Assembly: GCF_003075455.1 (NCBI RefSeq)
Contig: NZ_QDAE01000002.1
Coordinates: forward strand, 124,001-188,000
From: Arthrobacter sp. Bz4
Lineage (GTDB): Bacteria > Actinomycetota > Actinomycetes > Actinomycetales > Micrococcaceae
DNA length: 64,000 nucleotides
Direction of reading: 5' to 3'
Under the pieces are notes generated by a model. That model was not told where the DNA came from and ran no database searches. It worked only from the letters and a program-made list of their open reading frames with translations. The translations under genes were made by a program, and so were the position numbers. Shown piece after piece: positions 1-64,000 of the stretch (position 1 is the first letter of the stretch; the number at the start of each line of letters is the position of its first letter).

Positions 1-37
1 CCTTGTCAGTGCCCAACCACCGGCATAGCATCCAGTA

Positions 38-1035
38 ATGGATGCCGTTGAATACACTCCAGCCCGAGATCAGCTCGTCTACACGTTCGGCGGCGCAGCG
101 CCAGTCATGACGATCCAGCCCGGAACGGTATTGAAGCTGTGGTCTGAGGACGCCTTCAACCACGCCCTGACCAGCGTCGATGATCTGTCCAGTGAGAAGG
201 TGGACCTCCGGTTTGTGAACCCCCAAACCGGACCGTTTACGTAGCTGGCGCGGAACCCGGAGACACTCTAGCCATTCATATTGTGGACCTGACGCCCGCC
301 CGTTCCTGGGGTGCATCGGCCACCATTCCCTTCTTCGGCGGACTCACCAGCACCGATCGCACTGCTCTACTGCAGGAACCGCTCCCGGATACCACCTGGA
401 TCTACCACGTTGACACTGCGCGGCAGACCGTTGGATTCCAAGCCCGGCATACCGAATTCGAGGTCGCGCTGCCTCTCGAACCAATGCTTGGCACCATTGG
501 GGTCGCTCCGCCCGGCGGCGAAGTGCGGTCATCGCTGGTCCCGGAGCGTTTCGGCGGCAACATGGATTCCCCCGAAGTCAAAGCCGGAACCACGGTCTAT
601 TTAGGGGTGAACGTCGAGGGAGCCTTGTTCTCCATTGGAGATGGCCATTACCGGCAGGGCGAGGGCGAAGCATGCGGAACGGCCGTGGAGGGAGCGATGA
701 ATTCAACCATTATCGTCGAGCTTATAAAGGGTGGAGCTCCGGCCTGGCCTCGGCTCGAAAGCGACAGTCACTGGATGGCCGTTGGTTCTTCACGACCCAT
801 GGAAGACTCCTGGCGAATCGGTCAGGTGGAGATGGTGAGGTGGTTTGAGGAGCTCTTCGGACTGCATCAGATGGACGCTTACCAGTTACTCACCCAGACG
901 GCGCTGGCGCCCATCGCCAACGCCGTCGATGCCAATTACAGCGTGGTGGTGAAGGCCGCAAAGAAGCTATTCCCCCGAGTGCATGCTTTTGACGGATTAC
1001 ACGATGACCTGCGTCACCGCAGCAAGAACCTCTAG
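38..1035 (+). pseudogene. Acetamidase/formamidase, split by a one-base frameshift
   Basis: Reads as an FmdA/AmdA-family amidase, a cytoplasmic enzyme hydrolysing formamide or acetamide to ammonia and the acid. The first frame stops at 242-244, but the next frame continues the family sequence without loss from 238 (NPQTGPF then YVAGAEPGDTLAIHIVDL) to 1035. Restoring one base in the TTT run at 236-238 gives about 332 residues, a normal length for the family. An in-frame stop at 26-28 limits the start to 38, and no clear ribosome binding site precedes it. It ends 8 bp before the SDR gene, so the two are probably co-transcribed. I cannot tell a true deletion from a homopolymer read error. Confidence 0.82.
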
Positions 1036-1043
1036 GAGAGACC

Positions 1044-1805
1044 ATGGACCTGCAATTGGCTGGACTGACCGCACTGGTAACCGGCGGTACTAAAGGTATT
1101 GGCCGGGCAATCGTCGAATCCTTCGCGGCAGAGGGTGCCAACGTGGGGTTCTGCGCTCGGAACCCCGCCGAGATCGAAGCTAGTGAAGCCGCACTGGTTG
1201 GCAGCCGCGGTCGCATCTCTGGTACGGCGATGGACATGGGCGACGCCGCCGCGGTGGCACGATGGGTCGGTGATTCAGCGTCGATGTTCGGCGGGATCGA
1301 CATAGTGGTCAGTAACGTGAGCGCCCTCGCCATCCCCGACACTGACGAAAACTGGGAAGCATCCCTCAGGGTAGACCTCATGGGTACGGTCAGGCTGGTC
1401 AAGGCGGCGCTGCCCCACCTGCAGCAGAGCAGCGCTGCGTCAATCATTGCCATCTCCAGCGTCTCCGGACGGGAAGTGGACTTCGCCTCCGGGCCCTACG
1501 GGACCGTCAAGTCGGCTCTCATCGCCTACATGGCAGGGCTGGCTTTTCAACTGGCCGAGCAAGGCATCCGCGCCAACACGGTCTCCCCCGGCAATACCTT
1601 TCACGAGGGCGGCGTGTGGCAGAACATCGAACAAGGCGACCCCGAGCTGTTCAGCATGGCGATGGGACTGAACCCAACACACCGGATGGGCACGCCGCAA
1701 GAAGTTGCCGATACCGTGGTATTCGTTGCCAGTCCGCGGTCCAGCCGAACCACTGGAGCCAACATCCTGGTCGACGGCGGGCTGTCCCGGGGCATCCAGT
1801 TCTAG
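1044..1805 (+). CDS. SDR family oxidoreductase
   Basis: A 253-residue classical short-chain dehydrogenase, an NAD(P)-dependent cytoplasmic oxidoreductase of unknown substrate. The nucleotide-binding motif TGGTKGIG is at residues 13-20, the structural SNVSA replaces the usual NNAG, the catalytic Ser lies in IAISSVSG and the YxxxK pair in YGTVK. The C-terminus ends in the usual GANILVDGG stretch. The start has a good site, AGGAGAG, just upstream of the ATG. It follows the split amidase by 8 bp, which suggests one operon and perhaps an amide- or aldehyde-related catabolic role, but the substrate cannot be read from sequence. Confidence 0.9.
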   Translation: MDLQLAGLTALVTGGTKGIGRAIVESFAAEGANVGFCARNPAEIEASEAALVGSRGRISGTAMDMGDAAAVARWVGDSASMFGGIDIVVSNVSALAIPDTDENWEASLRVDLMGTVRLVKAALPHLQQSSAASIIAISSVSGREVDFASGPYGTVKSALIAYMAGLAFQLAEQGIRANTVSPGNTFHEGGVWQNIEQGDPELFSMAMGLNPTHRMGTPQEVADTVVFVASPRSSRTTGANILVDGGLSRGIQF

Positions 1806-1820
1806 GCCAGGTGAAAAGTG

Positions 1821-2648
1821 CTACATCCGGCCGAACCTGGCACGGATGATGGCGAAAGCGCCGTAGAAGATCAGCCCCACAGCGATGGCGATCAGGATCC
1901 CATTCCCAAACGGGTGGTCCTGGAGCGCCTTGAGGCTCCCATCCAGACCCGTCGATTGGGACGGTTGGTTGGTGATGGCAGCAACCACAAAGAGCAATCC
2001 CATGAGGATGAGCGCCACCCCCTTCGCGACGTGGCCCAGCACCCCCAGTGCGTCGACCACGGCACCCCGCCGCAAATCAACAAAGTGCTCCAGTTCGGGT
2101 CTGAACGTTCGACGCAGCCCTTTGACGATGAAGTAGACGCCAATCCCTAGCACCGTGCCGCCCACCACGAGCACGATGAAGGATCCCAGCGGGTAGGCCA
2201 TCATCGTCCTGGTGAAATCCCTGGTGAACTCACTCGAGTCCGGGCCATCGCCCAGTGCGAATCGTGCCATGGTCACCGCCATGATCCCGTAGGTGACGGC
2301 CAGGGACCCCGACGAGACGGCTTTCTCAAGCCGCTTCCCCACTGGCTTCCGCCGATACCGCAGGGTGGACTCGCTGAGCTGCCACAGGGCAAGCCCCAAA
2401 CAACCAATCGCACACGCCCACATGGTCCACGGTCCAGCAGATCCTGAAGCCAACTGCTCCAGCGCCCCCGTGGGCTCCGCCTGCCCGTCCCCACCGGACG
2501 CGACCTGCAATGCGATGACCCCGATCAGGATGTGCACCACCCCGAGCACCGCAAACCCAAAACGAGCGGTGACGTCCAATGCCAACCCGTCCGAGATACT
2601 TTCAGCCGTATCCGCTATTCCGGACCTGTTGCTTCCCCCCGCGGACAT
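1821..2648 (-). CDS. DUF1206 family membrane protein
   Basis: A 275-residue integral membrane protein with about six hydrophobic segments arranged as three pairs, the layout of the DUF1206 family, whose function is unknown. Pairs lie near residues 30-50/75-92, 113-132/153-177 and 205-227/247-268, each separated by a basic or acidic loop. No catalytic residues are recognised. It is convergent with the SDR gene, whose stop lies 15 bp away, and is transcribed alone. Assignment to DUF1206 is from the repeat pattern and sequence character; any role in transport or stress is unknown. Confidence 0.75.
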   Translation of the reverse strand: MSAGGSNRSGIADTAESISDGLALDVTARFGFAVLGVVHILIGVIALQVASGGDGQAEPTGALEQLASGSAGPWTMWACAIGCLGLALWQLSESTLRYRRKPVGKRLEKAVSSGSLAVTYGIMAVTMARFALGDGPDSSEFTRDFTRTMMAYPLGSFIVLVVGGTVLGIGVYFIVKGLRRTFRPELEHFVDLRRGAVVDALGVLGHVAKGVALILMGLLFVVAAITNQPSQSTGLDGSLKALQDHPFGNGILIAIAVGLIFYGAFAIIRARFGRM

Positions 2649-2988
2649 CCACGCTCCCCCATTAGCCAGAGCTTCTACCCTATCCGGGCGGGGGAGCGAC
2701 CCGGAAAACTTCGGAAGCGGCCCGTCGTCAGCTCCTGAAGGGACCCTCGCCCACGCTAGTGGTTGACGAAACGTCAGTAGGAGGGATGCCTTCGCAGCAG
2801 GGCGCCCTTTCGGCCACGGAAAGCGCGGTGCTACAGTTCGAACGAAACCAACGGCGGGCGTCCCGGCTGGGATAGCTATCTACCAGGTGGACCTGCACAT
2901 TGATGACCCGCAGTTGCCCGGAAGCGCCCGCCGGGAGGATTCCCCGGCCAGGGCTCGACGGCGGCTGCCCACCCGGGAGACAACACCT
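2649..2988. other. Intergenic region, DUF1206 gene to guanine deaminase
   Basis: A 340-bp divergent gap. The deaminase frame is open through part of it (from 2887), but the residues before 2989 are low-complexity and unlike the family, so I treat them as leader. No tRNA, repeat or strong hairpin was noticed. It must hold the promoters for both flanking genes, though no clear consensus hexamers stand out. Confidence 0.5.
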
Positions 2989-3480
2989 GTGAACACTGAA
3001 GACGAAGCGCGGTTCCTCGACGAGACCGTCGCGTTGGCGGTCGCAAATGTCCACAACGACGGCGGTCCATTCGGGGCGCTAATCGTCACCAGCGATGGTC
3101 GTAGCTTCGCGGGCGTCAATCGTGTCACCGCGTCCAATGACCCGACCGCGCATGCCGAAGTGATGGCCATCCGCAACGCCTGCACCGCACTGGAAACCTT
3201 CGAACTCTCTGGAAGCACGCTCTACACGAGCTGCGAGCCCTGCCCACTTTGCGTCTCCGCCGCGCTCTGGGCGCGAGTCGAATCGGTGGTTTACGCGGCC
3301 GACCGGTTCGACGCGGAGAAAGCCGGCTTTGATGACGCGGTCTTCTACGACTACTTCAACACCCCGGATGAAGAACGGTCGATGCCGGTACGGCAGGTGG
3401 CCCCACTCGCGGAAGCGGAACTCCCAGCCTCGGCTCCGTTTGCCGCCTGGCGTACCCTGGCCGCGAGGGTCGACTACTGA
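2989..3480 (+). CDS. guaD: Guanine deaminase (nucleoside deaminase family)
   Basis: A 163-residue zinc enzyme of the cytidine-deaminase fold, most like Bacillus guanine deaminase, which converts guanine to xanthine and ammonia in purine salvage. Visible family features are GGPFGA, the HAE zinc/proton-shuttle motif in SNDPTAHAEV (H55, E57), the zinc-binding YTSCEPCPLC (C85, C88), AGFDD near the C-terminus and the final FAAWR...Y segment, all shared with GuaD rather than with tRNA adenosine deaminases. The GTG at 2989 is chosen because GGGAGA lies 8 bases upstream and the family starts here. Its stop overlaps the converging membrane-protein gene by 7 bases. Confidence 0.87.
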   Translation: MNTEDEARFLDETVALAVANVHNDGGPFGALIVTSDGRSFAGVNRVTASNDPTAHAEVMAIRNACTALETFELSGSTLYTSCEPCPLCVSAALWARVESVVYAADRFDAEKAGFDDAVFYDYFNTPDEERSMPVRQVAPLAEAELPASAPFAAWRTLAARVDY

Positions 3481-4661
3481 GCAGTCATGAACCGCGGCAG
3501 CAGTTCGACCGCCACCAGGGCCAGCCCAGCAGTAACCGTCGTCCACAGTACAACGGCCGCCGTCGGCTGCTGCCACAGCACCAACACGACCATTGCGACG
3601 ACGATGACGGCGGCTTGGGCCGCACGTTTGTGCCGCCCCAGGCTGTGCTGCCAGGGCTCTGGGTCGCTGTCGCCGCGGGCGTATCCGGCATCCGGGGTAT
3701 TGCCGCGCCGCTGCCCCACAGCCACACTGGACCGTCTCACCAGGAACGCAACCAGCATGGTCAGCAACGCAACCACGAAGACGCTCCTCAAGCTGACCTG
3801 CAGTGGGGCAAGTAGACGATCGATGAGACTCTGCGCTGCCGCTGGGGTAATCCGGTCGGACGGGATCGCGTTGAGGTAATACGCCCGCCCCAGTCCCACT
3901 GCGACCGCTAGCAGTGCCATGGCAAGCGCAGTCCCAAAGCCCAGCGTCCCAATCGCTCGCAGCCTCGAGCCGGTGGGTGCCACCGCGATCGCAGCGACTG
4001 ACCCTAGCGCGGCGAGCCATGTCAGGGTCACTGCACCACGGTCAAGGACATTGATCGTTCGCCCAGCCCGGACCAGCTCTGGCGACTGGAAAAGGGTGAC
4101 CTCGGCGTCGATCTCTGGAATTCTTGCCGCGATCGTCACATCTTCTCGGATCAGCCGCTCCTTGACCTGCGCGATGATCTCCCCGGTGGAAATAGTTACA
4201 GCACCGCTCTCGTCGAGGCTGGCCGCACCGGTGGGTTCGCCCGTGATCAGACCAATGAGCCGCTGGTGCGCCTCGCGGTTCGCCGCGATCCACAGGACCT
4301 GAAACTCCGGGGCGGTGACCACCCGGGAAGCGACAGCCTCAATTCTGGCGTGGGTTTGTTCAACGATCACCGGCACCAGGTCCGCGATCAGGGGTTCTGC
4401 CAACGGTGCCGACCGGGTCAGCTCGGTCAATGCATCCCGGGCGCGTCCCTCAACGTCAATTGACGCAACAATTCGCTCGGTCACGTGTTCGGCCACCTCT
4501 GCCTGAATCGCTGGGTCGGCCGCCAGCGGAGCGACTGTTGCCACATATCGATCGGTGGCAAGAATGTGGGTGCGCAGGCATAGAGCCGGAACCGTGGCGA
4601 AGACCAGTCCGGCGGTGAGGACTACCAGGATCACTGACGTGACCCAACGTTTCCTGGGCAT
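3474..4661 (-). CDS. Multi-pass membrane protein of unknown function
   Basis: A 395-residue integral membrane protein. A first transmembrane segment (residues 8-28) is followed by a long extracytoplasmic helical region (about 30-210), then segments near 213-235, 240-262, 293-312, 348-366 and 368-387, with a charged loop around 315-345. No enzyme motif is visible. Actinobacteria carry many such proteins of unknown role beside small SHOCT proteins, as here: the upstream SHOCT gene ends 13 bp before this start, so the two form an operon with the DUF6325 gene. GGAG precedes the ATG by about 9 bases. Confidence 0.7.
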   Translation of the reverse strand: MPRKRWVTSVILVVLTAGLVFATVPALCLRTHILATDRYVATVAPLAADPAIQAEVAEHVTERIVASIDVEGRARDALTELTRSAPLAEPLIADLVPVIVEQTHARIEAVASRVVTAPEFQVLWIAANREAHQRLIGLITGEPTGAASLDESGAVTISTGEIIAQVKERLIREDVTIAARIPEIDAEVTLFQSPELVRAGRTINVLDRGAVTLTWLAALGSVAAIAVAPTGSRLRAIGTLGFGTALAMALLAVAVGLGRAYYLNAIPSDRITPAAAQSLIDRLLAPLQVSLRSVFVVALLTMLVAFLVRRSSVAVGQRRGNTPDAGYARGDSDPEPWQHSLGRHKRAAQAAVIVVAMVVLVLWQQPTAAVVLWTTVTAGLALVAVELLPRFMTAQ

Positions 4662-4674
4662 GGCCGCGCTCCGG

Positions 4675-4944
4675 CTAGGCCAGCAATCTGGATTTCGCGG
4701 CCGCGAATTCCGCGGCGGTCAGCACCCCGGCCGAGTGAAGGTTGGCGAGCCGGGCCAGTTGGTCAACCAACTGATCTCCGCCTGTCATCGGCGGTGGCGG
4801 GCTCGACGCCGGATGGGGGCGAACCTGTCGGTCATGCATCCGATGGTTGATAGCCGCGGCGGTCATCTGTGCTGTGCCTGAGATGACTGCTGTTCGGGCC
4901 ACGGATCCAAGGAGGCCCGGTCTGCCCTGTCTGCCGAATGGCAT
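4675..4944 (-). CDS. Small SHOCT-domain protein
   Basis: An 89-residue protein. The C-terminal 30 residues (LVDQLARLANLHSAGVLTAAEF and on to SRLLA) match the SHOCT motif, a short two-helix oligomerisation module found at the ends of many bacterial membrane-associated proteins. The N-terminal half is a basic, Ala/Gly-rich stretch with one weakly hydrophobic segment and a Pro run (PPPP). AAGGA lies 7 bases before the ATG. It is the middle gene of a minus-strand trio with DUF6325 upstream and the large membrane protein downstream. Confidence 0.75.
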   Translation of the reverse strand: MPFGRQGRPGLLGSVARTAVISGTAQMTAAAINHRMHDRQVRPHPASSPPPPMTGGDQLVDQLARLANLHSAGVLTAAEFAAAKSRLLA

Positions 4945-4980
4945 TTCGTGTCCTTCGAACGGATTTTGGGGATGAGTCGA

Positions 4981-5409
4981 TTAGCTTGCAGCGACACCAT
5001 CGGCCTGAAAAGCGTCGACCACTGTGTCGTGCGGAATGTGGACGTGCAGCGCGGTTGTCCCGCCCGCGGCCCGCACGTCTTCAGACAAGCGCCGAGCCCA
5101 CCGATGCTCCAGCGTGACGATCACCGAGGACTCGTTGTCCCCGACTGACTCCGCCACCACCTCAATGTCGGTTTCGCTGAGCAACGTCAGTGGCCGCGGA
5201 TCGACAATCAATCGCGACCAGACGGCCGGCAGATCGTCCCCCAGATCCCTGACGTTGAGCGTGCCCAGCCCATCCCTGGCAACAACAACTACGTCGAGGA
5301 GGGCGACTGCCCCCGACTCAACTGCCTCGCTCAATGAGAAAGCAACACTCTGGTCAATCTCCGGGCTGGGAAACGTGCAGATGATCACTTCGACTGGGCC
5401 GACTCGCAT
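4981..5409 (-). CDS. DUF6325 family protein
   Basis: A 142-residue soluble protein of the DUF6325 group, whose members sit next to SHOCT proteins in many actinobacteria; function unknown. It begins MRVGPVEVIICTFP, has alternating beta and helix segments typical of a ferredoxin-like repeat, and ends VDAFQADGVAAS. I chose the ATG at 5409 over an upstream GTG at 5427 because AAGAGGAGCC lies just before it. First gene of the minus-strand trio. A remnant of the related-looking DUF1269 family lies divergently just upstream. Confidence 0.72.
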   Translation of the reverse strand: MRVGPVEVIICTFPSPEIDQSVAFSLSEAVESGAVALLDVVVVARDGLGTLNVRDLGDDLPAVWSRLIVDPRPLTLLSETDIEVVAESVGDNESSVIVTLEHRWARRLSEDVRAAGGTTALHVHIPHDTVVDAFQADGVAAS

Positions 5410-5809
5410 GTGGCTCCTCTTCAACACCTACGCTCAGGTTCAAAGCTCAATTTTCCACAAACCACACGAACTGAAATCACCCGGTCCGGGTGATCTGCCA
5501 ACCACGTCCCGAACGACACAGTTAGATGGTCACCACTGGCACCTCGGCACTCTTCCTGCTGACGAGTGGGGCAATCGTCGACCGGGTCAGTGAAGCCTTC
5601 GCCGGGACCAGGATGGTGCTCCTCGGACCTAACCTGGGCTGGGAAGCAGCGGATGCGCTCCGCAACACTTTTTCGGCGACCGACCACGCCTCTCGGGAAA
5701 CGCTCTTGTGCTCAAAGCCAGGAACTCCCACGATTGGTATCAGCTGACGGGTTCTGCTGCAAGGATGCATGAGACCGCCCGATAGTCCATCGTGAGGACG
5801 TGTTGATCC
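5410..5809. other. 400-bp divergent region containing a DUF1269 remnant
   Basis: The region separates the DUF6325 operon from the large LuxR-type regulator. Its only coding-like content is the short plus-strand remnant at 5526-5747. No tRNA-like or strong hairpin structures were seen. A long minus-strand open frame across 5522-6052 is not credible, because it lies antisense to the start of the regulator and lacks family-like sequence. Confidence 0.45.
5526..5747 (+). pseudogene. C-terminal remnant of a DUF1269-type protein
   Basis: The 73 residues contain TGTSALFLLTSGAIVDRV, then AFAGTRMVLLGPNLGWEA and ALRNTF. This resembles the C-terminal half of DUF1269 membrane-associated proteins, where GTSALFLL...G...L...LS...E..LR..F is the usual pattern. 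The usual N-terminal half with its glycine-zipper segment is absent, and an in-frame TAG lies directly before the ATG. The tail after ALRNTF does not look like the family. I infer a degraded gene, though a short expressed fragment cannot be excluded. Confidence 0.45.
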
Positions 5810-8488
5810 ATGGTCACATATGGAGCAGTTGCCGCGACAAAGGTCAGGCCGCCACGGCCGGACCAGTCTGCTTTGCTGCGTCCACGTCTCTTGCAGGCGG
5901 TGGACGCCGTGCTTCAGCCCTGCTCCCGACTTGCCTCGATCACCGGTGGGATGGGCTATGGCAAAACGACGCTCGCTGTTCAGTGGGTTTCCAGGCGGAA
6001 AGCTCAGGGCCGCCCCGTCGTCTGGCTCACCATCGACCCGGCCGACGACCAACCCGCACGGTTCTGGTCACTGGTGGTGAGTGCCATCGAGCTGGCAATT
6101 CCCACGCTGGGGGATGGCCGCCTGCGCAGACACCCAGCGCCGGAGACATCCGGGGACAACGCATTCATCGACAGCATCATCACGACCATCGCTGAGGTAA
6201 AGGGACAGGTTATTTTCGTCCTGGATGACTGCCACGCGCTGAGGGATCGTCGGGTCCTTCAGGACCTCGACTATTTTGTTCTGCGCTCCGCATCGAACGT
6301 GCGCTTCATTCTGATCGGTCGATCCCTACCGAGGCTCAGTGCGTTGTATCAGGTCAACCTTGACGACGCTCTCATCGAGGTCGACGGCGGATCGCTCGCC
6401 TTCACCAGGCGTGAGTTGGTTCGGCTGGTGAGGGGTTCCCCCCTGGACGTTGACCGCTTACTTGATCTGACCGAGGGGTGGCCTGCGGCGACCAGACTGG
6501 CGTCCCGCCACGCAGAGTCGGTCAGTTCCCAGAACCCACCAGATGCGACCTCAGACCCTTTGCATCGCCAGCTTATGCGGCCTCTCTTCGACTCCTACAG
6601 GCCCGAACTGCAACAACTACTGCTCTCCGTGTCGACGCTTGCCACCTGGACTGTCGAGGATCTCAACCATGTTCTGGGCCGAACCAATGGCGCGCAGGTC
6701 CTCGACCGCCTCCGCGCCGAAACGGGTCTGATCATGGACGTCAGCAGCGAGCCATTGGCGATCAGACATTTTCGATGCCACCGGTTGCTGCGGCGCTTCC
6801 TCGACGCTCACGCTGCGGCGAATCCTACAGATTCCTTGGCTGCCGCCCACGCCCGGATGGCCGCCTGGTTACCGGAGCAGGGACGACACGCGGAGGCTCT
6901 GGTTCATGCGGTGCAGTCAGGAAACCCCGATGTATTGCGAACCACCGTGGCCACCTCTGGTCTTGAACTCCTGTGGGGCGGCGAAGCCAACCTTATTCTC
7001 GAAATATCCGCCAGCCAAAAGCGTCACTCCTTCCAGGAGCTGACGCTCCTGGAAGGGGTGATCGCGTTGCGGGCGGGCGACCCGACCGTAGCCTCCGAAG
7101 GCCTCGATCGCCTCAAACGCAGCGGCGCTGGGCAGCACCTACCGGCGGCATTTGTCCTGCTGGCAACCGCTCTCCAGGCTCAGTTGGATATGTCGCGAGG
7201 CTCATTCACTGACGCTGTGGACTTGCTTGAAAAGGTCGTTGAACAACCTCCCCTCGACGACCTCGACCTGTACCTGACGAATGTCCTGGCCGCAGCGATG
7301 GTTGGGGTGGGGCGGTTTGAAGACGCGCTGGCCCTATCGCTGCAGGCATCCCGGCTTGCCCGTAACCGCGGGAACCAGACCGCTCTGGTTGATGCCCGAT
7401 CGGTTGCTGCCGCTGTCCATGTCTCCCGTGAAGAATTCAGGCTGGCCCGGGCAGAAGCCTCCTGGGCTATCCGGCGCGCCGGTGAAACCGAACTACGCTA
7501 CGGCCCCAGCCTGAGGCCGGCGCACCTGATCGCCGCGTGGTGCGCCTATCACGCCTTGGACGATTCGTCGGCCCGGCTCCACAACGCCTACGTCAGACGC
7601 GCCGATTCGGCCGTCCCAGTAATCGCCCGTTCGAACTCAAAGCTATCCCTGATCCTGCAATTTCAAAGCGGGAGCAACCGGCATGAGGCTGCTGCCGGGC
7701 TGTTGAACCGGGTGCGACACGACCTTATCCACGGTGCGTTCCCACCAGACCTCGCTATTTGCTCCCTCCAAACGGCGTCAATGCTGCTCCAGCTGAGACA
7801 CGGCGACGCATTGGAGACGCTCAAGTCGGAACTCAGGCAGCATCAAGGGGTGAGCGGAGAACTGCACACCATCTCCGCGTGGGAGCTCCTCGCCGCCGGG
7901 CATCTGAATGCCGCCCGGAAGCTCCTGTCAGCAGTCACCGCTGGCTACGTTGAAAGCCAAAGCCGGTGCTCCATTCTGACCGCGTGGGCTCTGACCTGCC
8001 GCATAGCGCTCGAAGAGGACCGGACCTACGAGGCTCGAACCGCGTTGGGGGAAGCTCTTCAACTGGGGGCCAAAAGCGGCACGCTACGCGCGTTCGCGTT
8101 TGCCGGGGCCGAAGTCCGAGCTGCTGTGGTTCATGAACAACTCTACTTTCCCGCGTTCGGCCACATCATCGCACGCATCACCCGTTTCCGGGGTAACGGG
8201 CAAAGCTCGTTCTACCCGCCCCTCACCCATCGTGAATTGGATCTCCTCACCCTGCTGCCCACCTTCGCGACCGTCGACGAGATCGCGGAGCGGCTGTTGA
8301 TCTCAACAAACACCGTAAAGACACATGTCCGGGGCATTTACCGGAAGCTGGGGGCGACTTCCCGCCGGGAAGCGATCGCCATTGCCCAGGACCTTGGGCT
8401 GTTGCCGGCAACCGCCAGCACACCAGCCAGTTCCGCCGTTGTGCTCAACGGCGCGCGTAAATCCCTTACCCCGCGCTACGACAACTAG
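5810..8488 (+). CDS. LAL/MalT-type LuxR transcriptional regulator
   Basis: An 892-residue regulator of the large ATP-binding LuxR type (STAND ATPase). The N-terminal NTPase holds a Walker A GGMGYGKTT (residues 46-54) and a Walker B VIFVLDDCHAL; a long helical, TPR-like middle follows, and the C-terminal LuxR HTH reads LTHRELDLLTLLP to TNTVKTHVRGIYRKLGATSR. Such proteins oligomerise on ligand and ATP binding and activate promoters; the ligand here is unknown. The upstream site is weak (GAGGA 12 bases before the ATG). The next two genes, a SHOCT membrane protein and a channel, follow closely on the same strand and are plausible targets. Confidence 0.9.
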   Translation: MVTYGAVAATKVRPPRPDQSALLRPRLLQAVDAVLQPCSRLASITGGMGYGKTTLAVQWVSRRKAQGRPVVWLTIDPADDQPARFWSLVVSAIELAIPTLGDGRLRRHPAPETSGDNAFIDSIITTIAEVKGQVIFVLDDCHALRDRRVLQDLDYFVLRSASNVRFILIGRSLPRLSALYQVNLDDALIEVDGGSLAFTRRELVRLVRGSPLDVDRLLDLTEGWPAATRLASRHAESVSSQNPPDATSDPLHRQLMRPLFDSYRPELQQLLLSVSTLATWTVEDLNHVLGRTNGAQVLDRLRAETGLIMDVSSEPLAIRHFRCHRLLRRFLDAHAAANPTDSLAAAHARMAAWLPEQGRHAEALVHAVQSGNPDVLRTTVATSGLELLWGGEANLILEISASQKRHSFQELTLLEGVIALRAGDPTVASEGLDRLKRSGAGQHLPAAFVLLATALQAQLDMSRGSFTDAVDLLEKVVEQPPLDDLDLYLTNVLAAAMVGVGRFEDALALSLQASRLARNRGNQTALVDARSVAAAVHVSREEFRLARAEASWAIRRAGETELRYGPSLRPAHLIAAWCAYHALDDSSARLHNAYVRRADSAVPVIARSNSKLSLILQFQSGSNRHEAAAGLLNRVRHDLIHGAFPPDLAICSLQTASMLLQLRHGDALETLKSELRQHQGVSGELHTISAWELLAAGHLNAARKLLSAVTAGYVESQSRCSILTAWALTCRIALEEDRTYEARTALGEALQLGAKSGTLRAFAFAGAEVRAAVVHEQLYFPAFGHIIARITRFRGNGQSSFYPPLTHRELDLLTLLPTFATVDEIAERLLISTNTVKTHVRGIYRKLGATSRREAIAIAQDLGLLPATASTPASSAVVLNGARKSLTPRYDN

Positions 8489-8517
8489 TCGTAGCACCCG
8501 ACCCTAGGAGGTGCTCT

Positions 8518-8946
8518 GTGAGCATCAACTTCTGGGACTTCTTTTGGGCAACGCTGGTCTTTTTCCTGCTCGTGTCCTATTTGTCGCTCCTCTTCTTTGT
8601 ACTGGCCGACATCTTCCGCAGCCCGGAAATGGGTAGATGGGTCAAGTTCGTCTGGGTTCTTCTCCTCATCTTCCTTCCCTTCTTCACAGCATTGGCCTAC
8701 CTCGTAGCCCACGGACAGGCGATGGCCCTGCGCAGCTACGGAATGATTGAGTCTTCTCGCACCGCAGCAGCAGCCACCGCGGGCAACGAAGAGGCGACGG
8801 CCGTGAACCAGATCAAGACCGCGAAGGCCCTGTTGGATGACAACGCAATTTCTGAAGCCGAGTTCCAACGGCTCAAGGAGAGCATCCTGGTCGATCTGCC
8901 CTTCAGCACAGGCCGCTCACCTGGAGCGGGCACCCAACCTCGATGA
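8518..8946 (+). CDS. Two-TM membrane protein with C-terminal SHOCT motif
   Basis: A 142-residue protein. Two strongly hydrophobic segments (about residues 8-30 and 41-63) form a phospholipase-D-N-like membrane hairpin; an Ala-rich linker follows, and the C-terminus (TAKALLDDNAISEAEFQRL) is a SHOCT motif. Function unknown. AGGAGG lies 5 bases before the GTG start, one of the best ribosome sites in the window. The stop overlaps the start of the channel gene by four bases (ATGA), so translation is probably coupled. Confidence 0.8.
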   Translation: MSINFWDFFWATLVFFLLVSYLSLLFFVLADIFRSPEMGRWVKFVWVLLLIFLPFFTALAYLVAHGQAMALRSYGMIESSRTAAAATAGNEEATAVNQIKTAKALLDDNAISEAEFQRLKESILVDLPFSTGRSPGAGTQPR

Positions 8947-9512
8947 CACCAGACAGGCGGAACAGCAAAAACCGGCCGGCGTCCTTTCTTGAACTCGATC
9001 AACGACGACGACGCCGGGTCGTTGTCGTCGCCGTGATCCGTTCGATCGTGACTCTCGCAGTGATACTTGCCGTCTACTTCCAGTTCCCCGTTTCCGGATT
9101 CGCATCAGGCACTGCGGCAGCCGCCTGGATACGGCTCATCGCGCTGTTGCTCATTTTCCTGATCGCCATGGCCCTTCAGATCCAGCTGGTCCTCACCTCC
9201 GGGGTCCCCCAGGTGCGTGCCGCCGAGGCGGTTGTCCAGAGTGTTGCCCTCTTCCTCTGCCTGTTCGCCCTGCTCTACGTGTCCATTTCTGTGACGGATC
9301 CCCAGTCATTCAGCGAGCCCCTGAGCCGGGTGGACGCGCTATACCTCACCACAGCTACATTTGCGACCGTCGGCTTCGGCGACGTCGTGCCCATCGACAC
9401 TCTCGCGCGGGTCGCGGTGACCATCCAGATGATCACCGGTTTGGGGTTGTTGATCCTGATCGTAAAAGTGGTGTTCTTCGCGGCGCGTCAGGGGCTACTT
9501 CGGCGAAGTTAG
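8943..9512 (+). CDS. Potassium-channel-like (Ion_trans_2) protein
   Basis: A 189-residue membrane protein with about four transmembrane segments and a pore loop. The pore reads TTATFATVGFGDVVP (residues 136-150), containing TVGFG, the signature potassium selectivity filter, followed by the final membrane helix. No C-terminal RCK/TrkA or cyclic-nucleotide domain is present, so it is a minimal pore protein; homotetramer assembly is inferred from the family. The start overlaps the upstream SHOCT membrane-protein gene by four bases. The pairing suggests a membrane complex whose expression may follow the LAL regulator upstream. Confidence 0.85.
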   Translation: MTPDRRNSKNRPASFLELDQRRRRRVVVVAVIRSIVTLAVILAVYFQFPVSGFASGTAAAAWIRLIALLLIFLIAMALQIQLVLTSGVPQVRAAEAVVQSVALFLCLFALLYVSISVTDPQSFSEPLSRVDALYLTTATFATVGFGDVVPIDTLARVAVTIQMITGLGLLILIVKVVFFAARQGLLRRS

Positions 9513-9581
9513 CGCTGCCCGCTGCCACTCCTGACCGGGGTGGTGGACGGATCGCGCTGCTCTTGCCGTTCGAAGTCGGTT

Positions 9582-10448
9582 TCACCCCGGCTCGGTGGTC
9601 TGGCCGGGGACGCCCAGGTAATCCAGCTGAGCTGCCACCGACGCCTCGGCTGCCCGCCGGACTGACCCGTCGACGTCGGCGTAGACCACGTCGGTAACGT
9701 TCTGTACCGTTGCGCCAGCACCAATATCCGCGAGCGCAGCGCGGATTTGATCCAACCGTTCTCCCCGGTGCCGTAAATAGTGGCGTGAGATGGCTGTCAG
9801 ATCCGGGAGGATCGGGCCGTGGGCGGGAAGGACCCTGGCCGGTCCGAGCGCGCTGAGCTTCGCCAGCGAGTCCAGGTAAGGACCCAGCCGGCCATCGGGG
9901 TAGTCGATGATGGTGGTGCCGCGGCCCAGGATTGTGTCGCCCGTCAGGATTGAACCGGTAGCGCCGTCGTCGGGCAGGAGAAAACAGACCGAGTCAGAGG
10001 TGTGCCCGGGGGTGGCTAAAACCCGGATGGTCACCCCCGCCGCGAAAATTTCTTCACCGTCGACCAGCTGAGATCCCCCGTGGCAGTGGTCCGGATCCAT
10101 TGCCCGTACCGGCGCTCCGGTCAGCTGATGGAAGCGTTCGCTGGCTTCGGTGTGGTCGCGGTGCCGATGGGTAATCAGGACCAGTTCAACTTTCCCTGCG
10201 CCGGCCAGCGCCGCCAGGTGTTCCTCATCCAACGGGCCGGGATCCACGACGACAACCGGGCGTTGCCCCGTCTCCACCGCTGCGACACCGGCTGCTTCAC
10301 CGGGCACTTCACCGGGCACTTCGCCCTCCGGGGCTGCAATGAGATACGAGTTGGTGCCCTCCAGGCTCATCGGCCCCGGATTTGGGGCAAGCCGATACCG
10401 GGTGAGGTCGCTGCTGGAAACCAGACCTGGCGTGTGCAATTGAACCAT
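9582..10448 (-). CDS. MBL-fold metallo-hydrolase
   Basis: A 288-residue metallo-beta-lactamase-fold hydrolase. The zinc motif HRHRDH is followed by downstream ligands in TPGHTSDSV, LTGD and PAHGP, the order of LACTB2-like family members. The C-terminal helices (HYLRHRGERLDQI and on) match the LACTB2 substrate domain. Substrate unknown; relatives act on RNA or thioesters. A short in-frame repeat encodes PGEVPGEA in a loop after the first strands (12-bp repeats near 10295-10318), probably a neutral expansion. It is divergent from the NUDIX gene, 60 bp away, a pair often kept together in actinobacteria. Confidence 0.88.
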   Translation of the reverse strand: MVQLHTPGLVSSSDLTRYRLAPNPGPMSLEGTNSYLIAAPEGEVPGEVPGEAAGVAAVETGQRPVVVVDPGPLDEEHLAALAGAGKVELVLITHRHRDHTEASERFHQLTGAPVRAMDPDHCHGGSQLVDGEEIFAAGVTIRVLATPGHTSDSVCFLLPDDGATGSILTGDTILGRGTTIIDYPDGRLGPYLDSLAKLSALGPARVLPAHGPILPDLTAISRHYLRHRGERLDQIRAALADIGAGATVQNVTDVVYADVDGSVRRAAEASVAAQLDYLGVPGQTTEPG

Positions 10449-10508
10449 GCATCTACCCTAGCGATCCCGGTCCCTGCGCCGACCCCCGTATCGGATAAAG
10501 TGCGCAGC

Positions 10509-11168
10509 ATGAGAACATCCCACAACGACGCGCCGGCGGTGGTTCCCCGCCTGGCCGTCAGCGTCCTGATGGTCCGTGGGGATGAGGTTTTCATCCAGAA
10601 CCGCTCGCTCACGATGGACTTTGCTGCAGGGGTTGTCGTCTTCCCAGGGGGCCGCGTGGACGCCGTCGACCATGTTACCGCCGTCGCCCACCCCGCCCCG
10701 GCGCACCTCCTGGCCAATCATGCGCGGAGCTGGGCGGCGACCAGCATTGCCTCCGGCCGGGGGCCCGGCTCGATTGAGGTGTCCCCGGCTGAGGCATCCG
10801 GCGTGTTACTCGCCGCAGCGGTGCGCGAAGTGCAGGAGGAAACGGGGGCTGTGTTGGCGCCCGAGGATCTGACCCCGTGGGCCAACTGGATTACGCCTGC
10901 CAGTTACGGCAAGCGCTTCGACACCTTCTTCTACCTGACCGTGCTTGCTCCGACCGTGGATCCGCGGCACCAGACCACCGAGGCCGATTCGTCGCACTGG
11001 GCAACAGCCCGGTGGATTCTCGCGGGCGCCGCCGATGGGCAGCTGAACCTGATGCGCCCCACGGAGGCGCTCCTAACGGAACTGGCCGGCCTCCCGGGAC
11101 GCCTGGCGGCAGCGCTGGAGCCGATCCTGCAGGCGCCCCGCTGCATTTCGCCGGTGGGCCGACCGTAG
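10509..11168 (+). CDS. NUDIX hydrolase (NUDT19-like)
   Basis: A 219-residue NUDIX-fold hydrolase, probably a pyrophosphatase acting on a CoA- or nucleotide-like substrate. The strand FAAGVVVFPGGRVD precedes a long insertion and then the core REVQEETG of the Nudix box, with the spacing seen in NUDT7/19-like proteins where the Gly and the REXXEE parts are widely separated. The frame is open far upstream, antisense to the MBL gene; the ATG at 10509 fits the family start, with a GTG at 10500 as the alternative. Divergent from the MBL hydrolase. Confidence 0.85.
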   Translation: MRTSHNDAPAVVPRLAVSVLMVRGDEVFIQNRSLTMDFAAGVVVFPGGRVDAVDHVTAVAHPAPAHLLANHARSWAATSIASGRGPGSIEVSPAEASGVLLAAAVREVQEETGAVLAPEDLTPWANWITPASYGKRFDTFFYLTVLAPTVDPRHQTTEADSSHWATARWILAGAADGQLNLMRPTEALLTELAGLPGRLAAALEPILQAPRCISPVGRP

Positions 11169-11340
11169 CCCACCTCAAACCCCACCCAGCACCCCGCGAC
11201 CGGATCGTCCGGGGTCCTCAACCTTCCGCGATCCGCCGGAGGTAATCCCGCCGTTCCCCACCACGATTCCCTGGCGCACCCATCACGGCGTAGTCTCTGG
11301 AGCAGGTCGCCGCTGCCGCGGCGCGTCGATGGGGGAAACA

Positions 11341-11595
11341 TTGAACTGGATCCGCACACACAGGGTATTCGCGGGAGGACTGGGCGCCGCCGTCGTCGGG
11401 CTGGCCATGATCATTACAGCAGCGATGACCAGGCCGCCCCTGGAGTTTGGCTGGTTTGCCTACGCGCCGCTGTCAAACTCCGTGCTCCTGCCCGGTCCGA
11501 CCGCTGGTGAAATCTTCGGGCTGGGTCTTGCTGCGCTCGGGCTGATAATTATCGCCTGGGCACTTGGCAACTTTCGCGGGTGGCGGGCACCATGA
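11341..11595 (+). CDS. Small membrane protein, two TM segments
   Basis: An 84-residue protein with two hydrophobic segments (near residues 10-30 and 56-76) joined by a loop containing FGWFAYAPL. Function unknown. TTG at 11341 has GGGGGA six bases upstream; an ATG at 11329 would add four residues but has no visible site. Its stop overlaps the next gene by ATGA, so the two small membrane proteins are likely translated together and may form a complex. Confidence 0.65.
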   Translation: MNWIRTHRVFAGGLGAAVVGLAMIITAAMTRPPLEFGWFAYAPLSNSVLLPGPTAGEIFGLGLAALGLIIIAWALGNFRGWRAP

Positions 11596-12140
11596 CCACT
11601 TTCACTCTAAAGCCGGTGGCCGTCTGGCTTGTCGCGCTCTCATTTGTGGTGACGCTCGGTGGGGTGTCACTCCTGTTCGGCGCCGCCCCCACCACGCTGC
11701 CCCTGCCCACCGGCGTCGGCGAGCAGAGCATCGCCTATTCCTCCGAGTTGGTCATAGCGGTCGACGACGACGCCTCCTCCTTTTCCGACCTGCTCGCCGT
11801 GTGCGGTCAAGTGCTGCTGGTCGGTGGGCTGATGGCCAGCGCCGCAGCCGCCGGCCGCCGGCTGGGGAAAGGTCAGCGGGTCATGACTGGGACAAACCCG
11901 AGGAAGCCCAGCTCACCGGTGGTGGTGCTGTGGGTGGGCGCCGGTCTACTTCTGGCCGGAGTCCTCATTGCGGTGGGATCGGGACTCGTGCCTGCCCCTC
12001 TGGCCTCGCATCCGGGTGCCGTCCACACGCCCTTCGGCAGTGGACTCCCGATCCGGCCGATCGGCACCGCCCTGTTGACCAGCGGGGTCGCCCTCGGCGC
12101 CGCGGTCGGCGGCTACCTTTTCGGTTCACGCCGCCGTTAG
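11592..12140 (+). CDS. Membrane protein of unknown function
   Basis: A 182-residue protein with four predicted membrane segments: near residues 8-28, 75-92, 115-137 and 155-176. A polar loop rich in Ser and Asp (about 45-72) separates the first two. No enzyme motif is visible. The ATG at 11592 is embedded in the stop of the upstream small membrane protein. The pair is followed by a hairpin and then by a different operon. Confidence 0.65.
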   Translation: MTTFTLKPVAVWLVALSFVVTLGGVSLLFGAAPTTLPLPTGVGEQSIAYSSELVIAVDDDASSFSDLLAVCGQVLLVGGLMASAAAAGRRLGKGQRVMTGTNPRKPSSPVVVLWVGAGLLLAGVLIAVGSGLVPAPLASHPGAVHTPFGSGLPIRPIGTALLTSGVALGAAVGGYLFGSRRR

Positions 12141-12148
12141 GTGCTTAC

Positions 12149-12196
12149 TTTCCCCCGGCCAGACCGTTCGCTTCCCTAGCGGACAGGGGCGGGAAA
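12149..12196 (+). terminator. Possible terminator hairpin
   Basis: TTTCCC (12149-12154) and GGGAAA (12191-12196) form an outer stem around an inner GTTCGC/GCGGAC stem with a seven-base loop. It lies just after the membrane-protein stop. No clear T run follows, so termination is an inference from position and fold. Confidence 0.4.
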
Positions 12197-12280
12197 CTCA
12201 GATCAAACTCTCAGGAAACCGGAGTAACGTCCAAACATAACCGTTGTGGTTGCGGAACTTGTGATCAAGGGAGATGGACC

Positions 12281-13428
12281 ATGAACCGTAAGTGGCGAAA
12301 CTGGGCGCCGGCCGTAGCAGTGACAGCTGTCATGGGCGCCGGGGTCATCCTGGTCCCACTCACGGCTAACGCCGCGGTCGACCTGCCGGACCTGACCGCC
12401 GCCGAGGTACTCGAACTAGCTGCCGGCCACTCGGTGGATGCACTTTCGGGCACCGTGGAGCAGACGTCCGACCTCGGGCTGCCTGACCTCTCCCTGATCA
12501 ATGGTGCGGGCGGAGGCGGTATGGGGCCCAGCACAGCCCCTGGAACTGATCCCGGCGCGACGGGGGGTCGGTTCCGACTGCCGAGGGCGCCATGCTGGAA
12601 ATGCTCACTGCCCCACACACCGCACGGGTCTTCCTTGACGGCCCAACCCAGGCTCGAATCCAGATCCAGGACGAGATGGCCGAACGAAACCTCATCCTCA
12701 ACGGCGATAAGCTCTGGTTCTACGACTCCGAAGAAAATTCCGCAGTACATTCGGTAATCAAGTCGGCAGACGGAGTGCCGGCTGACCTCCCCGGGGTGCA
12801 GACCCCGGACCAGCTCGCCACACTCCTCCTCGAGAAGGCCGACCCGACCACCGAAGTTTCAGTTGGCCCCGACCGGATGGTCGCCGGCCGTGCCGCCTAC
12901 CAGCTGATCATGACCCCCCGCAGCAACGAAACTCTGGTGGGTTCGATCACGGTCGACGTCGACGCCGAGACGGGCCTCCCGCTCGCGGTCAGCGTCGCTG
13001 CCAGTAGCGGAACCACCCCGGCGTTCAGTGCCGCATACACCGAGATCAGTTTCGAGGCGCCCGCTCCCGAGATATTCGACTTCACGCCCCCGGCTGGTGC
13101 CACCATCACTGAGGCTCCGGAACACGGCGAATACCGCGAACACGACGACAAACGCGATCATAGCGATGGCAAGCCCGAAGCCACCGACGAGTCAACCGAA
13201 CCGACTGTCACCGGCACCGGCTGGGGAACCGTGGTGGAGTTTTCCGCCGGGGACTTCCCGACCGGAGACCCCGAGTTGACCGGAATGATCGATCAGCTAA
13301 GCACACCGGTCGACGGCGGCCGCCTGATGCAGACCCGACTGCTTAACGTTCTGCTCACCGATGATGGGCGGGTTCTGGTGGGTTCCGTGCCCGCCGATCG
13401 TCTCCAGGCAGTTGCCGACGACGAGTGA
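12281..13428 (+). pseudogene. Secreted LolA/RseB-like protein, frameshifted at a G run
   Basis: A secreted protein of the LolA/DUF2092-like fold, which binds lipid or signals envelope state, exported by a Sec signal peptide (basic start MNRKWRNWAP, hydrophobic core, ANA-A cleavage). The first frame covers 12281 to about 12567; the rest of the protein (SVPTAEGAMLEMLTAP to the end) lies in the next frame to 13428. One extra G in the GGGGGG run at 12562-12567 would join them into about 383 residues. The C-terminal part has the beta-strand-rich order of the family plus a charged HDDKRDHSDG linker. Its stop overlaps the ABC ATPase start (GTGA). This is either a broken gene or a run-length error. 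Confidence 0.78.
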
Positions 13429-14405
13429 GCGACGAAACGTTACCGGAGGGCCCTGCCGTTCAGACCAGGGGGCTCTCGAAGCGATTCGGTGGGCAAACAG
13501 TCCTGGACGGTATCGACCTGTCAGTACCACGGGGGTCGGTTTTCGGCTTCCTCGGCCCCAATGGGTCAGGCAAAACTACAACGATCCGTATCCTGCTAGG
13601 CCTGGCGAGCGCGACATCGGGCGACGTGGAGGTACTCGGGCGCAAGATCCCCAGGTTTCTTCCCGAGGTACTGCCCAGGGTGGGAGCCCTCGTGGAAGGA
13701 CCTGGGTTTTACCCTTTCCTCTCGGGGCGGGCCAACCTGCACCGCCTCGACGCCGCAGACCGCTTCGTTGACCCGTCGACCCGCCGCGCCCGCACCGCGC
13801 AGGCACTGGAACGGGTAGGCCTTTCACAGGCGGCCGACAAAAAGGTGGGGGCCTACTCTCTGGGAATGAAGCAACGGCTAGGGATCGCCAACGCACTGCT
13901 GACACATCGGGACCTGATCGTCCTGGACGAGCCGACCAACGGCCTCGATCCCCAGGGCACCCGCGAGGTACGTCATCTGGTCCATTCCCTCACCGCAGAA
14001 GGCACCACGGTCTTCGTCTCCAGTCACCTGTTGGCCGAGGTGGAACAGATCTGCTCCCACGTGGCGGTCCTCCGAGCGGGCAAGCTGGTGGCGCAGGGCG
14101 AGCTGAGTGAGCTGCGCGCCGCCGGCCAGACCCGGGTGGAGGTACTTACCCCCGACGGCGCGGACTGCCGACAGGTGTTGACCCGGCTGGGATTGACCCC
14201 GCAAGAGCCGACACCCAGCCACCACACCCCGGGCGGTTCCGATGTTGCGGTGGGCGCCCCGCTACCCGAGCATTTCCCACCCGAGACCATCGTCGCCGCT
14301 CTCGTGGCCGCCGGGGTCCGAGTGAAGGGCTTTACCGTCGATCAGGTGGGGCTTGAGGAACTTTTTGTGTCGCTCACCGGGGAAGGGTTTGACGTTGTCC
14401 AATAA
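13425..14405 (+). CDS. ABC transporter ATP-binding protein
   Basis: A 326-residue ATPase of an ABC-2 type exporter. Walker A GPNGSGKTT is at residues 44-52, the signature is YSLGMKQRLGIA, Walker B is LIVLDEPTNGLD, and a His switch lies in FVSSHLLAEVEQI. A C-terminal extension of about 100 residues resembles the DUF4162-like domain of drug-exporting ABC ATPases. The GTG start overlaps the stop of the LolA-like gene, and the permease start lies inside its 3' end, so three products are probably made in step and work together at the cell envelope. Confidence 0.92.
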   Translation: MSDETLPEGPAVQTRGLSKRFGGQTVLDGIDLSVPRGSVFGFLGPNGSGKTTTIRILLGLASATSGDVEVLGRKIPRFLPEVLPRVGALVEGPGFYPFLSGRANLHRLDAADRFVDPSTRRARTAQALERVGLSQAADKKVGAYSLGMKQRLGIANALLTHRDLIVLDEPTNGLDPQGTREVRHLVHSLTAEGTTVFVSSHLLAEVEQICSHVAVLRAGKLVAQGELSELRAAGQTRVEVLTPDGADCRQVLTRLGLTPQEPTPSHHTPGGSDVAVGAPLPEHFPPETIVAALVAAGVRVKGFTVDQVGLEELFVSLTGEGFDVVQ

Positions 14406-15252
14406 CGATCCGGCGCACAGCATCGGGCGGCGGCCCGCAACGGGGCTGGTGTTTATGGCTTCGGAACTTTCAATCCTGTTCAGACGACGGCGCACCTGGG
14501 CCCTGCTTCTTGCGCTGGCGGCCATCCCGGTTCTGATTGCGGTGGCTGTCCGGCTGACCTCCGGTCCGCCTACGGGGCGCGGCCCGGCCTTCCTTGACCA
14601 GATCACCCAGAACGGGTTGTTCGTGGCCGTCGCAGCGATCACTGTCGCTATTCCGCTGTTTCTGCCGCTCACTGTCGGGGTAGTGGCTGGCGATACCATC
14701 GCCGGCGAAGCCAGCACCGGAACGCTACGCTACCTCCTGGTGGCACCCGTGGGCCGGGGCCGGCTGCTCGCCGTGAAATTCGCCGGTGCTGTGGTGTTCT
14801 GCCTGGCAGCGACACTCGCCGTCGTCCTGGCCGGAACGCTGATTGGCGCTGTCCTGTTCCCAGTGGGGCCGGTGACCCTCCTGTCCGGTGACACCGTGAG
14901 CATCGGCGAGTCTCTGCTGCGGTCGGCGTTGATCTGCGCCTACGTCACCGTGTCGCTTACCGGGCTCTGCGCCGTCGGCCTGTTCATCTCGACCCTCACG
15001 GATGTGCCGGTCGGCGCGATGGCCGCGACGGTGGTCATCTCGGTCGTCTCCCAAGTGGTGGGTCAGCTTCCCCAGCTGGAACTCTTGCACCCCTGGCTCC
15101 TGAGCCACTACTGGTTTGGCTTCGTGGATCTGCTCCGGCAGCCGATCGAGTGGTCCTCCTTCGCCGCGAATGCCCTCCTACAATCGGGTTATGTGCTGGT
15201 CTTCGGCGCGCTCGCCTACGGCCGGTTCACCACGCGCGATGTCCTCGCCTGA
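14395..15252 (+). CDS. ABC-2 type transporter permease
   Basis: A 285-residue permease with about six membrane segments, starting after a basic stretch (FRRRRTWALLLALAAIPVL) and containing GDTIAGEASTGTLRYLL, the typical cytoplasmic coupling-helix region of ABC-2 permeases. Partner of the ATPase just upstream. I chose the TTG at 14395 because GGGGAAGGG lies upstream and it gives an 11-base overlap with the ATPase; an internal ATG at 14455 is a less likely start. Substrate unknown; the adjacent LolA-like protein suggests an envelope lipid or lipoprotein link. Confidence 0.85.
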   Translation: MSNNDPAHSIGRRPATGLVFMASELSILFRRRRTWALLLALAAIPVLIAVAVRLTSGPPTGRGPAFLDQITQNGLFVAVAAITVAIPLFLPLTVGVVAGDTIAGEASTGTLRYLLVAPVGRGRLLAVKFAGAVVFCLAATLAVVLAGTLIGAVLFPVGPVTLLSGDTVSIGESLLRSALICAYVTVSLTGLCAVGLFISTLTDVPVGAMAATVVISVVSQVVGQLPQLELLHPWLLSHYWFGFVDLLRQPIEWSSFAANALLQSGYVLVFGALAYGRFTTRDVLA

Positions 15253-15281
15253 CGGCTGCCCTCATCTTGCTGGATTCCCGA

Positions 15282-15296
15282 TTCCACTGAGTGGAA
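15282..15296. promoter_or_regulatory. Candidate IclR-family operator upstream of iclR gene
   Basis: TTCCAC TGA GTGGAA is a perfect inverted repeat with six-base arms, 77 bases before the IclR-type gene. A further TTCCAC half-site lies at 15319-15324. IclR-family proteins often bind GGAA/TTCC palindromes and repress their own genes, so autoregulation is a reasonable inference. Confidence 0.5.
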
Positions 15297-15372
15297 AGTA
15301 CGATAGCCTCTAGAAAGTTTCCACCTCGCGGATCAAACCTGTCAGTGGGAGCTCGAGAATTGGGAGTGTCAC

Positions 15373-16134
15373 ATGGCTGAGAAAGCAGCAGGCGGCGGGG
15401 TACAGTCCGTCGAGCGGGTCTTCGAACTGCTCGAGCTCATCACCGACGCCGGCGGGGAAGTCTCCCTCAGCGAACTTTCCTCCTCGACCGATCTTCCCTT
15501 GCCGACCATCCACCGCCTGCTGCGCACCCTGGTCGCCAAGGGTTATGCCCGCCAGCTACCAAACCGCCGTTACGCGCTGGGCCCGCGGCTAATCCGGCTG
15601 GGCGAAGGCGCCAACAAACAGCTCGGAGCTCTTGCCCGTCCCCAGCTGAAGAACCTGGTTGACAGTCTGGGCGAGACGTCCAATATGGCAGTCCTGGATT
15701 CGGACATGGTCATCTACATCGCTCAGGTGCCCTCCCCCCACTCGATGCGCATGTTCACCGAGGTGGGCCGCCGCGCCCACACCCACGACACCGGCGTGGG
15801 GAAAGCCATCCTTGCGCAGTTGAGCAACGATGCGGTGCGCAGCATCGTCGGCCGCGCGGGCATGCCCACGCCGACCGACAGGAGCCTGAAAAACATCGAC
15901 GAGTTGCTGGCCGAACTGGAGCTCATCCGCGAGCGCGGTTACTCAGTCGATGAGCAGGAGCAGGAACTCGGCGTCAGGTGTTTCGCCATGGCCGTCCCCG
16001 ACGCGCCGACCCCCAGCGCCATTTCAGTATCCGGGCCGGTCTCCCGCGTCGATGAACGGTTCGCCGAGAAGGCCGTCCCTCTGCTCCGCGAGGCGGTCCG
16101 ATCAATCGCCGCGGAACTGAATCTGAAGGCCTGA
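15373..16134 (+). CDS. IclR family transcriptional regulator
   Basis: A 253-residue dimeric regulator. The N-terminal winged helix (residues 10-70: VQSVERVFELLELI, SLSELSSSTDLPLPTIHRLL, YALGPRL) and the C-terminal ligand-binding domain (about 85-250, with GVGKAILAQ and SVSGPVSRV) are complete. Such proteins sense small metabolites, often keto acids. The ligand cannot be read, though the GLG-less, TVGRRAHTH-type effector region resembles regulators of glyoxylate/allantoin metabolism. GGGAG lies 7 bases before the ATG. The TTCCACTGAGTGGAA palindrome upstream is the likely self-operator. Confidence 0.88.
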   Translation: MAEKAAGGGVQSVERVFELLELITDAGGEVSLSELSSSTDLPLPTIHRLLRTLVAKGYARQLPNRRYALGPRLIRLGEGANKQLGALARPQLKNLVDSLGETSNMAVLDSDMVIYIAQVPSPHSMRMFTEVGRRAHTHDTGVGKAILAQLSNDAVRSIVGRAGMPTPTDRSLKNIDELLAELELIRERGYSVDEQEQELGVRCFAMAVPDAPTPSAISVSGPVSRVDERFAEKAVPLLREAVRSIAAELNLKA

Positions 16135-16168
16135 CCCGGTGTTTCGGCGACTTCAGACCGGGTTATTT
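16122..16168 (+). terminator. Terminator-like hairpin after iclR gene
   Basis: ACCCGGT (16134-16140) pairs with ACCGGGT (16157-16163), followed by TATTTG. A second pair, TCTGAAG (16122-16128) with CTTCAGA (16151-16157), interleaves with it, so the two stems compete or form a pseudoknot. It lies between the iclR stop and the PHP gene start at 16181. Confidence 0.5.
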
Positions 16169-16180
16169 GTAGGGTGAAGC

Positions 16181-17197
16181 ATGGACGCCGTAGCTGCGCT
16201 TAATGAAATTGCCTTCTGGCTCGAACGCAAGGCAGCGCCAACCTTCAAAATCAAGGCATTCCGGAACGCCGCCGATCTTCTCGGTGAGCTGTCTTTCGAC
16301 GAGCTGCTGGCCAGGACCAGAGATGGTCGACTCAAAAGGATGAAGGGCATCGGGGCGCGCACCTTCGAGGTGGTCTCCCAGTCCGTCAGCGGAGAGATCC
16401 CCGATTACCTCGCTGAACTCCGCGAACAGTCGGCCATGCCCCTGGTGGAAGGCGGACACTCGCTCAGGGCCGCCCTACGAGGCGACCTGCATAGCCATAG
16501 CAACTGGTCCGACGGCGGTAGCCCCATCGAACTGATGGTCCAGGCCGCACAAACCCTCGGCCATCAGTATCTGGCCCTCACTGATCATTCGCCCAACCTC
16601 ACTATCGCCAATGGGCTCAGCGCCGAACGACTCGCTGAGCAGCTCGATATTGTGGAGCAGATCAACGCCAGCGCCGCCGGGTTCCGGCTGCTGGCCGGCA
16701 TCGAGGTCGACATTCTTGAGGACGGCACCCTCGACCAGACGCCAGCGCTGCTGGACCGGCTCGACGTCGTCGTCGCCAGCGTGCACTCCAAGCTTCGCTC
16801 TGACCGTTCCACTATGACCCGGCGGATGCTCGGCGGGATCCGGAACCCACAGACCAACGTCCTGGGACACTGCACCGGCCGTCTCGTGCAGGGGGCCCGG
16901 GGGACTCGCCCGCCGTCGGAGTTCGACGCCGTCCAAGTCTTCGCGGCCTGCGCCGAAAACAACGTTGCCGTGGAGATCAACTCCCGACCGGAACGCCAGG
17001 ATCCTCCCGATGAACTGATTCGCCTGGCACTGGATGCTGGCTGCCTTTTCAGCATCGACAGCGACGCGCATGCGCCCGGCCAGCTGGATTTCCTGCAGTA
17101 CGGGGCGGAACGGGCCGAAGCCAATGGCGTTCCAGCTGAGCGCATCATCACTACCTGGCCGGAGGAGCAACTGCTCAGCTGGCTCAACGGCGACTAG
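16181..17197 (+). CDS. PHP-domain phosphoesterase with N-terminal helix-hairpin-helix region
   Basis: A 338-residue protein like the C-terminal part of PolX-type DNA polymerases, but without the polymerase palm. Residues 1-90 hold a small helical DNA-binding region (MKGIGARTFEVV is the hairpin). The PHP metal site is complete: DLHSHSNWSDG, LTDHS, GIEVDIL, SVHSKL, HCTG, EINSRP and SIDSDAH. The family hydrolyses phosphoesters with a trinuclear metal centre; a role as histidinol phosphatase or DNA 3'-end processing enzyme is possible. The stop is 60 bp before the next SDR start. Confidence 0.87.
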   Translation: MDAVAALNEIAFWLERKAAPTFKIKAFRNAADLLGELSFDELLARTRDGRLKRMKGIGARTFEVVSQSVSGEIPDYLAELREQSAMPLVEGGHSLRAALRGDLHSHSNWSDGGSPIELMVQAAQTLGHQYLALTDHSPNLTIANGLSAERLAEQLDIVEQINASAAGFRLLAGIEVDILEDGTLDQTPALLDRLDVVVASVHSKLRSDRSTMTRRMLGGIRNPQTNVLGHCTGRLVQGARGTRPPSEFDAVQVFAACAENNVAVEINSRPERQDPPDELIRLALDAGCLFSIDSDAHAPGQLDFLQYGAERAEANGVPAERIITTWPEEQLLSWLNGD

Positions 17198-17257
17198 GTG
17201 AGCCAGCATCGCGGAATGAACCAACCGACAGCACCAGAACTAGCCCAGGGGAAACAG

Positions 17258-18016
17258 ATGGACGTAACACCCAGTACGCCCACCGCAGTCGTGACAGGCG
17301 CCGGCTCGGGCATTGGGCGTGCCGTGGCCCGAGAGTTTCTCACCGCCGGGTTCGACGTCGTCCTGGCGGGCCGGAGACAAGCTGCCCTTGAAGAGACCGC
17401 AGACGGGCATCCCCGCGCCCATGTGGTGTCCACCGATGTTACCCGGCCCGACGATGTCGACCGACTTTTTTACTACGTCCAGCAGGAGTTCGGGGCCCTG
17501 TCGGTGCTTTTCAATAATGCGGGCGTGTTCGGTCCTACGGGCGCCGTTGACGAGATTCAGCTGGCAGAGTGGGCCGACACCGTTGCGGTCAATATCACCG
17601 GCGCGTTCCTGTGTGCCGCAGCCGCTGTTCGACTGATGAAGAGCCAGCAGCCACCGGGTGGGCGGATCATCAACAACGGGTCCATTTCGGCTCATTCACC
17701 CCGCCCATTGTCGGTCGCCTATACAACCACCAAGCATGCGATTACTGGCTTGACCAAGTCGATCGAGCTGGATGGACGCCCCTTCGGCATCACCTGCGGC
17801 CAAATCGACATCGGGAACGCCCACACCCAACTCATGGACACCATCGGCGTCAACGGCGGCGCGTTACAAGCAGACGGCTCCCGCCGACCGGAGCCCACCT
17901 TCCCCGTGGCAGAGGCAGCCCGGGCGGTCCTTTTGATGGCTCAACTGCCGGCCTCTGCATCGGTCGGGTCGTTGCTCATCACCGCGAGCGGGATGCCCTT
18001 CGTCGGCCGCGGCTGA
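17258..18016 (+). CDS. SDR family oxidoreductase
   Basis: A 252-residue short-chain dehydrogenase with the cofactor motif TGAGSGIG, NNAG motif, catalytic Ser in NNGSISAHSP and YTTTK as the catalytic Tyr/Lys. The substrate is unknown. The frame is open from a GTG at 17198, adjoining the PHP stop, but the ATG at 17258 has AGGGGAAA before it and places the cofactor motif at the normal distance from the N-terminus. The gene may be co-transcribed with the PHP gene. Confidence 0.85.
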   Translation: MDVTPSTPTAVVTGAGSGIGRAVAREFLTAGFDVVLAGRRQAALEETADGHPRAHVVSTDVTRPDDVDRLFYYVQQEFGALSVLFNNAGVFGPTGAVDEIQLAEWADTVAVNITGAFLCAAAAVRLMKSQQPPGGRIINNGSISAHSPRPLSVAYTTTKHAITGLTKSIELDGRPFGITCGQIDIGNAHTQLMDTIGVNGGALQADGSRRPEPTFPVAEAARAVLLMAQLPASASVGSLLITASGMPFVGRG

Positions 18017-18071
18017 CCCGGGCGCCTTTTGGCCTCTGGGCGGTGCGGCTATGCCAGGAGGTGCAGCGCCG

Positions 18072-18338
18072 TCAGGAGTACCAGAACCAGTTGGGCGGGT
18101 TCCAGGAGTCCGGCACCTCGTGCCCGTTAAACCTCCCGCAAACAGAGCAGGAGTAATTGACGCTCGCTGCAACCAGGTGACCGCCCCCCGCGGGACGACG
18201 CGCCGGGACGAAATCCTCATACATCAGGAACTCGTCGGTGTCGCATTCGGAGCACCAGGGCAGGCCCGGGTCACGTTCCCTGACATCGCCTGCGGGCACT
18301 CGGGTCCGCTCGGACTCGTATGGATTGAATATTGCCAT
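18072..18338 (-). CDS. Small zinc-ribbon-like protein
   Basis: An 88-residue protein with two Cys pairs, CSEC and CSVC, about 35 residues apart, suggesting one zinc ribbon. It is acidic at the start and ends in an aromatic tail (WNPPNWFWYS). I do not recognise a characterised family. I use the ATG at 18338 with GGAG about 11 bases upstream; a GTG at 18350 is too close to that site. It stands alone, convergent with the SDR gene. Confidence 0.6.
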   Translation of the reverse strand: MAIFNPYESERTRVPAGDVRERDPGLPWCSECDTDEFLMYEDFVPARRPAGGGHLVAASVNYSCSVCGRFNGHEVPDSWNPPNWFWYS

Positions 18339-18509
18339 GGGAATCACCACTCCAGCCAGTGAATAATTGTGCTCCGGTTAATTCCGCCCCTTATGAGTGG
18401 ACCCCACCCTAGTCCTCTCACGACATTTGGGGAAGAGCCTGTCGTCACCACTGGATTAAAGACTTCTGTTGAAACTTTCACTTTTGACAGGCCTTGGCAG
18501 AATAGAGGA

Positions 18510-18914
18510 ATGGTCATCCGCAGCCCCCACACCACCGAGGCCCTTCGCCCAGCCGATGCAGCACCGTTGAACCGTGCCCTCGCCGAAACTGCTGACGTCA
18601 CCGTATTTGTTGACGGCACCGCGGTGAAACTGCCACCTGCCGCCCGGGATGCTGTCGTCGACGTCCTGCGCCGGCTTGCTGCCGGTGACGCCGTCACCAC
18701 CACCTCCACTGCCGAGACCCTGACCACTTCACAGGCCGCGGCGGCAGCTGGAATTTCACACACCTATTTACGAAATCTCACTGATGCAGGGATTATTCCG
18801 GTCGAATATCGCGGCACCCATCGACGAATTAGATCCCAGGACATTACCAAGTGGCTGGCCACGCAGAAATCAGACAAACGCGGAGAGTCGCCGCGATCAA
18901 TTACGGGCAGCTAA
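18510..18914 (+). CDS. Excisionase/MerR-like HTH protein, orphan antitoxin candidate
   Basis: A 134-residue protein. The C-terminal part has a MerR/excisionase-type winged helix: LTTSQAAAAAGISHTYLRNL, then GIIPVEYRGTHRRIRSQDI. The N-terminal 70 residues (TVFVDGTAVKLPPAARDAVVDVL) match antitoxins of actinobacterial VapBC-like pairs in which a PIN-domain toxin gene follows. No toxin gene follows here: 18 bases later the converging PucR-family gene ends. The ATG at 18510 follows AGAGGA; a longer open frame from 18369 is unlikely. A TTGACA at 18484 may be a -35 element. Confidence 0.7.
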   Translation: MVIRSPHTTEALRPADAAPLNRALAETADVTVFVDGTAVKLPPAARDAVVDVLRRLAAGDAVTTTSTAETLTTSQAAAAAGISHTYLRNLTDAGIIPVEYRGTHRRIRSQDITKWLATQKSDKRGESPRSITGS

Positions 18915-18932
18915 CAGACTGCCAGTACGGGA

Positions 18933-20144
18933 TTAGATCCTGGGACGCCGTGACCATTTCCGCGCCTTGAGGGCTAAATGGAGTTCCAGCCGCACGTGAC
19001 CGTTCAGCGGGTCCGCGCCGATGATCGACCGGATTCGCGCCAGCCGGTTGTAGACACTACTGCGGTGTAGGTGCAGTTGCGCGGCTACATCCTGAACCGA
19101 CCCGTTCTTGTCGTAAAGCAACTCCAGGACGGGCAGTAGTTCAGAGTTTTTATCCTGCTCCTCAATTTCGGCGAAGTGGACCGATTTGGCGGATGTCAGC
19201 TGCCATCCTCCGGCGGCTAGGAACTGATAGCACCCGGTGGCCCGGTATTCAGTGATCAGACCGAGCCCTCCATCGACCGCCGACGCCTGGACGGCGCGGC
19301 GTGCCTGGCTGAAAGCCTTTGGCAGCTCCCGTAGATCAAGCACCCGTTCGCTCAGCCCCAGCAGGGCGCGCCCCACAGCACCGCCTTCACGCTTGGCTTG
19401 TTCCTGATCGTATCGGCGAAGGATCTCAGCGTATTCGCCGCCGCCCACGTCACCGGTGAGGAGCAGCACAGCGATGGCCGGAGTCCCGGCGCTGAACAGC
19501 ACCGACCTCACACCCACGGTGGCCTGCAGGGCGGCGGTGCGGTGGGTCAGCAGGCTCGCGTGGGGGTCGACTGGTTCGGGCAGATCGTTCTGGGCGTAGA
19601 GCACCGCTACCTGCCAGGGAGCAGTGTTGTGAAGCTCGGGCCAACCAGCCAGCTCGTCGGTACCAGCCTCGGTCCCGTCACAGGCCGCCAGAAAGATGCT
19701 TTCCCTCTTGCGACGGTGTTCGGAGGCTGCCGTGTTGCCTTCCAGTAGTAGTGATGCAAGTCGATCCATGTCAGCACGCACATCCGGGAGCTGGTCGAGA
19801 ATTGCCTCGGGGGTCGTCTCGTTTGCCTCCTGCTGCACCCAGAGGTAGCCCACCCGGAACCCTCGGACCAGCAAGGGAACGCAGACTCGTCCGAGCATCC
19901 CTAGCGACGGGTTGGCTGGCAGCACCACTGGACGGACTGCCGATGAGATGCCGTGCTGCAGTTGCCATTGGCTGACGTCGGCAGGCACCTTCTTGCTCAG
20001 CAGGAAATTGACCCTGACCCGGTCAGCGGCGGATTGGTGGCTGCTGTACGCCAGCAGCACGCCGTCGAGATCTTCAAGAGACAGGCCGCGGTTCAGCCGG
20101 GCGGCTATCGATTCGACGGCCGCGTCGACCCCGTCTGGCTGCAT
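18933..20144 (-). CDS. PucR/CdaR-family regulator, probable AdeR-type activator of ald
   Basis: A 403-residue regulator with a PucR-type C-terminal HTH (LLYDKNGSVQDVAAQLHLHRSSVYNRLARI then LNGHVRLELHLAL) and a long N-terminal sensing region with a GGDEF-like middle domain. In Bacillus the PucR-family AdeR activates alanine dehydrogenase; here the gene is divergent from ald, with 279 bp between, which supports the same job. It starts at the ATG at 20144. A perfect palindrome at 20196-20211 lies just upstream of this gene and is the best operator candidate. Confidence 0.8.
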   Translation of the reverse strand: MQPDGVDAAVESIAARLNRGLSLEDLDGVLLAYSSHQSAADRVRVNFLLSKKVPADVSQWQLQHGISSAVRPVVLPANPSLGMLGRVCVPLLVRGFRVGYLWVQQEANETTPEAILDQLPDVRADMDRLASLLLEGNTAASEHRRKRESIFLAACDGTEAGTDELAGWPELHNTAPWQVAVLYAQNDLPEPVDPHASLLTHRTAALQATVGVRSVLFSAGTPAIAVLLLTGDVGGGEYAEILRRYDQEQAKREGGAVGRALLGLSERVLDLRELPKAFSQARRAVQASAVDGGLGLITEYRATGCYQFLAAGGWQLTSAKSVHFAEIEEQDKNSELLPVLELLYDKNGSVQDVAAQLHLHRSSVYNRLARIRSIIGADPLNGHVRLELHLALKARKWSRRPRI

Positions 20145-20195
20145 TGCCTCATGCTACTGGGCGGCGTCACCAAGGAGACAATTGATGCGCAAAAG

Positions 20196-20211
20196 GTCGA
20201 CACTTGTCGAC
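20196..20211. promoter_or_regulatory. 16-bp palindrome between adeR-like gene and ald
   Basis: GTCGACA CT TGTCGAC: perfect seven-base arms with a two-base spacer, 52 bases upstream of the regulator and 213 bases upstream of ald. Its place and symmetry fit an operator for the PucR-family protein. Binding is inferred. Confidence 0.5.
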
Positions 20212-20423
20212 GTCGTTAGCTGCTGTTCGTATGGTAGTGAACCAGGTCACATTCCGCACCGGGCCCGCATCCACAGGGATCGTTGACCCAGTCGGGCCAT
20301 CATCCGTCCCCGGGCGACGATCTAACACGACCGGGGGGCTGCCCGAAGGCTCCTGGTTGTCCGTAGGCTAGGGACCTGGCTATAAGCCACCTCACCGCAC
20401 CTTGAGAGTGAACGGAGAATCCC

Positions 20424-21536
20424 GTGATCGTCGGCGTTCCTAAAGAAGTCAAAAACAACGAGTTCCGCGTGGCCATCACCGCCTCAGGGGTGCATGAGTT
20501 CCGTACCAACGGGCATACAGTCCTGATTGAAAAAGACGCTGGAGTCGGTTCATACATTACCGACGATGAGTACTCTGCAGCCGGCGCGGAGATTGTCACC
20601 TCTGCCGACGAATTGTGGTCCCGGGCGGACCTGGTGCTCAAGGTCAAGGAGCCGATCGCCGAGGAGTATCACCGGTTCCGCGAGGGTCTGATTCTCTTCA
20701 CCTACCTCCACCTCGCGGCGGAACCCGAGCTGACCCGGGCACTGCTGGACGCGGGCGTAACGGCGATTGCCTACGAAACGGTTCAGGACGGGCGCGCGCT
20801 GCCCCTGCTGGCACCGATGTCCGAGGTTGCCGGTCGACTGTCGGTACAGGTGGGAGCTCAGGTCCTGACCGCTCCTGCTGGTGGCCCCGGTCTACTCCTC
20901 GGAGGGGTCCCCGGAGTACGCCCAGCGAAGGTAGTTGTCCTCGGCGCCGGCGTAGCCGGCACAAATGCGGCAGCGATGGCGGTGGGCACTGGCGCTGAAG
21001 TCACCATTCTCGACATCAACATTGGCCGGTTGCGCGAGTTGGACGCCCTCTACGCGGGCCGGGTCAAGACCGTCGCCTCAAATGCCTTTGAAATCGAGCG
21101 AGCAGTGTTGGACGCTGATCTGGTGATTGGTTCTGTCCTGATCCCCGGTGCCCGTGCTCCGAAGCTCGTGACGAACCAAATGGTTTCCCGGATGAAACCG
21201 GGAAGCGTCCTTGTGGATATCGCTGTGGACCAGGGTGGTTGCTTCGAGGATTCACATGTGACCACGCACGAGAATCCCACCTTCACCGTGCACAACTCGC
21301 TGTTCTACTGTGTGGGGAACATGCCGGGCGCAGTGCCCAACACCTCAACCTACGCACTCACCAATGTGACGCTCCGCTATGCGGTCGCACTGGCGAACCG
21401 CGGGGTCCGGGCTGCGTTTGAGTCCGACGCTGCACTGGCGCATGGCCTGAATATTGCCGGTGGACGGGTTGCACACCATTCTGTTTCCGAAGCTCACGGC
21501 CTCGACCTTGCCGCTGACTGGCGAGAACTGGTCTGA
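20424..21536 (+). CDS. ald: Alanine dehydrogenase
   Basis: A 370-residue enzyme that interconverts L-alanine with pyruvate, ammonia and NADH. It is full length. It begins MIVGVPKEVKNNEFRVAIT with substrate-binding Arg15, the catalytic Lys75 (in VLKVKEP) and His96 (in YLHLAAE) are in place, the NAD motif is VLGAGVAGTNAA, and DIAVDQGGC holds the second catalytic Asp. The start is GTG with GAGAAT nearby. Divergent from the PucR/AdeR-type gene, which probably activates it on alanine. The stop is 1 base from the end of the converging Gfo/Idh/MocA gene. Confidence 0.96.
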   Translation: MIVGVPKEVKNNEFRVAITASGVHEFRTNGHTVLIEKDAGVGSYITDDEYSAAGAEIVTSADELWSRADLVLKVKEPIAEEYHRFREGLILFTYLHLAAEPELTRALLDAGVTAIAYETVQDGRALPLLAPMSEVAGRLSVQVGAQVLTAPAGGPGLLLGGVPGVRPAKVVVLGAGVAGTNAAAMAVGTGAEVTILDINIGRLRELDALYAGRVKTVASNAFEIERAVLDADLVIGSVLIPGARAPKLVTNQMVSRMKPGSVLVDIAVDQGGCFEDSHVTTHENPTFTVHNSLFYCVGNMPGAVPNTSTYALTNVTLRYAVALANRGVRAAFESDAALAHGLNIAGGRVAHHSVSEAHGLDLAADWRELV

Positions 21537-21537
21537 C

Positions 21538-22557
21538 TCAGCGGAGGTGGGTTGCCTCAATGATCCGCAGGGCAGCAATGCTGTCCTGCGGATCTACGGG
21601 CACCGGTGCACCATCGAGCACGGCTGAGGCCATCAGCTCGTAAAACCGCGGGTAAGCGCCCTTCTCCGTGCGCACCTTGGTAGCGTCGGCGTCGAACCCC
21701 AGGAGCCCCCAGGCGAGTTCATCCTCGACTCCATAAAGGGAATCTGTGGGCAGCATTCCCGCGATGATCGACGGTTCCTGCACGTCAACACCCCACTTCG
21801 AATAGGCCGACTGGGATCCAACGATACGGAACCGGGGGGCAGCCTGTGGTGCCAGGGCGTTCATCCACAGGTGGCTGATGGTCCCGCTGGTGTGCCGCAG
21901 GGCGAGGAACGCATCGTCATCCGGCCCACCGTCGCCGCGGTGCGCGGCAAGCTCGGCGTATTGCAGCTCCGCGGGCCCGAATAGCTGCAACGCCTGGTCG
22001 ATCAGGTGCGGTCCCAGATCGTAGAGTATGCCGCCGCCCTCCCCGGCGACCGCCCCCTTCCACGGTTTGGACACCACAGGTTTGAAGGACTCCATGCGGG
22101 ACTCGAAGCGGCGTACCGTCCCGAGGGCGCCGTCGTCGATGAGCTTCCGGGCGGTCAGGAAATCGCCATCCCACCTTCGGTTCTGAAAAACGCTCAGCAC
22201 CGTCCCACGAGACCGCGCCAGTTCGATGAGCCGCAGACCATCCGCCGTGTCGACGACGAAGGGCTTGTCGACGACGACAGCGAGCCCAGCCTCCAAAGCC
22301 GCTTGAGCCAGCGGAACGTGAGTGGCCGGCGGAGTGCTGATCACGGCCAGATCGAGCTGACCAGCCAGGGCGAAGGCGTCCGCGGCAGTCGGTACTACGC
22401 GGACACCCGGATACCGCACCTCGGCTTCGGCTTTCCTGGCTGGGTCGGAAGTGACGATGATATCGAGTGAGTACCGCGGGTCAGCGTGGATGAAAGGGGC
22501 ATGAAACACGCGTCCACCAAGGCCGTAGCCGAAGACTGCTGTTCGGATTGTCGTCAT
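21538..22557 (-). CDS. Gfo/Idh/MocA family oxidoreductase
   Basis: A 339-residue NAD(P)-dependent sugar- or polyol-type oxidoreductase. The N-terminal Rossmann fold starts RTAVFGYGLGGRVFHAPFI; the EKP-like motif is DKPFVVD; and the C-terminal domain carries GGILYDLGPHLIDQAL, with the usual catalytic His. It resembles YdgJ/YvaA-type family members, such as scyllo-inositol dehydrogenase (NADP), but the substrate is not certain. It converges on ald and is the last minus-strand gene below the peptide cassette, 114 bp after the 63-residue gene. Confidence 0.9.
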   Translation of the reverse strand: MTTIRTAVFGYGLGGRVFHAPFIHADPRYSLDIIVTSDPARKAEAEVRYPGVRVVPTAADAFALAGQLDLAVISTPPATHVPLAQAALEAGLAVVVDKPFVVDTADGLRLIELARSRGTVLSVFQNRRWDGDFLTARKLIDDGALGTVRRFESRMESFKPVVSKPWKGAVAGEGGGILYDLGPHLIDQALQLFGPAELQYAELAAHRGDGGPDDDAFLALRHTSGTISHLWMNALAPQAAPRFRIVGSQSAYSKWGVDVQEPSIIAGMLPTDSLYGVEDELAWGLLGFDADATKVRTEKGAYPRFYELMASAVLDGAPVPVDPQDSIAALRIIEATHLR

Positions 22558-22647
22558 GGGCTCAGCCTACCGGGCGGAGTTAAACCCTTCGATCCTCGAC
22601 TGTTCGATAAACCTCAGCCGCAATGAACACCGCCCGCAGTGAGAATC

Positions 22648-22695
22648 AGAGGCAGTCAGAACCAGAGGCAGTCAGGACCAGAGGCTGTCCGCCCA
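22648..22695. repeat. Three 16-bp tandem repeats
   Basis: Units CAGAGGCAGTCAGAAC, CAGAGGCAGTCAGGAC and CAGAGGCTGTCCGCCC follow each other without a gap. The array overlaps the last codons and the stop of the 63-residue minus-strand gene, so the 3' end of that gene is part of the repeat. Probably a replication-slippage product. Confidence 0.75.
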
Positions 22696-22863
22696 GGCGG
22701 CATCGCGCAGGTAGTCCCTGGCCGGTCCAACCTCCCACAATTCGCCACGGGAAGCGAGCACACCCTGCACCAGCATGTCCTCAAGGGTGTCCGGTGAGCA
22801 CCCCAGAGCCTCACTGAGTTCCCGCACATCGGTTGCCAGGATGACATCATTGCTAATCGCCAT
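22672..22863 (-). CDS. 63-residue protein of the NWEWPK cassette
   Basis: A small acidic protein, mostly helical by composition. TDVRELSEALGCSPDTLEDM looks like a short HTH-type or recognition helix pair, followed by ASRGELWEVGPARDYL and an aromatic tail (AAWADSLWS). I recognise no family. It starts at an ATG with AAGGA about 12 bases upstream, 49 bases after the stop of the SpaB_C-like gene, so it belongs to the same transcript. Its 3' end lies in the 16-bp tandem repeat. It could be a recognition, regulatory or immunity factor. Confidence 0.6.
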   Translation of the reverse strand: MAISNDVILATDVRELSEALGCSPDTLEDMLVQGVLASRGELWEVGPARDYLRDAAWADSLWS

Positions 22864-22912
22864 GGTGCTCTAATCCTTCCGTGGTGCCCTGCTGGTCGGG
22901 TCTGGGTCTGGC

Positions 22913-23911
22913 CTAATTCTGTCGGTAAGTGGGTGACTCGCGTTCGATGCCCCATGACCGGGCGTACAGACCGAGGACTGCCTCTTCACGGGTAGAAAAG
23001 CCCAGCCGATTCAGCGTCAGGTGCGCCTGGTAAACGGTCAGGTGCTGAGCGCTGCGGCTCACCTGGGCCTTGTCGGCGCGGTAAAGATAATTGTCGATCC
23101 CGCGGGACCATCTGCGACGCCAGTTATGCGCCGCAGATTCGGCAGCGGTGGCCGCCATCAAGCCGTGGAAGGCTGAAGCCCGGACCTCCACCTGTGCCGC
23201 CAGGGCCTCACGGACGCCCACCGCGCGGGGGCCCAGGTCAGCGGTGCAGGTTCTGAGGTGACTGTTCCAATAAAAGTCCCAGCTGATTCGCCGCCGGTCA
23301 GGCCAACCAGCAGATCGTGGGCCTTTCATCATGCTCCGTGCAGAGTCGAAAAGGATCAGCGCACCGAACGCCGATCGGTTGTGCATCTTGGGGAAACGTC
23401 GGCTGGCCCATGAGGCCAGCTCGGAGGAGAGTTCGAAGACCTCTTCAGCAAGTTGGAGACCTGCAACCCCACCGTATTTCTCGAGGTCGGCTTCCAGCTT
23501 CCTTCTGATCTCATTGCCACTGGATTTATCGGAGCCCGGGGGCAGCTGGCTGCCCGCTGGTGAGGAGAGGTACTGCCGGACGTGCAACCCAGCCACAGCG
23601 CTGGGGTTTGCGCCGCCAAGGTCCCCCGCGGTGGCCCGGGCCCGGAAGGTGGCAAGCGAGGTCTGAAGACTGGCAATTGCGGCGGGACTGGCAAGAACGT
23701 GAAGCCGCACCTGAGGCACCGTTGGTTCCTCACCCCGGGTGAAGAACCAACGGCTGGCCCCCAAAAGCTGAGCCTGCGCCGCCAGTGGGGTGACCAGATC
23801 TTCAATGATGCCGTCCGCTACATCGAAGCCACCGGTAAAGAGCGAGAGATGCCACCATTGAGTGCTGTTGGCGGTTCGTGAGGCGTTTCGAACTGCAACC
23901 AGCTGACTCAT
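22913..23911 (-). CDS. Stand-alone SpaB_C / thiopeptide-type domain protein
   Basis: A 332-residue protein resembling the C-terminal domain of LanB lantibiotic dehydratases, which in split enzymes performs glutamate elimination or, in thiopeptide pathways, cycloaddition. Visible marks are WWHLSLF (residues 19-25), SRWFFTRG with PQVRLHV (53-72, where the family usually has HLRLR), LEKYGGVAGLQLAEEVF (143-159) and AHLTLNRLGFSTREEA (296-311). No N-terminal glutamylation domain, cyclase or dehydrogenase gene lies nearby. I start at 23911, where AAGGAGAG is 6-7 bases upstream, rather than at the longer open frame to 23968. It lies 85 bases downstream of the NWEWPK peptide gene and probably shares its transcript. 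Confidence 0.75.
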   Translation of the reverse strand: MSQLVAVRNASRTANSTQWWHLSLFTGGFDVADGIIEDLVTPLAAQAQLLGASRWFFTRGEEPTVPQVRLHVLASPAAIASLQTSLATFRARATAGDLGGANPSAVAGLHVRQYLSSPAGSQLPPGSDKSSGNEIRRKLEADLEKYGGVAGLQLAEEVFELSSELASWASRRFPKMHNRSAFGALILFDSARSMMKGPRSAGWPDRRRISWDFYWNSHLRTCTADLGPRAVGVREALAAQVEVRASAFHGLMAATAAESAAHNWRRRWSRGIDNYLYRADKAQVSRSAQHLTVYQAHLTLNRLGFSTREEAVLGLYARSWGIERESPTYRQN

Positions 23912-23996
23912 AGCTCTCTCCTTCCGGATGTTGGTCACCGCCACTGGGGCGAGTCTAAGTGCTGCCATCCCGACGGGAATCGGTCAAAACAACCTG

Positions 23997-24134
23997 CTAT
24001 TTCGGCCACTCCCAGTTGTCTGCCATCACCGTTTTAGGCCATTCCCAGTTCGCCGCGCTGAGCTCGGGACTGGTAGAGGCAACGACACTCATGACGACTA
24101 GAAGACCGGCTACTGTGCCGACAATCTTTTTCAC
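23997..24134 (-). CDS. 45-residue secreted peptide with two NWEWPK repeats
   Basis: A short gene with a strong site (AAGGGGGG, six bases before GTG). The product has a basic start (KKIVG), a hydrophobic core (residues 4-19), small residues before the cleavage area (ELSAA), then NWEWPK, TVMAD, NWEWPK and the stop. Both copies follow an Ala-x-Ala-like or MAD stretch, so processing could release two hexapeptides. The copies use different synonymous codons (GAA/GAG, CCT/CCG), suggesting selection at the protein level. It is the first gene of a cassette with the SpaB_C-like gene and the 63-residue gene, divergent from a LuxR-type regulator. A secreted signal or ribosomal peptide precursor is the likeliest role, but unproven. 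Confidence 0.72.
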   Translation of the reverse strand: MKKIVGTVAGLLVVMSVVASTSPELSAANWEWPKTVMADNWEWPK

Positions 24135-24153
24135 GAGAACCCCCCTTGAGTGG

Positions 24154-24163
24154 CCACATGTGG
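24154..24163. promoter_or_regulatory. Perfect palindrome just upstream of the peptide gene
   Basis: CCACATGTGG lies 20-29 bases before the GTG of the peptide gene, directly upstream of its ribosome site. The position suits an operator overlapping the promoter or transcript start. Function inferred. Confidence 0.4.
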
Positions 24164-24220
24164 TGGTGCGTCGGCGGAAGTGATGCCGATACCCACAACC
24201 ATGAGCCGCTGGCTCTATCG

Positions 24221-24254
24221 ATGTCCAGCCAGATAACCACCCTGTTCTGGACAT
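24221..24254. promoter_or_regulatory. Inverted repeat ATGTCCAG-N18-CTGGACAT
   Basis: Perfect eight-base arms (24221-24228 and 24247-24254) with an 18-base spacer in the middle of the divergent region. A related half-site, GTGGACAT, is at 24388-24395 before the regulator gene. The spacing would place both arms on one DNA face if a dimer bound two turns apart. Confidence 0.45.
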
Positions 24255-24515
24255 GGCCTAAAGATGACTAAATGGCAGATTTCTGCCGGCGCAACCAACG
24301 CTCGCAAGACCCCAATACCCGCACCCGTCCAAGGGAAATCCGCTCCTGGGGCGGAACCGCGACAGGCATCAAGCACTGTGTCATAAAGTGGACATGTCAT
24401 GTTTTACAGCGCCATGATCGACCTATCAGGCGGCGCTGCACAACCGAATCGCCCCGCGAGGAAACAGGTCGGTAGGCTACAGGCAGGTGTGCCGCCATAC
24501 CGGGGAGGAATGTTC

Positions 24516-25484
24516 ATGCTCGACGGACTAGGTCTAGAGCTCTACCGCTACGCCGTCGCCCACCCCGGATGGACGCGTCAGGGTGCCTCGGAGGCCCTTG
24601 GTTACACCCTGAGGGACATTGATTCCGCGACGAACCAGCTCAGTGAGCGGAAGCTGCTCAGCTCACATGCAGCGGATTCGGACGCGTTCGTCGCGATTTC
24701 GCCCGACGTCGCGCTGGCCGATCTGGTTGACGCTGACGAGCGCCTCGTCCAGGACTTGAAGAGTCGGATCAACACCAGGCGCCTCGAGCTATCCGGCCTG
24801 GTTCCCCTCTACCTCGAAGCCCGCAGGGACGTCCTCTCCAGCGCATCGGTTGAGGTGCTCGAGGACCCGCACCTGATTCAACGGGTGTTGATCGAGTATG
24901 GTCGGGACGTTTCCGAGCACGTGTTGATGGCTGTCCCCGGCCAGGGCGCGAATGCAGATTTCCAGGAGGAGAACGTCAGGAAGGACGTCGACCTGCTGAA
25001 GCAGGGCGTGAACCGCAGGAACCTCTACGACCTCAGTACCCGCGACCACATGCCGACCCGCAAGGCGGTGAAAGCGATTGCTGCGGAGGGCGGCGAGTTC
25101 CGCACTTTGCCGTCGGTGCCATTCAGGATGCTGATTTTCGACCGGAAACTCGCTGTGGTGGCTCGGCAGCTGACGAGCGACGACAAGGCCGCGATGATGA
25201 TCCGCGACCCTAACCTGGTGAACGTCTTCATTCGGTTCTTCAACTTCACCTGGGAGTTCGCCGAGCCGTTTCCAACGGAGGAGGATACGGTGTCGCCGCT
25301 CAATGGAACCCAGCAGGCAATTCTTGCGGGCCTCGCTGCCGGCTACTCGGATGAGGTTATTGCCCGGCGCCTCGATCTCAGTGTACGCACGTGCAGACGG
25401 CACATTGCCTGGATGCTCGAGGCATTGAAGGCTGACAGTCGATTCCAGGCGGGCGCGAAGGCCCGCGATGCGGGCTGGATCTGA
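24516..25484 (+). CDS. Regulator with TrmB-like N-terminus and LuxR HTH
   Basis: A 322-residue transcriptional regulator. Residues 1-50 form a TrmB-like winged helix (LELYRYAVAHPGWTRQGASE, LSERKLLSS), a middle sensing region follows (about 60-255, with a phospholipase-D-like strand/helix pattern), and the C-terminal 60 residues form a LuxR-type HTH (LAAGYSDEVIARRLDLSVRT then CRRHIAWMLEAL). The ATG at 24516 sits six bases after GGGGAGGA; an ATG at 24510 is too close to that site. It is divergent from the NWEWPK peptide cassette and is the natural candidate to control it, perhaps sensing the peptide or its modified form. Confidence 0.82.
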   Translation: MLDGLGLELYRYAVAHPGWTRQGASEALGYTLRDIDSATNQLSERKLLSSHAADSDAFVAISPDVALADLVDADERLVQDLKSRINTRRLELSGLVPLYLEARRDVLSSASVEVLEDPHLIQRVLIEYGRDVSEHVLMAVPGQGANADFQEENVRKDVDLLKQGVNRRNLYDLSTRDHMPTRKAVKAIAAEGGEFRTLPSVPFRMLIFDRKLAVVARQLTSDDKAAMMIRDPNLVNVFIRFFNFTWEFAEPFPTEEDTVSPLNGTQQAILAGLAAGYSDEVIARRLDLSVRTCRRHIAWMLEALKADSRFQAGAKARDAGWI

Positions 25485-25518
25485 CCACAGGGAGAATACC
25501 TACAACAGGCAACACCCG

Positions 25519-25548
25519 TTGCTCATTAGTTAACCCCTGCCTTAGACT
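25519..25548 (+). promoter_or_regulatory. Probable leaderless promoter of the aminotransferase gene
   Basis: TTGCTC (25519-25524), 18 bases, then TAGACT (25543-25548). The GTG start at 25555 lies six bases after the -10 hexamer and has no ribosome site, which fits a leaderless transcript. Confidence 0.5.
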
Positions 25549-25554
25549 GCGTGA

Positions 25555-26850
25555 GTGAACTCACAGGCAAAACTTGACCCAACGACCATGCCGGCCGAAA
25601 CCGAAGCAGCGCTGGTCCGCGCAGTTGATTCAGCTCATCGACACGAGGCTCTATTCTCCGATCGGGCTGCGAACATCAAACAGTCTGCGGTGCGCGATGT
25701 CTTCGACATTTCAATCCAACCCGGGCTGGTGTCGCTCGCCGGAGGAAGCCCCTACCTGCGTTCGCTTCCCCTGAAGGAGCTTGGCGACACTGCCCAACGG
25801 ATCATCGCCGAGCACGGCCTGGAGGCGCTGCAATACGGCGGTGGCCAGGGGATGGAAAAGCTTCGCCAACAGATCTGCGAGGTCATGGCGGCCGAGGGAA
25901 TTACCGACGCCGACCCGGCAGACCTCGTGGTCACAACCGGATCGCAGTCAGCGCAGGACGTCGCCGCCAAGGTTTTCTGCAACCCAGGCGATGTGATCCT
26001 GTGTGAGGACCCCACATATGTCGGAGCGCTCAACACCTTCGAGGCATACCAGGTGGATGTCCAGGCGGTGGCCATGGACGACGACGGCCTGATCCCCGAA
26101 GCCCTCGAACAGCGGATCACCGAACTACAGTCGGAGGGCCGAACCATCAAGGCCCTCTACACCATCCCCAGCTTCAACAACCCGAGCGGGATTACCCTGA
26201 AGGCCAGTCGCCGTCAGGTCATTGTCGACATCTGCAAAAAACACAACATCCTCGTGCTGGAGGACAACCCGTACGGCCTGCTGCGCTTTGATGGCAAGCC
26301 GCTGACCCCGCTGCGCGAAGGCAACCCCGACGACGTCATTTATCTGGGGTCCTTCTCCAAAATTTTCGCCCCCGGGGTGCGGCTCGGCTGGGCGTTGGTG
26401 CCCAGGCACCTGCATCGTCGGTTCTATCTGGCGTGCGAAGCTGTGGTGCTTTGTCCATCCCCGCTGACCCAGATGCTGGTTTCGGCCTATCTCAGCGATT
26501 ACGACTGGCTGGGTCATCTTGAGACCACGCGAGCCTTGTACAGCGAGAGGTGTTCGACCATGCTGAGTGCCCTGGCGCAGCACCTACCAGCGTCGGTGTC
26601 GTGGACGCGTCCCGATGGGGGCTTCTTTATCTGGGTAACCCTGCCCGAAGGGATCGACACCTACCCCCTGCTGTACAAGGCAATCGACGCGGGGGTGGTG
26701 TTCATTCCCGGTGCCGCTTTCACCCCCTCCGATGCCCCGTCGAACAAGCTGCGGCTTGCCTTCAGCGCAGTCTCCAGCGAGGACATCGTCACGGGAATCG
26801 AGCGTCTTGCCCCGATCCTCCAGGAAGCGATCGCATCGAATCATGCGTAA
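25555..26850 (+). CDS. PLP-dependent aminotransferase, 2-aminoadipate/aromatic type
   Basis: A 431-residue fold-type I aminotransferase like LysN/AroH (class I, MocR-like catalytic domain without the HTH part). It has YGGGQGMEKLRQQI, TTGSQSAQD, EDPTYVGAL, TIPSFNNPSG, EDNPYGLLR, the PLP-lysine in LGSFSKIFAPGVRLGW and a C-terminal LRLAFSAV. It transfers amino groups between amino acids and 2-oxoglutarate; the exact substrate is unknown. The GTG start has no visible ribosome site and is probably leaderless. It follows the LuxR-type regulator by 70 bp with its own promoter, so a link to the peptide locus is not assured. Confidence 0.88.
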   Translation: MNSQAKLDPTTMPAETEAALVRAVDSAHRHEALFSDRAANIKQSAVRDVFDISIQPGLVSLAGGSPYLRSLPLKELGDTAQRIIAEHGLEALQYGGGQGMEKLRQQICEVMAAEGITDADPADLVVTTGSQSAQDVAAKVFCNPGDVILCEDPTYVGALNTFEAYQVDVQAVAMDDDGLIPEALEQRITELQSEGRTIKALYTIPSFNNPSGITLKASRRQVIVDICKKHNILVLEDNPYGLLRFDGKPLTPLREGNPDDVIYLGSFSKIFAPGVRLGWALVPRHLHRRFYLACEAVVLCPSPLTQMLVSAYLSDYDWLGHLETTRALYSERCSTMLSALAQHLPASVSWTRPDGGFFIWVTLPEGIDTYPLLYKAIDAGVVFIPGAAFTPSDAPSNKLRLAFSAVSSEDIVTGIERLAPILQEAIASNHA

Positions 26851-26857
26851 GCGGAGG

Positions 26858-27094
26858 CTACCTGTTGCGGGAACGCAACCGGTCCAGGACAACCGAGACC
26901 GCCAGCAGCAGGACGGCAAGAATCAGCAACCGGACCACGAAGTTCAGTTCCGGGAAGAGCCACTGCAGCACGGTTGAGCCGATGAACGCGGCGAGCAGCA
27001 TGGGCAACAGCCGCTTGAGGTAGGAACCGGTGGGCGACGGCGCCCCCGAATTTTCTCGGTCGGGGCGCTGGCTCGGACTGGGGTTATTTGGCAT
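26858..27094 (-). CDS. Small two-TM membrane protein
   Basis: A 78-residue protein with a polar Pro/Ser-rich N-terminus (about 25 residues), two hydrophobic segments (28-45 and 50-69) and a basic tail (LDRLRSRNR). I recognise no family. No strong ribosome site is visible. It lies 24 bp after the E2 gene on the same strand and may be the last gene of the bkd transcript, although it also converges on the aminotransferase, 7 bases away. Confidence 0.6.
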   Translation of the reverse strand: MPNNPSPSQRPDRENSGAPSPTGSYLKRLLPMLLAAFIGSTVLQWLFPELNFVVRLLILAVLLLAVSVVLDRLRSRNR

Positions 27095-27118
27095 CGGAAA
27101 CCAGCCTAGGGCACAACC

Positions 27119-28513
27119 TCAGTCGAGCAGCAGCGCAGGCTCCTCCAGGATGGAGGCGACGTCGGCCATGAAGCGTGCGCTGAGGTCGCCATCCACCACC
27201 CGGTGGTCGAACGATCCCCCCAATGTGGTGATCCACCGTGGGATAACTTCTCCGTCGAGCACCCACGGTTTCTGTTTGATCGTGCCGAAGGCCACGATTG
27301 CAACCTCTCCCGGGTTGATGATTGGCGTCCCTGTATCGATCCCGAGTGCGCCGATGTTCGTGACTGTGAGAGATCCGCCCTGCATCTGGGCTGGTTGCGT
27401 CTTTCCCGCACGAGCAGTGGTCGCCAGCTCATTGAGGGCGATCGCGAGTTCCTTCAACGTCAGGTCCTGCGCATCCTTGATGTTCGGAACCATCAGTCCG
27501 CGAGGAGTAGCGGCAGCGATGCCCAGGTTCATGAAGTGCTTGACGAGGATCTCGTCACCGGCCCAGGTCGCATTGACCGACGGGTTGCGGGCGGCGGCCC
27601 AGATGACTGCCTTGCACAGAATGAGCAGGGGCGACACCTTGATTCCCTCGAAGTCCCGGGAAGCCTTGAGCCGCTTCACGAACTCCATGGTGCGGGAGGC
27701 GTCCACGTCCACGAAGATGCTGACGTGCGGCGCCGAGAAGGCGCTGTCCACCATCGCCTTGGCGGTCGCCTTGCGGACACCTCTGACGGGCACGCGTTCA
27801 ATCCGCTGGTCCTGAGGCTTTTGGGTCGCTTCCCAGAAGGTATTGGCGCCGTCCTGTTCGGCGTCGCGCTGCGCCTGGTAGCTCATGAGATCCCGCTTGG
27901 TCACCTCGCCCGAGCGGCCAGTCCCTTCGACATCGGACAGGTTGATTCCGAGATCGCGGGCCGCCTTCCGAACCGGCGGTTTGGCCAGCACCCGGTTGGC
28001 TGGCTGCGCCCCGTCAGCCGGCGGGGCGGACTGCGGAGTTGGAGCCTGCATTGGCGCTGCGTCAGCCCGTCGAGGCCGCCGCTTCACCGCATCAGCTTTC
28101 GGGCCGGTTCCCACCAGTGGGCCGGCCTCCGGTGGCTCCTGGGCGCCCGGAGGCTGTCCGCTGTCGGCTGCGAAGCCGCTGGTGGCTGACGCGTCCGTCG
28201 CGGCTGATGGATGAGTGGTCGCCGGCGGGGTGGATAACTCGCCGGGCATCTGGGGAGCCGGTGCGTCGTCGTCGCCGTCCGCTACAGAGATGATCGGCGA
28301 GCCGACGTCGATGGTCTCACCCTCCGTGGCTAGAAGCTCCGCGACGACGCCCGCGTACGGGGAGGACAGCTCTACCAGGGATTTGGCAGTCTCGATCTCG
28401 ACGATGATGTCATTGATCGCGACGACGCTGCCTGGCTGGACCTTCCACTGAACTATCTCTGCCTCGGTGAGCCCTTCCCCGACGTCGGGGAGATTAAACG
28501 TATTGAGTGTCAT
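27119..28513 (-). CDS. bkdC: Branched-chain keto-acid dehydrogenase E2 (lipoamide acyltransferase)
   Basis: A 464-residue E2 core subunit. The N-terminal lipoyl domain carries the modified Lys in [10 protein letters not shown] (near residue 44), an Ala/Pro-rich linker follows, then the peripheral-subunit-binding domain ([20 protein letters not shown]) and the C-terminal acyltransferase, with DHRVVDGD as the catalytic His motif. It moves acyl groups from E1 to CoA in the 2-oxo acid dehydrogenase complex. It lies 9 bp after E1-beta. Substrate preference (branched-chain oxo acids) is inferred from the separate E1-alpha and E1-beta genes. Confidence 0.92.
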
Positions 28514-28522
28514 GGGGTTCCT

Positions 28523-29497
28523 CTAGTAGGCCAGGGCCCGGTCGACGGATTCGAGGATCCGATCAATATCTGGCAGGTAGTGCTCTTCCATGCGCGCCAC
28601 GGGATACGGCAGATGGAAGCCTCCTACCCGCATCACGGGGGCCTGTAGCGAAAGGAAGGCGCGTTCGGTCACGCGGGCCGCAAGCTCACCGCCGATCCCG
28701 CCGAACGTGGGCGCTTCATGGGCGACAACCAGCCGTCCCGTCTTTTGGACTGATGCCGTCACCGTGTCGAAATCCATCGGTGACACCGACCGAAGGTCGA
28801 TTACTTCGATACTGTGTCCATCCTCCGCTGCAGCCGCTGCGGCGGCGAGCGCAACGGGCACCAGCGGGCCGTACGCCACCACTGTCGCGTCCGTGCCTTC
28901 ACGCAGCACGTGGGCGGTGAACGGGTCCCCGGAGGGGGAGGTTAGGTCCACCTCCCCCTTGAGCCAGTAGCGTCGTTTCGGTTCGAAGACGATCACCGGG
29001 TCGTCGCACTCGATGGCCTGCTGGATCATCCAATAGGCATCCTGGGGGTTGGAGGGCGTGATGATGCGCAGTCCTGCGGTGTGCGCAAACAACGCCTCGG
29101 GTGACTCGGAGTGGTGTTCAACGCTACCGATCCCGCCCCCATAAGGGATCCGGATGACCACCGGAACTCGGAGCATTCCGTCGCTGCGGGCATGCATCTT
29201 CGCCAATTGGGTGGTGATCTGGTTAAACCCCGGGAAGACAAACCCGTCGAACTGAATCTCGCAGACGGGTCGATAGCCGCGCAAGGCCAACCCGATGGCT
29301 GTCCCGATGATGCCTGACTCGCCAAGCGGCGTATCGACTACGCGATCTGCACCAAACTCGGCTTTCAGGCCCTCGGTCACGCGGTAGACGCCCCCGAGAG
29401 CGCCGATATCTTCGCCCATCAGCAGCGTCGTCGGGGAAGCCTCCAGCGAGGCGCGGAGCCCCTCGTTGATCGCTTTGGCGATGGTCATGACCGGCAT
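28523..29497 (-). CDS. bkdB: Branched-chain keto-acid dehydrogenase E1 beta
   Basis: A 324-residue E1-beta subunit. It starts MPVMTIAKAINEGLRASLE, then LMGEDIGALGGVYRVT, PLGESGIIGTAIGLAL, the EIQFDGFVFPGFNQI region and the C-terminal transketolase domain (PVMRVGGFHLPYP). Together with E1-alpha it forms the thiamine-diphosphate decarboxylase part of the complex. Its ATG immediately follows the E1-alpha stop, so translation is likely coupled, and E2 starts 9 bp downstream. Confidence 0.94.
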   Translation of the reverse strand: MPVMTIAKAINEGLRASLEASPTTLLMGEDIGALGGVYRVTEGLKAEFGADRVVDTPLGESGIIGTAIGLALRGYRPVCEIQFDGFVFPGFNQITTQLAKMHARSDGMLRVPVVIRIPYGGGIGSVEHHSESPEALFAHTAGLRIITPSNPQDAYWMIQQAIECDDPVIVFEPKRRYWLKGEVDLTSPSGDPFTAHVLREGTDATVVAYGPLVPVALAAAAAAAEDGHSIEVIDLRSVSPMDFDTVTASVQKTGRLVVAHEAPTFGGIGGELAARVTERAFLSLQAPVMRVGGFHLPYPVARMEEHYLPDIDRILESVDRALAY

Positions 29498-30670
29498 CTA
29501 GCGACCTCCATCCTTCTCTGGCGCGAATCCAGCCTCGTAGTCCTGCCAGAACCGCAGTTCCTCCTGCACCAGGGGGTGCGGCTCGGCATAAGCCGTGCCG
29601 AAACGCTGGCTAAGATCGGGTGCTTCCATGGCGAGGACCGCGCGGCGGAGCCGGCCGGCCTGCTCCGCCGCCTCCGCCTCAAGTCGTTCGAAAAACGAGT
29701 CGGCGGTGCCGTTGGCTCGGAGATAAGTTTCCAACCGGAGTAGAGGATCACGCGCCAGCCATGATTCTTCGTCAGCGGAGGCACGATACTTGGTCGGGTC
29801 GTCGGCTGTCGTGTGGGCACTCATCCGGTAGGTGAACGCCTCGATGAGCACCGGCCCCTTGCCCTGCCGGGCATGTTCCAGCGCCCAGGCGGTGACCGCA
29901 CTGACTGCCAGGACATCGTTGCCGTCGACGCGGATGCCGGGGAACCCGTAGCCCGCGGCGCGCTGGGCCAGGGGTACCCGGGTCTGGACGTCCGAGGGCA
30001 CCGAGATGGCCCAGTGGTTGTTCTGGCAGAAGAACACCACCGGGGCGTTGAACGAGGCGGCGAAGACCATCGCTTCGTGAACGTCACCCTCGGAGCTGGC
30101 CCCATCCCCGAAATAGGCGACCGATGCCGCCGCGGGGACGGCAGGATCGGCGGTACGGTCCCGCTGAATCCCCATCGCGTAGCCGACAGCGTGCAGGGTC
30201 TGGGCAGCCAGCACCAGGGTGTAGAGCTGGAAGTTGTGCTTCCGGGGATCCCAGCCACCGTTCGTGATCCCGCGGAACAGCTTGAGGATGTCCGGTAAGT
30301 CGACTCCCCTGGTCAGTGCCACGCCGTGCTCCCGGTAGGTGGGGAAGGCATAGTCCTGTGGCTGCATTGCGCGACCCGAGCCGATCTGCGCGGCTTCCTG
30401 GCCGGTCAGTGGCACCCAGAGGGCTAGCTGGCCCTGCCGCTGGAGCGCAGTCGACTCCTGATCGAACCGACGGATCAGGAACATGTCCCGGTACAGGCCC
30501 TGATAGGTGTCCGGATCGGGGGCATAGTCGCTGAACCGAGCATCGTCCCGCAGATCGCCGTCTGCGGTCATCAGCTGGACCATGTCCGGGGTGTCCAATC
30601 CAGCAGCGGCCGGACTCACGCCGTTTCCGTTGCTGTCCAGCCCGGCTGCGGTCGATTGCACAACGTCCAT
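29498..30670 (-). CDS. bkdA: Branched-chain keto-acid dehydrogenase E1 alpha
   Basis: A 390-residue E1-alpha subunit. The thiamine-diphosphate motif GDGASSEGDVHEAM runs to the CQNNHWAIS region, and YRMSAHTTADDPTKYR holds the regulatory-loop residues of the family. It decarboxylates 2-oxo acids and passes the acyl group to E2. I start at the ATG at 30670 because GGGAGGG lies upstream and the N-terminal residues before it are unlike the family. First gene of the bkd operon. The upstream 120 bp, between it and the HisC-like gene, contains TATATACC and GAATGTATC, a weak inverted ATAC/GTAT pair that could bind an Lrp-type regulator. Confidence 0.93.
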   Translation of the reverse strand: MDVVQSTAAGLDSNGNGVSPAAAGLDTPDMVQLMTADGDLRDDARFSDYAPDPDTYQGLYRDMFLIRRFDQESTALQRQGQLALWVPLTGQEAAQIGSGRAMQPQDYAFPTYREHGVALTRGVDLPDILKLFRGITNGGWDPRKHNFQLYTLVLAAQTLHAVGYAMGIQRDRTADPAVPAAASVAYFGDGASSEGDVHEAMVFAASFNAPVVFFCQNNHWAISVPSDVQTRVPLAQRAAGYGFPGIRVDGNDVLAVSAVTAWALEHARQGKGPVLIEAFTYRMSAHTTADDPTKYRASADEESWLARDPLLRLETYLRANGTADSFFERLEAEAAEQAGRLRRAVLAMEAPDLSQRFGTAYAEPHPLVQEELRFWQDYEAGFAPEKDGGR

Positions 30671-30789
30671 ACGTGCTCCCTCCCCGTCCTTATATACCTT
30701 GAATGGAATGTATCGCTGGGACATACGCTCATGCGCATGTACCTCGTCCACACTAGTCACGAGATCGTGCTCAACCCATTTATGACGCT

Positions 30790-31929
30790 CTACGAAAGGC
30801 CGGGCCCATGTGGGTAAGCAGCGCAAAGGTCAAGGAAACGGGTGTTGGCTTCGGGCTCGCCAATACTCACCCGGGCCCCCTCGGTGCCGAAGGCGCGGAC
30901 CGACAAGGCCCGCTGTTCAGCGAGTCCCGCGAATTCCGGCGTGTTGTCGCCAAGCGCGAGCCAGACGAAGTTTCCCTCGGCGTTGGGCACAGTCCAGCCC
31001 AGCTCCCGCAGGCCCTCGACCACCCGGGTCCGCTCATCGACAATCCCCTGGACGCGCTCCCTCACCTCGTCGAAATGCTCCAGGGAGGTCACCGCAGCCT
31101 GTTCAGCGATCTGGGAGACTGCAAACGGCACGGCGCTCACCCTGAGATGTTGAGTCAGTTCCGGCTGCGAGACGGAGTACCCCACGCGAAGCCCAGCGAG
31201 GCCATGCGCCTTGGAGAACGTGCGCAACACCACAACGTTCTGGTGCTCCCGGTACATCGCGAGCCCGTCCACTGCCTCGGCGTCCCTGACAAACTCCTGG
31301 TAAGCCTCGTCGATGACGACGACGATATGCGCCGGCACCCGCTGCAGGAACGAGGCGACCTCGGCCGCCTTAAGGATCGGTCCGGTGGGGTTGTTGGGCG
31401 TGCACAACAGGATGACGCGGGTCCTGTCAGTAATTGCCGCAAGCATTGCCTCGAGGTCGTGGGTTCCATCCTGGTTTAGTGGAATCTGCACACCGGCCGC
31501 CCCGGCCAGCCCAACGCAAATCGGGTACGCCTCGAATGAGCGCCACGGATAGATCACTTCATCGGCCGCGTCGTAGTCGTTTTGCCCCGCAAACGTGGCC
31601 AGGACCTGGTTCAACGCGCCCAGGCTTCCTGCGCCGGCAACAATGTCATCGGCGGGGACGGCGAGGAACGACGCGAGCGCCGTCCGGAGCGCGGTGGTCA
31701 TCGGGTCTGGATAGCGGTTGATGTGCGTCTGCGACGCGATCGCCGCTAGCACCGACGGTAGCGGTGGGAGGGGGTTCTCATTGGAGGAAAGTTTGTAGCT
31801 CTGCAGGCCCTCGACAACGACCGGCGGCTTGCCGGCCGCATAGCGTGGCAGGCGGCCCAACACGCTGCGGGGATGGATTGAAGGTTCCTGTGCCCCGGCG
31901 TCGTCGCCCTGGCGCTCTGGTGTAGTCAT
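30790..31929 (-). CDS. Histidinol-phosphate/aromatic aminotransferase
   Basis: A 379-residue fold-type I aminotransferase of the HisC/Pat group: KLSSNENPLPPLPSV, RYPDP, the CTPNNPTGP motif, DEAYQEFV, and the PLP-lysine in RTFSKAHGLAGLRVGY. It could act in histidine synthesis or as an aromatic-amino-acid aminotransferase; actinobacteria often carry a separate hisC in the his operon, which favours the second role. It lies just upstream of the bkd operon on the same strand, 119 bp before E1-alpha. No strong ribosome site is seen. Confidence 0.88.
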   Translation of the reverse strand: MTTPERQGDDAGAQEPSIHPRSVLGRLPRYAAGKPPVVVEGLQSYKLSSNENPLPPLPSVLAAIASQTHINRYPDPMTTALRTALASFLAVPADDIVAGAGSLGALNQVLATFAGQNDYDAADEVIYPWRSFEAYPICVGLAGAAGVQIPLNQDGTHDLEAMLAAITDRTRVILLCTPNNPTGPILKAAEVASFLQRVPAHIVVVIDEAYQEFVRDAEAVDGLAMYREHQNVVVLRTFSKAHGLAGLRVGYSVSQPELTQHLRVSAVPFAVSQIAEQAAVTSLEHFDEVRERVQGIVDERTRVVEGLRELGWTVPNAEGNFVWLALGDNTPEFAGLAEQRALSVRAFGTEGARVSIGEPEANTRFLDLCAAYPHGPGLS

Positions 31930-31980
31930 AGGTCCAGCTTATCGCTGGGCATGGGTTGAGCCTTATGACAGCATTGGGTC

Positions 31981-32373
31981 ATGCTGAAGTTCATTGTGCG
32001 TATCCTCATTAATGCGCTGGCGCTTTTCGTCGCGGCCTGGCTTCTTCCAGGCATCGAGGTGGGAGGAGCGGCGTCCAGTGGGGATACCACCGGAGTCGTG
32101 TTGTCTTACCTGTTCGTAGGGTTGGTTTTCGGTATCGTCAATGCGCTGGTCCGGCCAATCGTTGCATTGCTGTCCCTCCCGCTCACCATCCTGACGCTCG
32201 GTTTGTTCACCGTCATCATCAACGCAGGCATGCTGATGCTCACCGCGTGGCTGACCTCTTTCACCCCAATCCTGTTCTCGGTTGACGATTTCTTCTGGAC
32301 CGCAGTCCTCGGCTCACTCATCATCAGCGTGGTCTCGATGGTGGCAGGGTCACTCACTGGCACTCGCAGGTAG
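31981..32373 (+). CDS. Phage-holin-family (DUF360/YvlD-like) membrane protein
   Basis: A 130-residue protein of four hydrophobic segments (about 5-25, 40-62, 68-92, 102-125), starting MLKFIVRILINALALFVAAW with LLPGIEV, the pattern of the so-called phage holin family 4 of bacterial membrane proteins; despite the name they are not from phages in most genomes. Function unknown. Its last 24 bases overlap the converging hydrolase gene. A second protein of similar layout is encoded at 38491. Confidence 0.8.
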   Translation: MLKFIVRILINALALFVAAWLLPGIEVGGAASSGDTTGVVLSYLFVGLVFGIVNALVRPIVALLSLPLTILTLGLFTVIINAGMLMLTAWLTSFTPILFSVDDFFWTAVLGSLIISVVSMVAGSLTGTRR

Positions 32374-33678
32374 CTGGGGTCCACCCACCGAGCGGCCCGG
32401 CTCAGGGGCCGGACCAGGCGTGAACCGATGTCCCCGTCGCCGCTGGTCAGTCGAGGAGGTACGCCCCTCAACCGATGGGCGGTGGGCTATGAACACATGC
32501 CGTTCGGCCGGGACCCGGGTACCGATCGCAGCCCTGAGTGTGGCGACGGTCGCTACCACTGAGGGGTGGCTGCTGGCCTCGACCGCTTCGGCCCCGGCCA
32601 GATAGGTGCCCAGCTTGTGCGCTGCGCCCAACCCTTTGTCGCCGTCGGGAATCCCTGCGACCGGATCCCGCAGGGTCACCGTCACCCGGTCGCGTTCGTC
32701 GGGATTCGAGGTGCCATCCACCTGATGGACCCAATCGTCGGCATGCTCCAGGTGCAGGTATTGAGCCCCACCGGAGGGTTCCCGGCCGGTGGGAGATCCC
32801 GCGGTCAACACGAGCTCAAGCTGGTAGGTTTCAGCGAAGCCCGGGTTCTGGGCAATGTTCGCTGCGTGCATTCCGCCCTGGCTGTAACCGACGACCATCA
32901 CCCGGTCCCCCGGGACGGCTCCAGATTCGGCGAGCGCCGCTCCCACTGCCTCGGTGACAAACATGCTGTCGTACTGGACCGCCTCGACGATTCCGGTCGG
33001 ATCGAAGGGCTGGGTGCTGGCGGTGATGGACGACCCCTGGGTGCCTGGCAGCACTACGACAAACACCGACCCCTCCGGTCCCTGCACTTTCAGCACCTCG
33101 AAGGCTCCTGGTCCGTCTGCATTGACCGCCTGGACCCGATCCAATAACGCGGGCACTGAGCCGTCGAGTGTCAGCCCGGCAACAGGCGATAGCCGTTCCA
33201 CGCTCAACGCACTGGGTTCGGCCAGGTCGCCACCATTGGCGAGGCTGATGGCTCGAGCCAGGTCCCGTTCGACCTCTCCCAGAGCGGTCCTTGCTGCGGC
33301 CGAAGCCAGGCGAGCCATAGCCTCGGCCGCTTCGTAGGCCAGTCGGCACGCTTCAACCCGCTGGGCTGTGTCCCGCAGTTCGTCTTCGGCTGCCGCCAGC
33401 GCGGTCCGCGCATCGTCAAGGCCGGTGACGGCGCCGACCCCCGCGCCCCGCACGGTCGGGTCCTGCTCTTTGAGAAGCATTTGGAGCCGCCATTGGAGCT
33501 CCCCGCACTGCTGGAGGATATCGCTGATGCTGTCGGCCAGGAGCCCGAGCCGTACCGTTCCCTGCCGTAGCTCCGACCATTGGAACCTGATGCTTCCTAC
33601 TCCACCGTTGACGACGATGCCGGACTCCAGCGGTTCCGGTGGTGGGTTGACTGGCAAAAGGTCGCCCGTTGCCCTCAT
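32350..33678 (-). CDS. Alpha/beta-hydrolase-like protein with helical N-terminus
   Basis: A 442-residue protein. Residues 25-170 form a helical region (FQWSELRQGTVRLGLLADS, then coiled Ala-rich helices), resembling a WXG100/LXG-type secretion module; the C-terminal half is an alpha/beta-hydrolase fold with the nucleophile elbow GYSQGGMHA and PGTQGSS before it. It may be a secreted lipase/esterase-like protein, but the Asp and His of the triad are not certain. The ATG at 33678 overlaps the upstream stop (ATGA). The C-terminal tail is basic and Pro-rich. It overlaps the converging holin-like gene by 24 bases. Confidence 0.75.
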   Translation of the reverse strand: MRATGDLLPVNPPPEPLESGIVVNGGVGSIRFQWSELRQGTVRLGLLADSISDILQQCGELQWRLQMLLKEQDPTVRGAGVGAVTGLDDARTALAAAEDELRDTAQRVEACRLAYEAAEAMARLASAAARTALGEVERDLARAISLANGGDLAEPSALSVERLSPVAGLTLDGSVPALLDRVQAVNADGPGAFEVLKVQGPEGSVFVVVLPGTQGSSITASTQPFDPTGIVEAVQYDSMFVTEAVGAALAESGAVPGDRVMVVGYSQGGMHAANIAQNPGFAETYQLELVLTAGSPTGREPSGGAQYLHLEHADDWVHQVDGTSNPDERDRVTVTLRDPVAGIPDGDKGLGAAHKLGTYLAGAEAVEASSHPSVVATVATLRAAIGTRVPAERHVFIAHRPSVEGRTSSTDQRRRGHRFTPGPAPEPGRSVGGPQLPASASE

Positions 33679-33983
33679 GGCAGCTGCTGCACCAGGTACC
33701 GGTTGTACTCGAAGCTTCTGAGCGTGGCGGCGAACGATTCGACACCGATCGCGGCGTCTCGCAACAGTGCACCGCACAGGCGCACTCCTCCCGCCTGGAC
33801 CAGAACGTAATCCCGATAGTTCCGGCCCGCCGGTGATTCCCACTCAAGGTCGGCAACCTCCACCATCCGGGACGCTACGTTATCCACCGCGTCAGCCTGG
33901 AGCAGGACCAGGGCGCTGAGCGCTACTGCGGTGCCACTGTCGGTCGCCCAGGGCTCGCACGGTAACCCAGCCGCACCGTTCAT
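33675..33983 (-). CDS. WXG100-like small helical protein
   Basis: A 102-residue, mostly helical protein. LEWESPAGRNYRDYV is close to the W-x-S-x-A-G-x-x-Y pattern of small ESX/WXG100-related partner proteins of actinobacteria. GGGAGA lies before the ATG. It is translated together with the downstream hydrolase-like gene through an ATGA overlap, so the two products probably form a pair, for example a secreted heterodimer. No secretion-system genes are near. Confidence 0.68.
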   Translation of the reverse strand: MNGAAGLPCEPWATDSGTAVALSALVLLQADAVDNVASRMVEVADLEWESPAGRNYRDYVLVQAGGVRLCGALLRDAAIGVESFAATLRSFEYNRYLVQQLP

Positions 33984-34129
33984 TGAATCTCCCTGTCTGT
34001 CCTAACCGGGGCTGTATCACTCGAACGGTACCCCCGCAGCAGGGCAGCCGTGGGCGAAAGCGTTGCTATGTGAGCTGGCGCAGTGCGTTGGCTGGAGGCG
34101 GGGGCAAGTCACACGACAGCAGGCACCCT

Positions 34130-34150
34130 CCAGATCGTGAAATGATCTGG
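34130..34150. promoter_or_regulatory. Palindrome at the purB start
   Basis: CCAGATC-N7-GATCTGG, perfect seven-base arms, ending two bases before the purB ATG at 34153. It could be an operator or an RNA stem over the ribosome site. No role shown. Confidence 0.4.
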
Positions 34151-34152
34151 GT

Positions 34153-35577
34153 ATGGCTGATACTTCCCGAGTAAACCTCGCATCGACTTCAACCCAGTCG
34201 GGCGTTCCGCTGGCTCTCGGTCCGCTGGACGGTCGGTACAGCGGTGCCGTGGCGGCCCTGGTCGACTATCTCTCAGAGGCAGCATTGAACCGGGACCGCG
34301 TCCATGTGGAGGTGGAGTGGTTGATCCACCTCACCCGCAATGCCGTCCTGCCGGGAACCGCACCCCTGACGTCCGATCAGGAGGCGGCACTCCGGGAGAT
34401 CGTGACCGGTTTCGACGGAGAATCGGTCGCCGAGCTCGCCGAACTGGAACGGGTGACAGTCCACGACGTCAAAGCGGTGGAGTACTTCATCGGACGCCGG
34501 CTCCCCGAGATCGGAATATCGGCCCTCAAACCTCTGGTCCACTTCGGCTGCACCTCGGAGGACATCAACAACCTTTCCTACGCCGTGGGAATCAAGGGTG
34601 CCGTCGAGAACGTCTGGCTACCCGCCGCCCGGGCCCTGACTGCCCAGATCTCTGGAATGGCACGCGAGTCGGCAGCCGTACCCATGCTCTCGCGCACCCA
34701 CGGTCAACCAGCAACTCCGACCACGCTGGGCAAGGAGCTCGCCGTCGTCGCGCACCGGTTGGACCGCCAGCTCAAACGGATCGAACGCACTGAGTACCTT
34801 GGCAAGATCAACGGTGCGACCGGCACCTTCGCCGCCCACTACGCCTCCGTTCCCGGTGCCGATTGGCAGCGGGTGTCACGGGATTTCGTCGAGGGGCTGG
34901 GGCTGACCTGGAACCCGCTGACCACCCAGATTGAATCCCACGACTGGCAGGCTGAGCTCTACGCGGATGTGGCTCGTTTCAACAGGATCCTTCACAACTT
35001 CTGCACCGATGTGTGGAGCTACATTTCGATCGGGTATTTCGCCCAGGTTCCGGTGGAAGGCGCCACCGGGTCCTCCACGATGCCGCACAAGGTGAACCCG
35101 ATCCGATTCGAGAACGCCGAAGCGAACCTCGAAATCTCCTGTTCCCTGTTGGACGTACTGGGGGCCACCCTGGTCACCTCACGGTGGCAGCGTGACCTCA
35201 CCGACTCATCCTCGCAGCGGAACATTGGTGTCGCGTTCGGTCACTCGCTGTTGGCACTGTCGAATGTGGCGAAGGGCCTGGAGCGGCTCGACGTCGCTGG
35301 TCCAGTGCTGGCCGCTGATCTCGACTCCAACTGGGAAGTACTCGGTGAAGCCGTTCAGATGGTCATGCGGGCCGAGGGCATCGCCGGTGTCCCGGGTATG
35401 GATGACCCCTACGAGCGCCTGAAGGAGCTGACCCGTGGACAGCGTGTCGATGGCGCCCGGATGCAGGAGTTCGTTTCCGGCCTGGGGCTTTCAGCCGAGG
35501 CGGAGACCCGACTGATGGCATTGACTCCCGCCACCTACACGGGGATCGCTGAACAGCTCGTCGGCCACCTCAGGTAG
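34153..35577 (+). CDS. purB: Adenylosuccinate lyase
   Basis: A 474-residue enzyme of the fumarase/aspartase superfamily, acting twice in purine synthesis (SAICAR to AICAR, and adenylosuccinate to AMP). Family marks are PLDGRYSGAV near the start, HFGCTSEDINNLSYAV, SRTHGQPATPTTLGKEL with the catalytic His, and GSSTMPHKVNPIRFENAE with the catalytic Ser loop. It is full length for the long, E. coli-like form. No other pur gene is next to it. The palindrome over the start region suggests local control. Confidence 0.96.
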   Translation: MADTSRVNLASTSTQSGVPLALGPLDGRYSGAVAALVDYLSEAALNRDRVHVEVEWLIHLTRNAVLPGTAPLTSDQEAALREIVTGFDGESVAELAELERVTVHDVKAVEYFIGRRLPEIGISALKPLVHFGCTSEDINNLSYAVGIKGAVENVWLPAARALTAQISGMARESAAVPMLSRTHGQPATPTTLGKELAVVAHRLDRQLKRIERTEYLGKINGATGTFAAHYASVPGADWQRVSRDFVEGLGLTWNPLTTQIESHDWQAELYADVARFNRILHNFCTDVWSYISIGYFAQVPVEGATGSSTMPHKVNPIRFENAEANLEISCSLLDVLGATLVTSRWQRDLTDSSSQRNIGVAFGHSLLALSNVAKGLERLDVAGPVLAADLDSNWEVLGEAVQMVMRAEGIAGVPGMDDPYERLKELTRGQRVDGARMQEFVSGLGLSAEAETRLMALTPATYTGIAEQLVGHLR

Positions 35578-35675
35578 TACCGACCGAACGACCCCCACAG
35601 CGACGGGACGGATGCACCCCGAGGCCCCGGGTCTCATCCGAACTTTCCCCATCATCAACTGCGGTCGGAGGGCCT

Positions 35676-36596
35676 TTGAGCGGCGTACTGGCGGGCTTCG
35701 CGATTGTCGGAGCGGTGATCCTGGCGGGCTATATTGCTGCCCGCCTGCGGATCGGTGGGCCCGAGACCGTAAAGGCTCTCACCCAGACGGCCTTTTTCAT
35801 CACCAATCCGGCCCTGCTGTTCACCATTCTCGCGGACGCTGACCTTACGTCGGTCCTGTCCGCCTACCTGCCAATCGCGCTTATCACTGCCGTGGTCGCG
35901 GCGCTCCTGTATGTAGTGGTGAGCCGGATCTGGTTCCGGCGCCCAGCGGCCGAAACAGTCATCGGTGCGATGGCAGGCTCCTACGTCAACGCCAATAACA
36001 TCGGCATCCCGATCGCTGTCTACGCGCTGGGCAACGCGACGGCCGTCGCCCCGGTGTTGCTGGTGCAGTTGCTTCTGTTGACTCCGCTCTATCTCACCAT
36101 TCTTGACCTCTCCTCGGGACGGAAGCCCTCGGTCAAAAACGTTCTGACCCAGCCATTTCGCAACCCGATGATCGTTGCCTCATTCATTGGTTTGGCCGTC
36201 GGATGGGCTGACCTCGACGTGCCCCAACTGATCTGGGAACCGCTGGCGCTGCTGGGCGGGGCGGCGGTCCCGCTCGTACTGTTGGCGTTCGGCATGTCGC
36301 TGCGGGGGAGCCGCCCGCTGCGTGCCAGCGAGGGCCGCACCGAGGTCATCGTGGCGACCCTCATTAAAACCTTCGTCATGCCCGCGACTGCCTACCTGCT
36401 CAGCAACTTCCTGTTTCAGCTGGATGATGAGCTGGTGTTTGGCGCGGTGGTCATGGCCGCCCTGCCCGCCGCCCAGAACGTGTTCCTGTTCGCTGGCCGA
36501 TACAACCGCGGAATCACTGTCGCGAGGGACGTCATCCTGATTTCGTCGATGCTGTCGGTGCCAGCCCTGATTGTGATTGCCTGGTTGTTGACCTAG
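35676..36596 (+). CDS. AEC family transporter
   Basis: A 306-residue membrane transporter of the auxin-efflux-carrier family, with ten hydrophobic segments in two five-helix halves. The first crossover region reads MAGSYVNANNIGIPIAVY, with the family's conserved Asn, and the second falls near VVMAALPAAQNVFLFA. Substrates of bacterial members are often dicarboxylates. The start is TTG with CGGAGGG just before it. It follows purB by 98 bp; the converging 2H gene overlaps its stop by four bases. Confidence 0.87.
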   Translation: MSGVLAGFAIVGAVILAGYIAARLRIGGPETVKALTQTAFFITNPALLFTILADADLTSVLSAYLPIALITAVVAALLYVVVSRIWFRRPAAETVIGAMAGSYVNANNIGIPIAVYALGNATAVAPVLLVQLLLLTPLYLTILDLSSGRKPSVKNVLTQPFRNPMIVASFIGLAVGWADLDVPQLIWEPLALLGGAAVPLVLLAFGMSLRGSRPLRASEGRTEVIVATLIKTFVMPATAYLLSNFLFQLDDELVFGAVVMAALPAAQNVFLFAGRYNRGITVARDVILISSMLSVPALIVIAWLLT

Positions 36597-37126
36597 CCGC
36601 TCGTCGCGTTGGTGAGATGAGCCAGTGAGGTGATGGTCTTGGCCTGGCTGTCCCAGCGCCGTGCCCCCACCACGCTGCCCTCGGGCATGGGTGCGCCGAC
36701 GACGTCGAGCGCTGCTGCCAGCTGCTCTCCCGGCACCGCGTTCGCGAGCGTAATGTGCGGGATCCACCTGCCGGGCAGCGAGGTGTGCGCCGCGCCAGCC
36801 ACCGCACCGGCGTCGTGCACTCCGCGATGGAGCATCAGCAGTTCGGCGGTGCAGATCACCTGCCGTGCCAGCACGTAGCCCTTCCGCCCGGCGTTGAACA
36901 GCAACATCCCACCGCAGGTGAACGCCAGGGGCAGGTTCAGACCTGCCCCCGTTTGCTCATCCCGATTGCCGGTGATGGCTGGTGCGGCTACGAGGGTGAT
37001 GTGCGGACGGTTATGTGGAGAACGGTGGGAAGCCCTGCTGGGCAGTCCAGCCGCCTGAAGCGCCTCCCACTCGCGCAGGATGAATTGCTCGGATCCCTCA
37101 TCGAGCAGCAGTTCAATGCTGTCCAC
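36593..37126 (-). CDS. 2H phosphoesterase (2'-5' RNA ligase family)
   Basis: A 177-residue protein with the two HxT motifs of the 2H fold, RPHITLVAAP (near residue 45) and IPHITLANAV (near 125), which form the active site of cyclic phosphodiesterases and 2'-5' RNA ligases. The substrate is unknown. Its GTG start lies 8 bases after the FHA gene stop. CCGCGC/GCGCGG (37126-37143) can fold over the stop and start. It is the last gene of a three-gene minus-strand operon. Confidence 0.85.
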   Translation of the reverse strand: MDSIELLLDEGSEQFILREWEALQAAGLPSRASHRSPHNRPHITLVAAPAITGNRDEQTGAGLNLPLAFTCGGMLLFNAGRKGYVLARQVICTAELLMLHRGVHDAGAVAGAAHTSLPGRWIPHITLANAVPGEQLAAALDVVGAPMPEGSVVGARRWDSQAKTITSLAHLTNATSG

Positions 37127-37134
37127 CGCGCGGT

Positions 37135-38049
37135 TTAGCGCGGCCGGCGGCGGAAGTCCCCGACGCCTTCTGAGCCGTCACCCTCGGTCCTGCCGGTGCG
37201 CGGATCGAACTGCGGTCGCTGGTATGCCAGTTCCCCTCCGCTGCGACCGCCGAATGGCCGCCCATGATCGGCGTACTCCTCACGGAAATAGGCGAGGCAC
37301 CACTGACCCAGTTGGATGCGCGCCCCGGTCCGGAGCACCGACGGCCCCGAGGGGTTGACGCTGCCGCTGACCGGTCCATGCGGGATGAGTACGTACTCGT
37401 CGGCGTCGTTATGCACCACTTCGGCGTGCACGGCGTCCAGGCCGGGCAATACCAGATCGACACCGTCTCCGCTGCCGATCGTGGTGGACACCGGCCCCAG
37501 GTTGAACTCCCGTGGCACCTGCCCATTCCAGGTCGCCGAATCCTGGACGAAGATCAGCCGGGCACGCCCGCTGCCGGGCGTGTGGTGGGTGGTGGTCACC
37601 CGCCGACGGATCTTCCGGTTCACCGTGGGCACCAGGGGAAACGGGGTCGACGGCGGCAGCAGGTTGGTGGCGTCGGACTTCCCTGAGGCCCGCACGCTTT
37701 TGGCCATGGGTTTGAGTGCGCTGAGGGATCCCAGCCGGATGTGGGGTGACCGGGTCAGGAGCCGCTGCGCCCGCGAGACCTTGACGGCGCCGAGGCTTAC
37801 GAGGTTCCCCTTGGGGCCGGACACCGATACGGCAACGCCCTGGTCAGCGAACGCTTTGGCCAACTCCCGGACGGCGTCGAGGCTGGGAAGGGTAGACCCG
37901 CCAAAAGCCTCGGGCGTATCGAGATACACCTCGACGGTCGATCCGTCCGCCTTGACGGTCCCGTTGATCGTTGAGGGGGAGCGGTCCGGCGTTGCTGGTT
38001 CGGTCACCGAAAATTCGAGATCGATCTCCAACCGGATCTTTGCGGTCAT
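37135..38049 (-). CDS. FHA-domain protein
   Basis: A 304-residue protein. The C-terminal part (about residues 180-260) is an FHA phosphothreonine-binding domain: TTIGSGDGVDLVLPGLDAVH, EVVHNDADEYVL, PSVLRTGARIQLGQW. The N-terminal 60 residues have a beta-rich segment with NGTVKADGSTVEV that resembles part of the upstream 83-residue protein. A basic linker (NRKIRRR) joins the domains. It probably binds a partner phosphorylated by a Ser/Thr kinase encoded elsewhere. It starts 3 bases after the 83-residue gene stop. Confidence 0.82.
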   Translation of the reverse strand: MTAKIRLEIDLEFSVTEPATPDRSPSTINGTVKADGSTVEVYLDTPEAFGGSTLPSLDAVRELAKAFADQGVAVSVSGPKGNLVSLGAVKVSRAQRLLTRSPHIRLGSLSALKPMAKSVRASGKSDATNLLPPSTPFPLVPTVNRKIRRRVTTTHHTPGSGRARLIFVQDSATWNGQVPREFNLGPVSTTIGSGDGVDLVLPGLDAVHAEVVHNDADEYVLIPHGPVSGSVNPSGPSVLRTGARIQLGQWCLAYFREEYADHGRPFGGRSGGELAYQRPQFDPRTGRTEGDGSEGVGDFRRRPR

Positions 38050-38052
38050 GGC

Positions 38053-38304
38053 TCAGCTGCGGTGGGTGTCTGAGCCCGCTGCATCGTTGTCACTGGTTGT
38101 GACCCGCAACGTTCCGTTCAGCTTCCATGTGGCGCGAGGGGCGTCGGGACCAATATCCCGAGGTACCTCGACGGTCATGTCGATGAAGCTGTAATTTACG
38201 GCTGCGCCCTTGCCGGTGAGGTACGTCCACATTTCCTCGGCAAGATCTGCCCAGTCCCGGATGTTGTGGTGGTCCTGGCTAGCGGGGGAAATGTTTTCGG
38301 TCAT
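38053..38304 (-). CDS. 83-residue protein related to the FHA protein N-terminus
   Basis: A small acidic protein. IDMTVEVPRDIGPDAPRATW followed by KLNGTLRVTTSD lines up with the N-terminal segment of the next gene's product (LEFSV, PDRSPSTINGTVKADGSTVEV), so both may carry the same small beta domain. Upstream of that it has a helical stretch (DWADLAEEMWTYLTGKGAAV). I start at the ATG at 38304, with AAGGAA 8 bases upstream. First gene of the FHA/2H operon. Function unknown. Confidence 0.68.
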   Translation of the reverse strand: MTENISPASQDHHNIRDWADLAEEMWTYLTGKGAAVNYSFIDMTVEVPRDIGPDAPRATWKLNGTLRVTTSDNDAAGSDTHRS

Positions 38305-38490
38305 GAGTGATTCCTTCGTTGGAGCGTGCACTATGACAGACGCCCTCTACCCGTCTGACGCTAACAATCCAACCTTAGTACGACACCCCGAGCGGCAACA
38401 CCCCCCAAAATCCAATAGCTCACCAAGCTACTGACCACAGTCTGCACTTCCCGCGTTTCCCCTGAAATCGCGACATCACCGGTCATTCCG

Positions 38491-38892
38491 CTATTGAGTT
38501 TCAGCTTTGCGCCGTGCGCTCCTGTTCTTGAGAAAGATCGCTCCGAGGATCCAGCCTCCTAGCGCGGTGACAATCCACACGATCAGAGTTGCGAGCACCC
38601 AGGCGGAGACACCTCGAATCTCCAGCCCTCCCTGAAAGAAGGAGGCGACGAAAAGGGCGATCAGCGTGGTCACCAGCCCTATCCCACCCAGGATGGGCGA
38701 CGCGTACTGTCGCGCGACGTTGAAAACAAATGGCCCCAGGATGCCCTGCGCGAAGGCAAATACCAGAGTGGCGACGATGAAACCCGCAAGCTGCAGAGTC
38801 ACACCGGGGACAAGCCACGCGGCCAGAAGTAGACCGACGGCCGCAGTAACCAAATTGATGAGGACATGGAACAGAAACCGGATCATGAGCAT
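38491..38892 (-). CDS. Holin-family-like four-TM membrane protein
   Basis: A 133-residue membrane protein with four hydrophobic segments, starting IRFLFHVLINLVTAAVGLLL with AWLVPGV, the same opening pattern as the protein at 31981. It ends in a basic tail (KNRSARRKAETQ). Function unknown. Starts at 38892 (ATG after GAGAAAG) or 38886 are both possible; the open frame from 38958 adds a non-family N-terminus. It stands alone. Confidence 0.75.
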   Translation of the reverse strand: MLMIRFLFHVLINLVTAAVGLLLAAWLVPGVTLQLAGFIVATLVFAFAQGILGPFVFNVARQYASPILGGIGLVTTLIALFVASFFQGGLEIRGVSAWVLATLIVWIVTALGGWILGAIFLKNRSARRKAETQ

Positions 38893-39023
38893 TTCACTTT
38901 CTCTCAGGCTTCTTACCCGCTTCGGTGAGGCCCATCCTGCCACCAAGGTCTCCTTCAAGGCTCACCCGTATCGGGTGGTCTCGTCACGACCCGTACGCGA
39001 TGCAGCCCGCAGCGGTGATGCGC

Positions 39024-40490
39024 CTATTTGCCCTGCAACCACCGCGCTGCCTCGTTCTGCAGGCGCACCTTCTTGTCGTCGTCGAACTTGTCATAGAGGC
39101 TCACCATCATGGAGGACCGTGGATTCCGGCTAAACATCTCGCGGTGATCACTCACGAACTGCCAGTAGAGGGCATCCCAGCTGTCCTGCCACGGGCCCGG
39201 TGGAAAATTGCTCATCTTCTTCAGGTAATTGCTGCCGCTCACGTAAGGCTTGGTCGTGATCATGTTGCCGGCCGCGAACTGGCTCATCGCGTAAACGTTA
39301 GGGACCATCACCCAGTCGTAGGCGTCGATGAACATCGCCATGAACCATTCGTAGACGTCGTCCGGGTGCATCCGCAACAGGGCCATTGCGTTGCCGAGCA
39401 CCATCAGTCGCTCAATATGATGCGCGTAGCTGGTGGCGTCTACTCGCTTGATGACGACGTCGACCGGCTCCAGCCCGGTCTCCCCGGTCCACCAGCCGTC
39501 GTCGAGGCGACGCTCAAACCCGAGGGTATTGATGGTGCGCATTTCACGGCCACGCAGCAGGTAGGAGGCGCGCATGTATTCGCGCCACCCGATGACCTGA
39601 CGGATGAAGCCCTCGACGCTGGCAAGTGGTGTGTCATGCCGCGCGGCATGATCCAGGGTCACGTCAACCACTTCCAAGGGGCTGAGCAGACCCAGGTTCA
39701 GGCTTGAGCTCAGCACCGAATGGAACAGGAAGGAATCAGGGGCCGAGATGGCGTCCTCATAGGGGCCGAACTTCGTAAACCGGTCATTCAGGAACGCTTC
39801 CAGGGCAGCGGCCGCTTCCTGGTGGGTAACAGGCCAGTTGAACCCGGCCGCTGCTCCTGGGTTGTCGGGGAATTCCTGAGCCACCCACTCCAGCGCACTC
39901 AGCACCTCATCCGAACGGTCAAACACGGGAAGGTCCGGCAGCGTCATCCCTTTCGGAAGCTTCTTGCGGTTCTCCGAGTCGAAGCTCCAACGCCCACCAA
40001 TCGGGCTGCCATCGGGCTCGACCAGGATGCCCAGCCGGCGGCGCTGCCACTCGTAGAAGTTCTGCATGCGCCAACCGTTGTCCCTGAAGTAGCCGCTGAT
40101 GTCTTCACCACTGAGCAGGAAACCGGGGCTGGTTTCGATCTGAGCAGGCAGACCAAGGTCACCGAGGGTCGTGGCGAGCCGCTGGTTCAGCCAGTCGTCG
40201 ACGACTTCATAGTAGGTACACCGTGTGGCGCCAAGTTCGCCCAGAAGGGCGCCCAGCCGGTCCTGACTCGCCTGGGTTGCTGACGTTTCAAGGTAATCCA
40301 CAGCGTGACCTGAATCCTTCAGGCGTTGTGCAAAAAGGCGCATGCTCGCCCGGTGCAGGACCAGTTTCTGCTGGTGGAAGCGGTACTGGCGGAAGAAGAG
40401 GTCGTCTTCAACCAGAATGAACCGGTGCGACGAGGGGGCCTCCAGGTGCTCTTCGAAGAGCTGGTGGGGGAATACCAACTGAACGTGCAT
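39024..40490 (-). CDS. Photolyase-related flavoprotein lacking the Fe-S cysteines
   Basis: A 488-residue protein of the DPRP group (the CryPro/FeS-BCP photolyase clade), predicted to bind FAD and repair or sense UV damage. Family marks are VFPHQLF at the start, HHIERLMVLGNAMALL, DAYDWVMVPNVYAMSQFA, TKPYVSGSNYLKKMSNF and WDALYWQF. Known members ligate a 4Fe-4S cluster with four Cys; here the only Cys is near residue 90 (TRCTYYE), and the Cys-bearing loop between MSNF and WDALYW is short and Cys-free. The ATG at 40490 has AAGGAG six bases upstream. Divergent from the lactonase gene. Confidence 0.88.
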   Translation of the reverse strand: MHVQLVFPHQLFEEHLEAPSSHRFILVEDDLFFRQYRFHQQKLVLHRASMRLFAQRLKDSGHAVDYLETSATQASQDRLGALLGELGATRCTYYEVVDDWLNQRLATTLGDLGLPAQIETSPGFLLSGEDISGYFRDNGWRMQNFYEWQRRRLGILVEPDGSPIGGRWSFDSENRKKLPKGMTLPDLPVFDRSDEVLSALEWVAQEFPDNPGAAAGFNWPVTHQEAAAALEAFLNDRFTKFGPYEDAISAPDSFLFHSVLSSSLNLGLLSPLEVVDVTLDHAARHDTPLASVEGFIRQVIGWREYMRASYLLRGREMRTINTLGFERRLDDGWWTGETGLEPVDVVIKRVDATSYAHHIERLMVLGNAMALLRMHPDDVYEWFMAMFIDAYDWVMVPNVYAMSQFAAGNMITTKPYVSGSNYLKKMSNFPPGPWQDSWDALYWQFVSDHREMFSRNPRSSMMVSLYDKFDDDKKVRLQNEAARWLQGK

Positions 40491-40583
40491 TGCAACTCCT
40501 TCGTCCCGCCTGACGTGCATCTGCACCGCTGCAATGCTCGCACATCCGGGGAGTCCTGCGGCTCGGTTGCTAGGCTGAGCCAT

Positions 40584-41639
40584 ATGACTCGATTCGCCGT
40601 ACATGTTGCCTGCGCCGACGGCCGGAGCATCGATACTTTCCAGCTGGACACAACCTCCGGAACGTTGACGACCGGCCAGTCCTTGCCGCTGGGCGTGAAG
40701 GTTCAATGCCTCGCGATGCACCCCTCCAGCCGAGTGCTCTACGCCGCTCTCGCCACCTCCCCGCCCTCGGTCACCGCGTTATCCATCGACTCAAGCTCAG
40801 GCAGCCTCGCCACGGCTCATAACGCCGATCTGGTTGCCGGGATGGCCTATCTGGGTGTCGACCCATCGGGCAGCCACCTGCTGGGCGCTTCCTACACTGA
40901 CCACCTGGTCAGTGTGATGAAGCTCGACGGCGACGGCGGGATGGTGCCGGACACTGCCACCTCCGAGGCTCCCGGGGCCCACGCCCACGCCGTCGTCACG
41001 AGCCCCGATGGCCGGTTTGCCTACGCCACCGCCCTGGGTGATGACCTCATTGCCTGGTGGGCATTGGACTCGGCCACGGGCACGCTGACTGATCACGGCC
41101 AGATTGCCACCCCTGCCGGGAGCGGCCCGCGTCATCTCCGCTTCTCACCGTCGGGCGCGACGCTCTACGCGCTCCACGAAATGTCCGGGGAGATCGCGGC
41201 GCTCGCCCGGGACCCCGAGTCTGGCGACTTGACCGAGCAGCAGCGGATCTCCTCGATTTCCCCCTCACTGAATCTGGTGCCCGGACGGGTCCGGGACGGG
41301 TCCGGGCCCGAACCGGCAGCCAACGCCATCTGGTGCGCTGAGCTGCAGGTGTCCCCCGACGGTCGCTTCCTGTACAGCACCGAGCGCACCAGCAGCACCA
41401 TCGCCGTCGTCGCCGTGGCACCCGATGGCACGCTCTCGCTGGTCGACACGACCCCCACGCAATCCCAGCCTCGCGGGATGAACATCGACCCTACCGGTGG
41501 GTTTCTGCTGGCATGCGGGGAGGCCTCGGACGGGATAACCCTGTACGCGATCGACCCGCAGAGCGGACTGCTGCACGAACGCGGGAGCCATGGCTGCTCC
41601 CCGGGGCCGCGGTGGATCGAGTTCTCACCGCTGGACTAG
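40584..41639 (+). CDS. Lactonase-family (6-phosphogluconolactonase-like) beta-propeller
   Basis: A 351-residue seven-bladed propeller of the Pgl/YbhE lactonase family, cytoplasmic, with repeated strand pairs (LAMHPSSRVLYAAL, LGVDPSGSHLLGAS, TSPDGRFAYATAL, RFSPSGATLYALHE, VSPDGRFLYSTERTS, NIDPTGGFLLACGE). It may hydrolyse 6-phosphogluconolactone or another lactone. I start at the ATG at 40584; a longer open frame reaches back into the photolyase gene and is not family-like. Divergent from the photolyase-like gene, 93 bp away. A 66-bp hairpin element follows the stop. Confidence 0.85.
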   Translation: MTRFAVHVACADGRSIDTFQLDTTSGTLTTGQSLPLGVKVQCLAMHPSSRVLYAALATSPPSVTALSIDSSSGSLATAHNADLVAGMAYLGVDPSGSHLLGASYTDHLVSVMKLDGDGGMVPDTATSEAPGAHAHAVVTSPDGRFAYATALGDDLIAWWALDSATGTLTDHGQIATPAGSGPRHLRFSPSGATLYALHEMSGEIAALARDPESGDLTEQQRISSISPSLNLVPGRVRDGSGPEPAANAIWCAELQVSPDGRFLYSTERTSSTIAVVAVAPDGTLSLVDTTPTQSQPRGMNIDPTGGFLLACGEASDGITLYAIDPQSGLLHERGSHGCSPGPRWIEFSPLD

Positions 41640-41653
41640 CTCCTTCTCGGCCC

Positions 41654-41719
41654 AGAAAAGTACTGGACCCGCAGCTTCGTGGTGGCGACACCACTTGGCT
41701 GCGGCCCGGCCACTTTTCT
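41654..41719. repeat. 66-bp structured repeat element, copy 1
   Basis: Ends in AGAAAAGT and ACTTTTCT. Nested inside are CCGCAGC (41669-41675) with GCTGCGG (41698-41704), and GTGGTG with CACCAC around a GCGA tetraloop (41679-41694). It sits between two converging genes. A second element of the same length and ends is at 54681-54746. Likely a bidirectional terminator-like repeat. Confidence 0.7.
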
Positions 41720-41760
41720 GAGTCCGTGCCGGGTGTTTTTGAGCCGTGCCGGGCCGATAC

Positions 41761-42318
41761 TCACGATGTGCTGCCTGCTGGACCGGTCACCCGGTAACGG
41801 GACTGGACGGCACCGCCGGTCAGGACTTTGGTCTCCTCGTGGGTCAACTGGATGTCGGCGGGAACTGAGCCGAAGAGGGGCTTACCGTCACCGATCAGCA
41901 CCGGCACCCGAGTGAGCGTCAAAGTGGAAATGAGGCCCTCCGCCAGGAACGTCCGCACCGTTCTGCCGCCGTCAACGTAGACATGCCGGGCGCCGCCGTC
42001 GTCGAGCCTCGCCAGTGCCTCGGTGAGGGACCGCACCACCTCGATCCGGGGATCGTCGGACTCAAGGGTGGTGCTGAGCACCAGAACCTTGGTGTCACCG
42101 TAGGGCCACTCGCCGAAGGAATTGACGATGTCATAGGTGCTGCGGCCCATCACCATGTGATCGACCAGTTGCATGAAGTCCGAGAACCCTGCCTCCTCCG
42201 GATCTGCAGCGTCGCTGGGGCTGCCGGTAAGCCAGTCGAGGTCGTCATCTGTGCGGGCGATCATCCCGTCGACGCTCATTCCGATAAAGACGTGCCCCTG
42301 CCACTTTCCTCTTTGCAT
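41761..42318 (-). CDS. Dihydrofolate-reductase-family (RibD_C) protein
   Basis: A 185-residue DHFR-fold reductase of the RibD C-terminal type: HVFIGMSVDGMIA near the start, VMGRSTYDIV, VLVLSTTL, the cofactor-side HVYVDGGRTVRTFL and LTLTRVPVLIGDGKPLF. Such proteins are NADPH-dependent, with mostly unknown substrates; true folate synthesis by it is unlikely. It stands alone on the minus strand, converging on the lactonase gene across the hairpin element. Confidence 0.85.
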   Translation of the reverse strand: MQRGKWQGHVFIGMSVDGMIARTDDDLDWLTGSPSDAADPEEAGFSDFMQLVDHMVMGRSTYDIVNSFGEWPYGDTKVLVLSTTLESDDPRIEVVRSLTEALARLDDGGARHVYVDGGRTVRTFLAEGLISTLTLTRVPVLIGDGKPLFGSVPADIQLTHEETKVLTGGAVQSRYRVTGPAGSTS

Positions 42319-42436
42319 CAGCTGCTCCCATCGTCAGTTGTCCGGCAGTTTAGTCCTGTCGGCGTTTCACCGTTCCACGACAAAGCGAGCAGGACCTCTT
42401 GACGCCCACGCCGGGCAGGCGGGAAATAGCTCCGCT

Positions 42437-42790
42437 CTAAGGACGGCTAGTGAGCACTCCCGCGAGGCTGTCCAGCGCCCCCGGCACGAGCGAATAGTAG
42501 GCCCACACACCGCGCTTCTCGCGCGTCAGGACGCCGGCATCCACAAGGATCTTCAGGTGATGCGACACGGTCGACTGCCCAAGGTTCAACGGCTCGGTAA
42601 TATCGCAGACGCACGCCTCGGCGTTCTCGCTCGAGGAGATGATCGACACCATCCGTAGCCGGTTGGGATCAGCGATCGCCTTGAACTGGGCAGCCAACGA
42701 CGACGCCGTCTCCTCCGACATTGCAGGCTCACCCGTGGGTGTGCAGCAGGCGGTGAGCGCCTCCGGCGTTGTGCTCATGGCTGTAGTCAT
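42437..42790 (-). CDS. arsR: ArsR-family arsenic-responsive repressor
   Basis: A 117-residue winged-helix repressor. The N-terminus has a Cys pair at residues 15-16 (TACCTPTG) and ACVCD at 59-63; this resembles the Corynebacterium ArsR, where Cys15, Cys16 and a third Cys bind As(III). The recognition helix is LGQSTVSHHLKIL. The ATG at 42790 follows a CATAAT -10 hexamer (42802-42797) by six bases, so the transcript is likely leaderless; starting there puts the Cys pair at 15-16. Divergent from acr3, with a GACAT-N6-ATGTC site between. Confidence 0.88.
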   Translation of the reverse strand: MTTAMSTTPEALTACCTPTGEPAMSEETASSLAAQFKAIADPNRLRMVSIISSSENAEACVCDITEPLNLGQSTVSHHLKILVDAGVLTREKRGVWAYYSLVPGALDSLAGVLTSRP

Positions 42791-42812
42791 CCATCTATTA
42801 TGCACTGACATT

Positions 42813-42828
42813 GACATTCGTCGATGTC
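42813..42828. promoter_or_regulatory. Candidate ArsR operator
   Basis: GACAT TCGTCG ATGTC is an inverted repeat between arsR and acr3, about 10 bases upstream of the arsR -10 element. Its form (TTGACATTCGTCGATGTC) is like operators of ArsR-family repressors in actinobacteria. It could serve both directions. Confidence 0.6.
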
Positions 42829-42900
42829 CTGGGAAATACTTCAGGCATCGAAGACCATCGATCCATGCGACCGTCATTCACCACAGTTCAACGGAGCCCC

Positions 42901-44001
42901 TTGAGTACTCACACCCTTCCCGCCGAAGAAACGGCCGGCAAACTGTCCACCCTAGATCGGCTGCTTCCGGTGTGGATCATTGCCGCCATGGTGGTGGGCA
43001 TAGCGCTCGGCCAGTTCATCCCCGGCATGGCCGGTGCCCTTGATTCCCTGGCTGTCGGCTCAGTGTCCCTGCCCATCGCCCTCGGCCTCCTGGTGATGAT
43101 GTATCCGGTGCTGGCAAAGGTTCGCTACGACCAAACCGGCGCCGTGATCAAGGACCGGAAGCTCATGATCACTTCCCTGGTGATCAACTGGGTCGCGGCC
43201 CCCGCCTTCATGTTCATCCTGGCCTGGGTCTTCGTCCCCGATCTGCCCGAGTACCGCACCGGCCTGATTATTGTCGGCCTGGCCCGCTGTATCGCCATGG
43301 TGATGATCTGGAACGACCTCGCCTGCGGTGACCGTGAGGCGGCGGCCGTTCTCGTCGCCATCAACTCGGTCTTCCAGGTCTTCGCGTTCGGAGCACTGGG
43401 CTGGTTCTACCTGCAGGGGCTGCCGAGCCTGCTTGGCCTCCCAACCACCAGCGCAGACTTTTCCTTCTGGGCCATCACCATCAGCGTCCTCATCTTCCTC
43501 GGGATACCACTTCTGGCCGGATTCCTGACCCGCACCATCGGCGAGCGCACCAAAGGCCGCGACTGGTACGAAGGGAAGTTCCTCCCCAAGCTTGGACCGT
43601 GGGCACTCTACGGTCTCCTGTTCACCATCGTGATCCTCTTCGCCCTCCAGGGCGATGAAATCCTCGCCCGGCCGCTCGACGTCGCCCGTATTGCCTTGCC
43701 CCTCCTGATCTACTTCCTGGTGGTCTTCGCAGCAGGAATGGTGATCGGCAAGCTCCTGAACCTTGGCTACGCCAAAACCACCACCCTCGCCTTCACCGCC
43801 GCTGGCAACAACTTCGAGTTGGCCATCGCCGTCGCCATTGGCACCTACGGGGTCACCAGCGGTCAGGCCCTCGCCGGCGTCGTCGGACCCTTGATTGAAG
43901 TTCCAGTTCTTGTTGCACTGGTCTATGTGGCCCTGTGGGCGCGGAAGCGCTTCTTCTCCACCGACTCCCTGACACCATCAAAGGAAACCTCTCATGTCTG
44001 A
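42901..44001 (+). CDS. acr3: Arsenite efflux permease, ACR3 family
   Basis: A 366-residue membrane permease with ten helices that exports As(III). It starts LSTLDRLLPVWIIAAMVVGI, carries the essential Cys in LARCIAMVMIWNDLACGD and the conserved Glu in AAGNNFELAIAVAI. I use the TTG at 42901, with GGAG 8 bases upstream; a start near 42811 would overlap the operator. Its last 8 bases overlap arsC. First gene of a four-gene arsenic operon under the divergent ArsR. Confidence 0.93.
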   Translation: MSTHTLPAEETAGKLSTLDRLLPVWIIAAMVVGIALGQFIPGMAGALDSLAVGSVSLPIALGLLVMMYPVLAKVRYDQTGAVIKDRKLMITSLVINWVAAPAFMFILAWVFVPDLPEYRTGLIIVGLARCIAMVMIWNDLACGDREAAAVLVAINSVFQVFAFGALGWFYLQGLPSLLGLPTTSADFSFWAITISVLIFLGIPLLAGFLTRTIGERTKGRDWYEGKFLPKLGPWALYGLLFTIVILFALQGDEILARPLDVARIALPLLIYFLVVFAAGMVIGKLLNLGYAKTTTLAFTAAGNNFELAIAVAIGTYGVTSGQALAGVVGPLIEVPVLVALVYVALWARKRFFSTDSLTPSKETSHV

Positions 44002-44407
44002 TTCATCGACAAAACCCTCAGTCCTCTTCGTCTGCGTCCACAATGCCGGACGGTCACAGATGGCGGCTGCCTTCCTGACCACACTTTCCGAAGGCCGGAT
44101 TGAGGTCCGATCGGCAGGCTCGCAGCCAGCCGATTCCATCAACCCGTCCGCAGTCGAGGCCATGCGTGAACTGGGCATCGACATGTCAGCCGAGATCCCC
44201 AAGGTCCTGACCGACGACGCCGTCAAGGACTCCGATGTAGTGATCACCATGGGCTGCGGCGACGAATGCCCTTATTTCCCCGGGAAACGGTATGAAGACT
44301 GGGTACTGGAAGACCCGGCGGGTAAGGGCGTCGAATCGGTTCGCCCCATCCGCGACACCATCAAGGGCCGCGTCGAAGCGCTGATCGCAGAGCTGATCCC
44401 CGCATGA
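43994..44407 (+). CDS. arsC: Arsenate reductase, low-MW phosphatase type
   Basis: A 137-residue arsenate reductase of the LMW-phosphatase fold: catalytic VCVHNAGRSQMAAAF with the CX5R loop, and GCGDECPYFPGKRYEDW. In actinobacteria such enzymes use mycothiol or thioredoxin to reduce As(V) to As(III), which Acr3 exports. It overlaps acr3 by 8 bases and the next gene by four (ATGA). A longer paralogue with an N-terminal helical bundle follows two genes later. Confidence 0.92.
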   Translation: MSDSSTKPSVLFVCVHNAGRSQMAAAFLTTLSEGRIEVRSAGSQPADSINPSAVEAMRELGIDMSAEIPKVLTDDAVKDSDVVITMGCGDECPYFPGKRYEDWVLEDPAGKGVESVRPIRDTIKGRVEALIAELIPA

Positions 44408-45768
44408 GCGGACTCCCAGTCGTCATCATCGGCGCCGGACCGATCGGTCTCGCCGCTGCGGCTCACCTGTTGGAGCGCGGACTGACCCCCCTCATCTTCG
44501 AGGCCGGCACGACGCCGGGCGCAGCCATCAGCGACTGGGGCCACATCCGCTTATTCTCACCGTGGCAGTTCAACGTCGACGCCGCCGCCCGACGCCTGCT
44601 GGAGCCCACCGGCTGGACCTCGCCGCGGGGAACGGCGCTGCCCTACGGGTCCGAACTGGTCGCCGACTACGTGGCGCCGCTCGCCGCCGTCCCGGCCATC
44701 GCCGAGGCACTGCACCTGAACTCCCGCGTCGTCGCCGTGACCCGTCAGGGCATGGACAAAACCCGCACCAAGGGCCGCGACACCCAGCCGTTCCTGGTTC
44801 GCGTGCAAGGCCCTTACGGGGTCGAGGATCATCTTGCTCACGCCGTCATCGATGCGTCCGGCACCTGGGACCAACCCAACCCTCTCGGCCAGAGTGGACT
44901 CCCCGCCCATGGGGAGGCAGAGGCGGCACGGTTCATCACGCACCCCCTCCCCGACGTCACAGGGTCCGAGCGGGCACAGTTCGAAGGCAAACGGGTCATG
45001 GTGGTCGGTGCCGGTCATTCCGCAGCGAACACCCTGATCGCATTGGGACAGGTGGCCCGGGCATCCGAGTCCACCACCCTCATCTGGGCAGTCCGCGGCA
45101 CCGGCTCCGCTGAACGGCTCTACGGGGGCGGCGACCTTGACGGCCTCCCAGCCCGCGGCCAGCTCGGCTCCCGGCTGCGCAAACTGGTCGACGACGGCGT
45201 AGTGGAGCTCAAAACGAACTTCACCATCAGCAGCTTCTCAACCGGTGACACCCTGACTGTCCACACCATCGATGACTCAGTCGAGGTGGACCTGCTGATT
45301 CCAGCGACCGGCTTCCGGCCAGATCTCGGCATCCTCCGCGAACTTCGTCTGGAATTGGACCCAGCGGTCGAGGCACCGCGCGCATTGGGGCCACTGATTG
45401 ATCCCGAGTTCCACAGCTGCGGAACGGTCCCCGCTCACGGCGCCAAGGAGCTCGCCCACCCCGACAAGGACTTCTATCTGGTCGGGATGAAAAGCTACGG
45501 CCGTGCTCCCACTTTCCTGCTGGCCACCGGCTACGAGCAGGTGCGGTCAGTGGTCGCAGCAATCGCAGGAGATACGGCAGCCTCGGCGGATGTCCAACTG
45601 GAACTGCCGGAAACGGGAGTGTGCAGCACCGACCTGGGGGGCTCCTGTGATGCCCCCGCCCCCGCTGCTGAAGCAGCGGCAGACAGCTGCTGCAGCACAC
45701 CGCAGCTCGTGACCGTAGGAGTTCCTACTGGAACGGCGCACGGCCGCTCCAACGATCCTGACTACTGA
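44404..45768 (+). CDS. FAD-dependent oxidoreductase of the arsenic operon (ArsO-like) with Cys-rich tail
   Basis: A 454-residue flavoprotein monooxygenase-like protein. FAD motif VVIIGAGPIGLAAAAHL is at the start, a second dinucleotide motif RVMVVGAGHSAANTL near the middle, and PATGFRPDLG after it. The last 55 residues are an Ala-rich tail with Cys pairs, CSTDLGGSCD and SCCSTP, a possible As(III)-binding site not seen in the core family. ArsO-like flavoproteins sit in many arsenic operons; their reaction is not settled. The ATG overlaps the arsC stop. Confidence 0.85.
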   Translation: MSGLPVVIIGAGPIGLAAAAHLLERGLTPLIFEAGTTPGAAISDWGHIRLFSPWQFNVDAAARRLLEPTGWTSPRGTALPYGSELVADYVAPLAAVPAIAEALHLNSRVVAVTRQGMDKTRTKGRDTQPFLVRVQGPYGVEDHLAHAVIDASGTWDQPNPLGQSGLPAHGEAEAARFITHPLPDVTGSERAQFEGKRVMVVGAGHSAANTLIALGQVARASESTTLIWAVRGTGSAERLYGGGDLDGLPARGQLGSRLRKLVDDGVVELKTNFTISSFSTGDTLTVHTIDDSVEVDLLIPATGFRPDLGILRELRLELDPAVEAPRALGPLIDPEFHSCGTVPAHGAKELAHPDKDFYLVGMKSYGRAPTFLLATGYEQVRSVVAAIAGDTAASADVQLELPETGVCSTDLGGSCDAPAPAAEAAADSCCSTPQLVTVGVPTGTAHGRSNDPDY

Positions 45769-45781
45769 CCACCAAGGAGCA

Positions 45782-46432
45782 ATGATGTCCACCAAGCCCG
45801 ACCCGATGCCCGGATTGATCAACGACGAACACGTCCTACACCGGATTAGCGGTGAACTGGCTGGCAGGTTTGATGGCGTCTTCACCCCGGAGATGGTGGA
45901 TCGGTACGTCTTCGAGTCCTACACAGCTCTCGCCCGCACGGCAAAGATCAAAACCTATCTCGCCTCCATCACCAAGCACTTCGCTGAGGACCGACTCAAC
46001 GCCCTCGCCCATTCCCAGGGCATTCGTCCCAGCGGAAAAGCCGAGGTGCTGTTCGTCTGTGTGCAGAATGCCGGACGCTCACAAATGGCGGCTGGGCTGC
46101 TCAGACATTACGGAGAAGGTCGGATCAATGTCCGTTCCGCGGGATCCATGCCCGCCGAACAGCTCAACGTCAACGTGGTCAATTCCATGAAGGAACTCGG
46201 TATAGATCTCGGTGCCGACTTCCCCAAGCCCCTCACCGATGACGTGGTGCGTGCAGCCGACGTCGTTATCACCATGGGCTGCGGCGATACCTGCCCTATC
46301 TACCCCGGAAAACGCTATGAGGACTGGCAGGTTGAGGATCCCGCTGATCTCGATGCGACGGGTGTTGAACGGGTACGGAACGACCTGGACGAGCGGGTCC
46401 GGAAACTCGCCGCCGAACTGTTGGACCAGTAG
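45782..46432 (+). CDS. Arsenate reductase with N-terminal helical domain
   Basis: A 216-residue arsenate reductase-like protein. The N-terminal 75 residues form a three-helix-bundle domain (HVLHRISGELAGRF, FTPEMVDRYVFESYTAL, THFAEDRL-like), found in actinobacterial ArsC paralogues; the C-terminal part has the LMW-phosphatase loop VCVQNAGRSQMAAGLL and GCGDTCPIYPGKRYEDW. AAGGAG lies before the ATG. The last gene of the arsenic operon, it probably uses mycothiol. Two ArsC-type enzymes in one operon suggest different redox partners. Confidence 0.9.
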   Translation: MMSTKPDPMPGLINDEHVLHRISGELAGRFDGVFTPEMVDRYVFESYTALARTAKIKTYLASITKHFAEDRLNALAHSQGIRPSGKAEVLFVCVQNAGRSQMAAGLLRHYGEGRINVRSAGSMPAEQLNVNVVNSMKELGIDLGADFPKPLTDDVVRAADVVITMGCGDTCPIYPGKRYEDWQVEDPADLDATGVERVRNDLDERVRKLAAELLDQ

Positions 46433-46438
46433 GCCAGG

Positions 46439-46987
46439 TCAGGCGCCCCGACGCTGGGGCGCCTGAAGAAGGTCAACCAGCTCCAGGAGTTGCTCCATTT
46501 CATCCGCGGATCGTTGATCCGCGCCGCTGCCCGCAAAGAAGGCCGCGTCATAGTAGAGGCCGTCACCCATCAGCTTCACTGCACGGGCCACCGGATGGCT
46601 CCCTAGTGCTAACTCAAGTGCCTTGAGCCACAAGGACTGGATCTGGGCGAAGTTTTGCTGTGCCTTCGGGTGCCCCTGCTGGGCCAGTCGCGCCATCGCC
46701 ACAAGCGCGCGATCCAAAGCGCTGTCTTCATAGACAGAGGTCCGGACGTAGTAGCGTGCCGCACCGTCGGGGTCGGCGGCCATCAGCTCCCGGTCCCGTG
46801 CGGAAAGAGCGAGTAGCCGCTCCCCCAACGCATCGACCAACGCCTCCTTCGACGGAAAGTGGTATAGCAGACCGCCCTTGGACACGTCAGCTGAGGCGGC
46901 CACCGCCTCCATGGTGGCAGCCCGCTCCCCGTCGCGGATAAGGATGTTTTCGAAACTGTCGAGGATGCGCTCTTTGGAACTGGCCAT
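46439..46987 (-). CDS. TetR-family regulator of the divergent MFS exporter
   Basis: A 182-residue TetR-type repressor. The N-terminal HTH reads KERILDSFENILIRDG, TMEAVAASADVSKGGLLYHF, SKEALVDAL; the C-terminal domain is helical and of the ligand-binding type. The ATG at 46987 is preferred; a start at 47011 adds eight residues. Divergent from an MFS exporter with a TACCG-N6-CGGTA site between, the usual layout of a drug-responsive pair. It ends 6 bases after the arsenic operon stop (converging). Confidence 0.85.
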   Translation of the reverse strand: MASSKERILDSFENILIRDGERAATMEAVAASADVSKGGLLYHFPSKEALVDALGERLLALSARDRELMAADPDGAARYYVRTSVYEDSALDRALVAMARLAQQGHPKAQQNFAQIQSLWLKALELALGSHPVARAVKLMGDGLYYDAAFFAGSGADQRSADEMEQLLELVDLLQAPQRRGA

Positions 46988-47020
46988 GCATTCATCGTAA
47001 CGGTGCTTCAAATTTTACTG

Positions 47021-47036
47021 TACCGGCTGGACGGTA
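47021..47036. promoter_or_regulatory. Candidate TetR operator
   Basis: TACCG GCTGGA CGGTA, perfect five-base arms, in the divergent gap of the TetR/MFS pair. TATAGC at 47035-47040 could be the MFS -10 hexamer, so a bound repressor would block the promoter. Confidence 0.55.
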
Positions 47037-47045
47037 TAGCCTCGA

Positions 47046-48596
47046 GTGATGAGCACATCGACCTACTTCACCGAGCCGTCAACCGGAGCGGCAGCACAGC
47101 ACCCCGCTCCCGGCCGGGCGGGGAGGCGCGAGTGGACCGCCCTTGTTGTTCTAATGCTGCCCGTCCTGTTGGTTGCGGTAGACAACACGGTGCTCGCTTT
47201 CGCGACCCCCGCCATCTCCCTGGCCTTCAACACCAGCGGCACCACCCTGCTGTGGATCATCGATAGCTATCCCCTGGTCCTGGCGGGGCTACTGGTCGCA
47301 ATGGGCAGCTTCGGCGACCGTTTCGGCCGCCGAAAGCTCCTCATCATCGGCGCCATTGGCTTTGCCGTCTTCTCGGTCGCCGCCGCCTACTCGCCCACGG
47401 CAGAACTACTCGTCGCATCCCGGGTGGGCCTTGGCGTCTTCGGCGCCATGCTGATGCCCTCGACCCTCTCCTTGCTGCGGAACATCTTCACCGATCGCAA
47501 CCAGCGCCGTCTAGCTATCGCTATCTGGGCCGCCGGGTTCTCGGCCGGCGCAGCCATGGGACCGCTAGTCGGCGGCGCACTTCTTGAACACTTCTGGTGG
47601 GGGTCGGTATTCCTACTGGCCGTCCCGGTACTGGTGCTGATGCTGGCGCTCACCCCGGCGCTGGTTCCGGAATCGAAGGACCCCAACCCGGGGCGGGTGG
47701 ACTACTTGAGCATCGTTCTCTCCGTGACCACCATGCTGCCCATCGTCTTCGCGATCAAAAACTTCGCGAAGGGGGACTCGGTGACGGTCACCGTCGCCGC
47801 CGTCGTCATCGGACTTACGGCGGGCACGCTGTTCACCAGGCGCCAGCTCAGCCGATCGAACCCCATGCTCGACGTGCGGCTGTTCACGGTGCGCGCCTTC
47901 ACGGGGGCGGTGCTGGTAAATCTGCTGGCGATCTTCTCCCTGGTGGGGTTCATCTACTTCGTGTCGCAGCACCTGCAGCTGGTCCTTGGGCTGAGCCCCT
48001 TGAACGCGGGCCTGGTTCTGGTTCCCGGCCTGGTAATGACGATCATTGCGGGACTCACGGTGGTTCCCATCGTCCGCCGGGTGCCGCCGCGCGTAGTTGT
48101 CCCCATCGCCTTGCTGCTATCCGCCGCAGCGTACGCCTTCGTGGCGGTCACCGGTCAGGGTGGGTCGGCCGCCATCTTGTTGTTCGCGTTCATGCTGCTT
48201 GGTGTGGGTGTCGGTGCATCCGAGACGGTGTCCAACGACCTGATCCTCGCAACGGTGCCCGCAGAAAAGGCCGGAGCGGCGTCAGCAGTATCCGAAACCG
48301 CCTACGAGGTTGGTTCGGTATTCGGCACGGCCCTGCTGGGTAGCGTGCTGCTCGCGTCCTACCAGCGCAACCTGGTCCTACCGGAGGGCTTGAGCCCGGA
48401 CCAGGTGACCACCGCGACCGAAACACTGGGCGGCGCGGTGAATGTGGCCGCCGCGCTACCGGCCGACGGCGGCAGTCGGCTGCTCGATTCGGCTTTCCAC
48501 GCCTTCGACAGCGGAGTGGTGCTCACCTCAAGTATTGGGGCAGCGCTCATGCTGTTCGCAGCCGCGTTGGCCCTGTGGAGCCTGCGGCGCGCTTAG
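47046..48596 (+). CDS. MFS exporter, DHA2 (EmrB/QacA) family
   Basis: A 516-residue drug:proton antiporter-like protein with about 14 membrane helices. Marks: VDNTVLAFATPAI in helix 1, the loop GSFGDRFGRRKLL (motif A), SRVGLGVFGAMLMPSTL, and the C-terminal PAEKAGAASAVSETAYEVG. It exports quaternary ammonium or other lipophilic compounds, by family. The GTG at 47046 and ATG at 47049 are adjacent; a TATAGC hexamer six bases upstream suggests a leaderless transcript. Controlled by the divergent TetR gene, by inference. Confidence 0.9.
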   Translation: MMSTSTYFTEPSTGAAAQHPAPGRAGRREWTALVVLMLPVLLVAVDNTVLAFATPAISLAFNTSGTTLLWIIDSYPLVLAGLLVAMGSFGDRFGRRKLLIIGAIGFAVFSVAAAYSPTAELLVASRVGLGVFGAMLMPSTLSLLRNIFTDRNQRRLAIAIWAAGFSAGAAMGPLVGGALLEHFWWGSVFLLAVPVLVLMLALTPALVPESKDPNPGRVDYLSIVLSVTTMLPIVFAIKNFAKGDSVTVTVAAVVIGLTAGTLFTRRQLSRSNPMLDVRLFTVRAFTGAVLVNLLAIFSLVGFIYFVSQHLQLVLGLSPLNAGLVLVPGLVMTIIAGLTVVPIVRRVPPRVVVPIALLLSAAAYAFVAVTGQGGSAAILLFAFMLLGVGVGASETVSNDLILATVPAEKAGAASAVSETAYEVGSVFGTALLGSVLLASYQRNLVLPEGLSPDQVTTATETLGGAVNVAAALPADGGSRLLDSAFHAFDSGVVLTSSIGAALMLFAAALALWSLRRA

Positions 48597-48603
48597 GAAA
48601 CCG

Positions 48604-48642
48604 CGGGCGTACGTGGGGAGCATGGCTTCCCACGTACGCCCG
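48604..48642. terminator. Bidirectional terminator hairpin
   Basis: An 18-base stem (GGGCGTACGTGGGGAGC plus one flanking C, pairing with GCTTCCCACGTACGCCC plus G, one G-U) with the loop ATG. It lies between the converging MFS and DUF3105 genes. Strong fold, no long T run. Confidence 0.65.
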
Positions 48643-48663
48643 GCAGATTCGTTCCCGGCAACC

Positions 48664-49308
48664 CTAGGCCGAAGGGGTGATGCCACCGGAGCAGGCAGCG
48701 CCCGGCTCAAGGGTCTGCTCGCCCTGAATGTACCGCTCCAGGAAGACCGCGAGACGGTCGTCGTCGGCCGTGTCAACGCCGAGCTGTAGGCCCCAGGCAC
48801 TCGCGGCAATGGGCGACTCCTGATCGGCGTAGGGGCTGAGCAGGACGTACCCACTGGACCCCACGAGGTCGGTCAGGGCATCAATTTCGTCCTGAGGCAG
48901 ATCGGGCTGATAGGTGATCCATACGGCACCGTGCTCCATCGAGTGGACGGTGTTCTCGTTGGGAAGCTCCGAGGTGTAGACGCCGCAGTTGGTCCAGACG
49001 GCGTTGTGATCTCCGCCCACGGGTGGAGACTGCTCGTACTCAACAGGGGCGTCGACGTGGTTGTTCGTCAGGCCATCAAATTCCTGGAGGCCTTCGATGG
49101 GCTGGCTGGCGAGCGCTTCGATGCGTTGGTTCTCCTGCACCTGACCCACAATCACAATGGTTACCGCGACAATGATCGCCACGACCACCGCGCCGATGCC
49201 ACCAAGGATCAAAGTGGTGCGCTTGCGGTCGCTGGCGCGCTGCTTGGACTGGATGGCAGCCAACCGCGCCTGGCGGTCGGCATTGTCCTGGGCTCGCTTC
49301 TTGTTCAA
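48664..49308 (-). CDS. DUF3105 membrane-anchored protein
   Basis: A 214-residue protein with a basic N-terminus, one membrane helix (residues 31-54) and an extracytoplasmic DUF3105 domain (PPVGGDHNAVWTNCGVY, VHSMEHGAVWITY, PYADQESPIAASAWG). Function unknown; two conserved His and two Cys suggest metal contact. The start is TTG with AAAAGGA upstream. It lies 54 bp after the DUF305 gene on the same strand, and both precede, divergently, the copper operon, a common neighbourhood for copper handling. Confidence 0.83.
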   Translation of the reverse strand: MNKKRAQDNADRQARLAAIQSKQRASDRKRTTLILGGIGAVVVAIIVAVTIVIVGQVQENQRIEALASQPIEGLQEFDGLTNNHVDAPVEYEQSPPVGGDHNAVWTNCGVYTSELPNENTVHSMEHGAVWITYQPDLPQDEIDALTDLVGSSGYVLLSPYADQESPIAASAWGLQLGVDTADDDRLAVFLERYIQGEQTLEPGAACSGGITPSA

Positions 49309-49362
49309 CGCGTAAATCCTTTTTCCTTGAGTGTGTTTGAAACAAATGTACCGTCGGTGCTG

Positions 49363-49998
49363 CTAGAGCTTGTCCAGCATGTCTTCCATTGCAGTGATTT
49401 CGGCGACCTGGGCTACAGCCATCTTCTCGGCAGCACCTTTCACCCGGGGCTCCTGGGCAAGTTCCGCGCCTGCCTGCGCCATCTCGGCGCCTGCCTCATG
49501 GTGGGTGATCATCAGCGTCAGGAAAATCCGCTCTGCCTCGACTCCCGAAGCATCAGCAAGTTCCTGCAGCTGCTCGGCGGTAGCCATCCCAGGCATCAGG
49601 CCGTTCGGCTCCAACATGCTTCCACCGGTGTGATGATCCATTGACCCTGCCATCCAGGCCATATTGGGCGCGGAGGAACTTTGGGGCAGCCCCCACTCTT
49701 CCAGCCAGGCATACATCTGACCGATCTGGTGCTGCTGCGTCATCGCAATGTCATACGCAATGGTGCGCACCACCTCGTCATCGGTCCGGTCTCGCACCAA
49801 CCGCGACATCTCGACCGCCTGGGTGTGATGAATCTGCATGTCGCGGGCAAAACCAGCATCGGCGCTGGTGCCGGACGGATGGTCGGTGCCGGTACCGATC
49901 TGGCCAGCAACAAAAGCAAGGACAAATAGCGAGACCAGCAGCGCTCCGGCCAGAACAATGAGCAGGCGCTTCTGCCAGGTCTCGAGGTGCAGGGTCAT
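49363..49998 (-). CDS. DUF305 secreted/membrane protein
   Basis: A 211-residue protein with an N-terminal membrane helix (residues 10-32) and a DUF305 helical domain rich in His and Met: FARDMQIHHTQAVEMSRL, MTQQHQIGQMYAWLEEW, LMITHHEAGAEMA. Such proteins are ferritin-like and often lie beside copper genes, so periplasmic or surface copper binding is plausible. AAGGAA lies about 10 bases before the ATG. Operon with the DUF3105 gene. Confidence 0.85.
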   Translation of the reverse strand: MTLHLETWQKRLLIVLAGALLVSLFVLAFVAGQIGTGTDHPSGTSADAGFARDMQIHHTQAVEMSRLVRDRTDDEVVRTIAYDIAMTQQHQIGQMYAWLEEWGLPQSSSAPNMAWMAGSMDHHTGGSMLEPNGLMPGMATAEQLQELADASGVEAERIFLTLMITHHEAGAEMAQAGAELAQEPRVKGAAEKMAVAQVAEITAMEDMLDKL

Positions 49999-50092
49999 CT
50001 ATCTTTTTTCCTTGTTTTCCAGGTGCTGGCGGTGGTTCCTTCTTCTCTAACGTATTGCATCAGGCTCGACGTTCCCTGAACGAACATGAAGA

Positions 50093-50133
50093 TACCCCCC
50101 TAGGGTACTTGAAATATACCGGTAGGGGGTATA
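50093..50133. promoter_or_regulatory. Two CsoR-type operators upstream of csoR
   Basis: TACCC-N5-GGGTA (50093-50107) and TATACC-N7-GGTATA (50115-50133). The second, with its GGTAGGGGGTATA core, is like known copper-responsive CsoR operators. Both precede the csoR ATG at 50160 and lie between it and the divergent DUF305 gene. Confidence 0.7.
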
Positions 50134-50159
50134 TGTTCGATGAAGAACGAGGAGGACCA

Positions 50160-50471
50160 ATGAGTGACACCACCATCGAACACGGCTATACAGCGGACAA
50201 GGACGCCTATCTTCGGCGCCTGAGGCGGATCGAGGGCCAGGTCCGCGGGATCGCCCGGATGATCGAGGAAGACAAGTACTGCATTGACGTCCTCACCCAG
50301 GTGTCGGCGATCAACAAGGCCCTCCATGCGGTCAGCATGGGGCTCCTTGAGGAGCATATTGCCCATTGCGTGGTGGGCGCCGCCAACGAGTCCCAACTCA
50401 CGGGCAACCCCGAAATTGTCCAGGAAAAAGTCCAGGAAGCCTCGGCAGCGATCAGTCGCCTGCTGAGGTAG
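50160..50471 (+). CDS. csoR: CsoR-type copper-sensing repressor
   Basis: A 103-residue DUF156-family repressor. The Cu(I) site residues are present: Cys in DKYCIDVL, then His and Cys in EEHIAHCVVGA. RLRRIEGQVRGIARMIEED is the family helix. It releases DNA on Cu(I) binding. I start at the ATG at 50160 behind GAGGAGG; a longer open frame covers the operators. First gene of csoR-copZ-copA. Confidence 0.93.
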   Translation: MSDTTIEHGYTADKDAYLRRLRRIEGQVRGIARMIEEDKYCIDVLTQVSAINKALHAVSMGLLEEHIAHCVVGAANESQLTGNPEIVQEKVQEASAAISRLLR

Positions 50472-50500
50472 CAAACCCCCAACACCCAAGGAGTACACCC

Positions 50501-50740
50501 ATGAGCACCACCACCGTCAGCATTTCAGGCATGACCTGCGGCCACTGCGTTGATTCGGTCAGCGAAGAAATCAGCGCCCTCGACGGCGTCCAGAGCGTCA
50601 CCGTCGACCTCAACAAGGGTGGCGTCTCCACCGCCACCGTGACCTCCGACGGCGACCTCGACCCCGACCAGATCGGCGAAGCGGTAGCCGAAGCGGCTAC
50701 CTCGTTGTCGCCAACGACGCCTAGGCTCAACAGCGCCTAA
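50501..50740 (+). CDS. copZ: Copper chaperone, HMA domain
   Basis: A 79-residue protein, a single HMA domain with the metal motif GMTCGHC near the start, and a short Ser/Pro tail. It carries Cu(I) to the exporter CopA and to CsoR. AAGGAG lies before the ATG. Between csoR (30 bp upstream) and copA (40 bp downstream) in one operon. Confidence 0.92.
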   Translation: MSTTTVSISGMTCGHCVDSVSEEISALDGVQSVTVDLNKGGVSTATVTSDGDLDPDQIGEAVAEAATSLSPTTPRLNSA

Positions 50741-50779
50741 CTCCAGCAGTTCGACTTACTAGCATCACCAAGGACCCCC

Positions 50780-53059
50780 ATGAGCACCGATCAGCTGTCC
50801 ACCTCTCCACCGACCAGGATTGTCGAACTCGATATCCAGGGCATGACCTGCGCGTCCTGTGTGGGACGGGTGGAGCGCAAACTCGGGAAGCTTGAAGGAG
50901 TCCAGGCGAGTGTGAATCTGCCGCTGGAGTCCGCCACCGTCACAGTCCCCGAGAACATATCGGATCAGGACATCGTGGACACGGTCCATGCGACCGGGTA
51001 CACCGCCCAACTGAAGCGGCCGGCCCACAGCTCCCCTGGCGACCCAGCACTGGACGGCACGGACCCGGTGCACTCCGATCACGTGTCACACGGGGGGACC
51101 GCCGCGCAATTGCGGCCGCGGCTAATTGTTGCGGCGCTGCTCACGGTGCCGGTCGCCGTCATTTCCATGGTGCCCGCGGCGCAGTTCCCGCACTGGGGGT
51201 GGCTGGTTTTCGCTCTCACCCTGCCCGTGGTCACCTGGTCTGCCTGGTCATTCCACCGGGCGGCCGCCATCAACGCCCGCCATCTCTCTTCCACAATGGA
51301 CACCCTGGTCTCGATCGGCGTCACGGCCGCGTTCCTCTTCTCGGCCTGGCAGCTCCTGGCCGACCCCTCGATCACCGAACACGCCGGTATGGCCATGAGT
51401 GATCACGCCCTGTACTTCGAGGTGGCGGCCGTCGTCGTCACTTTCCTGCTGCTGGGCCGCTACCTGGAAGCGAACGCCAAGCAGCGCGCAGGGGAGGCCC
51501 TCAAAGCGCTCCTCAGCCTCGGAGCCAAGGAGGCGACAGTGCTCCGCGATCAGGATGGGCGTCGCGTGGAGGTCAAAGTGCCCGCCGACTCCCTCGTGCA
51601 CGGCGACCAGTTCGTTGTGCGGCCCGGAGAGAAAATCGCCACCGACGGCGTCGTGATCGATGGGGCGAGTGCTGTTGACACCTCGCTGATCACGGGCGAG
51701 TCAATGCCGGTGGATGTCGGTGTTGACGACGTCGTCACCGGCGCCACCATCAACACTTCGGGACGCCTGATTATCCGGGCCACCCGGGTAGGCAGCGAAA
51801 CCACCCTCGCCCAAATGGGACGGCTGGTCAGCCAGGCGCAAAGCGGCAAGGCACCGATTGCCCGCCTGGCGGACCGGATCAGCGCCGTATTCGTGCCGAT
51901 TGTGTTGGTTATTGCCGTCCTGACCTTTGTCGGGTGGATGGTCCTTACCGGCGACCTTCAATCGGCTTTCACTGCCGCGGTCGCCGTCCTTGTGATCGCC
52001 TGCCCGTGTGCGCTTGGCCTGGCCACACCGACGGCCCTGCTGACCGGTTCGGGTCGCGGCGCCCAGCTGGGCATCCTGATTCGCGGCCCTCAGGTCCTGG
52101 AAGACACCCGGACCGTCGACACCATCGTGCTGGACAAGACCGGCACCGTCACCACGGGCAAACTGGCCGTGACCGACGTCGTCGTGCTTGGGGCACTCGA
52201 CCGCACGCGTGTCCTGGCCCTGGCTGGCGCCGTCGAGGCGGCCAGCGAGCACCCGATTGCCCAGGCGATCGCGGCTGTTGCCCCTGGGCATCCTTCGGTG
52301 ACGGGGTTCAGCAGTTCAGCGGGCGGCGGAGTCCGGGGCACCGTCGACGACGGCGGACGGGAGGTCACGGTGGTTGCTGGGCGCTCGGGCTGGTTGGAGG
52401 AGAACGGCGTCGTCATCAGCGAGGAGCATCTGGCCGAACTGCAGAACCAGCAGGATGCAGGTTCCACCGCCATCTGGGTGGCAGTGGACGGCCGCGTCGC
52501 CGGGCTGGTGTCCCTGAAGGATACGGTCAAGGAATCGTCGGCGGCCGCCATCACACGGCTCAAGGAACTGGGTCTCCGGCCCATCCTGCTGACCGGCGAC
52601 AACGCTGCAGTTGCCCGGAGGGTGGCCGAGCAGGTCGGCATTGCCCCCGACGACGTCCTCGCCGGGATACTGCCCGAGGGGAAGGTCCAGGCGATCCAGA
52701 AACTTCAGGCCGAGGGGGCCACGGTGGCCATGGCCGGCGACGGAGTCAACGACGCCGCAGCGCTGGCCCAGGCCGATCTTGGCATCGCGATGGGCTCCGG
52801 CACTGACGTGGCTATCGAGGCAGCCGACCTGACCGTGATGGGGAACAGCCTGGAGCAGGTGGCCCAGGCCATCGAGCTCTCACGGATCACCCTGCGCACC
52901 ATCAAGACCAACCTGTTCTGGGCTTTCTTCTACAACACCATTGGAATCCCGGTGGCGGCCCTCGGCTTCCTCAACCCCATGGTCGCCGGCGCGGCGATGG
53001 CCGCGAGTTCGGTGCTGGTAGTGGCCAACTCGCTCCGGCTGCGCAGGTTCGGCAAGTAA
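50780..53059 (+). CDS. copA: Copper-exporting P1B-type ATPase
   Basis: A 759-residue pump of eight membrane helices that exports Cu(I). One N-terminal HMA domain carries GMTCASC; the membrane site is CPC (VIACPCALGLATP), TGES, the phosphorylation site DKTGT, SEHPIAQAI, and GDGVNDAAALAQADL. It is full length. A His-rich segment of mild kind lies at residues 85-110 (HSSPGD, HSDHVSHGG). AAGGAC precedes the ATG. Controlled by CsoR and fed by CopZ. Confidence 0.95.
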   Translation: MSTDQLSTSPPTRIVELDIQGMTCASCVGRVERKLGKLEGVQASVNLPLESATVTVPENISDQDIVDTVHATGYTAQLKRPAHSSPGDPALDGTDPVHSDHVSHGGTAAQLRPRLIVAALLTVPVAVISMVPAAQFPHWGWLVFALTLPVVTWSAWSFHRAAAINARHLSSTMDTLVSIGVTAAFLFSAWQLLADPSITEHAGMAMSDHALYFEVAAVVVTFLLLGRYLEANAKQRAGEALKALLSLGAKEATVLRDQDGRRVEVKVPADSLVHGDQFVVRPGEKIATDGVVIDGASAVDTSLITGESMPVDVGVDDVVTGATINTSGRLIIRATRVGSETTLAQMGRLVSQAQSGKAPIARLADRISAVFVPIVLVIAVLTFVGWMVLTGDLQSAFTAAVAVLVIACPCALGLATPTALLTGSGRGAQLGILIRGPQVLEDTRTVDTIVLDKTGTVTTGKLAVTDVVVLGALDRTRVLALAGAVEAASEHPIAQAIAAVAPGHPSVTGFSSSAGGGVRGTVDDGGREVTVVAGRSGWLEENGVVISEEHLAELQNQQDAGSTAIWVAVDGRVAGLVSLKDTVKESSAAAITRLKELGLRPILLTGDNAAVARRVAEQVGIAPDDVLAGILPEGKVQAIQKLQAEGATVAMAGDGVNDAAALAQADLGIAMGSGTDVAIEAADLTVMGNSLEQVAQAIELSRITLRTIKTNLFWAFFYNTIGIPVAALGFLNPMVAGAAMAASSVLVVANSLRLRRFGK

Positions 53060-53077
53060 CGGTCGGCGGGGATGGTT

Positions 53078-54046
53078 CTAGGGCAGCGGAACAGGTTCGA
53101 CGTCGTTCGCCCGCTCCAGGGGCTGGATCCCATCAGCTGGCGTGCGTAGCTCATCGATGCGAACCATCACCACTCCGCCGACAATCAGCAGACCGCCCAG
53201 CAGCTGGATGGGTCCCGGCAGCTCACCGAGCATCAGCCAGGACGCGAGCACCGCAAACATCACCTCGGTGAGCCCCACAAAGGAAGCCACCTTCGAGCCG
53301 AGCTGACGGGCGGCAAGGATCCCGGTGAAGTAGGACACCACGGTCGAGATCAGGACCAGGCCGAAGACGGGGACCAGCCAGCTCGTCTCCCAACCAGCCA
53401 GTGTCACATCCCGAAATTCAAAGGTGAACGGCATGATGCCCACCAGCCCCATGACCCCGATCGCCACGGCGCCCACCACCATGCCGCCCCCTGCCATCAC
53501 CAGCGGCGGCAGGCCGTCGTCGGCCTTGGCTGACATGAGGAAGAAGACCGCCAGGCAGACCGCCGCCGCAAGCCCGTAAATGACTCCAATCGGGTCCAGC
53601 CGCTCGTCCGAGGTGAGATCCAGCACCAGGAGCAAACCCAGCATCGCCGTCACCGAACCAGCGGCGGTGAGGCGGCGTGGTGCCCGGCGGCTTCGCGCCC
53701 ACAGCCATCCGACAATCAGTATCGGCGCCAGGTATTCCAGCAACAGGGATACGCCCACTGACATCCGCTGCACAGCGTTGAAATAGAAGAACTGGCAGAG
53801 CGCGATGGCAGTGACACCGTAGATGATGAGGGTCAGTGCACTGCCGCGAAGTGCGGTCCAGCGCCCGCGGAGCGCAAACAGGACCGGAATCAGCAAGACC
53901 AGGGCGGCACCACCAATGCGCACACCGACGGCAGCGCCGGGGCTCCAGCCGATTTCCAGCAGCGATTTGGCAAACGGCCCGGACACGCCGAATGCCGCCG
54001 CCGAGATGACCGCCCACCACAGACCCGCCGCTGCGCCGTTTTTCAT
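53078..54046 (-). CDS. EamA-family (DMT) transporter
   Basis: A 322-residue membrane protein with ten hydrophobic segments in two EamA repeats (WWAVISAAAFGVSGPFAKSL; YGLAAAVCLAVFFLMSAKAD), an exporter of metabolites by family. I start at the ATG at 54046, with GAGG 8 bases upstream; two further in-frame ATGs (54058, 54067) exist. CATAAT upstream may be the -10 element. Divergent from the CGNR regulator, which probably controls it. The C-terminal 35 residues are polar. Confidence 0.88.
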   Translation of the reverse strand: MKNGAAAGLWWAVISAAAFGVSGPFAKSLLEIGWSPGAAVGVRIGGAALVLLIPVLFALRGRWTALRGSALTLIIYGVTAIALCQFFYFNAVQRMSVGVSLLLEYLAPILIVGWLWARSRRAPRRLTAAGSVTAMLGLLLVLDLTSDERLDPIGVIYGLAAAVCLAVFFLMSAKADDGLPPLVMAGGGMVVGAVAIGVMGLVGIMPFTFEFRDVTLAGWETSWLVPVFGLVLISTVVSYFTGILAARQLGSKVASFVGLTEVMFAVLASWLMLGELPGPIQLLGGLLIVGGVVMVRIDELRTPADGIQPLERANDVEPVPLP

Positions 54047-54122
54047 GCTGAACCTCATTAGTGTCATGACCAAAAGTTGATTATGGTAGTGACAGTAGAC
54101 CCCAACAATGTCAGGAGTCAAT

Positions 54123-54668
54123 GTGACCTTTGCTAATGACACAGAGGTTGCGTTGATCTCTGCGGCAGCGCTCATCAACACGGGCAAGGAGGAAACCGAC
54201 CAGCTGACAACACTGGCGGACCTCGACCGATTCCTGGCGGAACAGGACTTCTCCGGCTCGCGCGCCCATACTGCCAACGAGTTGGCTGCGGTGGTGCAGC
54301 TCAGGGCAGAGCTGGAGGAGGTATGGACGTCAACGGAGGACGACGCCGTCGCGCACGTCAACCGGATGCTGAGCGACGCCCGCGCCCTTCCCCAACTGGT
54401 ACGTCATGATCACTGGGACTGGCACCTGCATGCCACCGGGCCCGAGGCTCCGCTGGAGGACCGAATGGCAACCGAAGCGGCGATGGCGCTGGTCGATGTC
54501 ATCCGGACCCACGAAATGGAGCGGCTACGGATCTGCGCGGCCGACGACTGCAGCGCCGTGGTGCTGGACCTGAGCCGAAACCGCTCGAAACGGTACTGCG
54601 ACACCGGAAATTGCGCGAATCGCGCCCACGTCAAGGCCTACCGGGCCCGAAAATCGGCTACGGGATAA
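54123..54668 (+). CDS. CGNR zinc-finger transcriptional regulator
   Basis: A 181-residue protein of the ABATE/CGNR family: N-terminal helical ligand domain (TFANDTEVALISAAALINTG, ANELAAVVQLRAELEEV) and C-terminal zinc finger ERLRICAADDCSAVVLDLSR with RYCDTGNCANRAHVKAYRAR. The GTG at 54123 follows AGGAG by six bases; an ATG at 54108 would add five residues. Divergent from the EamA exporter, a frequent pairing. Confidence 0.88.
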   Translation: MTFANDTEVALISAAALINTGKEETDQLTTLADLDRFLAEQDFSGSRAHTANELAAVVQLRAELEEVWTSTEDDAVAHVNRMLSDARALPQLVRHDHWDWHLHATGPEAPLEDRMATEAAMALVDVIRTHEMERLRICAADDCSAVVLDLSRNRSKRYCDTGNCANRAHVKAYRARKSATG

Positions 54669-54680
54669 CCCCTCGGGGCC

Positions 54681-54746
54681 AGAAAAGTCCCGCACCCGCA
54701 TACCAGTGGTTGCCCAACAGCGCACCTGCAGTGCCACCACTTTTCT
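54681..54746. repeat. 66-bp structured repeat element, copy 2
   Basis: Same length and ends as the element at 41654: AGAAAAGT at the left, ACTTTTCT at the right, with ACCCGCA and TGGT at the same offsets. Its inner pairing is weaker. It follows the CGNR gene and faces a converging gene. Confidence 0.65.
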
Positions 54747-54799
54747 AGGCTTGGGCGCCTCAGTGCAGCGCAACCGGAACGACGGGCCAGCGGGCAGGG

Positions 54800-55132
54800 T
54801 CAGCGAGGGCTGTCCGGGCCGCCGCGCGGCGTCCCTTTGATGTTTCCGTCCTTATCGAGGTTGCCTGCGCCGCCCTGGATTTTCGACGATGACCGATTGA
54901 TGCCGGTTCCCTTGCCCAGGTGATCAGCGTTGGGCTTCTCCGTCATCAGGAGCAGCGCACAGACCACCAGCGCCGCAATGAACGCGATACCGGCAGCGGT
55001 GAGGCCGATATCAACCCTGAGTTCCCTCGTTCCACCACCGGTGGAGACAACCATCGCGACGATACCGGCCACCGCCCCGAGGACAGCAGAGAAGATGAGA
55101 GGGCCTTTGACACCCTTGACCGATTTGGACAC
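54800..55132 (-). CDS. Small two-TM membrane protein
   Basis: A 110-residue protein with two hydrophobic segments (about 15-35 and 45-68) and a polar, Gly/Asn-rich tail (GAGNLDKDGNIKGTPRGG). I recognise no named family. The GTG at 55132 follows AAGGAG by six bases; the longer open frame to 55243 is not needed. It stands alone, converging on the CGNR gene across the 66-bp element. Confidence 0.68.
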   Translation of the reverse strand: MSKSVKGVKGPLIFSAVLGAVAGIVAMVVSTGGGTRELRVDIGLTAAGIAFIAALVVCALLLMTEKPNADHLGKGTGINRSSSKIQGGAGNLDKDGNIKGTPRGGPDSPR

Positions 55133-55199
55133 TGTTACTCCTTGAGAAATTGCCGCCACACATTCTTCTACGAAGGGTAGAAAGACTGCCGTGTCTAGT

Positions 55200-55808
55200 T
55201 TACGCGGTTGACGGGGACGCCTTATCCGCGTGACGTACATCATGCCGGAAGCCGAACGACGCGATCGCCAGAACGACAGCGATGATGATCGCCCCGCCTC
55301 CCGTGACGCCGAGCAGCGCGTGCGCCCCAGCGTCCTGGAAAAGCGGAAGCAACAATCCCGAGGTCATTCCCACTGCACCGACCACGATGAGATCTTTCCC
55401 AACGACGTTGAAGCGGCGTTGGCGGATTCCCACAAACAGGTCAACAGCCCCGGAAATCACCAGAACGAGCGCAACAACCTGGGCAAACATCGCATCGGTA
55501 TGAACCCACAGGTTGAGCACGCCACCCACCAGGAGGAACCCCGGCCCGATCCCGGCCACCCACCGGTCGCCGCTGGTCTTCACCCCGGCAGCCCGCTCCA
55601 ACCAGGCCGCCGAAACTGCGAGCGCCAACAGGTACAGTCCACCGGCCACTGACGCGACATGAACCGATGGTTGAACCCAGAAAATCGTCAGGGCCCCGAA
55701 GGCCGCGGACACAATCGCGCGAAAGAGCAACGGCCGCCAGACCGCCGCCGCTTGATCGAGCGGAGTGCGTGGCGGTTGGACCGTCGCATCCTGGGGTGCG
55801 GCACCCAT
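55200..55808 (-). CDS. DUF308 (HdeD-like) membrane protein
   Basis: A 202-residue membrane protein with six hydrophobic segments in pairs and a Gly-rich core (SAAFGALTIFWVQPSVHVAS, ISGAVDLFVGIRQRRFNVVG), the pattern of HdeD/DUF308 proteins, which in enterobacteria relate to acid resistance. The role here is unknown. GGAGG lies about 9 bases before the ATG. It stands alone. Confidence 0.75.
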   Translation of the reverse strand: MGAAPQDATVQPPRTPLDQAAAVWRPLLFRAIVSAAFGALTIFWVQPSVHVASVAGGLYLLALAVSAAWLERAAGVKTSGDRWVAGIGPGFLLVGGVLNLWVHTDAMFAQVVALVLVISGAVDLFVGIRQRRFNVVGKDLIVVGAVGMTSGLLLPLFQDAGAHALLGVTGGGAIIIAVVLAIASFGFRHDVRHADKASPSTA

Positions 55809-55905
55809 TGCGGAGACCTCCGGTAGACACAGGGCTGATCACTTCAGTCCAGAAGTCCTAGTTTATCCCCGAGTGGACCCCATAAAGTCTGTCGGGGACC
55901 CATGC

Positions 55906-57243
55906 CTAGTGGGCGCCGGTTACCATCCAACGGTCGTTGCGGACCCGCCAGGCCAGGGTCAGGGCACGAGCAGCCATGTACCCCACACCGAACGCCACCC
56001 ACAGCCAGACGATACCGGCGGGTCCGGTCAATTCGGCGTTGAAGACCCAGATCAGCAGCGGCAGGTAGAGCAAAAGATTGACGACGCCGGCGATCGCCAG
56101 ATACTTCGCGTCTCCGGCTCCGATCAGCACCCCGTCAAGCACAAACACCAGCCCACAGATGGGTTGTGACGCGGCGAGGACAAAGAGCCCCGCCGCGAGC
56201 GCCGACTGGACTGACTCGTCAGTGGTGAAGATCCACCCGACAAACGGCGCGGCCACCGCAAGGAGCGCACCGGTAATGACCCCAAATCCCAACCCCCAGC
56301 CGATCATTCTGCGGGTCAACGCGTGCGCGAGCGGCTTGTCGCCGGCACCCAGTTCCTTGCCGATCAGGGCCTGCGCAGCGATGGCGATCGCATCGAGCGC
56401 AAACGCAAGGAAGATGAAGATGGTCATCACTAGCTGATGTGCGGCGAGGGAAACCGACCCCTGCGCCGTCGCGACGTAGACCGTGGCGAGGATTGCCGCC
56501 CGCAGGCTCATGGTGCGCAACATGAGCCACGAGCCGACCCGCGCCGTCGCCCGTAGTCCAAGCCAGGACAGGCGCAGCGGGACCCGGTTCTTTCGGGACA
56601 GCCGGTAGACGATGGTCAGGTACACGGCGGCCATCCCCCACTGCGTGATGCTGGTCCCGAGCGCCGACCCGGCGACCGAGAGCCCCAGCCCGTACACCAG
56701 GAGGAAATTGAGGCCGATATTCACCGTGAAACCGATGCCCGCCACCAGCAGCGGCGTTTTGGTGTCCTGCAGGCCACGGAGCACGCCGGTTGCCGCGAGC
56801 ACCACCAGCATCGCGGTCAGGCCAGGCATCGAATACCGCAGGTAGTCGACGGCGAAGTCATGCACCTGCCCCTCGGCGCCCATCAGAGAGGACAGCCCGG
56901 GCGCCAGCACCCAGCCCGCGGTGGACAACACCATGCCCAGCACCAGCGCCAGTCCAATCCCGTCCCGGCCCGCTGCCACCGCATCCTGCATCCGCCCCGC
57001 GCCCAGGAACCGTGCGACGGCGGGCGTGGTCGAGTAGGCGAGGAAGACCATCAGCCCGACCGCGGTGTGCAGCACGGTGGACGCCAGCCCAACGCCCGCA
57101 AGTTCGTCGACACCCAGGTGCCCCACAATGGCTGAATCGGCCAACAGGAACAACGGCTCCGCGATGAGCGCACCCAACGCTGGCACGGCAAGGTGAAGGA
57201 TCCGGCGGCTCAGCTCGCGGGTGTCAGGCAGTGCGGTGGTCAC
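55906..57243 (-). CDS. MATE-family efflux transporter
   Basis: A 445-residue membrane protein with twelve helices in two halves, of the DinF branch of MATE exporters: EPLFLLADSAIVGHLGVDEL, LLVAGIGFTVNIGLNFLLV and AFALDAIAIAAQALIGKELG. It exchanges protons or sodium for drugs or metabolites. The start is GTG with AAGGTGG upstream. It is divergent from a small membrane protein. Confidence 0.92.
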   Translation of the reverse strand: MTTALPDTRELSRRILHLAVPALGALIAEPLFLLADSAIVGHLGVDELAGVGLASTVLHTAVGLMVFLAYSTTPAVARFLGAGRMQDAVAAGRDGIGLALVLGMVLSTAGWVLAPGLSSLMGAEGQVHDFAVDYLRYSMPGLTAMLVVLAATGVLRGLQDTKTPLLVAGIGFTVNIGLNFLLVYGLGLSVAGSALGTSITQWGMAAVYLTIVYRLSRKNRVPLRLSWLGLRATARVGSWLMLRTMSLRAAILATVYVATAQGSVSLAAHQLVMTIFIFLAFALDAIAIAAQALIGKELGAGDKPLAHALTRRMIGWGLGFGVITGALLAVAAPFVGWIFTTDESVQSALAAGLFVLAASQPICGLVFVLDGVLIGAGDAKYLAIAGVVNLLLYLPLLIWVFNAELTGPAGIVWLWVAFGVGYMAARALTLAWRVRNDRWMVTGAH

Positions 57244-57355
57244 AGTGCCACCTTAATGCCTTGCTCCGAACCGTCTCCTACCCGAGTGGAAGCGGTCAAG
57301 GGACGTTGGTCGGCTAGGCTTAATGCCGGGGCACGACGGCGCACAGGAGAGTTCA

Positions 57356-57592
57356 ATGCAAAAACAGGTCTGGTTCTTCATCGGCGGTCTGGTGGCCTTC
57401 TTCCTGAGCACTCTCTTCATCCCGCAGGGCATCTCCGATTTCGCCAGGGCCGCTGCGCTCAATGAGGCGGTGCCCGCAGGTGCCGGGCTGAACCTCGGGA
57501 TCGGTGCGCTCCTGATCGCGATAGCGATCGCCTCTCTTGCGACCGGCTATGTCGTCCGCCGCAAACACCACTCCAGCCTCGACCAGGACTAG
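57356..57592 (+). CDS. Small two-TM membrane protein
   Basis: A 78-residue protein: KQVWFFIGGLVAFFLSTLFI is the first helix, a loop with ISDFARAAALNEAVPAG follows, then the second helix (about 45-66) and a basic tail. No family recognised. CAGGAGAG lies 5 bases before the ATG. Its stop overlaps that of the converging TetR gene by four bases. Confidence 0.7.
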   Translation: MQKQVWFFIGGLVAFFLSTLFIPQGISDFARAAALNEAVPAGAGLNLGIGALLIAIAIASLATGYVVRRKHHSSLDQD

Positions 57593-58236
57593 ATCCCCTT
57601 CTCCACCATTTCCAGCAGGCGCCCCGCGGCACTCAACCGCTGATCGGCGTCCAACCCGCGCAGCGGGCCGTCGATCACCAGCATGGCCAGCCCATGCACC
57701 GCCGACCAGGCAACAAATTCCGCACCCGGCCGCCGGTCAACCGGCAACACCCCGGCGTCAACGAGCGCATCCAGGGCGTCGGACAGCAGCTGGAACGGGG
57801 TCCTGCCGTGCGGCCCGGCAGAGTCTTCAATCGCGGCGTCCCGCAGGTCGATATGGTTGGCGAATGCGGTTCTGAACAACCCCGGCTCGGTTTGGGCGAA
57901 GCGCAGGTACCCGGCCCCGACCGCGCGTAGTTTCGCGCGCGCGAGCCCGACATTGCCGAGACGAGCGCCGTCGTCGTCGTCGATCGCTGACTGCTCCTCC
58001 TCCATAGCTGCCGCCAGTCTCGACTGTGCGGCAAGGGATACAGCCCACAACAGCGCGCTCTTGTCAGCAAAGTGCCGATAGGCGGCGTTCGGGGTCACAC
58101 CGGCGCGGCGGGTCACCTCCCGAAGGACGACGGCGTCGGGTCCACCCTCACGCGCCAGTTCGGTTCCCGCTGCGATCAGCGCCCGCCGCAAGTCACCGTG
58201 CCGGTACGTGGTGCGCGGATTCGACTGCTGGGTCAC
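57589..58236 (-). CDS. TetR/AcrR regulator with WHG-type C-terminus
   Basis: A 215-residue regulator. The HTH reads YRHGDLRRALIAAGTELARE, LREVTRRAGVTPNAAYRHFA, DKSALLWAV; the C-terminal domain ends with EFVAWSAVHGLAMLVIDGPL, the W-x-x-x-H-G pattern of the WHG type. A candidate operator, GTAAACAGTGTCAAC, lies 32-46 bases before the ATG, and a near-copy precedes the beta-propeller operon at 59602, so it may control both. Confidence 0.87.
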   Translation of the reverse strand: MTQQSNPRTTYRHGDLRRALIAAGTELAREGGPDAVVLREVTRRAGVTPNAAYRHFADKSALLWAVSLAAQSRLAAAMEEEQSAIDDDDGARLGNVGLARAKLRAVGAGYLRFAQTEPGLFRTAFANHIDLRDAAIEDSAGPHGRTPFQLLSDALDALVDAGVLPVDRRPGAEFVAWSAVHGLAMLVIDGPLRGLDADQRLSAAGRLLEMVEKGI

Positions 58237-58267
58237 AGGCCCTCAACCTAACTTCGGACAGATAAAA

Positions 58268-58282
58268 GTAAACAGTGTCAAC
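58268..58282. promoter_or_regulatory. Candidate TetR operator, site A
   Basis: GTAAAC AGT GTCAAC, upstream of the TetR gene. It matches GTNNACAGTGTNNAC shared with site B at 59559-59573. Self-regulation is inferred. Confidence 0.5.
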
Positions 58283-58333
58283 AATTGTGGCACGAGGCAT
58301 CAACCGTCCTGCAGCGAAACCCCGGAGGAAGGA

Positions 58334-59212
58334 TCAGGACCGCAGCTCGTTCAGCAGATTGGCGCGAGCGGCTTCCAGCCACAGTCGTTGCGCCGGGACG
58401 GTGCGGAACAGTCGGTCCATGGCGAGGAGCCGCCGCACGACGTCGCTGCGGCCGACAGTGAAGTCGTGGTCCGACACATGGGCATATTCCTGGCGTACCG
58501 CCGCGACATACTGCCCGTATTGGTGCTCCGGCCTCCCCAGGACGGCCAGATCCGCGTCGCACAGCAGCTCGCCAGCGCGGTCGCCGGGTATCGGGTCGTG
58601 TGACGCGGTCAGGTGCACCAGTCTGGCCACCTCCGCCACCTCAGCTGCCGGCACAACCCCTGACAGCCAATCCTGGGCCAAGGCAGCAGACGCTCGCTCG
58701 TCCGCTCCGGCGGCGCCCTCGTAGACGGCATCGTGAAACCACGCGCCAAGCCGGACCCGGCGGCGCAGGTGCTCGTCGTCGGACGGCAGGAAAATCACAT
58801 CGAGCGCCTCCAGCACCTCGAGGAGATGGGAGGGTGTGTGGTAGCGGCGATGCGCCTCGGACCATCGGCCCAGCAGGCTCTCACCCAACTGTGGAGCCTG
58901 CGGCGCCACCGCACCCCACCGCACCAGCAGGGCACGCCGTAACCTCGGCGCGCGCTGCCGGGCCGGGATGCGCAAACCACTGGAGATCAGGATCCGGGTC
59001 AGGGTTCCGCAATCCACCTCCCTCGCCCCCAAGGCCACGAGTGTGCGGTAGCGGCGGGCCGGAACATCGTAGTGATCGCCGTCGAAGGCCCGTTCGGCAA
59101 TCCCGGCGACGGCAGCAAAAGCGTGAAGCTCGGCGACGGAGGTATCCGAGATCAGGTGGGAAAATTCGGTCCCGTGGGCCGGCCATAGCGGGGGGTCTAT
59201 GAAGATGGCCAT
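58334..59212 (-). CDS. DUF4031-HD phosphohydrolase fusion
   Basis: A 292-residue two-part protein. Residues 1-90 match DUF4031 (IFIDPPLWPAHGTEFSHLIS, HYDVPARR), and residues 95-290 resemble the predicted metal-dependent HD phosphohydrolases: RRYHTPSHLLEVLEAL, LGAWFHDAVYEG, ERASAALAQDWL, with the HD pair and flanking His. The substrate is unknown, probably a nucleotide-like or phosphorylated metabolite. CTGGAG lies before the ATG. It lies between the TetR gene and the beta-propeller operon, on the TetR strand. Confidence 0.82.
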   Translation of the reverse strand: MAIFIDPPLWPAHGTEFSHLISDTSVAELHAFAAVAGIAERAFDGDHYDVPARRYRTLVALGAREVDCGTLTRILISSGLRIPARQRAPRLRRALLVRWGAVAPQAPQLGESLLGRWSEAHRRYHTPSHLLEVLEALDVIFLPSDDEHLRRRVRLGAWFHDAVYEGAAGADERASAALAQDWLSGVVPAAEVAEVARLVHLTASHDPIPGDRAGELLCDADLAVLGRPEHQYGQYVAAVRQEYAHVSDHDFTVGRSDVVRRLLAMDRLFRTVPAQRLWLEAARANLLNELRS

Positions 59213-59601
59213 TGCTCCAGCTTACCGGGGGCAGCGCGGGCCACTCAGGGCCTTTTCACGATCCGCTGACCCGTAGTGGCCCTACCCTTCAGTGTGTTTG
59301 TTTTCGTCGGCACCCTCGGGGCTGGCTGCCCGGCGTGGACCCGGACGCGGGTCGGGATGCGCCTTTCTCCTACCTGCCACCGCTTCTCCCGGCAACCATC
59401 GCGGGCAGCGCCGGGACGCGGTGATCATCGCCGTCGACTACGCCTGGTCGATGGCAATCTACGAACGGAAGTCGGTGCGCTGACCCAAGCCTGCCACGTC
59501 GCCGACGACGACGCGGCGTCCGATCGGCCTATGTACAGGACACGGCGCCTATGCCATTGTTTACAGTGTTCACATCAGTTACCCACTGAACCGAGGACCC
59601 C
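59213..59601. other. 389-bp divergent region without a gene
   Basis: Open frames in this stretch (for example about 59276-59605) do not look like any protein family. It holds site B of the TetR-type palindrome at 59559 and presumably the promoter of the propeller operon. No RNA gene or repeat was seen. Confidence 0.5.
59559..59573. promoter_or_regulatory. Candidate TetR operator, site B
   Basis: GTTTAC AGT GTTCAC, 29-43 bases before the beta-propeller gene. It has the same GTNNAC-AGT-GTNNAC form as site A before the TetR gene. Confidence 0.5.
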
Positions 59602-60690
59602 ATGACAACAACTCTCCTGGCCATCGGCACGAAGAAGGGCCTCTGGCTTGCGACCAGCACCGACCGGCTGACCTGGACGCTCTCCGACCCACACTTTTTG
59701 ATGCAGGAGGTGGCGAGCGTGGGCATCGATACCCGTGAGGGCCGAACCCGGGTCATGGCGGGCGTGCTGTCCTACCACTGGGGCCCGACGGTGGTCTACT
59801 CCGACGATCTCGGCGCCACCTGGTCTGAACCCGAACACGGTGCCATCAAGTTCGCGGCGGACGACGACGCTGCCGTCGAACGGATCTGGCAGCTCCATCC
59901 CGATTCCGCCGACCGCCCGGGAGTGGTTTGGGCCGGTTGCCAGCCCATCTCGGTGTGGAAGTCGACCGACTACGGCGAGCACTTCGAACTGAATCGCGGC
60001 TTATGGGATCACCCTCACCGCCCCGAATGGGGTGCCGGTTTCGGTGGCGCCGCAGCGCACTCGGTGGCTCCGAGCCCGGTCGACGACACAGTCCACGTGG
60101 CGATGAGCACTGGCGGGGTGTATCGCTCCGACGACGGTGGAACGTCCTGGACGCCGCGGAACAAGGGCATTTCGGCATACTTCATGCCCGACCCCAACCC
60201 CGAATTCGGTCAGTGCGTGCACAAGATAGCCCGCGACGCGGTGGAGCCCACGAGACTGTATGCGCAGAACCACCACGGGGTCTATCGGTCGGACGACAGC
60301 GCCGAAACCTGGGAATCAATTGCCGAGGGCCTGCCCGCGGACTTCGGATTTGTGATGCTCGCGCATCCGCATCGTGCTGGAACGGCGTGGGTGATCCCGC
60401 TGAAGGCCGACGGCGAACGCATCCCGCCAGCTGCCAGGCTCGCAGTGCACCGCACCGACGACGCCGGATCCTCCTGGACGCGGCTGGACCAGGGGTTACC
60501 GGAGAAGGAATATAACGCGGTACTGCGGGACGCCGCCGGCGTGGACACGCTGGACCCGGTGGGCGTGTACTTCGGCACCCGGGGCGGCACCGTGTACGCG
60601 AGCGCCGACGAGGGCGCAACGTTCACCGAAGTGGTCTCCCACCTGCCCGACGTCCTGTGTGTCCGCGCCTCAGCTGTCGTCGGCTCCTAG
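59602..60690 (+). CDS. BNR-repeat beta-propeller (sialidase/VPS10-like fold)
   Basis: A 362-residue cytoplasmic propeller. It has repeated Asp-box-like units: DDLGATWSE, DYGEHFELN, SDDGGTSWTPR, SDDSAETWES, DDAGSSWTRL, ADEGATFTEV. No signal peptide or sialidase Arg triad is evident, so glycosidase action is unlikely; the family is of unknown role and often lies beside a MoaD-like gene, as here. AGGACC precedes the ATG. The stop directly adjoins the next GTG. Probably under the TetR regulator through site B. Confidence 0.85.
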   Translation: MTTTLLAIGTKKGLWLATSTDRLTWTLSDPHFLMQEVASVGIDTREGRTRVMAGVLSYHWGPTVVYSDDLGATWSEPEHGAIKFAADDDAAVERIWQLHPDSADRPGVVWAGCQPISVWKSTDYGEHFELNRGLWDHPHRPEWGAGFGGAAAHSVAPSPVDDTVHVAMSTGGVYRSDDGGTSWTPRNKGISAYFMPDPNPEFGQCVHKIARDAVEPTRLYAQNHHGVYRSDDSAETWESIAEGLPADFGFVMLAHPHRAGTAWVIPLKADGERIPPAARLAVHRTDDAGSSWTRLDQGLPEKEYNAVLRDAAGVDTLDPVGVYFGTRGGTVYASADEGATFTEVVSHLPDVLCVRASAVVGS

Positions 60691-60990
60691 GTGGGCGCCA
60701 CCTCGGGAGGTGTGACGGTCCTGATTCCGACCCTCTTGCGGCCCTTGATCGGCGACCGGTCATCGGTGCCTGTCGCCGTTGAATCGCCGGTCCCCCTCGC
60801 TCAGCTACTCGACACCCTGCACGAGGGTTATCCGGTGTTCGCCCGGCGCATTCGTGACGAGACGGGCGCCCTGCGCCGGTACGTCAACGTGTACGTCGAT
60901 GGTGAGGACGTGCGGCGCCTGGCGGGGCTTTCGACACCAGTCCCGCCAGGCGCCGAGGTGATGATCATCCAGTCCGTGGCCGGCGGCTAG
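60691..60990 (+). CDS. MoaD/ThiS-like (ubiquitin-fold) protein
   Basis: A 99-residue beta-grasp protein ending in the Gly-Gly (VAGG) that MoaD, ThiS and SAMP proteins need for adenylation. VTVLIPTLLRPLIGDRSSVP, RYVNVYVDGEDVRRL and PGAEVMIIQSVAGG mark the fold. It might act in sulfur transfer or protein modification, but no E1-like gene is near. The GTG at 60691 directly follows the propeller stop; a GTG at 60712 after GGGAGG is possible but too close to that site. Confidence 0.85.
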   Translation: MGATSGGVTVLIPTLLRPLIGDRSSVPVAVESPVPLAQLLDTLHEGYPVFARRIRDETGALRRYVNVYVDGEDVRRLAGLSTPVPPGAEVMIIQSVAGG

Positions 60991-61002
60991 CCGGATACAC
61001 CG

Positions 61003-61353
61003 ATGGATTCACTTGATGAGGCAGTGGCGGCGTTGGGTCAACCCGAGCGTGAGTGCCTGGAACGGCTTATCGCTCTCGCTCGCGCAGCGGCACCCGACGC
61101 CGTCGCCGGGGTGAGCTACGGAATACCCGTATTGAAAGTCGGGGGCAAACCGCTGATCGGTGTCACGGCCAGCGCCCGGCACCTTGCGGTCCACCCCTTC
61201 TCACCGGCAGTAGTCGACCAGGTCCGGGGAAGGCTCGGCGACTATTCACTTTCCACCGGCACGATCAGGTTCACGCCGGAACACCCCCTTCCTGCGACGG
61301 TAGTTGTTGAGATTGTGCGGGCACGGCGAGCTGAGATCACGGGTTCCGCCTAA
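61003..61353 (+). CDS. DUF1801-like protein
   Basis: A 116-residue protein of the DUF1801/YdhG fold, small and cytoplasmic: YGIPVLKVGGKPLIGVTASA, HLAVHPFSPAVVDQV, GTIRFTPEHPLPATVV. Bacterial members have been linked to iron handling, but the role is not proven. It starts 12 bp after the MoaD-like stop, and may end the propeller operon. Confidence 0.78.
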   Translation: MDSLDEAVAALGQPERECLERLIALARAAAPDAVAGVSYGIPVLKVGGKPLIGVTASARHLAVHPFSPAVVDQVRGRLGDYSLSTGTIRFTPEHPLPATVVVEIVRARRAEITGSA

Positions 61354-61436
61354 TTTGGGGTTGCTCACGGTAATCCACGGCGGCCTGGTCTACGCTTTGC
61401 AGGTACCTGTAACACCAACAAGGAGCCCTACCGCCG

Positions 61437-62831
61437 ATGGCTATGACTTCAGGCCCAACCAGCCGGATCGGCGATAAGTTTCGCGCTGCGGGCGATGCCC
61501 TGCGCACGCAGCTCTGGCCGCTGCCGGTCTTTGCCGTACTGGTGGCAATCGGACTGGGCGTGTGGCTCCCTCTCCTGGATGCCGCGATTGGCGAGGACAT
61601 GCCGTCGGCGGTTTCCTATCTCCTCATCAACGGTGGTCCCGATGCTGGCCGTGCCATCCTTGAGGCGACGGCCGGTTCGCTGATCACTGCGACGTCATTG
61701 ACCTTCTCCCTGACGGTCGTAACGCTGCAACTGGCCAGCAGCCAGTTTTCTCCGCGGCTCCTGAGAACCTTCACCGGGGACCGGGTGGTGCACGCGACGT
61801 TGGCCCTGTTCCTGGGCACCTTCGCCTATGCGCTGACCGTCCTGCGGACAGTTCGTTCCGGTGAGGACGGCGAGGAAGCGTTTGTCCCACACATTGCGGT
61901 GACTTTCGCCTTCCTGCTTGCGATTGCCAGCGTCATCGGGCTGGTGTTTTTCCTGGCCCATCTGGCCCGGGAGATCAGAGTGGAAACCATTATGCGTAAG
62001 GTCCACGGCGAAACGGCGGCGACCGTTGAACGGGTATTCCCCGATCGACGGGGTTCAGCAAGCCCGGTGCTGCCGGTAGCGCCAGACTCCGCGGCCCTGA
62101 TAGTCGCGGCGAAGTCCGGGTTCCTGACCGGGGTTGATGAGGAACGGATCCTTGCCGCAGCGGTGAAGCACCATGCGATCGTGAGAGTTGATTGCCGCGT
62201 CGGTTCGTCCCTTGTGAAAGGCGTACCCATGGCCGTCGGCTGGGCGCGCAGCGGGGAGCCGAGTATGGATGATGAGGCACTGAAGGCATTCCGCCACGAC
62301 GTGGTAGCCGCTTTCAACTACGGATTCGAACGGACCGCGGTGCAGGATGTCGCCTTCGGGTTCCGACAGCTTATTGATGTAGCGGCCAAGGCGCTATCGC
62401 CCGGCATCAACGACCCAACAACCGCGATCCACGTACTTGGGCACACTTCAGCGTTGTTGTGTGATCTCACGCAACGGGAGCTGGGAGAGCGCGTACTGCG
62501 CGACGACGACGGGTTGGTTCGGGTCATTCTCCACCGCCCCGACTTCGCCGCGTTCCTGAACATCACCCTCGACCAGCCAGTGCTTTACGGGAGTTCCGAC
62601 CCGGCGGTGGTCGATCGGGTCCTGAGTCTGCTGCAGGAGGTCGCCTGGCACGCGGCTGATGAGGACAAGTCGGCGGTCCGCGAACAGCTACAGCGAGTCG
62701 CTGCAGCTATCCGGCAGGAATCGCACCCGCCAGCAGTGCAGGAACACCTGCAGGGCCGGCTGGACGAGGTGAATCAGGCCCTTGACGGCGTCTGGTCACC
62801 ACGCGGCCCGGTGGCAGGCGGCCGGGTCTGA
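61437..62831 (+). CDS. DUF2254 membrane protein
   Basis: A 464-residue protein with four N-terminal membrane helices (about 28-45, 75-100, 115-135, 152-172) and a large cytoplasmic C-terminal part containing the family stretch DVAAKALSPGINDPTTAIHV. The family (DUF2254) has no established function. AAGGAG lies about 11 bases before the ATG. It stands alone, converging on dnaB. Confidence 0.85.
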   Translation: MAMTSGPTSRIGDKFRAAGDALRTQLWPLPVFAVLVAIGLGVWLPLLDAAIGEDMPSAVSYLLINGGPDAGRAILEATAGSLITATSLTFSLTVVTLQLASSQFSPRLLRTFTGDRVVHATLALFLGTFAYALTVLRTVRSGEDGEEAFVPHIAVTFAFLLAIASVIGLVFFLAHLAREIRVETIMRKVHGETAATVERVFPDRRGSASPVLPVAPDSAALIVAAKSGFLTGVDEERILAAAVKHHAIVRVDCRVGSSLVKGVPMAVGWARSGEPSMDDEALKAFRHDVVAAFNYGFERTAVQDVAFGFRQLIDVAAKALSPGINDPTTAIHVLGHTSALLCDLTQRELGERVLRDDDGLVRVILHRPDFAAFLNITLDQPVLYGSSDPAVVDRVLSLLQEVAWHAADEDKSAVREQLQRVAAAIRQESHPPAVQEHLQGRLDEVNQALDGVWSPRGPVAGGRV

Positions 62832-62853
62832 TCACCAGGGTCCGGTAATCCGG

Positions 62854-64000
62854 TCAGAACCCGCCGCCGCCACCGTCCACAGCCATGTTGTTGAACCGGG
62901 AATAGTGGCCCTGAAACCCGACCACTATGGTTTTGGTGGGGCCGTTACGGTGCTTGGCGACGATCACGTCCGCCTCACCGGCCCGGGGGGATTCCTTGTC
63001 GTAGACGTCATCGCGATGCAGGAGGATCACCATGTCGGCGTCCTGCTCGATCGAACCACTCTCGCGAAGGTCGGAAACCATCGGGCGCTTGTCGGTGCGC
63101 TGCTCGGAGCCACGGTTCAGCTGGGAGAGCGCCACCACCGGTACGTTCAGCTCCTTGGCAAGCAGCTTCAGCGCGCGGGAGAACTCGGAGACCTCTTGCT
63201 GACGCGACTCGACCCGCTTGCCCGATGACATCAGCTGCAGATAGTCGAGGACCACCAGTTTCAGGTCATGGCGCTGCTTCAGCCGCCGGCACTTCGCCCT
63301 GATTTCCATCAGGGACATATTGGGGCTGTCATCGATGAAGAGCGGCGCATCGTTCATCCGCCCCATGGTGGTGGCGATCTTGCCCCACTGTTCGTCCTTG
63401 ATCGTGCCCTTGCGCAGGTCCTGCAGCCCGATGGTGGCTTCGGCTGACAACAGGCGCATGGCAATCTCGTTGCGCCCCATTTCCAGGGAAAAGAAGACGG
63501 TGGTCATGTTGTGCTTGATCGCTGCGGAGCGAGCCCAATCCAGGGCGAAGGTCGACTTACCCATCGCAGGCCGCGCCGCCACCACAATCATCTGTCCGCC
63601 ATGGAGTCCCTGGGTTAGTTCATCCAGTTCAAAAAAGCCGGTCGGGACCCCGGTCATACCCTCACCGCGGTGTCCGGCCGATTCAATCTCGTCGACGGTG
63701 CTTTCGATGATGTCTTTCAGCGCGACATAGTCCTCGGCACTTCGCCGCTCGGCCACCGCATACACCTCGGCCTGGGCGGCGTTGACAATGTCATCCACCT
63801 CGCCGTCGTTGGAGTAACCCAGCTGCACAATTTTGGTCCCGGCATTCACGAGCCGCCGCAGCACTGCGCGTTCCCGCACAATCTCCGCGTAGAATCCGGC
63901 GTTCGCGGCCGTCGGGACTGACTGGATCAGCGTGTGAAGGTAGGCGGGTCCTCCGATGCGGGAAATTTCGCCGCGTTTTGTCAGCTCATCGGAGACGGTG
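62854..64000 (-). CDS. dnaB: Replicative DNA helicase DnaB, 5' end outside the window
   Basis: The C-terminal 381 codons of the hexameric replicative helicase. The Walker A region ARPAMGKSTFALDWA, Walker B VVLDYLQLM, and QLNRGSEQRTDKRPMVSDL with the arginine-finger area are intact, and no intein interrupts Walker A. The frame is open to the right edge, with the N-terminal domain part (GGPAYLHTLIQSVPTAANAG, FYAEIVRERAVLRRL) visible. Loading at oriC is by the usual initiator pathway; its presence hints that this window lies near the chromosomal origin region. Confidence 0.95.
   Translation of the reverse strand, partial: TVSDELTKRGEISRIGGPAYLHTLIQSVPTAANAGFYAEIVRERAVLRRLVNAGTKIVQLGYSNDGEVDDIVNAAQAEVYAVAERRSAEDYVALKDIIESTVDEIESAGHRGEGMTGVPTGFFELDELTQGLHGGQMIVVAARPAMGKSTFALDWARSAAIKHNMTTVFFSLEMGRNEIAMRLLSAEATIGLQDLRKGTIKDEQWGKIATTMGRMNDAPLFIDDSPNMSLMEIRAKCRRLKQRHDLKLVVLDYLQLMSSGKRVESRQQEVSEFSRALKLLAKELNVPVVALSQLNRGSEQRTDKRPMVSDLRESGSIEQDADMVILLHRDDVYDKESPRAGEADVIVAKHRNGPTKTIVVGFQGHYSRFNNMAVDGGGGGF

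Follow-up and report, generated by a model that had tools for sequence, protein, structure and literature searches.

A candidate peptide locus of Arthrobacter joining a Trp-x-Trp precursor, a lone LanB C-terminal-domain protein, a small protein and a divergent LuxR-type regulator

Introduction

Stand-alone SpaB_C enzymes of the TclM/TbtD type are known from thiopeptide and pyritide biosynthesis, and thiopeptide cores are rich in Cys and Ser. The corresponding C-terminal part is the elimination domain of class I lanthipeptide dehydratases, in some systems encoded by a split LanB gene. Short peptides also serve in the quorum sensing of Gram-positive bacteria, as in the RRNPP/PapR systems. The precursor of microcin C7 is encoded by a gene of seven codons, mccA, and darobactin has a W-x-W-x-K spacing with cross-links made by a radical SAM enzyme.

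Here we describe a locus of four genes within 2.8 kb (22672-25484) in a window of 64,000 nucleotides from Arthrobacter sp. Bz4, the whole stretch of DNA that was analysed. Reading of the sequence and its open reading frames placed three genes in a minus-strand cassette and one divergently on the plus strand (Table 1), and all of them stand where the original prediction had put them. Its suspicion that no family with this set has been described agrees with our full-text literature searches on the set, which gave none. We compared the locus with 38 genomes of the genus and 245 genomes of the family, 49 of which contained a match to the enzyme.

Results

Table 1. Features of the locus, numbered by position in the window
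Feature	Position	Strand	Basis
Small conserved protein, 63 aa, C-terminus like YLRDAAWADxxW	22672..22863	-	45/245 family genomes, always directly 3' of enzyme
Lone LanB C-terminal-domain (SpaB_C/Lant_dehydr_C) protein, 332 aa	22913..23911	-	PF14028 E 4.1e-19; 38/38 genus genomes matched; alignments A1, A4, A9
Precursor peptide gene, 45 aa, GTG start, NWEWPK end	23997..24134	-	Start position, hydrophobic segment and [NS]W[DE]WPK end common to nearly all relatives read
NWEWPK copy 2, C-terminal	24000..24017	-	Sequence; motif match G000:C2:148000-148014
NWEWPK copy 1	24033..24050	-	Sequence; motif match G000:C2:148033-148047
Inverted repeat 5' of peptide operon, 8-bp arms 24221-24228 and 24247-24254	24221..24255		Present at locus in 38/38 genus genomes, control 0
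Predicted regulator promoter: TGGACA, 18 nt, CATGAT; -35 overlaps half-site TGGACATG (24389-24396)	24389..24418	+	Consensus match only
Divergent regulator, 322 aa, weak TrmB-like N-terminal part, LuxR-type HTH C-terminal	24516..25484	+	Pfam, weak PDB match; divergent neighbour in 45/49 enzyme-matched family genomes

The peptide gene, with AAGGGGGG upstream of its start, encodes MKKIVGTVAGLLVVMSVVASTSPELSAANWEWPKTVMADNWEWPK, and the tandem Trp-rich hexapeptide claimed for it is indeed there as two copies of NWEWPK. A longer ORF of 85 aa in the mechanical list is unsupported as the precursor; ATG or GTG stands at the inner start codon in relatives, and the 45-aa start is preferred for this reason. 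The codon motif for W[DE]WPK occurred in all 38 searched genomes of the genus, and 71 of its 73 matches were located 86-171 nt upstream of the enzyme gene. Across whole genomes the 15-base pattern by itself is not rare (46 control matches in the 38 genus genomes); it is the position at the locus, not the rarity of the pattern, that is non-random. Among 61 motif copies from 30 loci, synonymous codons varied for Pro (CCT 2, CCG 22, CCC 34, CCA 3), Lys (AAA 12, AAG 49), Asp (GAC 38, GAT 12) and Glu (GAA 6, GAG 5), a variation that places the motif beyond chance. The locus L026 has a single copy and none at the C-terminus, and Cys was absent from all 40 precursors checked.

The loci read in six other genera (g26, g5, g8, g9, g14 and g32) encode altered peptides that keep aromatic-x-Trp, so that such a peptide accompanies the enzyme in seven genera together with the genus of the window (g1). 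The forms include six copies of GVWDWPQQ, IWDWKN, ...WDW, IYDWP, IWAWP and the seven-codon ORF MKSWDWF. In g32, where 16 genomes have an enzyme match, an aromatic-x-Trp ORF of 7-17 codons lacking a hydrophobic segment was present in 15/15 loci read. A Sec-like leader was seen in g1, g26, g5 and g8, and it is absent or very short in g32, g9 and g14; one species of the genus, Arthrobacter sp. H5 (L001/L005), also lacks the hydrophobic segment.

Gene order was held in 45/49 enzyme-matched family genomes, with the small protein immediately following the enzyme in 45 of the 49 and the regulator divergent at a distance of 313-738 nt, likewise in 45. No family genome has the small protein without the enzyme, and the family search did not find the small protein in g9 and g14. 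Its sequence could be placed in no family, the match to HTH_17 (14.8 bits) being far under the cut-off of 27. The locus occupies one fixed chromosomal site with conserved neighbours, and plasmids and phages gave no match at E 1e-5. Recurrence of the peptide beside a SpaB_C-like gene and a TrmB/LuxR regulator in other genomes had been proposed as the test of a real system, and this is what we found: enzyme and motif in 38/38 genus genomes and the regulator in 45/49 family genomes. The objection that the peptide might not be conserved beside the enzyme fails, since peptide, enzyme, small protein and regulator recur as a set. The earlier reading as a peptide module holds for the recurring four-part set but not for a Sec-type leader as its defining feature; the hydrophobic segment and AxA-like sites of the window's peptide fit its description as secreted, and export may occur where a leader is present. 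By comparison of the sequences, the module is a putative short aromatic-x-Trp precursor, mostly with Trp-Asp/Glu-Trp in its C-terminal part, directly ahead of a stand-alone LanB_C protein and mostly accompanied by the small protein.

The likeness of the second gene to SpaB_C was confirmed by its match to Pfam PF14028 (Lant_dehydr_C), the elimination (C) domain of class I lanthipeptides, which covers profile positions 1-248 of 255. NCBIfam TIGR03891 scored 43.3 bits, under its cut-off of 48.45. The enzyme match appeared in two pieces in three genus genomes (G025, G026 and G036), and the G025 copy contains stops. Outside the family, the strongest matches came from five genomes (E 1e-71 to 1e-75), and in the three contexts read the match is the C-terminal partner of a split LanB gene. 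One such locus, L098, has a split LanB N-part scoring 33.5 bits with PF04738 (cut-off 28), and g23 combines LanB_N (30.0 bits), LanB_C and the same kind of regulator. PF04738 was matched in 1/38 genus genomes, the window's genome not being that one, and because such split N-parts clear the cut-off of the profile by only a little, a very divergent LanB_N could escape the genus search. The LanC cyclase (PF05147, LANC_like) was found in 0/38 genus genomes and in 1/14 of the control rings. The superfamily includes TsrE, to which alignment A9 gave a distant match (E 0.013). A review names TsrE among the genes predicted to be necessary for thiostrepton's quinaldic acid, which derives from Trp (PMC5682303). 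In g32, other lone LanB_C paralogs have no clear peptide by eye; two of them adjoin GAF-ANTAR genes, which suggests that the fold may have a regulatory use.

The regulator scored above the cut-off for the LuxR HTH (28.2 versus 23.5) and below it for TrmB (18.9 versus 22.2), and its profile A5 gave a weak PDB match to TrmBL2 over positions 47-250 (E 0.024). No TPR domain is among its Pfam matches, which are the LuxR HTH and the weak TrmB, and Pfam listed no autoinducer-binding domain at E up to 1. Searches of PADLOC and PHROGs returned only weak matches to HTH-type stretches (best E 0.02 and 0.006, respectively). In g24 and g21, the divergent neighbour of a related regulator is a subtilase gene and not a peptide, so the regulator type is not peptide-specific. 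Genes related to luxR have reportedly been studied in Arthrobacter sp. UMCV2. In the genome G176, a 9-kb stretch between regulator and peptide, outside the system, holds a dihydroxyacetone-kinase gene and, by eye, other metabolic genes; G114 also has a gap between the two.

The control region is as rich in palindromes as had been predicted, with the perfect 8-bp arms ATGTCCAG/CTGGACAT and a third half-site. Read on the reverse strand, the repeat is CATGTCC-N21-TGGACA (24222-24255), and this pattern lies 311-425 nt from the enzyme in 38/38 genus genomes, with four more matches elsewhere and none in the control; at this search stringency, the predicted regulon is local and confined to one site. 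The spacing recurs in g26, g5 and g8, either exactly or with a change of one base. The promoter consensus for the regulator was found once, against a mean of 0.4 in shuffles.

Discussion

With a precursor gene beside a RiPP-type enzyme gene, and the two conserved together, the locus resembles RiPP systems in general, and the split-LanB class I lanthipeptide systems are among its closest described relatives. The enzyme belongs to Lant_dehydr_C, its strongest outside matches include split-LanB C-partners, and a split LanB in g23 has a regulator of this type next to it. However, we rejected membership in class I lanthipeptides: LanC is missing from all 38 genus genomes and LanB_N from all but one, and the 40 precursors checked contain no Cys. 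Thiopeptide and pyritide SpaB_C enzymes and the weakly matched TsrE are likewise stand-alone LanB_C relatives, but the module's enzyme falls under the TIGR03891 cut-off and the cores lack the thiopeptide richness in Cys and Ser.

A short precursor with a conserved C-terminal segment, an adjacent cytosolic regulator and, in four genera, a hydrophobic leader recall RRNPP/PapR signalling, whereas the regulator here is LuxR/TrmB-like without TPR, the set has a LanB_C protein as a constant member, and the g32 ORF is leaderless. Part of g32 shares with microcin C7 a seven-codon gene ahead of an enzyme gene (MKSWDWF), although that enzyme is LanB_C-like rather than ThiF-like and the core is Trp-x-Trp. 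The spacing of NWEWPK is that of darobactin in resemblance only: the peptides read outside the genus do not keep Lys at that spacing, and the four genes include no radical SAM gene. We dropped a darobactin-like cross-link as an explanation of this spacing.

We give about an even chance to the reading that the locus is a RiPP-like module under local regulation, vertically inherited and chromosomally fixed; a domain once used for glutamate elimination would have been recruited to Trp-x-Trp peptides, with modification and signalling as the presumed functions of the module. The regulator would bind the inverted repeat and control both the peptide operon and its own gene. In the cytoplasm, the Trp-x-Trp core would be acted on by the lone enzyme, possibly together with the small protein. 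Because the glutamylating half is gone, the reaction is presumably other than glutamate elimination at Ser/Thr, and a change of the Trp side chain is our first guess. The product might then leave by Sec in the leader-bearing lineages; in g32, g9, g14 and Arthrobacter sp. H5 it might take a different route or stay in the cell. The product or precursor might feed back on the regulator as a local signal. Control by the regulator and action of the enzyme on Trp-x-Trp are more likely than export and feedback.

The alternative that survives best, unlikely as we hold it to be, is that the peptide is exported unmodified and matured as a pheromone or small antimicrobial, the LanB_C protein being a non-catalytic cytosolic binder, sequesterer or regulator, with or without the small protein. 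In the g1 peptides the first repeat comes right after a hydrophobic segment and AxA-like sites, as for Sec export, and the two g32 paralogs beside GAF-ANTAR genes would be consistent with a regulatory fold. Elimination-domain positions also vary: the column of NisB H961 holds His in 28/28 genus rows aligned, Gln in g5 and Arg in g14, and those of R784 and R826 are variable, so that these columns give no clear sign of either an intact or a rebuilt active site. Two AlphaFold2 models, both from two-row alignments (window and L001), had mean pLDDT values of 43.6 and 41.6, too poor to use, and the active site is therefore not visible in either. Unmodified export leaves unexplained, however, both the leaderless seven-codon g32 ORF beside the same enzyme and the conservation of W55, GG147-148, H297 and R302 in 28/28 genus rows aligned.

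A bacteriocin that kills kin, with the small protein as immunity factor, seems improbable. All 45 genomes with the small protein have it together with enzyme and peptide, which would fit such a factor, but the four genes include no transporter, the core residues are nearly invariant in the genus, and the single fixed site with its conserved neighbours speaks against such a role. A mobile bacteriocin or defence reading was rejected on the lack of plasmid and phage matches at E 1e-5 and the weak PADLOC and PHROGs results.

Still less probable is a Trp-codon leader peptide, on which ribosomes short of charged tRNA-Trp would stall at the W-x-W codons and so control the enzyme by attenuation. In g32, a very short ORF just ahead of the enzyme has two Trp codons close together, which would suit this reading, as would the conserved GC-rich block between ORF and enzyme, which can form hairpins in several genera (best z -2.00, L046). 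The window's own spacer, however, contains no terminator-like site and folds no better than shuffles (z 0.61), and Rfam gave no match at E up to 0.1. Moreover, conserved Asp/Glu, Pro and Lys, the hydrophobic leader and up to six full repeats argue for a peptide product. A decayed class I lanthipeptide or thiopeptide cluster, in which LanB_C would be a remnant and the Trp peptide a small protein with no relation to it, is very improbable: the strongest outside relatives are in split LanB systems where context was read and one genus copy (G025) has stops, but the enzyme is matched in all 38 genus genomes searched with the N-domain in a single one, gene order is held in 45/49 genomes, and an aromatic-x-Trp peptide stands with the enzyme in the seven genera read.

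Returning to the RiPP-like module, we tentatively raise a bolder version, which we consider clearly less than evenly probable. It would be a new RiPP-type signal class of Actinomycetota, in which a LanB elimination domain freed from its glutamylating half modifies Trp, independently of a leader, in minimal Trp-x-Trp peptides encoded by as few as seven codons, and a TrmB/LuxR-type protein is the receptor dedicated to a single operon. As the module is short, confined to one site and matched in all searched genomes of the genus, it is directly testable. If the enzyme modifies the peptide, a well-known lanthipeptide half-enzyme would have acquired a reaction of its own on peptides with Trp, and few natural substrates of such chemistry would, to our knowledge, be smaller than the seven-codon precursor. 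Sensing of the product, if it occurs, would give Arthrobacter-like bacteria a chromosomal type of peptide signalling unmet in the searched genomes.

Gene set and conservation in the genus

The four-gene layout of the original prediction was found in the window, within a host genome of 3.4 Mb. The genes for the precursor, the Lant_dehydr_C protein (the enzyme) and the 63-aa small protein follow one another in this order on the minus strand, and the regulator gene lies opposite. The window precursor starts with MKK, contains a hydrophobic stretch of 12 residues (Kyte-Doolittle mean 2.74), bears AxA-like sites immediately ahead of the first NWEWPK, and has the second NWEWPK as its exact C-terminus.

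Positions of the features discussed (G, genome; L, fetched stretch; g, genus of the family, g1 being that of the window)
Feature	Source	Position	Strand	Length	Basis
Precursor peptide	window	24134-23997	minus	45 aa	
Lant_dehydr_C protein (enzyme)	window	23911-22913	minus	332 aa	Pfam
Small protein	window	22863-22672	minus	63 aa	
Regulator	window	24516-25484	plus	322 aa	
GC-rich spacer block	window	23912-23996	minus		
Arthrobacter sp. H5 precursor	L001	4835-4909			
Two-piece enzyme match	G025, C25	1847-2781			
LanB N-domain match	G035, C27 (L124)	3847-4851			
g32 LanB_C paralog	L062	1736-3479			
g32 LanB_C paralog	L069	1217-3063			
g23 gene set	L078	2-4967			
Metabolic genes in G176	L125	2600-11700			
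Regulator and subtilase genes	L133	3399-7894			
Regulator and subtilase genes	L134	90-4589			

The enzyme was matched in all 38 genus genomes, in two pieces in G025, G026 and G036; the first piece in G025 contains four stops, so that a broken gene or a faulty assembly is possible there. All 38 genomes likewise contain the 15-base W[DE]WPK pattern; 71 of its 73 matches fall upstream of the enzyme at a distance of 86-171 nt, the other two elsewhere. Since the reversed control pattern matched 46 times in the same genomes, the evidence lies in the position of the matches and not in their count. A motif-bearing ORF beside a SpaB_C-like gene, part of the set whose recurrence the original prediction would take as support for a system, recurs across the genus genomes searched.

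Thirty aligned loci, representing 30 of the 38 genomes with the window among them, contain 61 motif copies, one to three each (L001 was excluded because its contig equals that of L005 in length and the two were taken as one genome). All 61 read [NS]W[DE]WPK, as set by the search pattern, and their Pro, Lys, Asp and Glu codons vary synonymously. The single copy in L026 is not C-terminal, and L028, L030 and L031 have a C-terminal copy alone. The L005 precursor of Arthrobacter sp. H5 has three copies. Its sequence, in L001 and L005, is MNKIVGASWDWPKSAAASWDWPKSAAASWDWPK.

Conservation across the family and chromosomal site

Searching with alignment A1 of the enzyme gave matches in 49 of the 245 family genomes and 9 of the 32 genera. 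When the best enzyme match was compared with the best regulator and small-protein matches, the regulator was divergent at 313-738 nt from the enzyme in 45 of the 49 genomes, and the small protein lay 30-155 nt downstream in 45 of the 49. The regulator is 9 kb away in G114 and G176 (in the latter, about 9 kb of metabolic genes, including dihydroxyacetone kinase, separate it from the peptide gene) and lies downstream on the same strand in G059; among the matches listed, G042 had no adjacent regulator. Among the 49 genomes, the small protein was not found in G042, G045, G059 and G102, and none of the enzyme-less genomes among the 245 searched had it. G059 carries a split LanB, and G042 appears alike by eye.

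On the enzyme side, the window and the g26, g32 and g9 stretches share an alanine dehydrogenase gene; on the regulator side, the window and the g26, g32, g5 and g8 stretches share an aminotransferase gene (Pfam-tested for the window and the L127 alanine dehydrogenase, otherwise by eye). Plasmid and phage sequences gave no match to the module at E 1e-5. Because of these shared flanks and the lack of plasmid or phage matches, the module was most likely inherited vertically at one place.

The peptide in other genera

In g26, L044 encodes six GVWDWPQQ units behind a Sec-like leader, and L045 four TGGGANTGG motifs as read at the nucleotide level. The g5 peptides end in QPAIWDWKN (L067) and QPAIWGWPQKT (L068), and those of g8 in ALIWDW (L073) and TAAWDW (L075), two of ten g8 genomes being read. 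The peptides of g9 (L074) and g14 (L079) are MEATFSQILRSGGIYDWPTVA and MTASAARRIWAWPESWPILGRK, respectively. At 15 loci surveyed in g32, where 16 genomes have an enzyme match, there are short peptides (MKSWDWF, MMKSWDWF and M[TA][ST]KVWDW[IL]) and longer ones of 16-17 aa with the end SIKSWEWF. What the peptides of the genera read have in common is an aromatic-x-Trp motif, placed close to the C-terminus or repeated all the way to it. A GGGGGAAGCTTTCGGAGTC block about 50-70 bases upstream of the g32 short ORF (L046-L060) is nearly invariant in 14 of 15 loci; the remaining stretch, L050, ends before it.

The original prediction of a Sec-type exported peptide fits some of the peptides read: Sec-like leaders were seen in g1, g26, g5 and g8, but none was found in the g32, g9 and g14 precursors read, and the Arthrobacter sp. 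H5 precursor is without a hydrophobic leader.

The enzyme and its relatives

Pfam Lant_dehydr_C spans almost the entire enzyme. In the class search, the best matches from outside the family, at E 1e-71 to 1e-75, belong to five genomes that share a single family; further matches lie at E 1e-15 and weaker. A LanB N-part precedes the matched gene in all three extra-family contexts read, and that of L098 was confirmed by PF04738 (33.5 bits vs the cut-off of 28). Within the genus, a LanB N-domain was matched in one of 38 genomes, G035, which has one additional, remote LanB_C match on another contig; LanC was found in none of the 38.

We aligned the cassette enzymes to NisB and MibB. At the NisB R784 column, three split LanB proteins have Arg, and cassette enzymes have Arg, Lys, Asn, His, Thr or Trp. 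The column of R826, a residue with a role in NisB, holds Lys, Thr, Arg or Ala. In the approximate H961 column, anchored on an HMxxNR-type motif, all 28 genus rows of A1 have His, the two g5 rows have Gln, and the g14 row, on a contig that stops at this point, has Arg. The core His is thus mostly kept, whereas the other positions are not. In NisB, dehydration was abolished by H961A and altered only slightly by R784A (PMC4341554).

A search of the PDB with A1 gave no match. TsrE, a thiostrepton protein that oxygenates an indole, was matched by enzyme profile A9 at E 0.013 and by A4 at E 0.71. PMC5682303 describes the TsrE gene as predicted to be necessary for thiostrepton's quinaldic acid, a Trp derivative.

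Genomes of g32 have as many as seven LanB_C matches each, and several of these paralogs lack the H961-type His. The paralogs in L062 and L069 adjoin a GAF-ANTAR gene, and no clear Trp-x-Trp peptide lies beside them. Split LanB genes were seen in g6 and g23, and L078 of g23 combines LanB_N and LanB_C with a small membrane-like protein and a TrmB/LuxR regulator of the module's type, an arrangement that is possibly ancestral.

Control region and regulator

All 38 genus genomes have CATGTCC-N21-TGGACA upstream of the enzyme, at a distance of 311-425 nt, with a second site elsewhere in G012, G022, G027 and G036; its control pattern had zero sites in these genomes. Of the two g26, two g5 and three g8 genomes fetched, one in each genus carries an exact TGTCC-N22-GGACA, and the remaining ones (L045, L068, L075, L131) carry it with one base changed. 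The one g32 stretch read keeps the left half alone. In the window, a third half-site coincides with the predicted -35 of the regulator promoter. This half-site and the conservation of the repeat at the locus point to the regulator as a locally acting, self-regulated switch that would bind the repeat. In g24 and g21 (L133, L134), regulators of a related TrmB/LuxR type lie divergent to a gene that encodes a large subtilase-family protein, so the regulator type alone is no proof of peptide sensing.

A GC-rich block between peptide and enzyme is conserved in the window, L010, L046, L074, L079 and L067. Short hairpins are possible in this spacer in several genera, with fold z from 0.61 to -2.00 vs shuffles.

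Interpretation

We found no description of the gene set in the full-text papers searched, which include few subscription papers, in line with the original prediction, whose author knew of no described family. The gene set is almost certainly real and conserved. As a RiPP-enzyme fold is fixed beside a motif-conserved peptide, the natural reading is that the enzyme would act chemically on the peptide. Possibly, the peptide instead stays unmodified and the enzyme is a binding protein. Less strongly than chemical action, a signalling role for the peptide module is suggested by the regulator, which appears local and self-contained.
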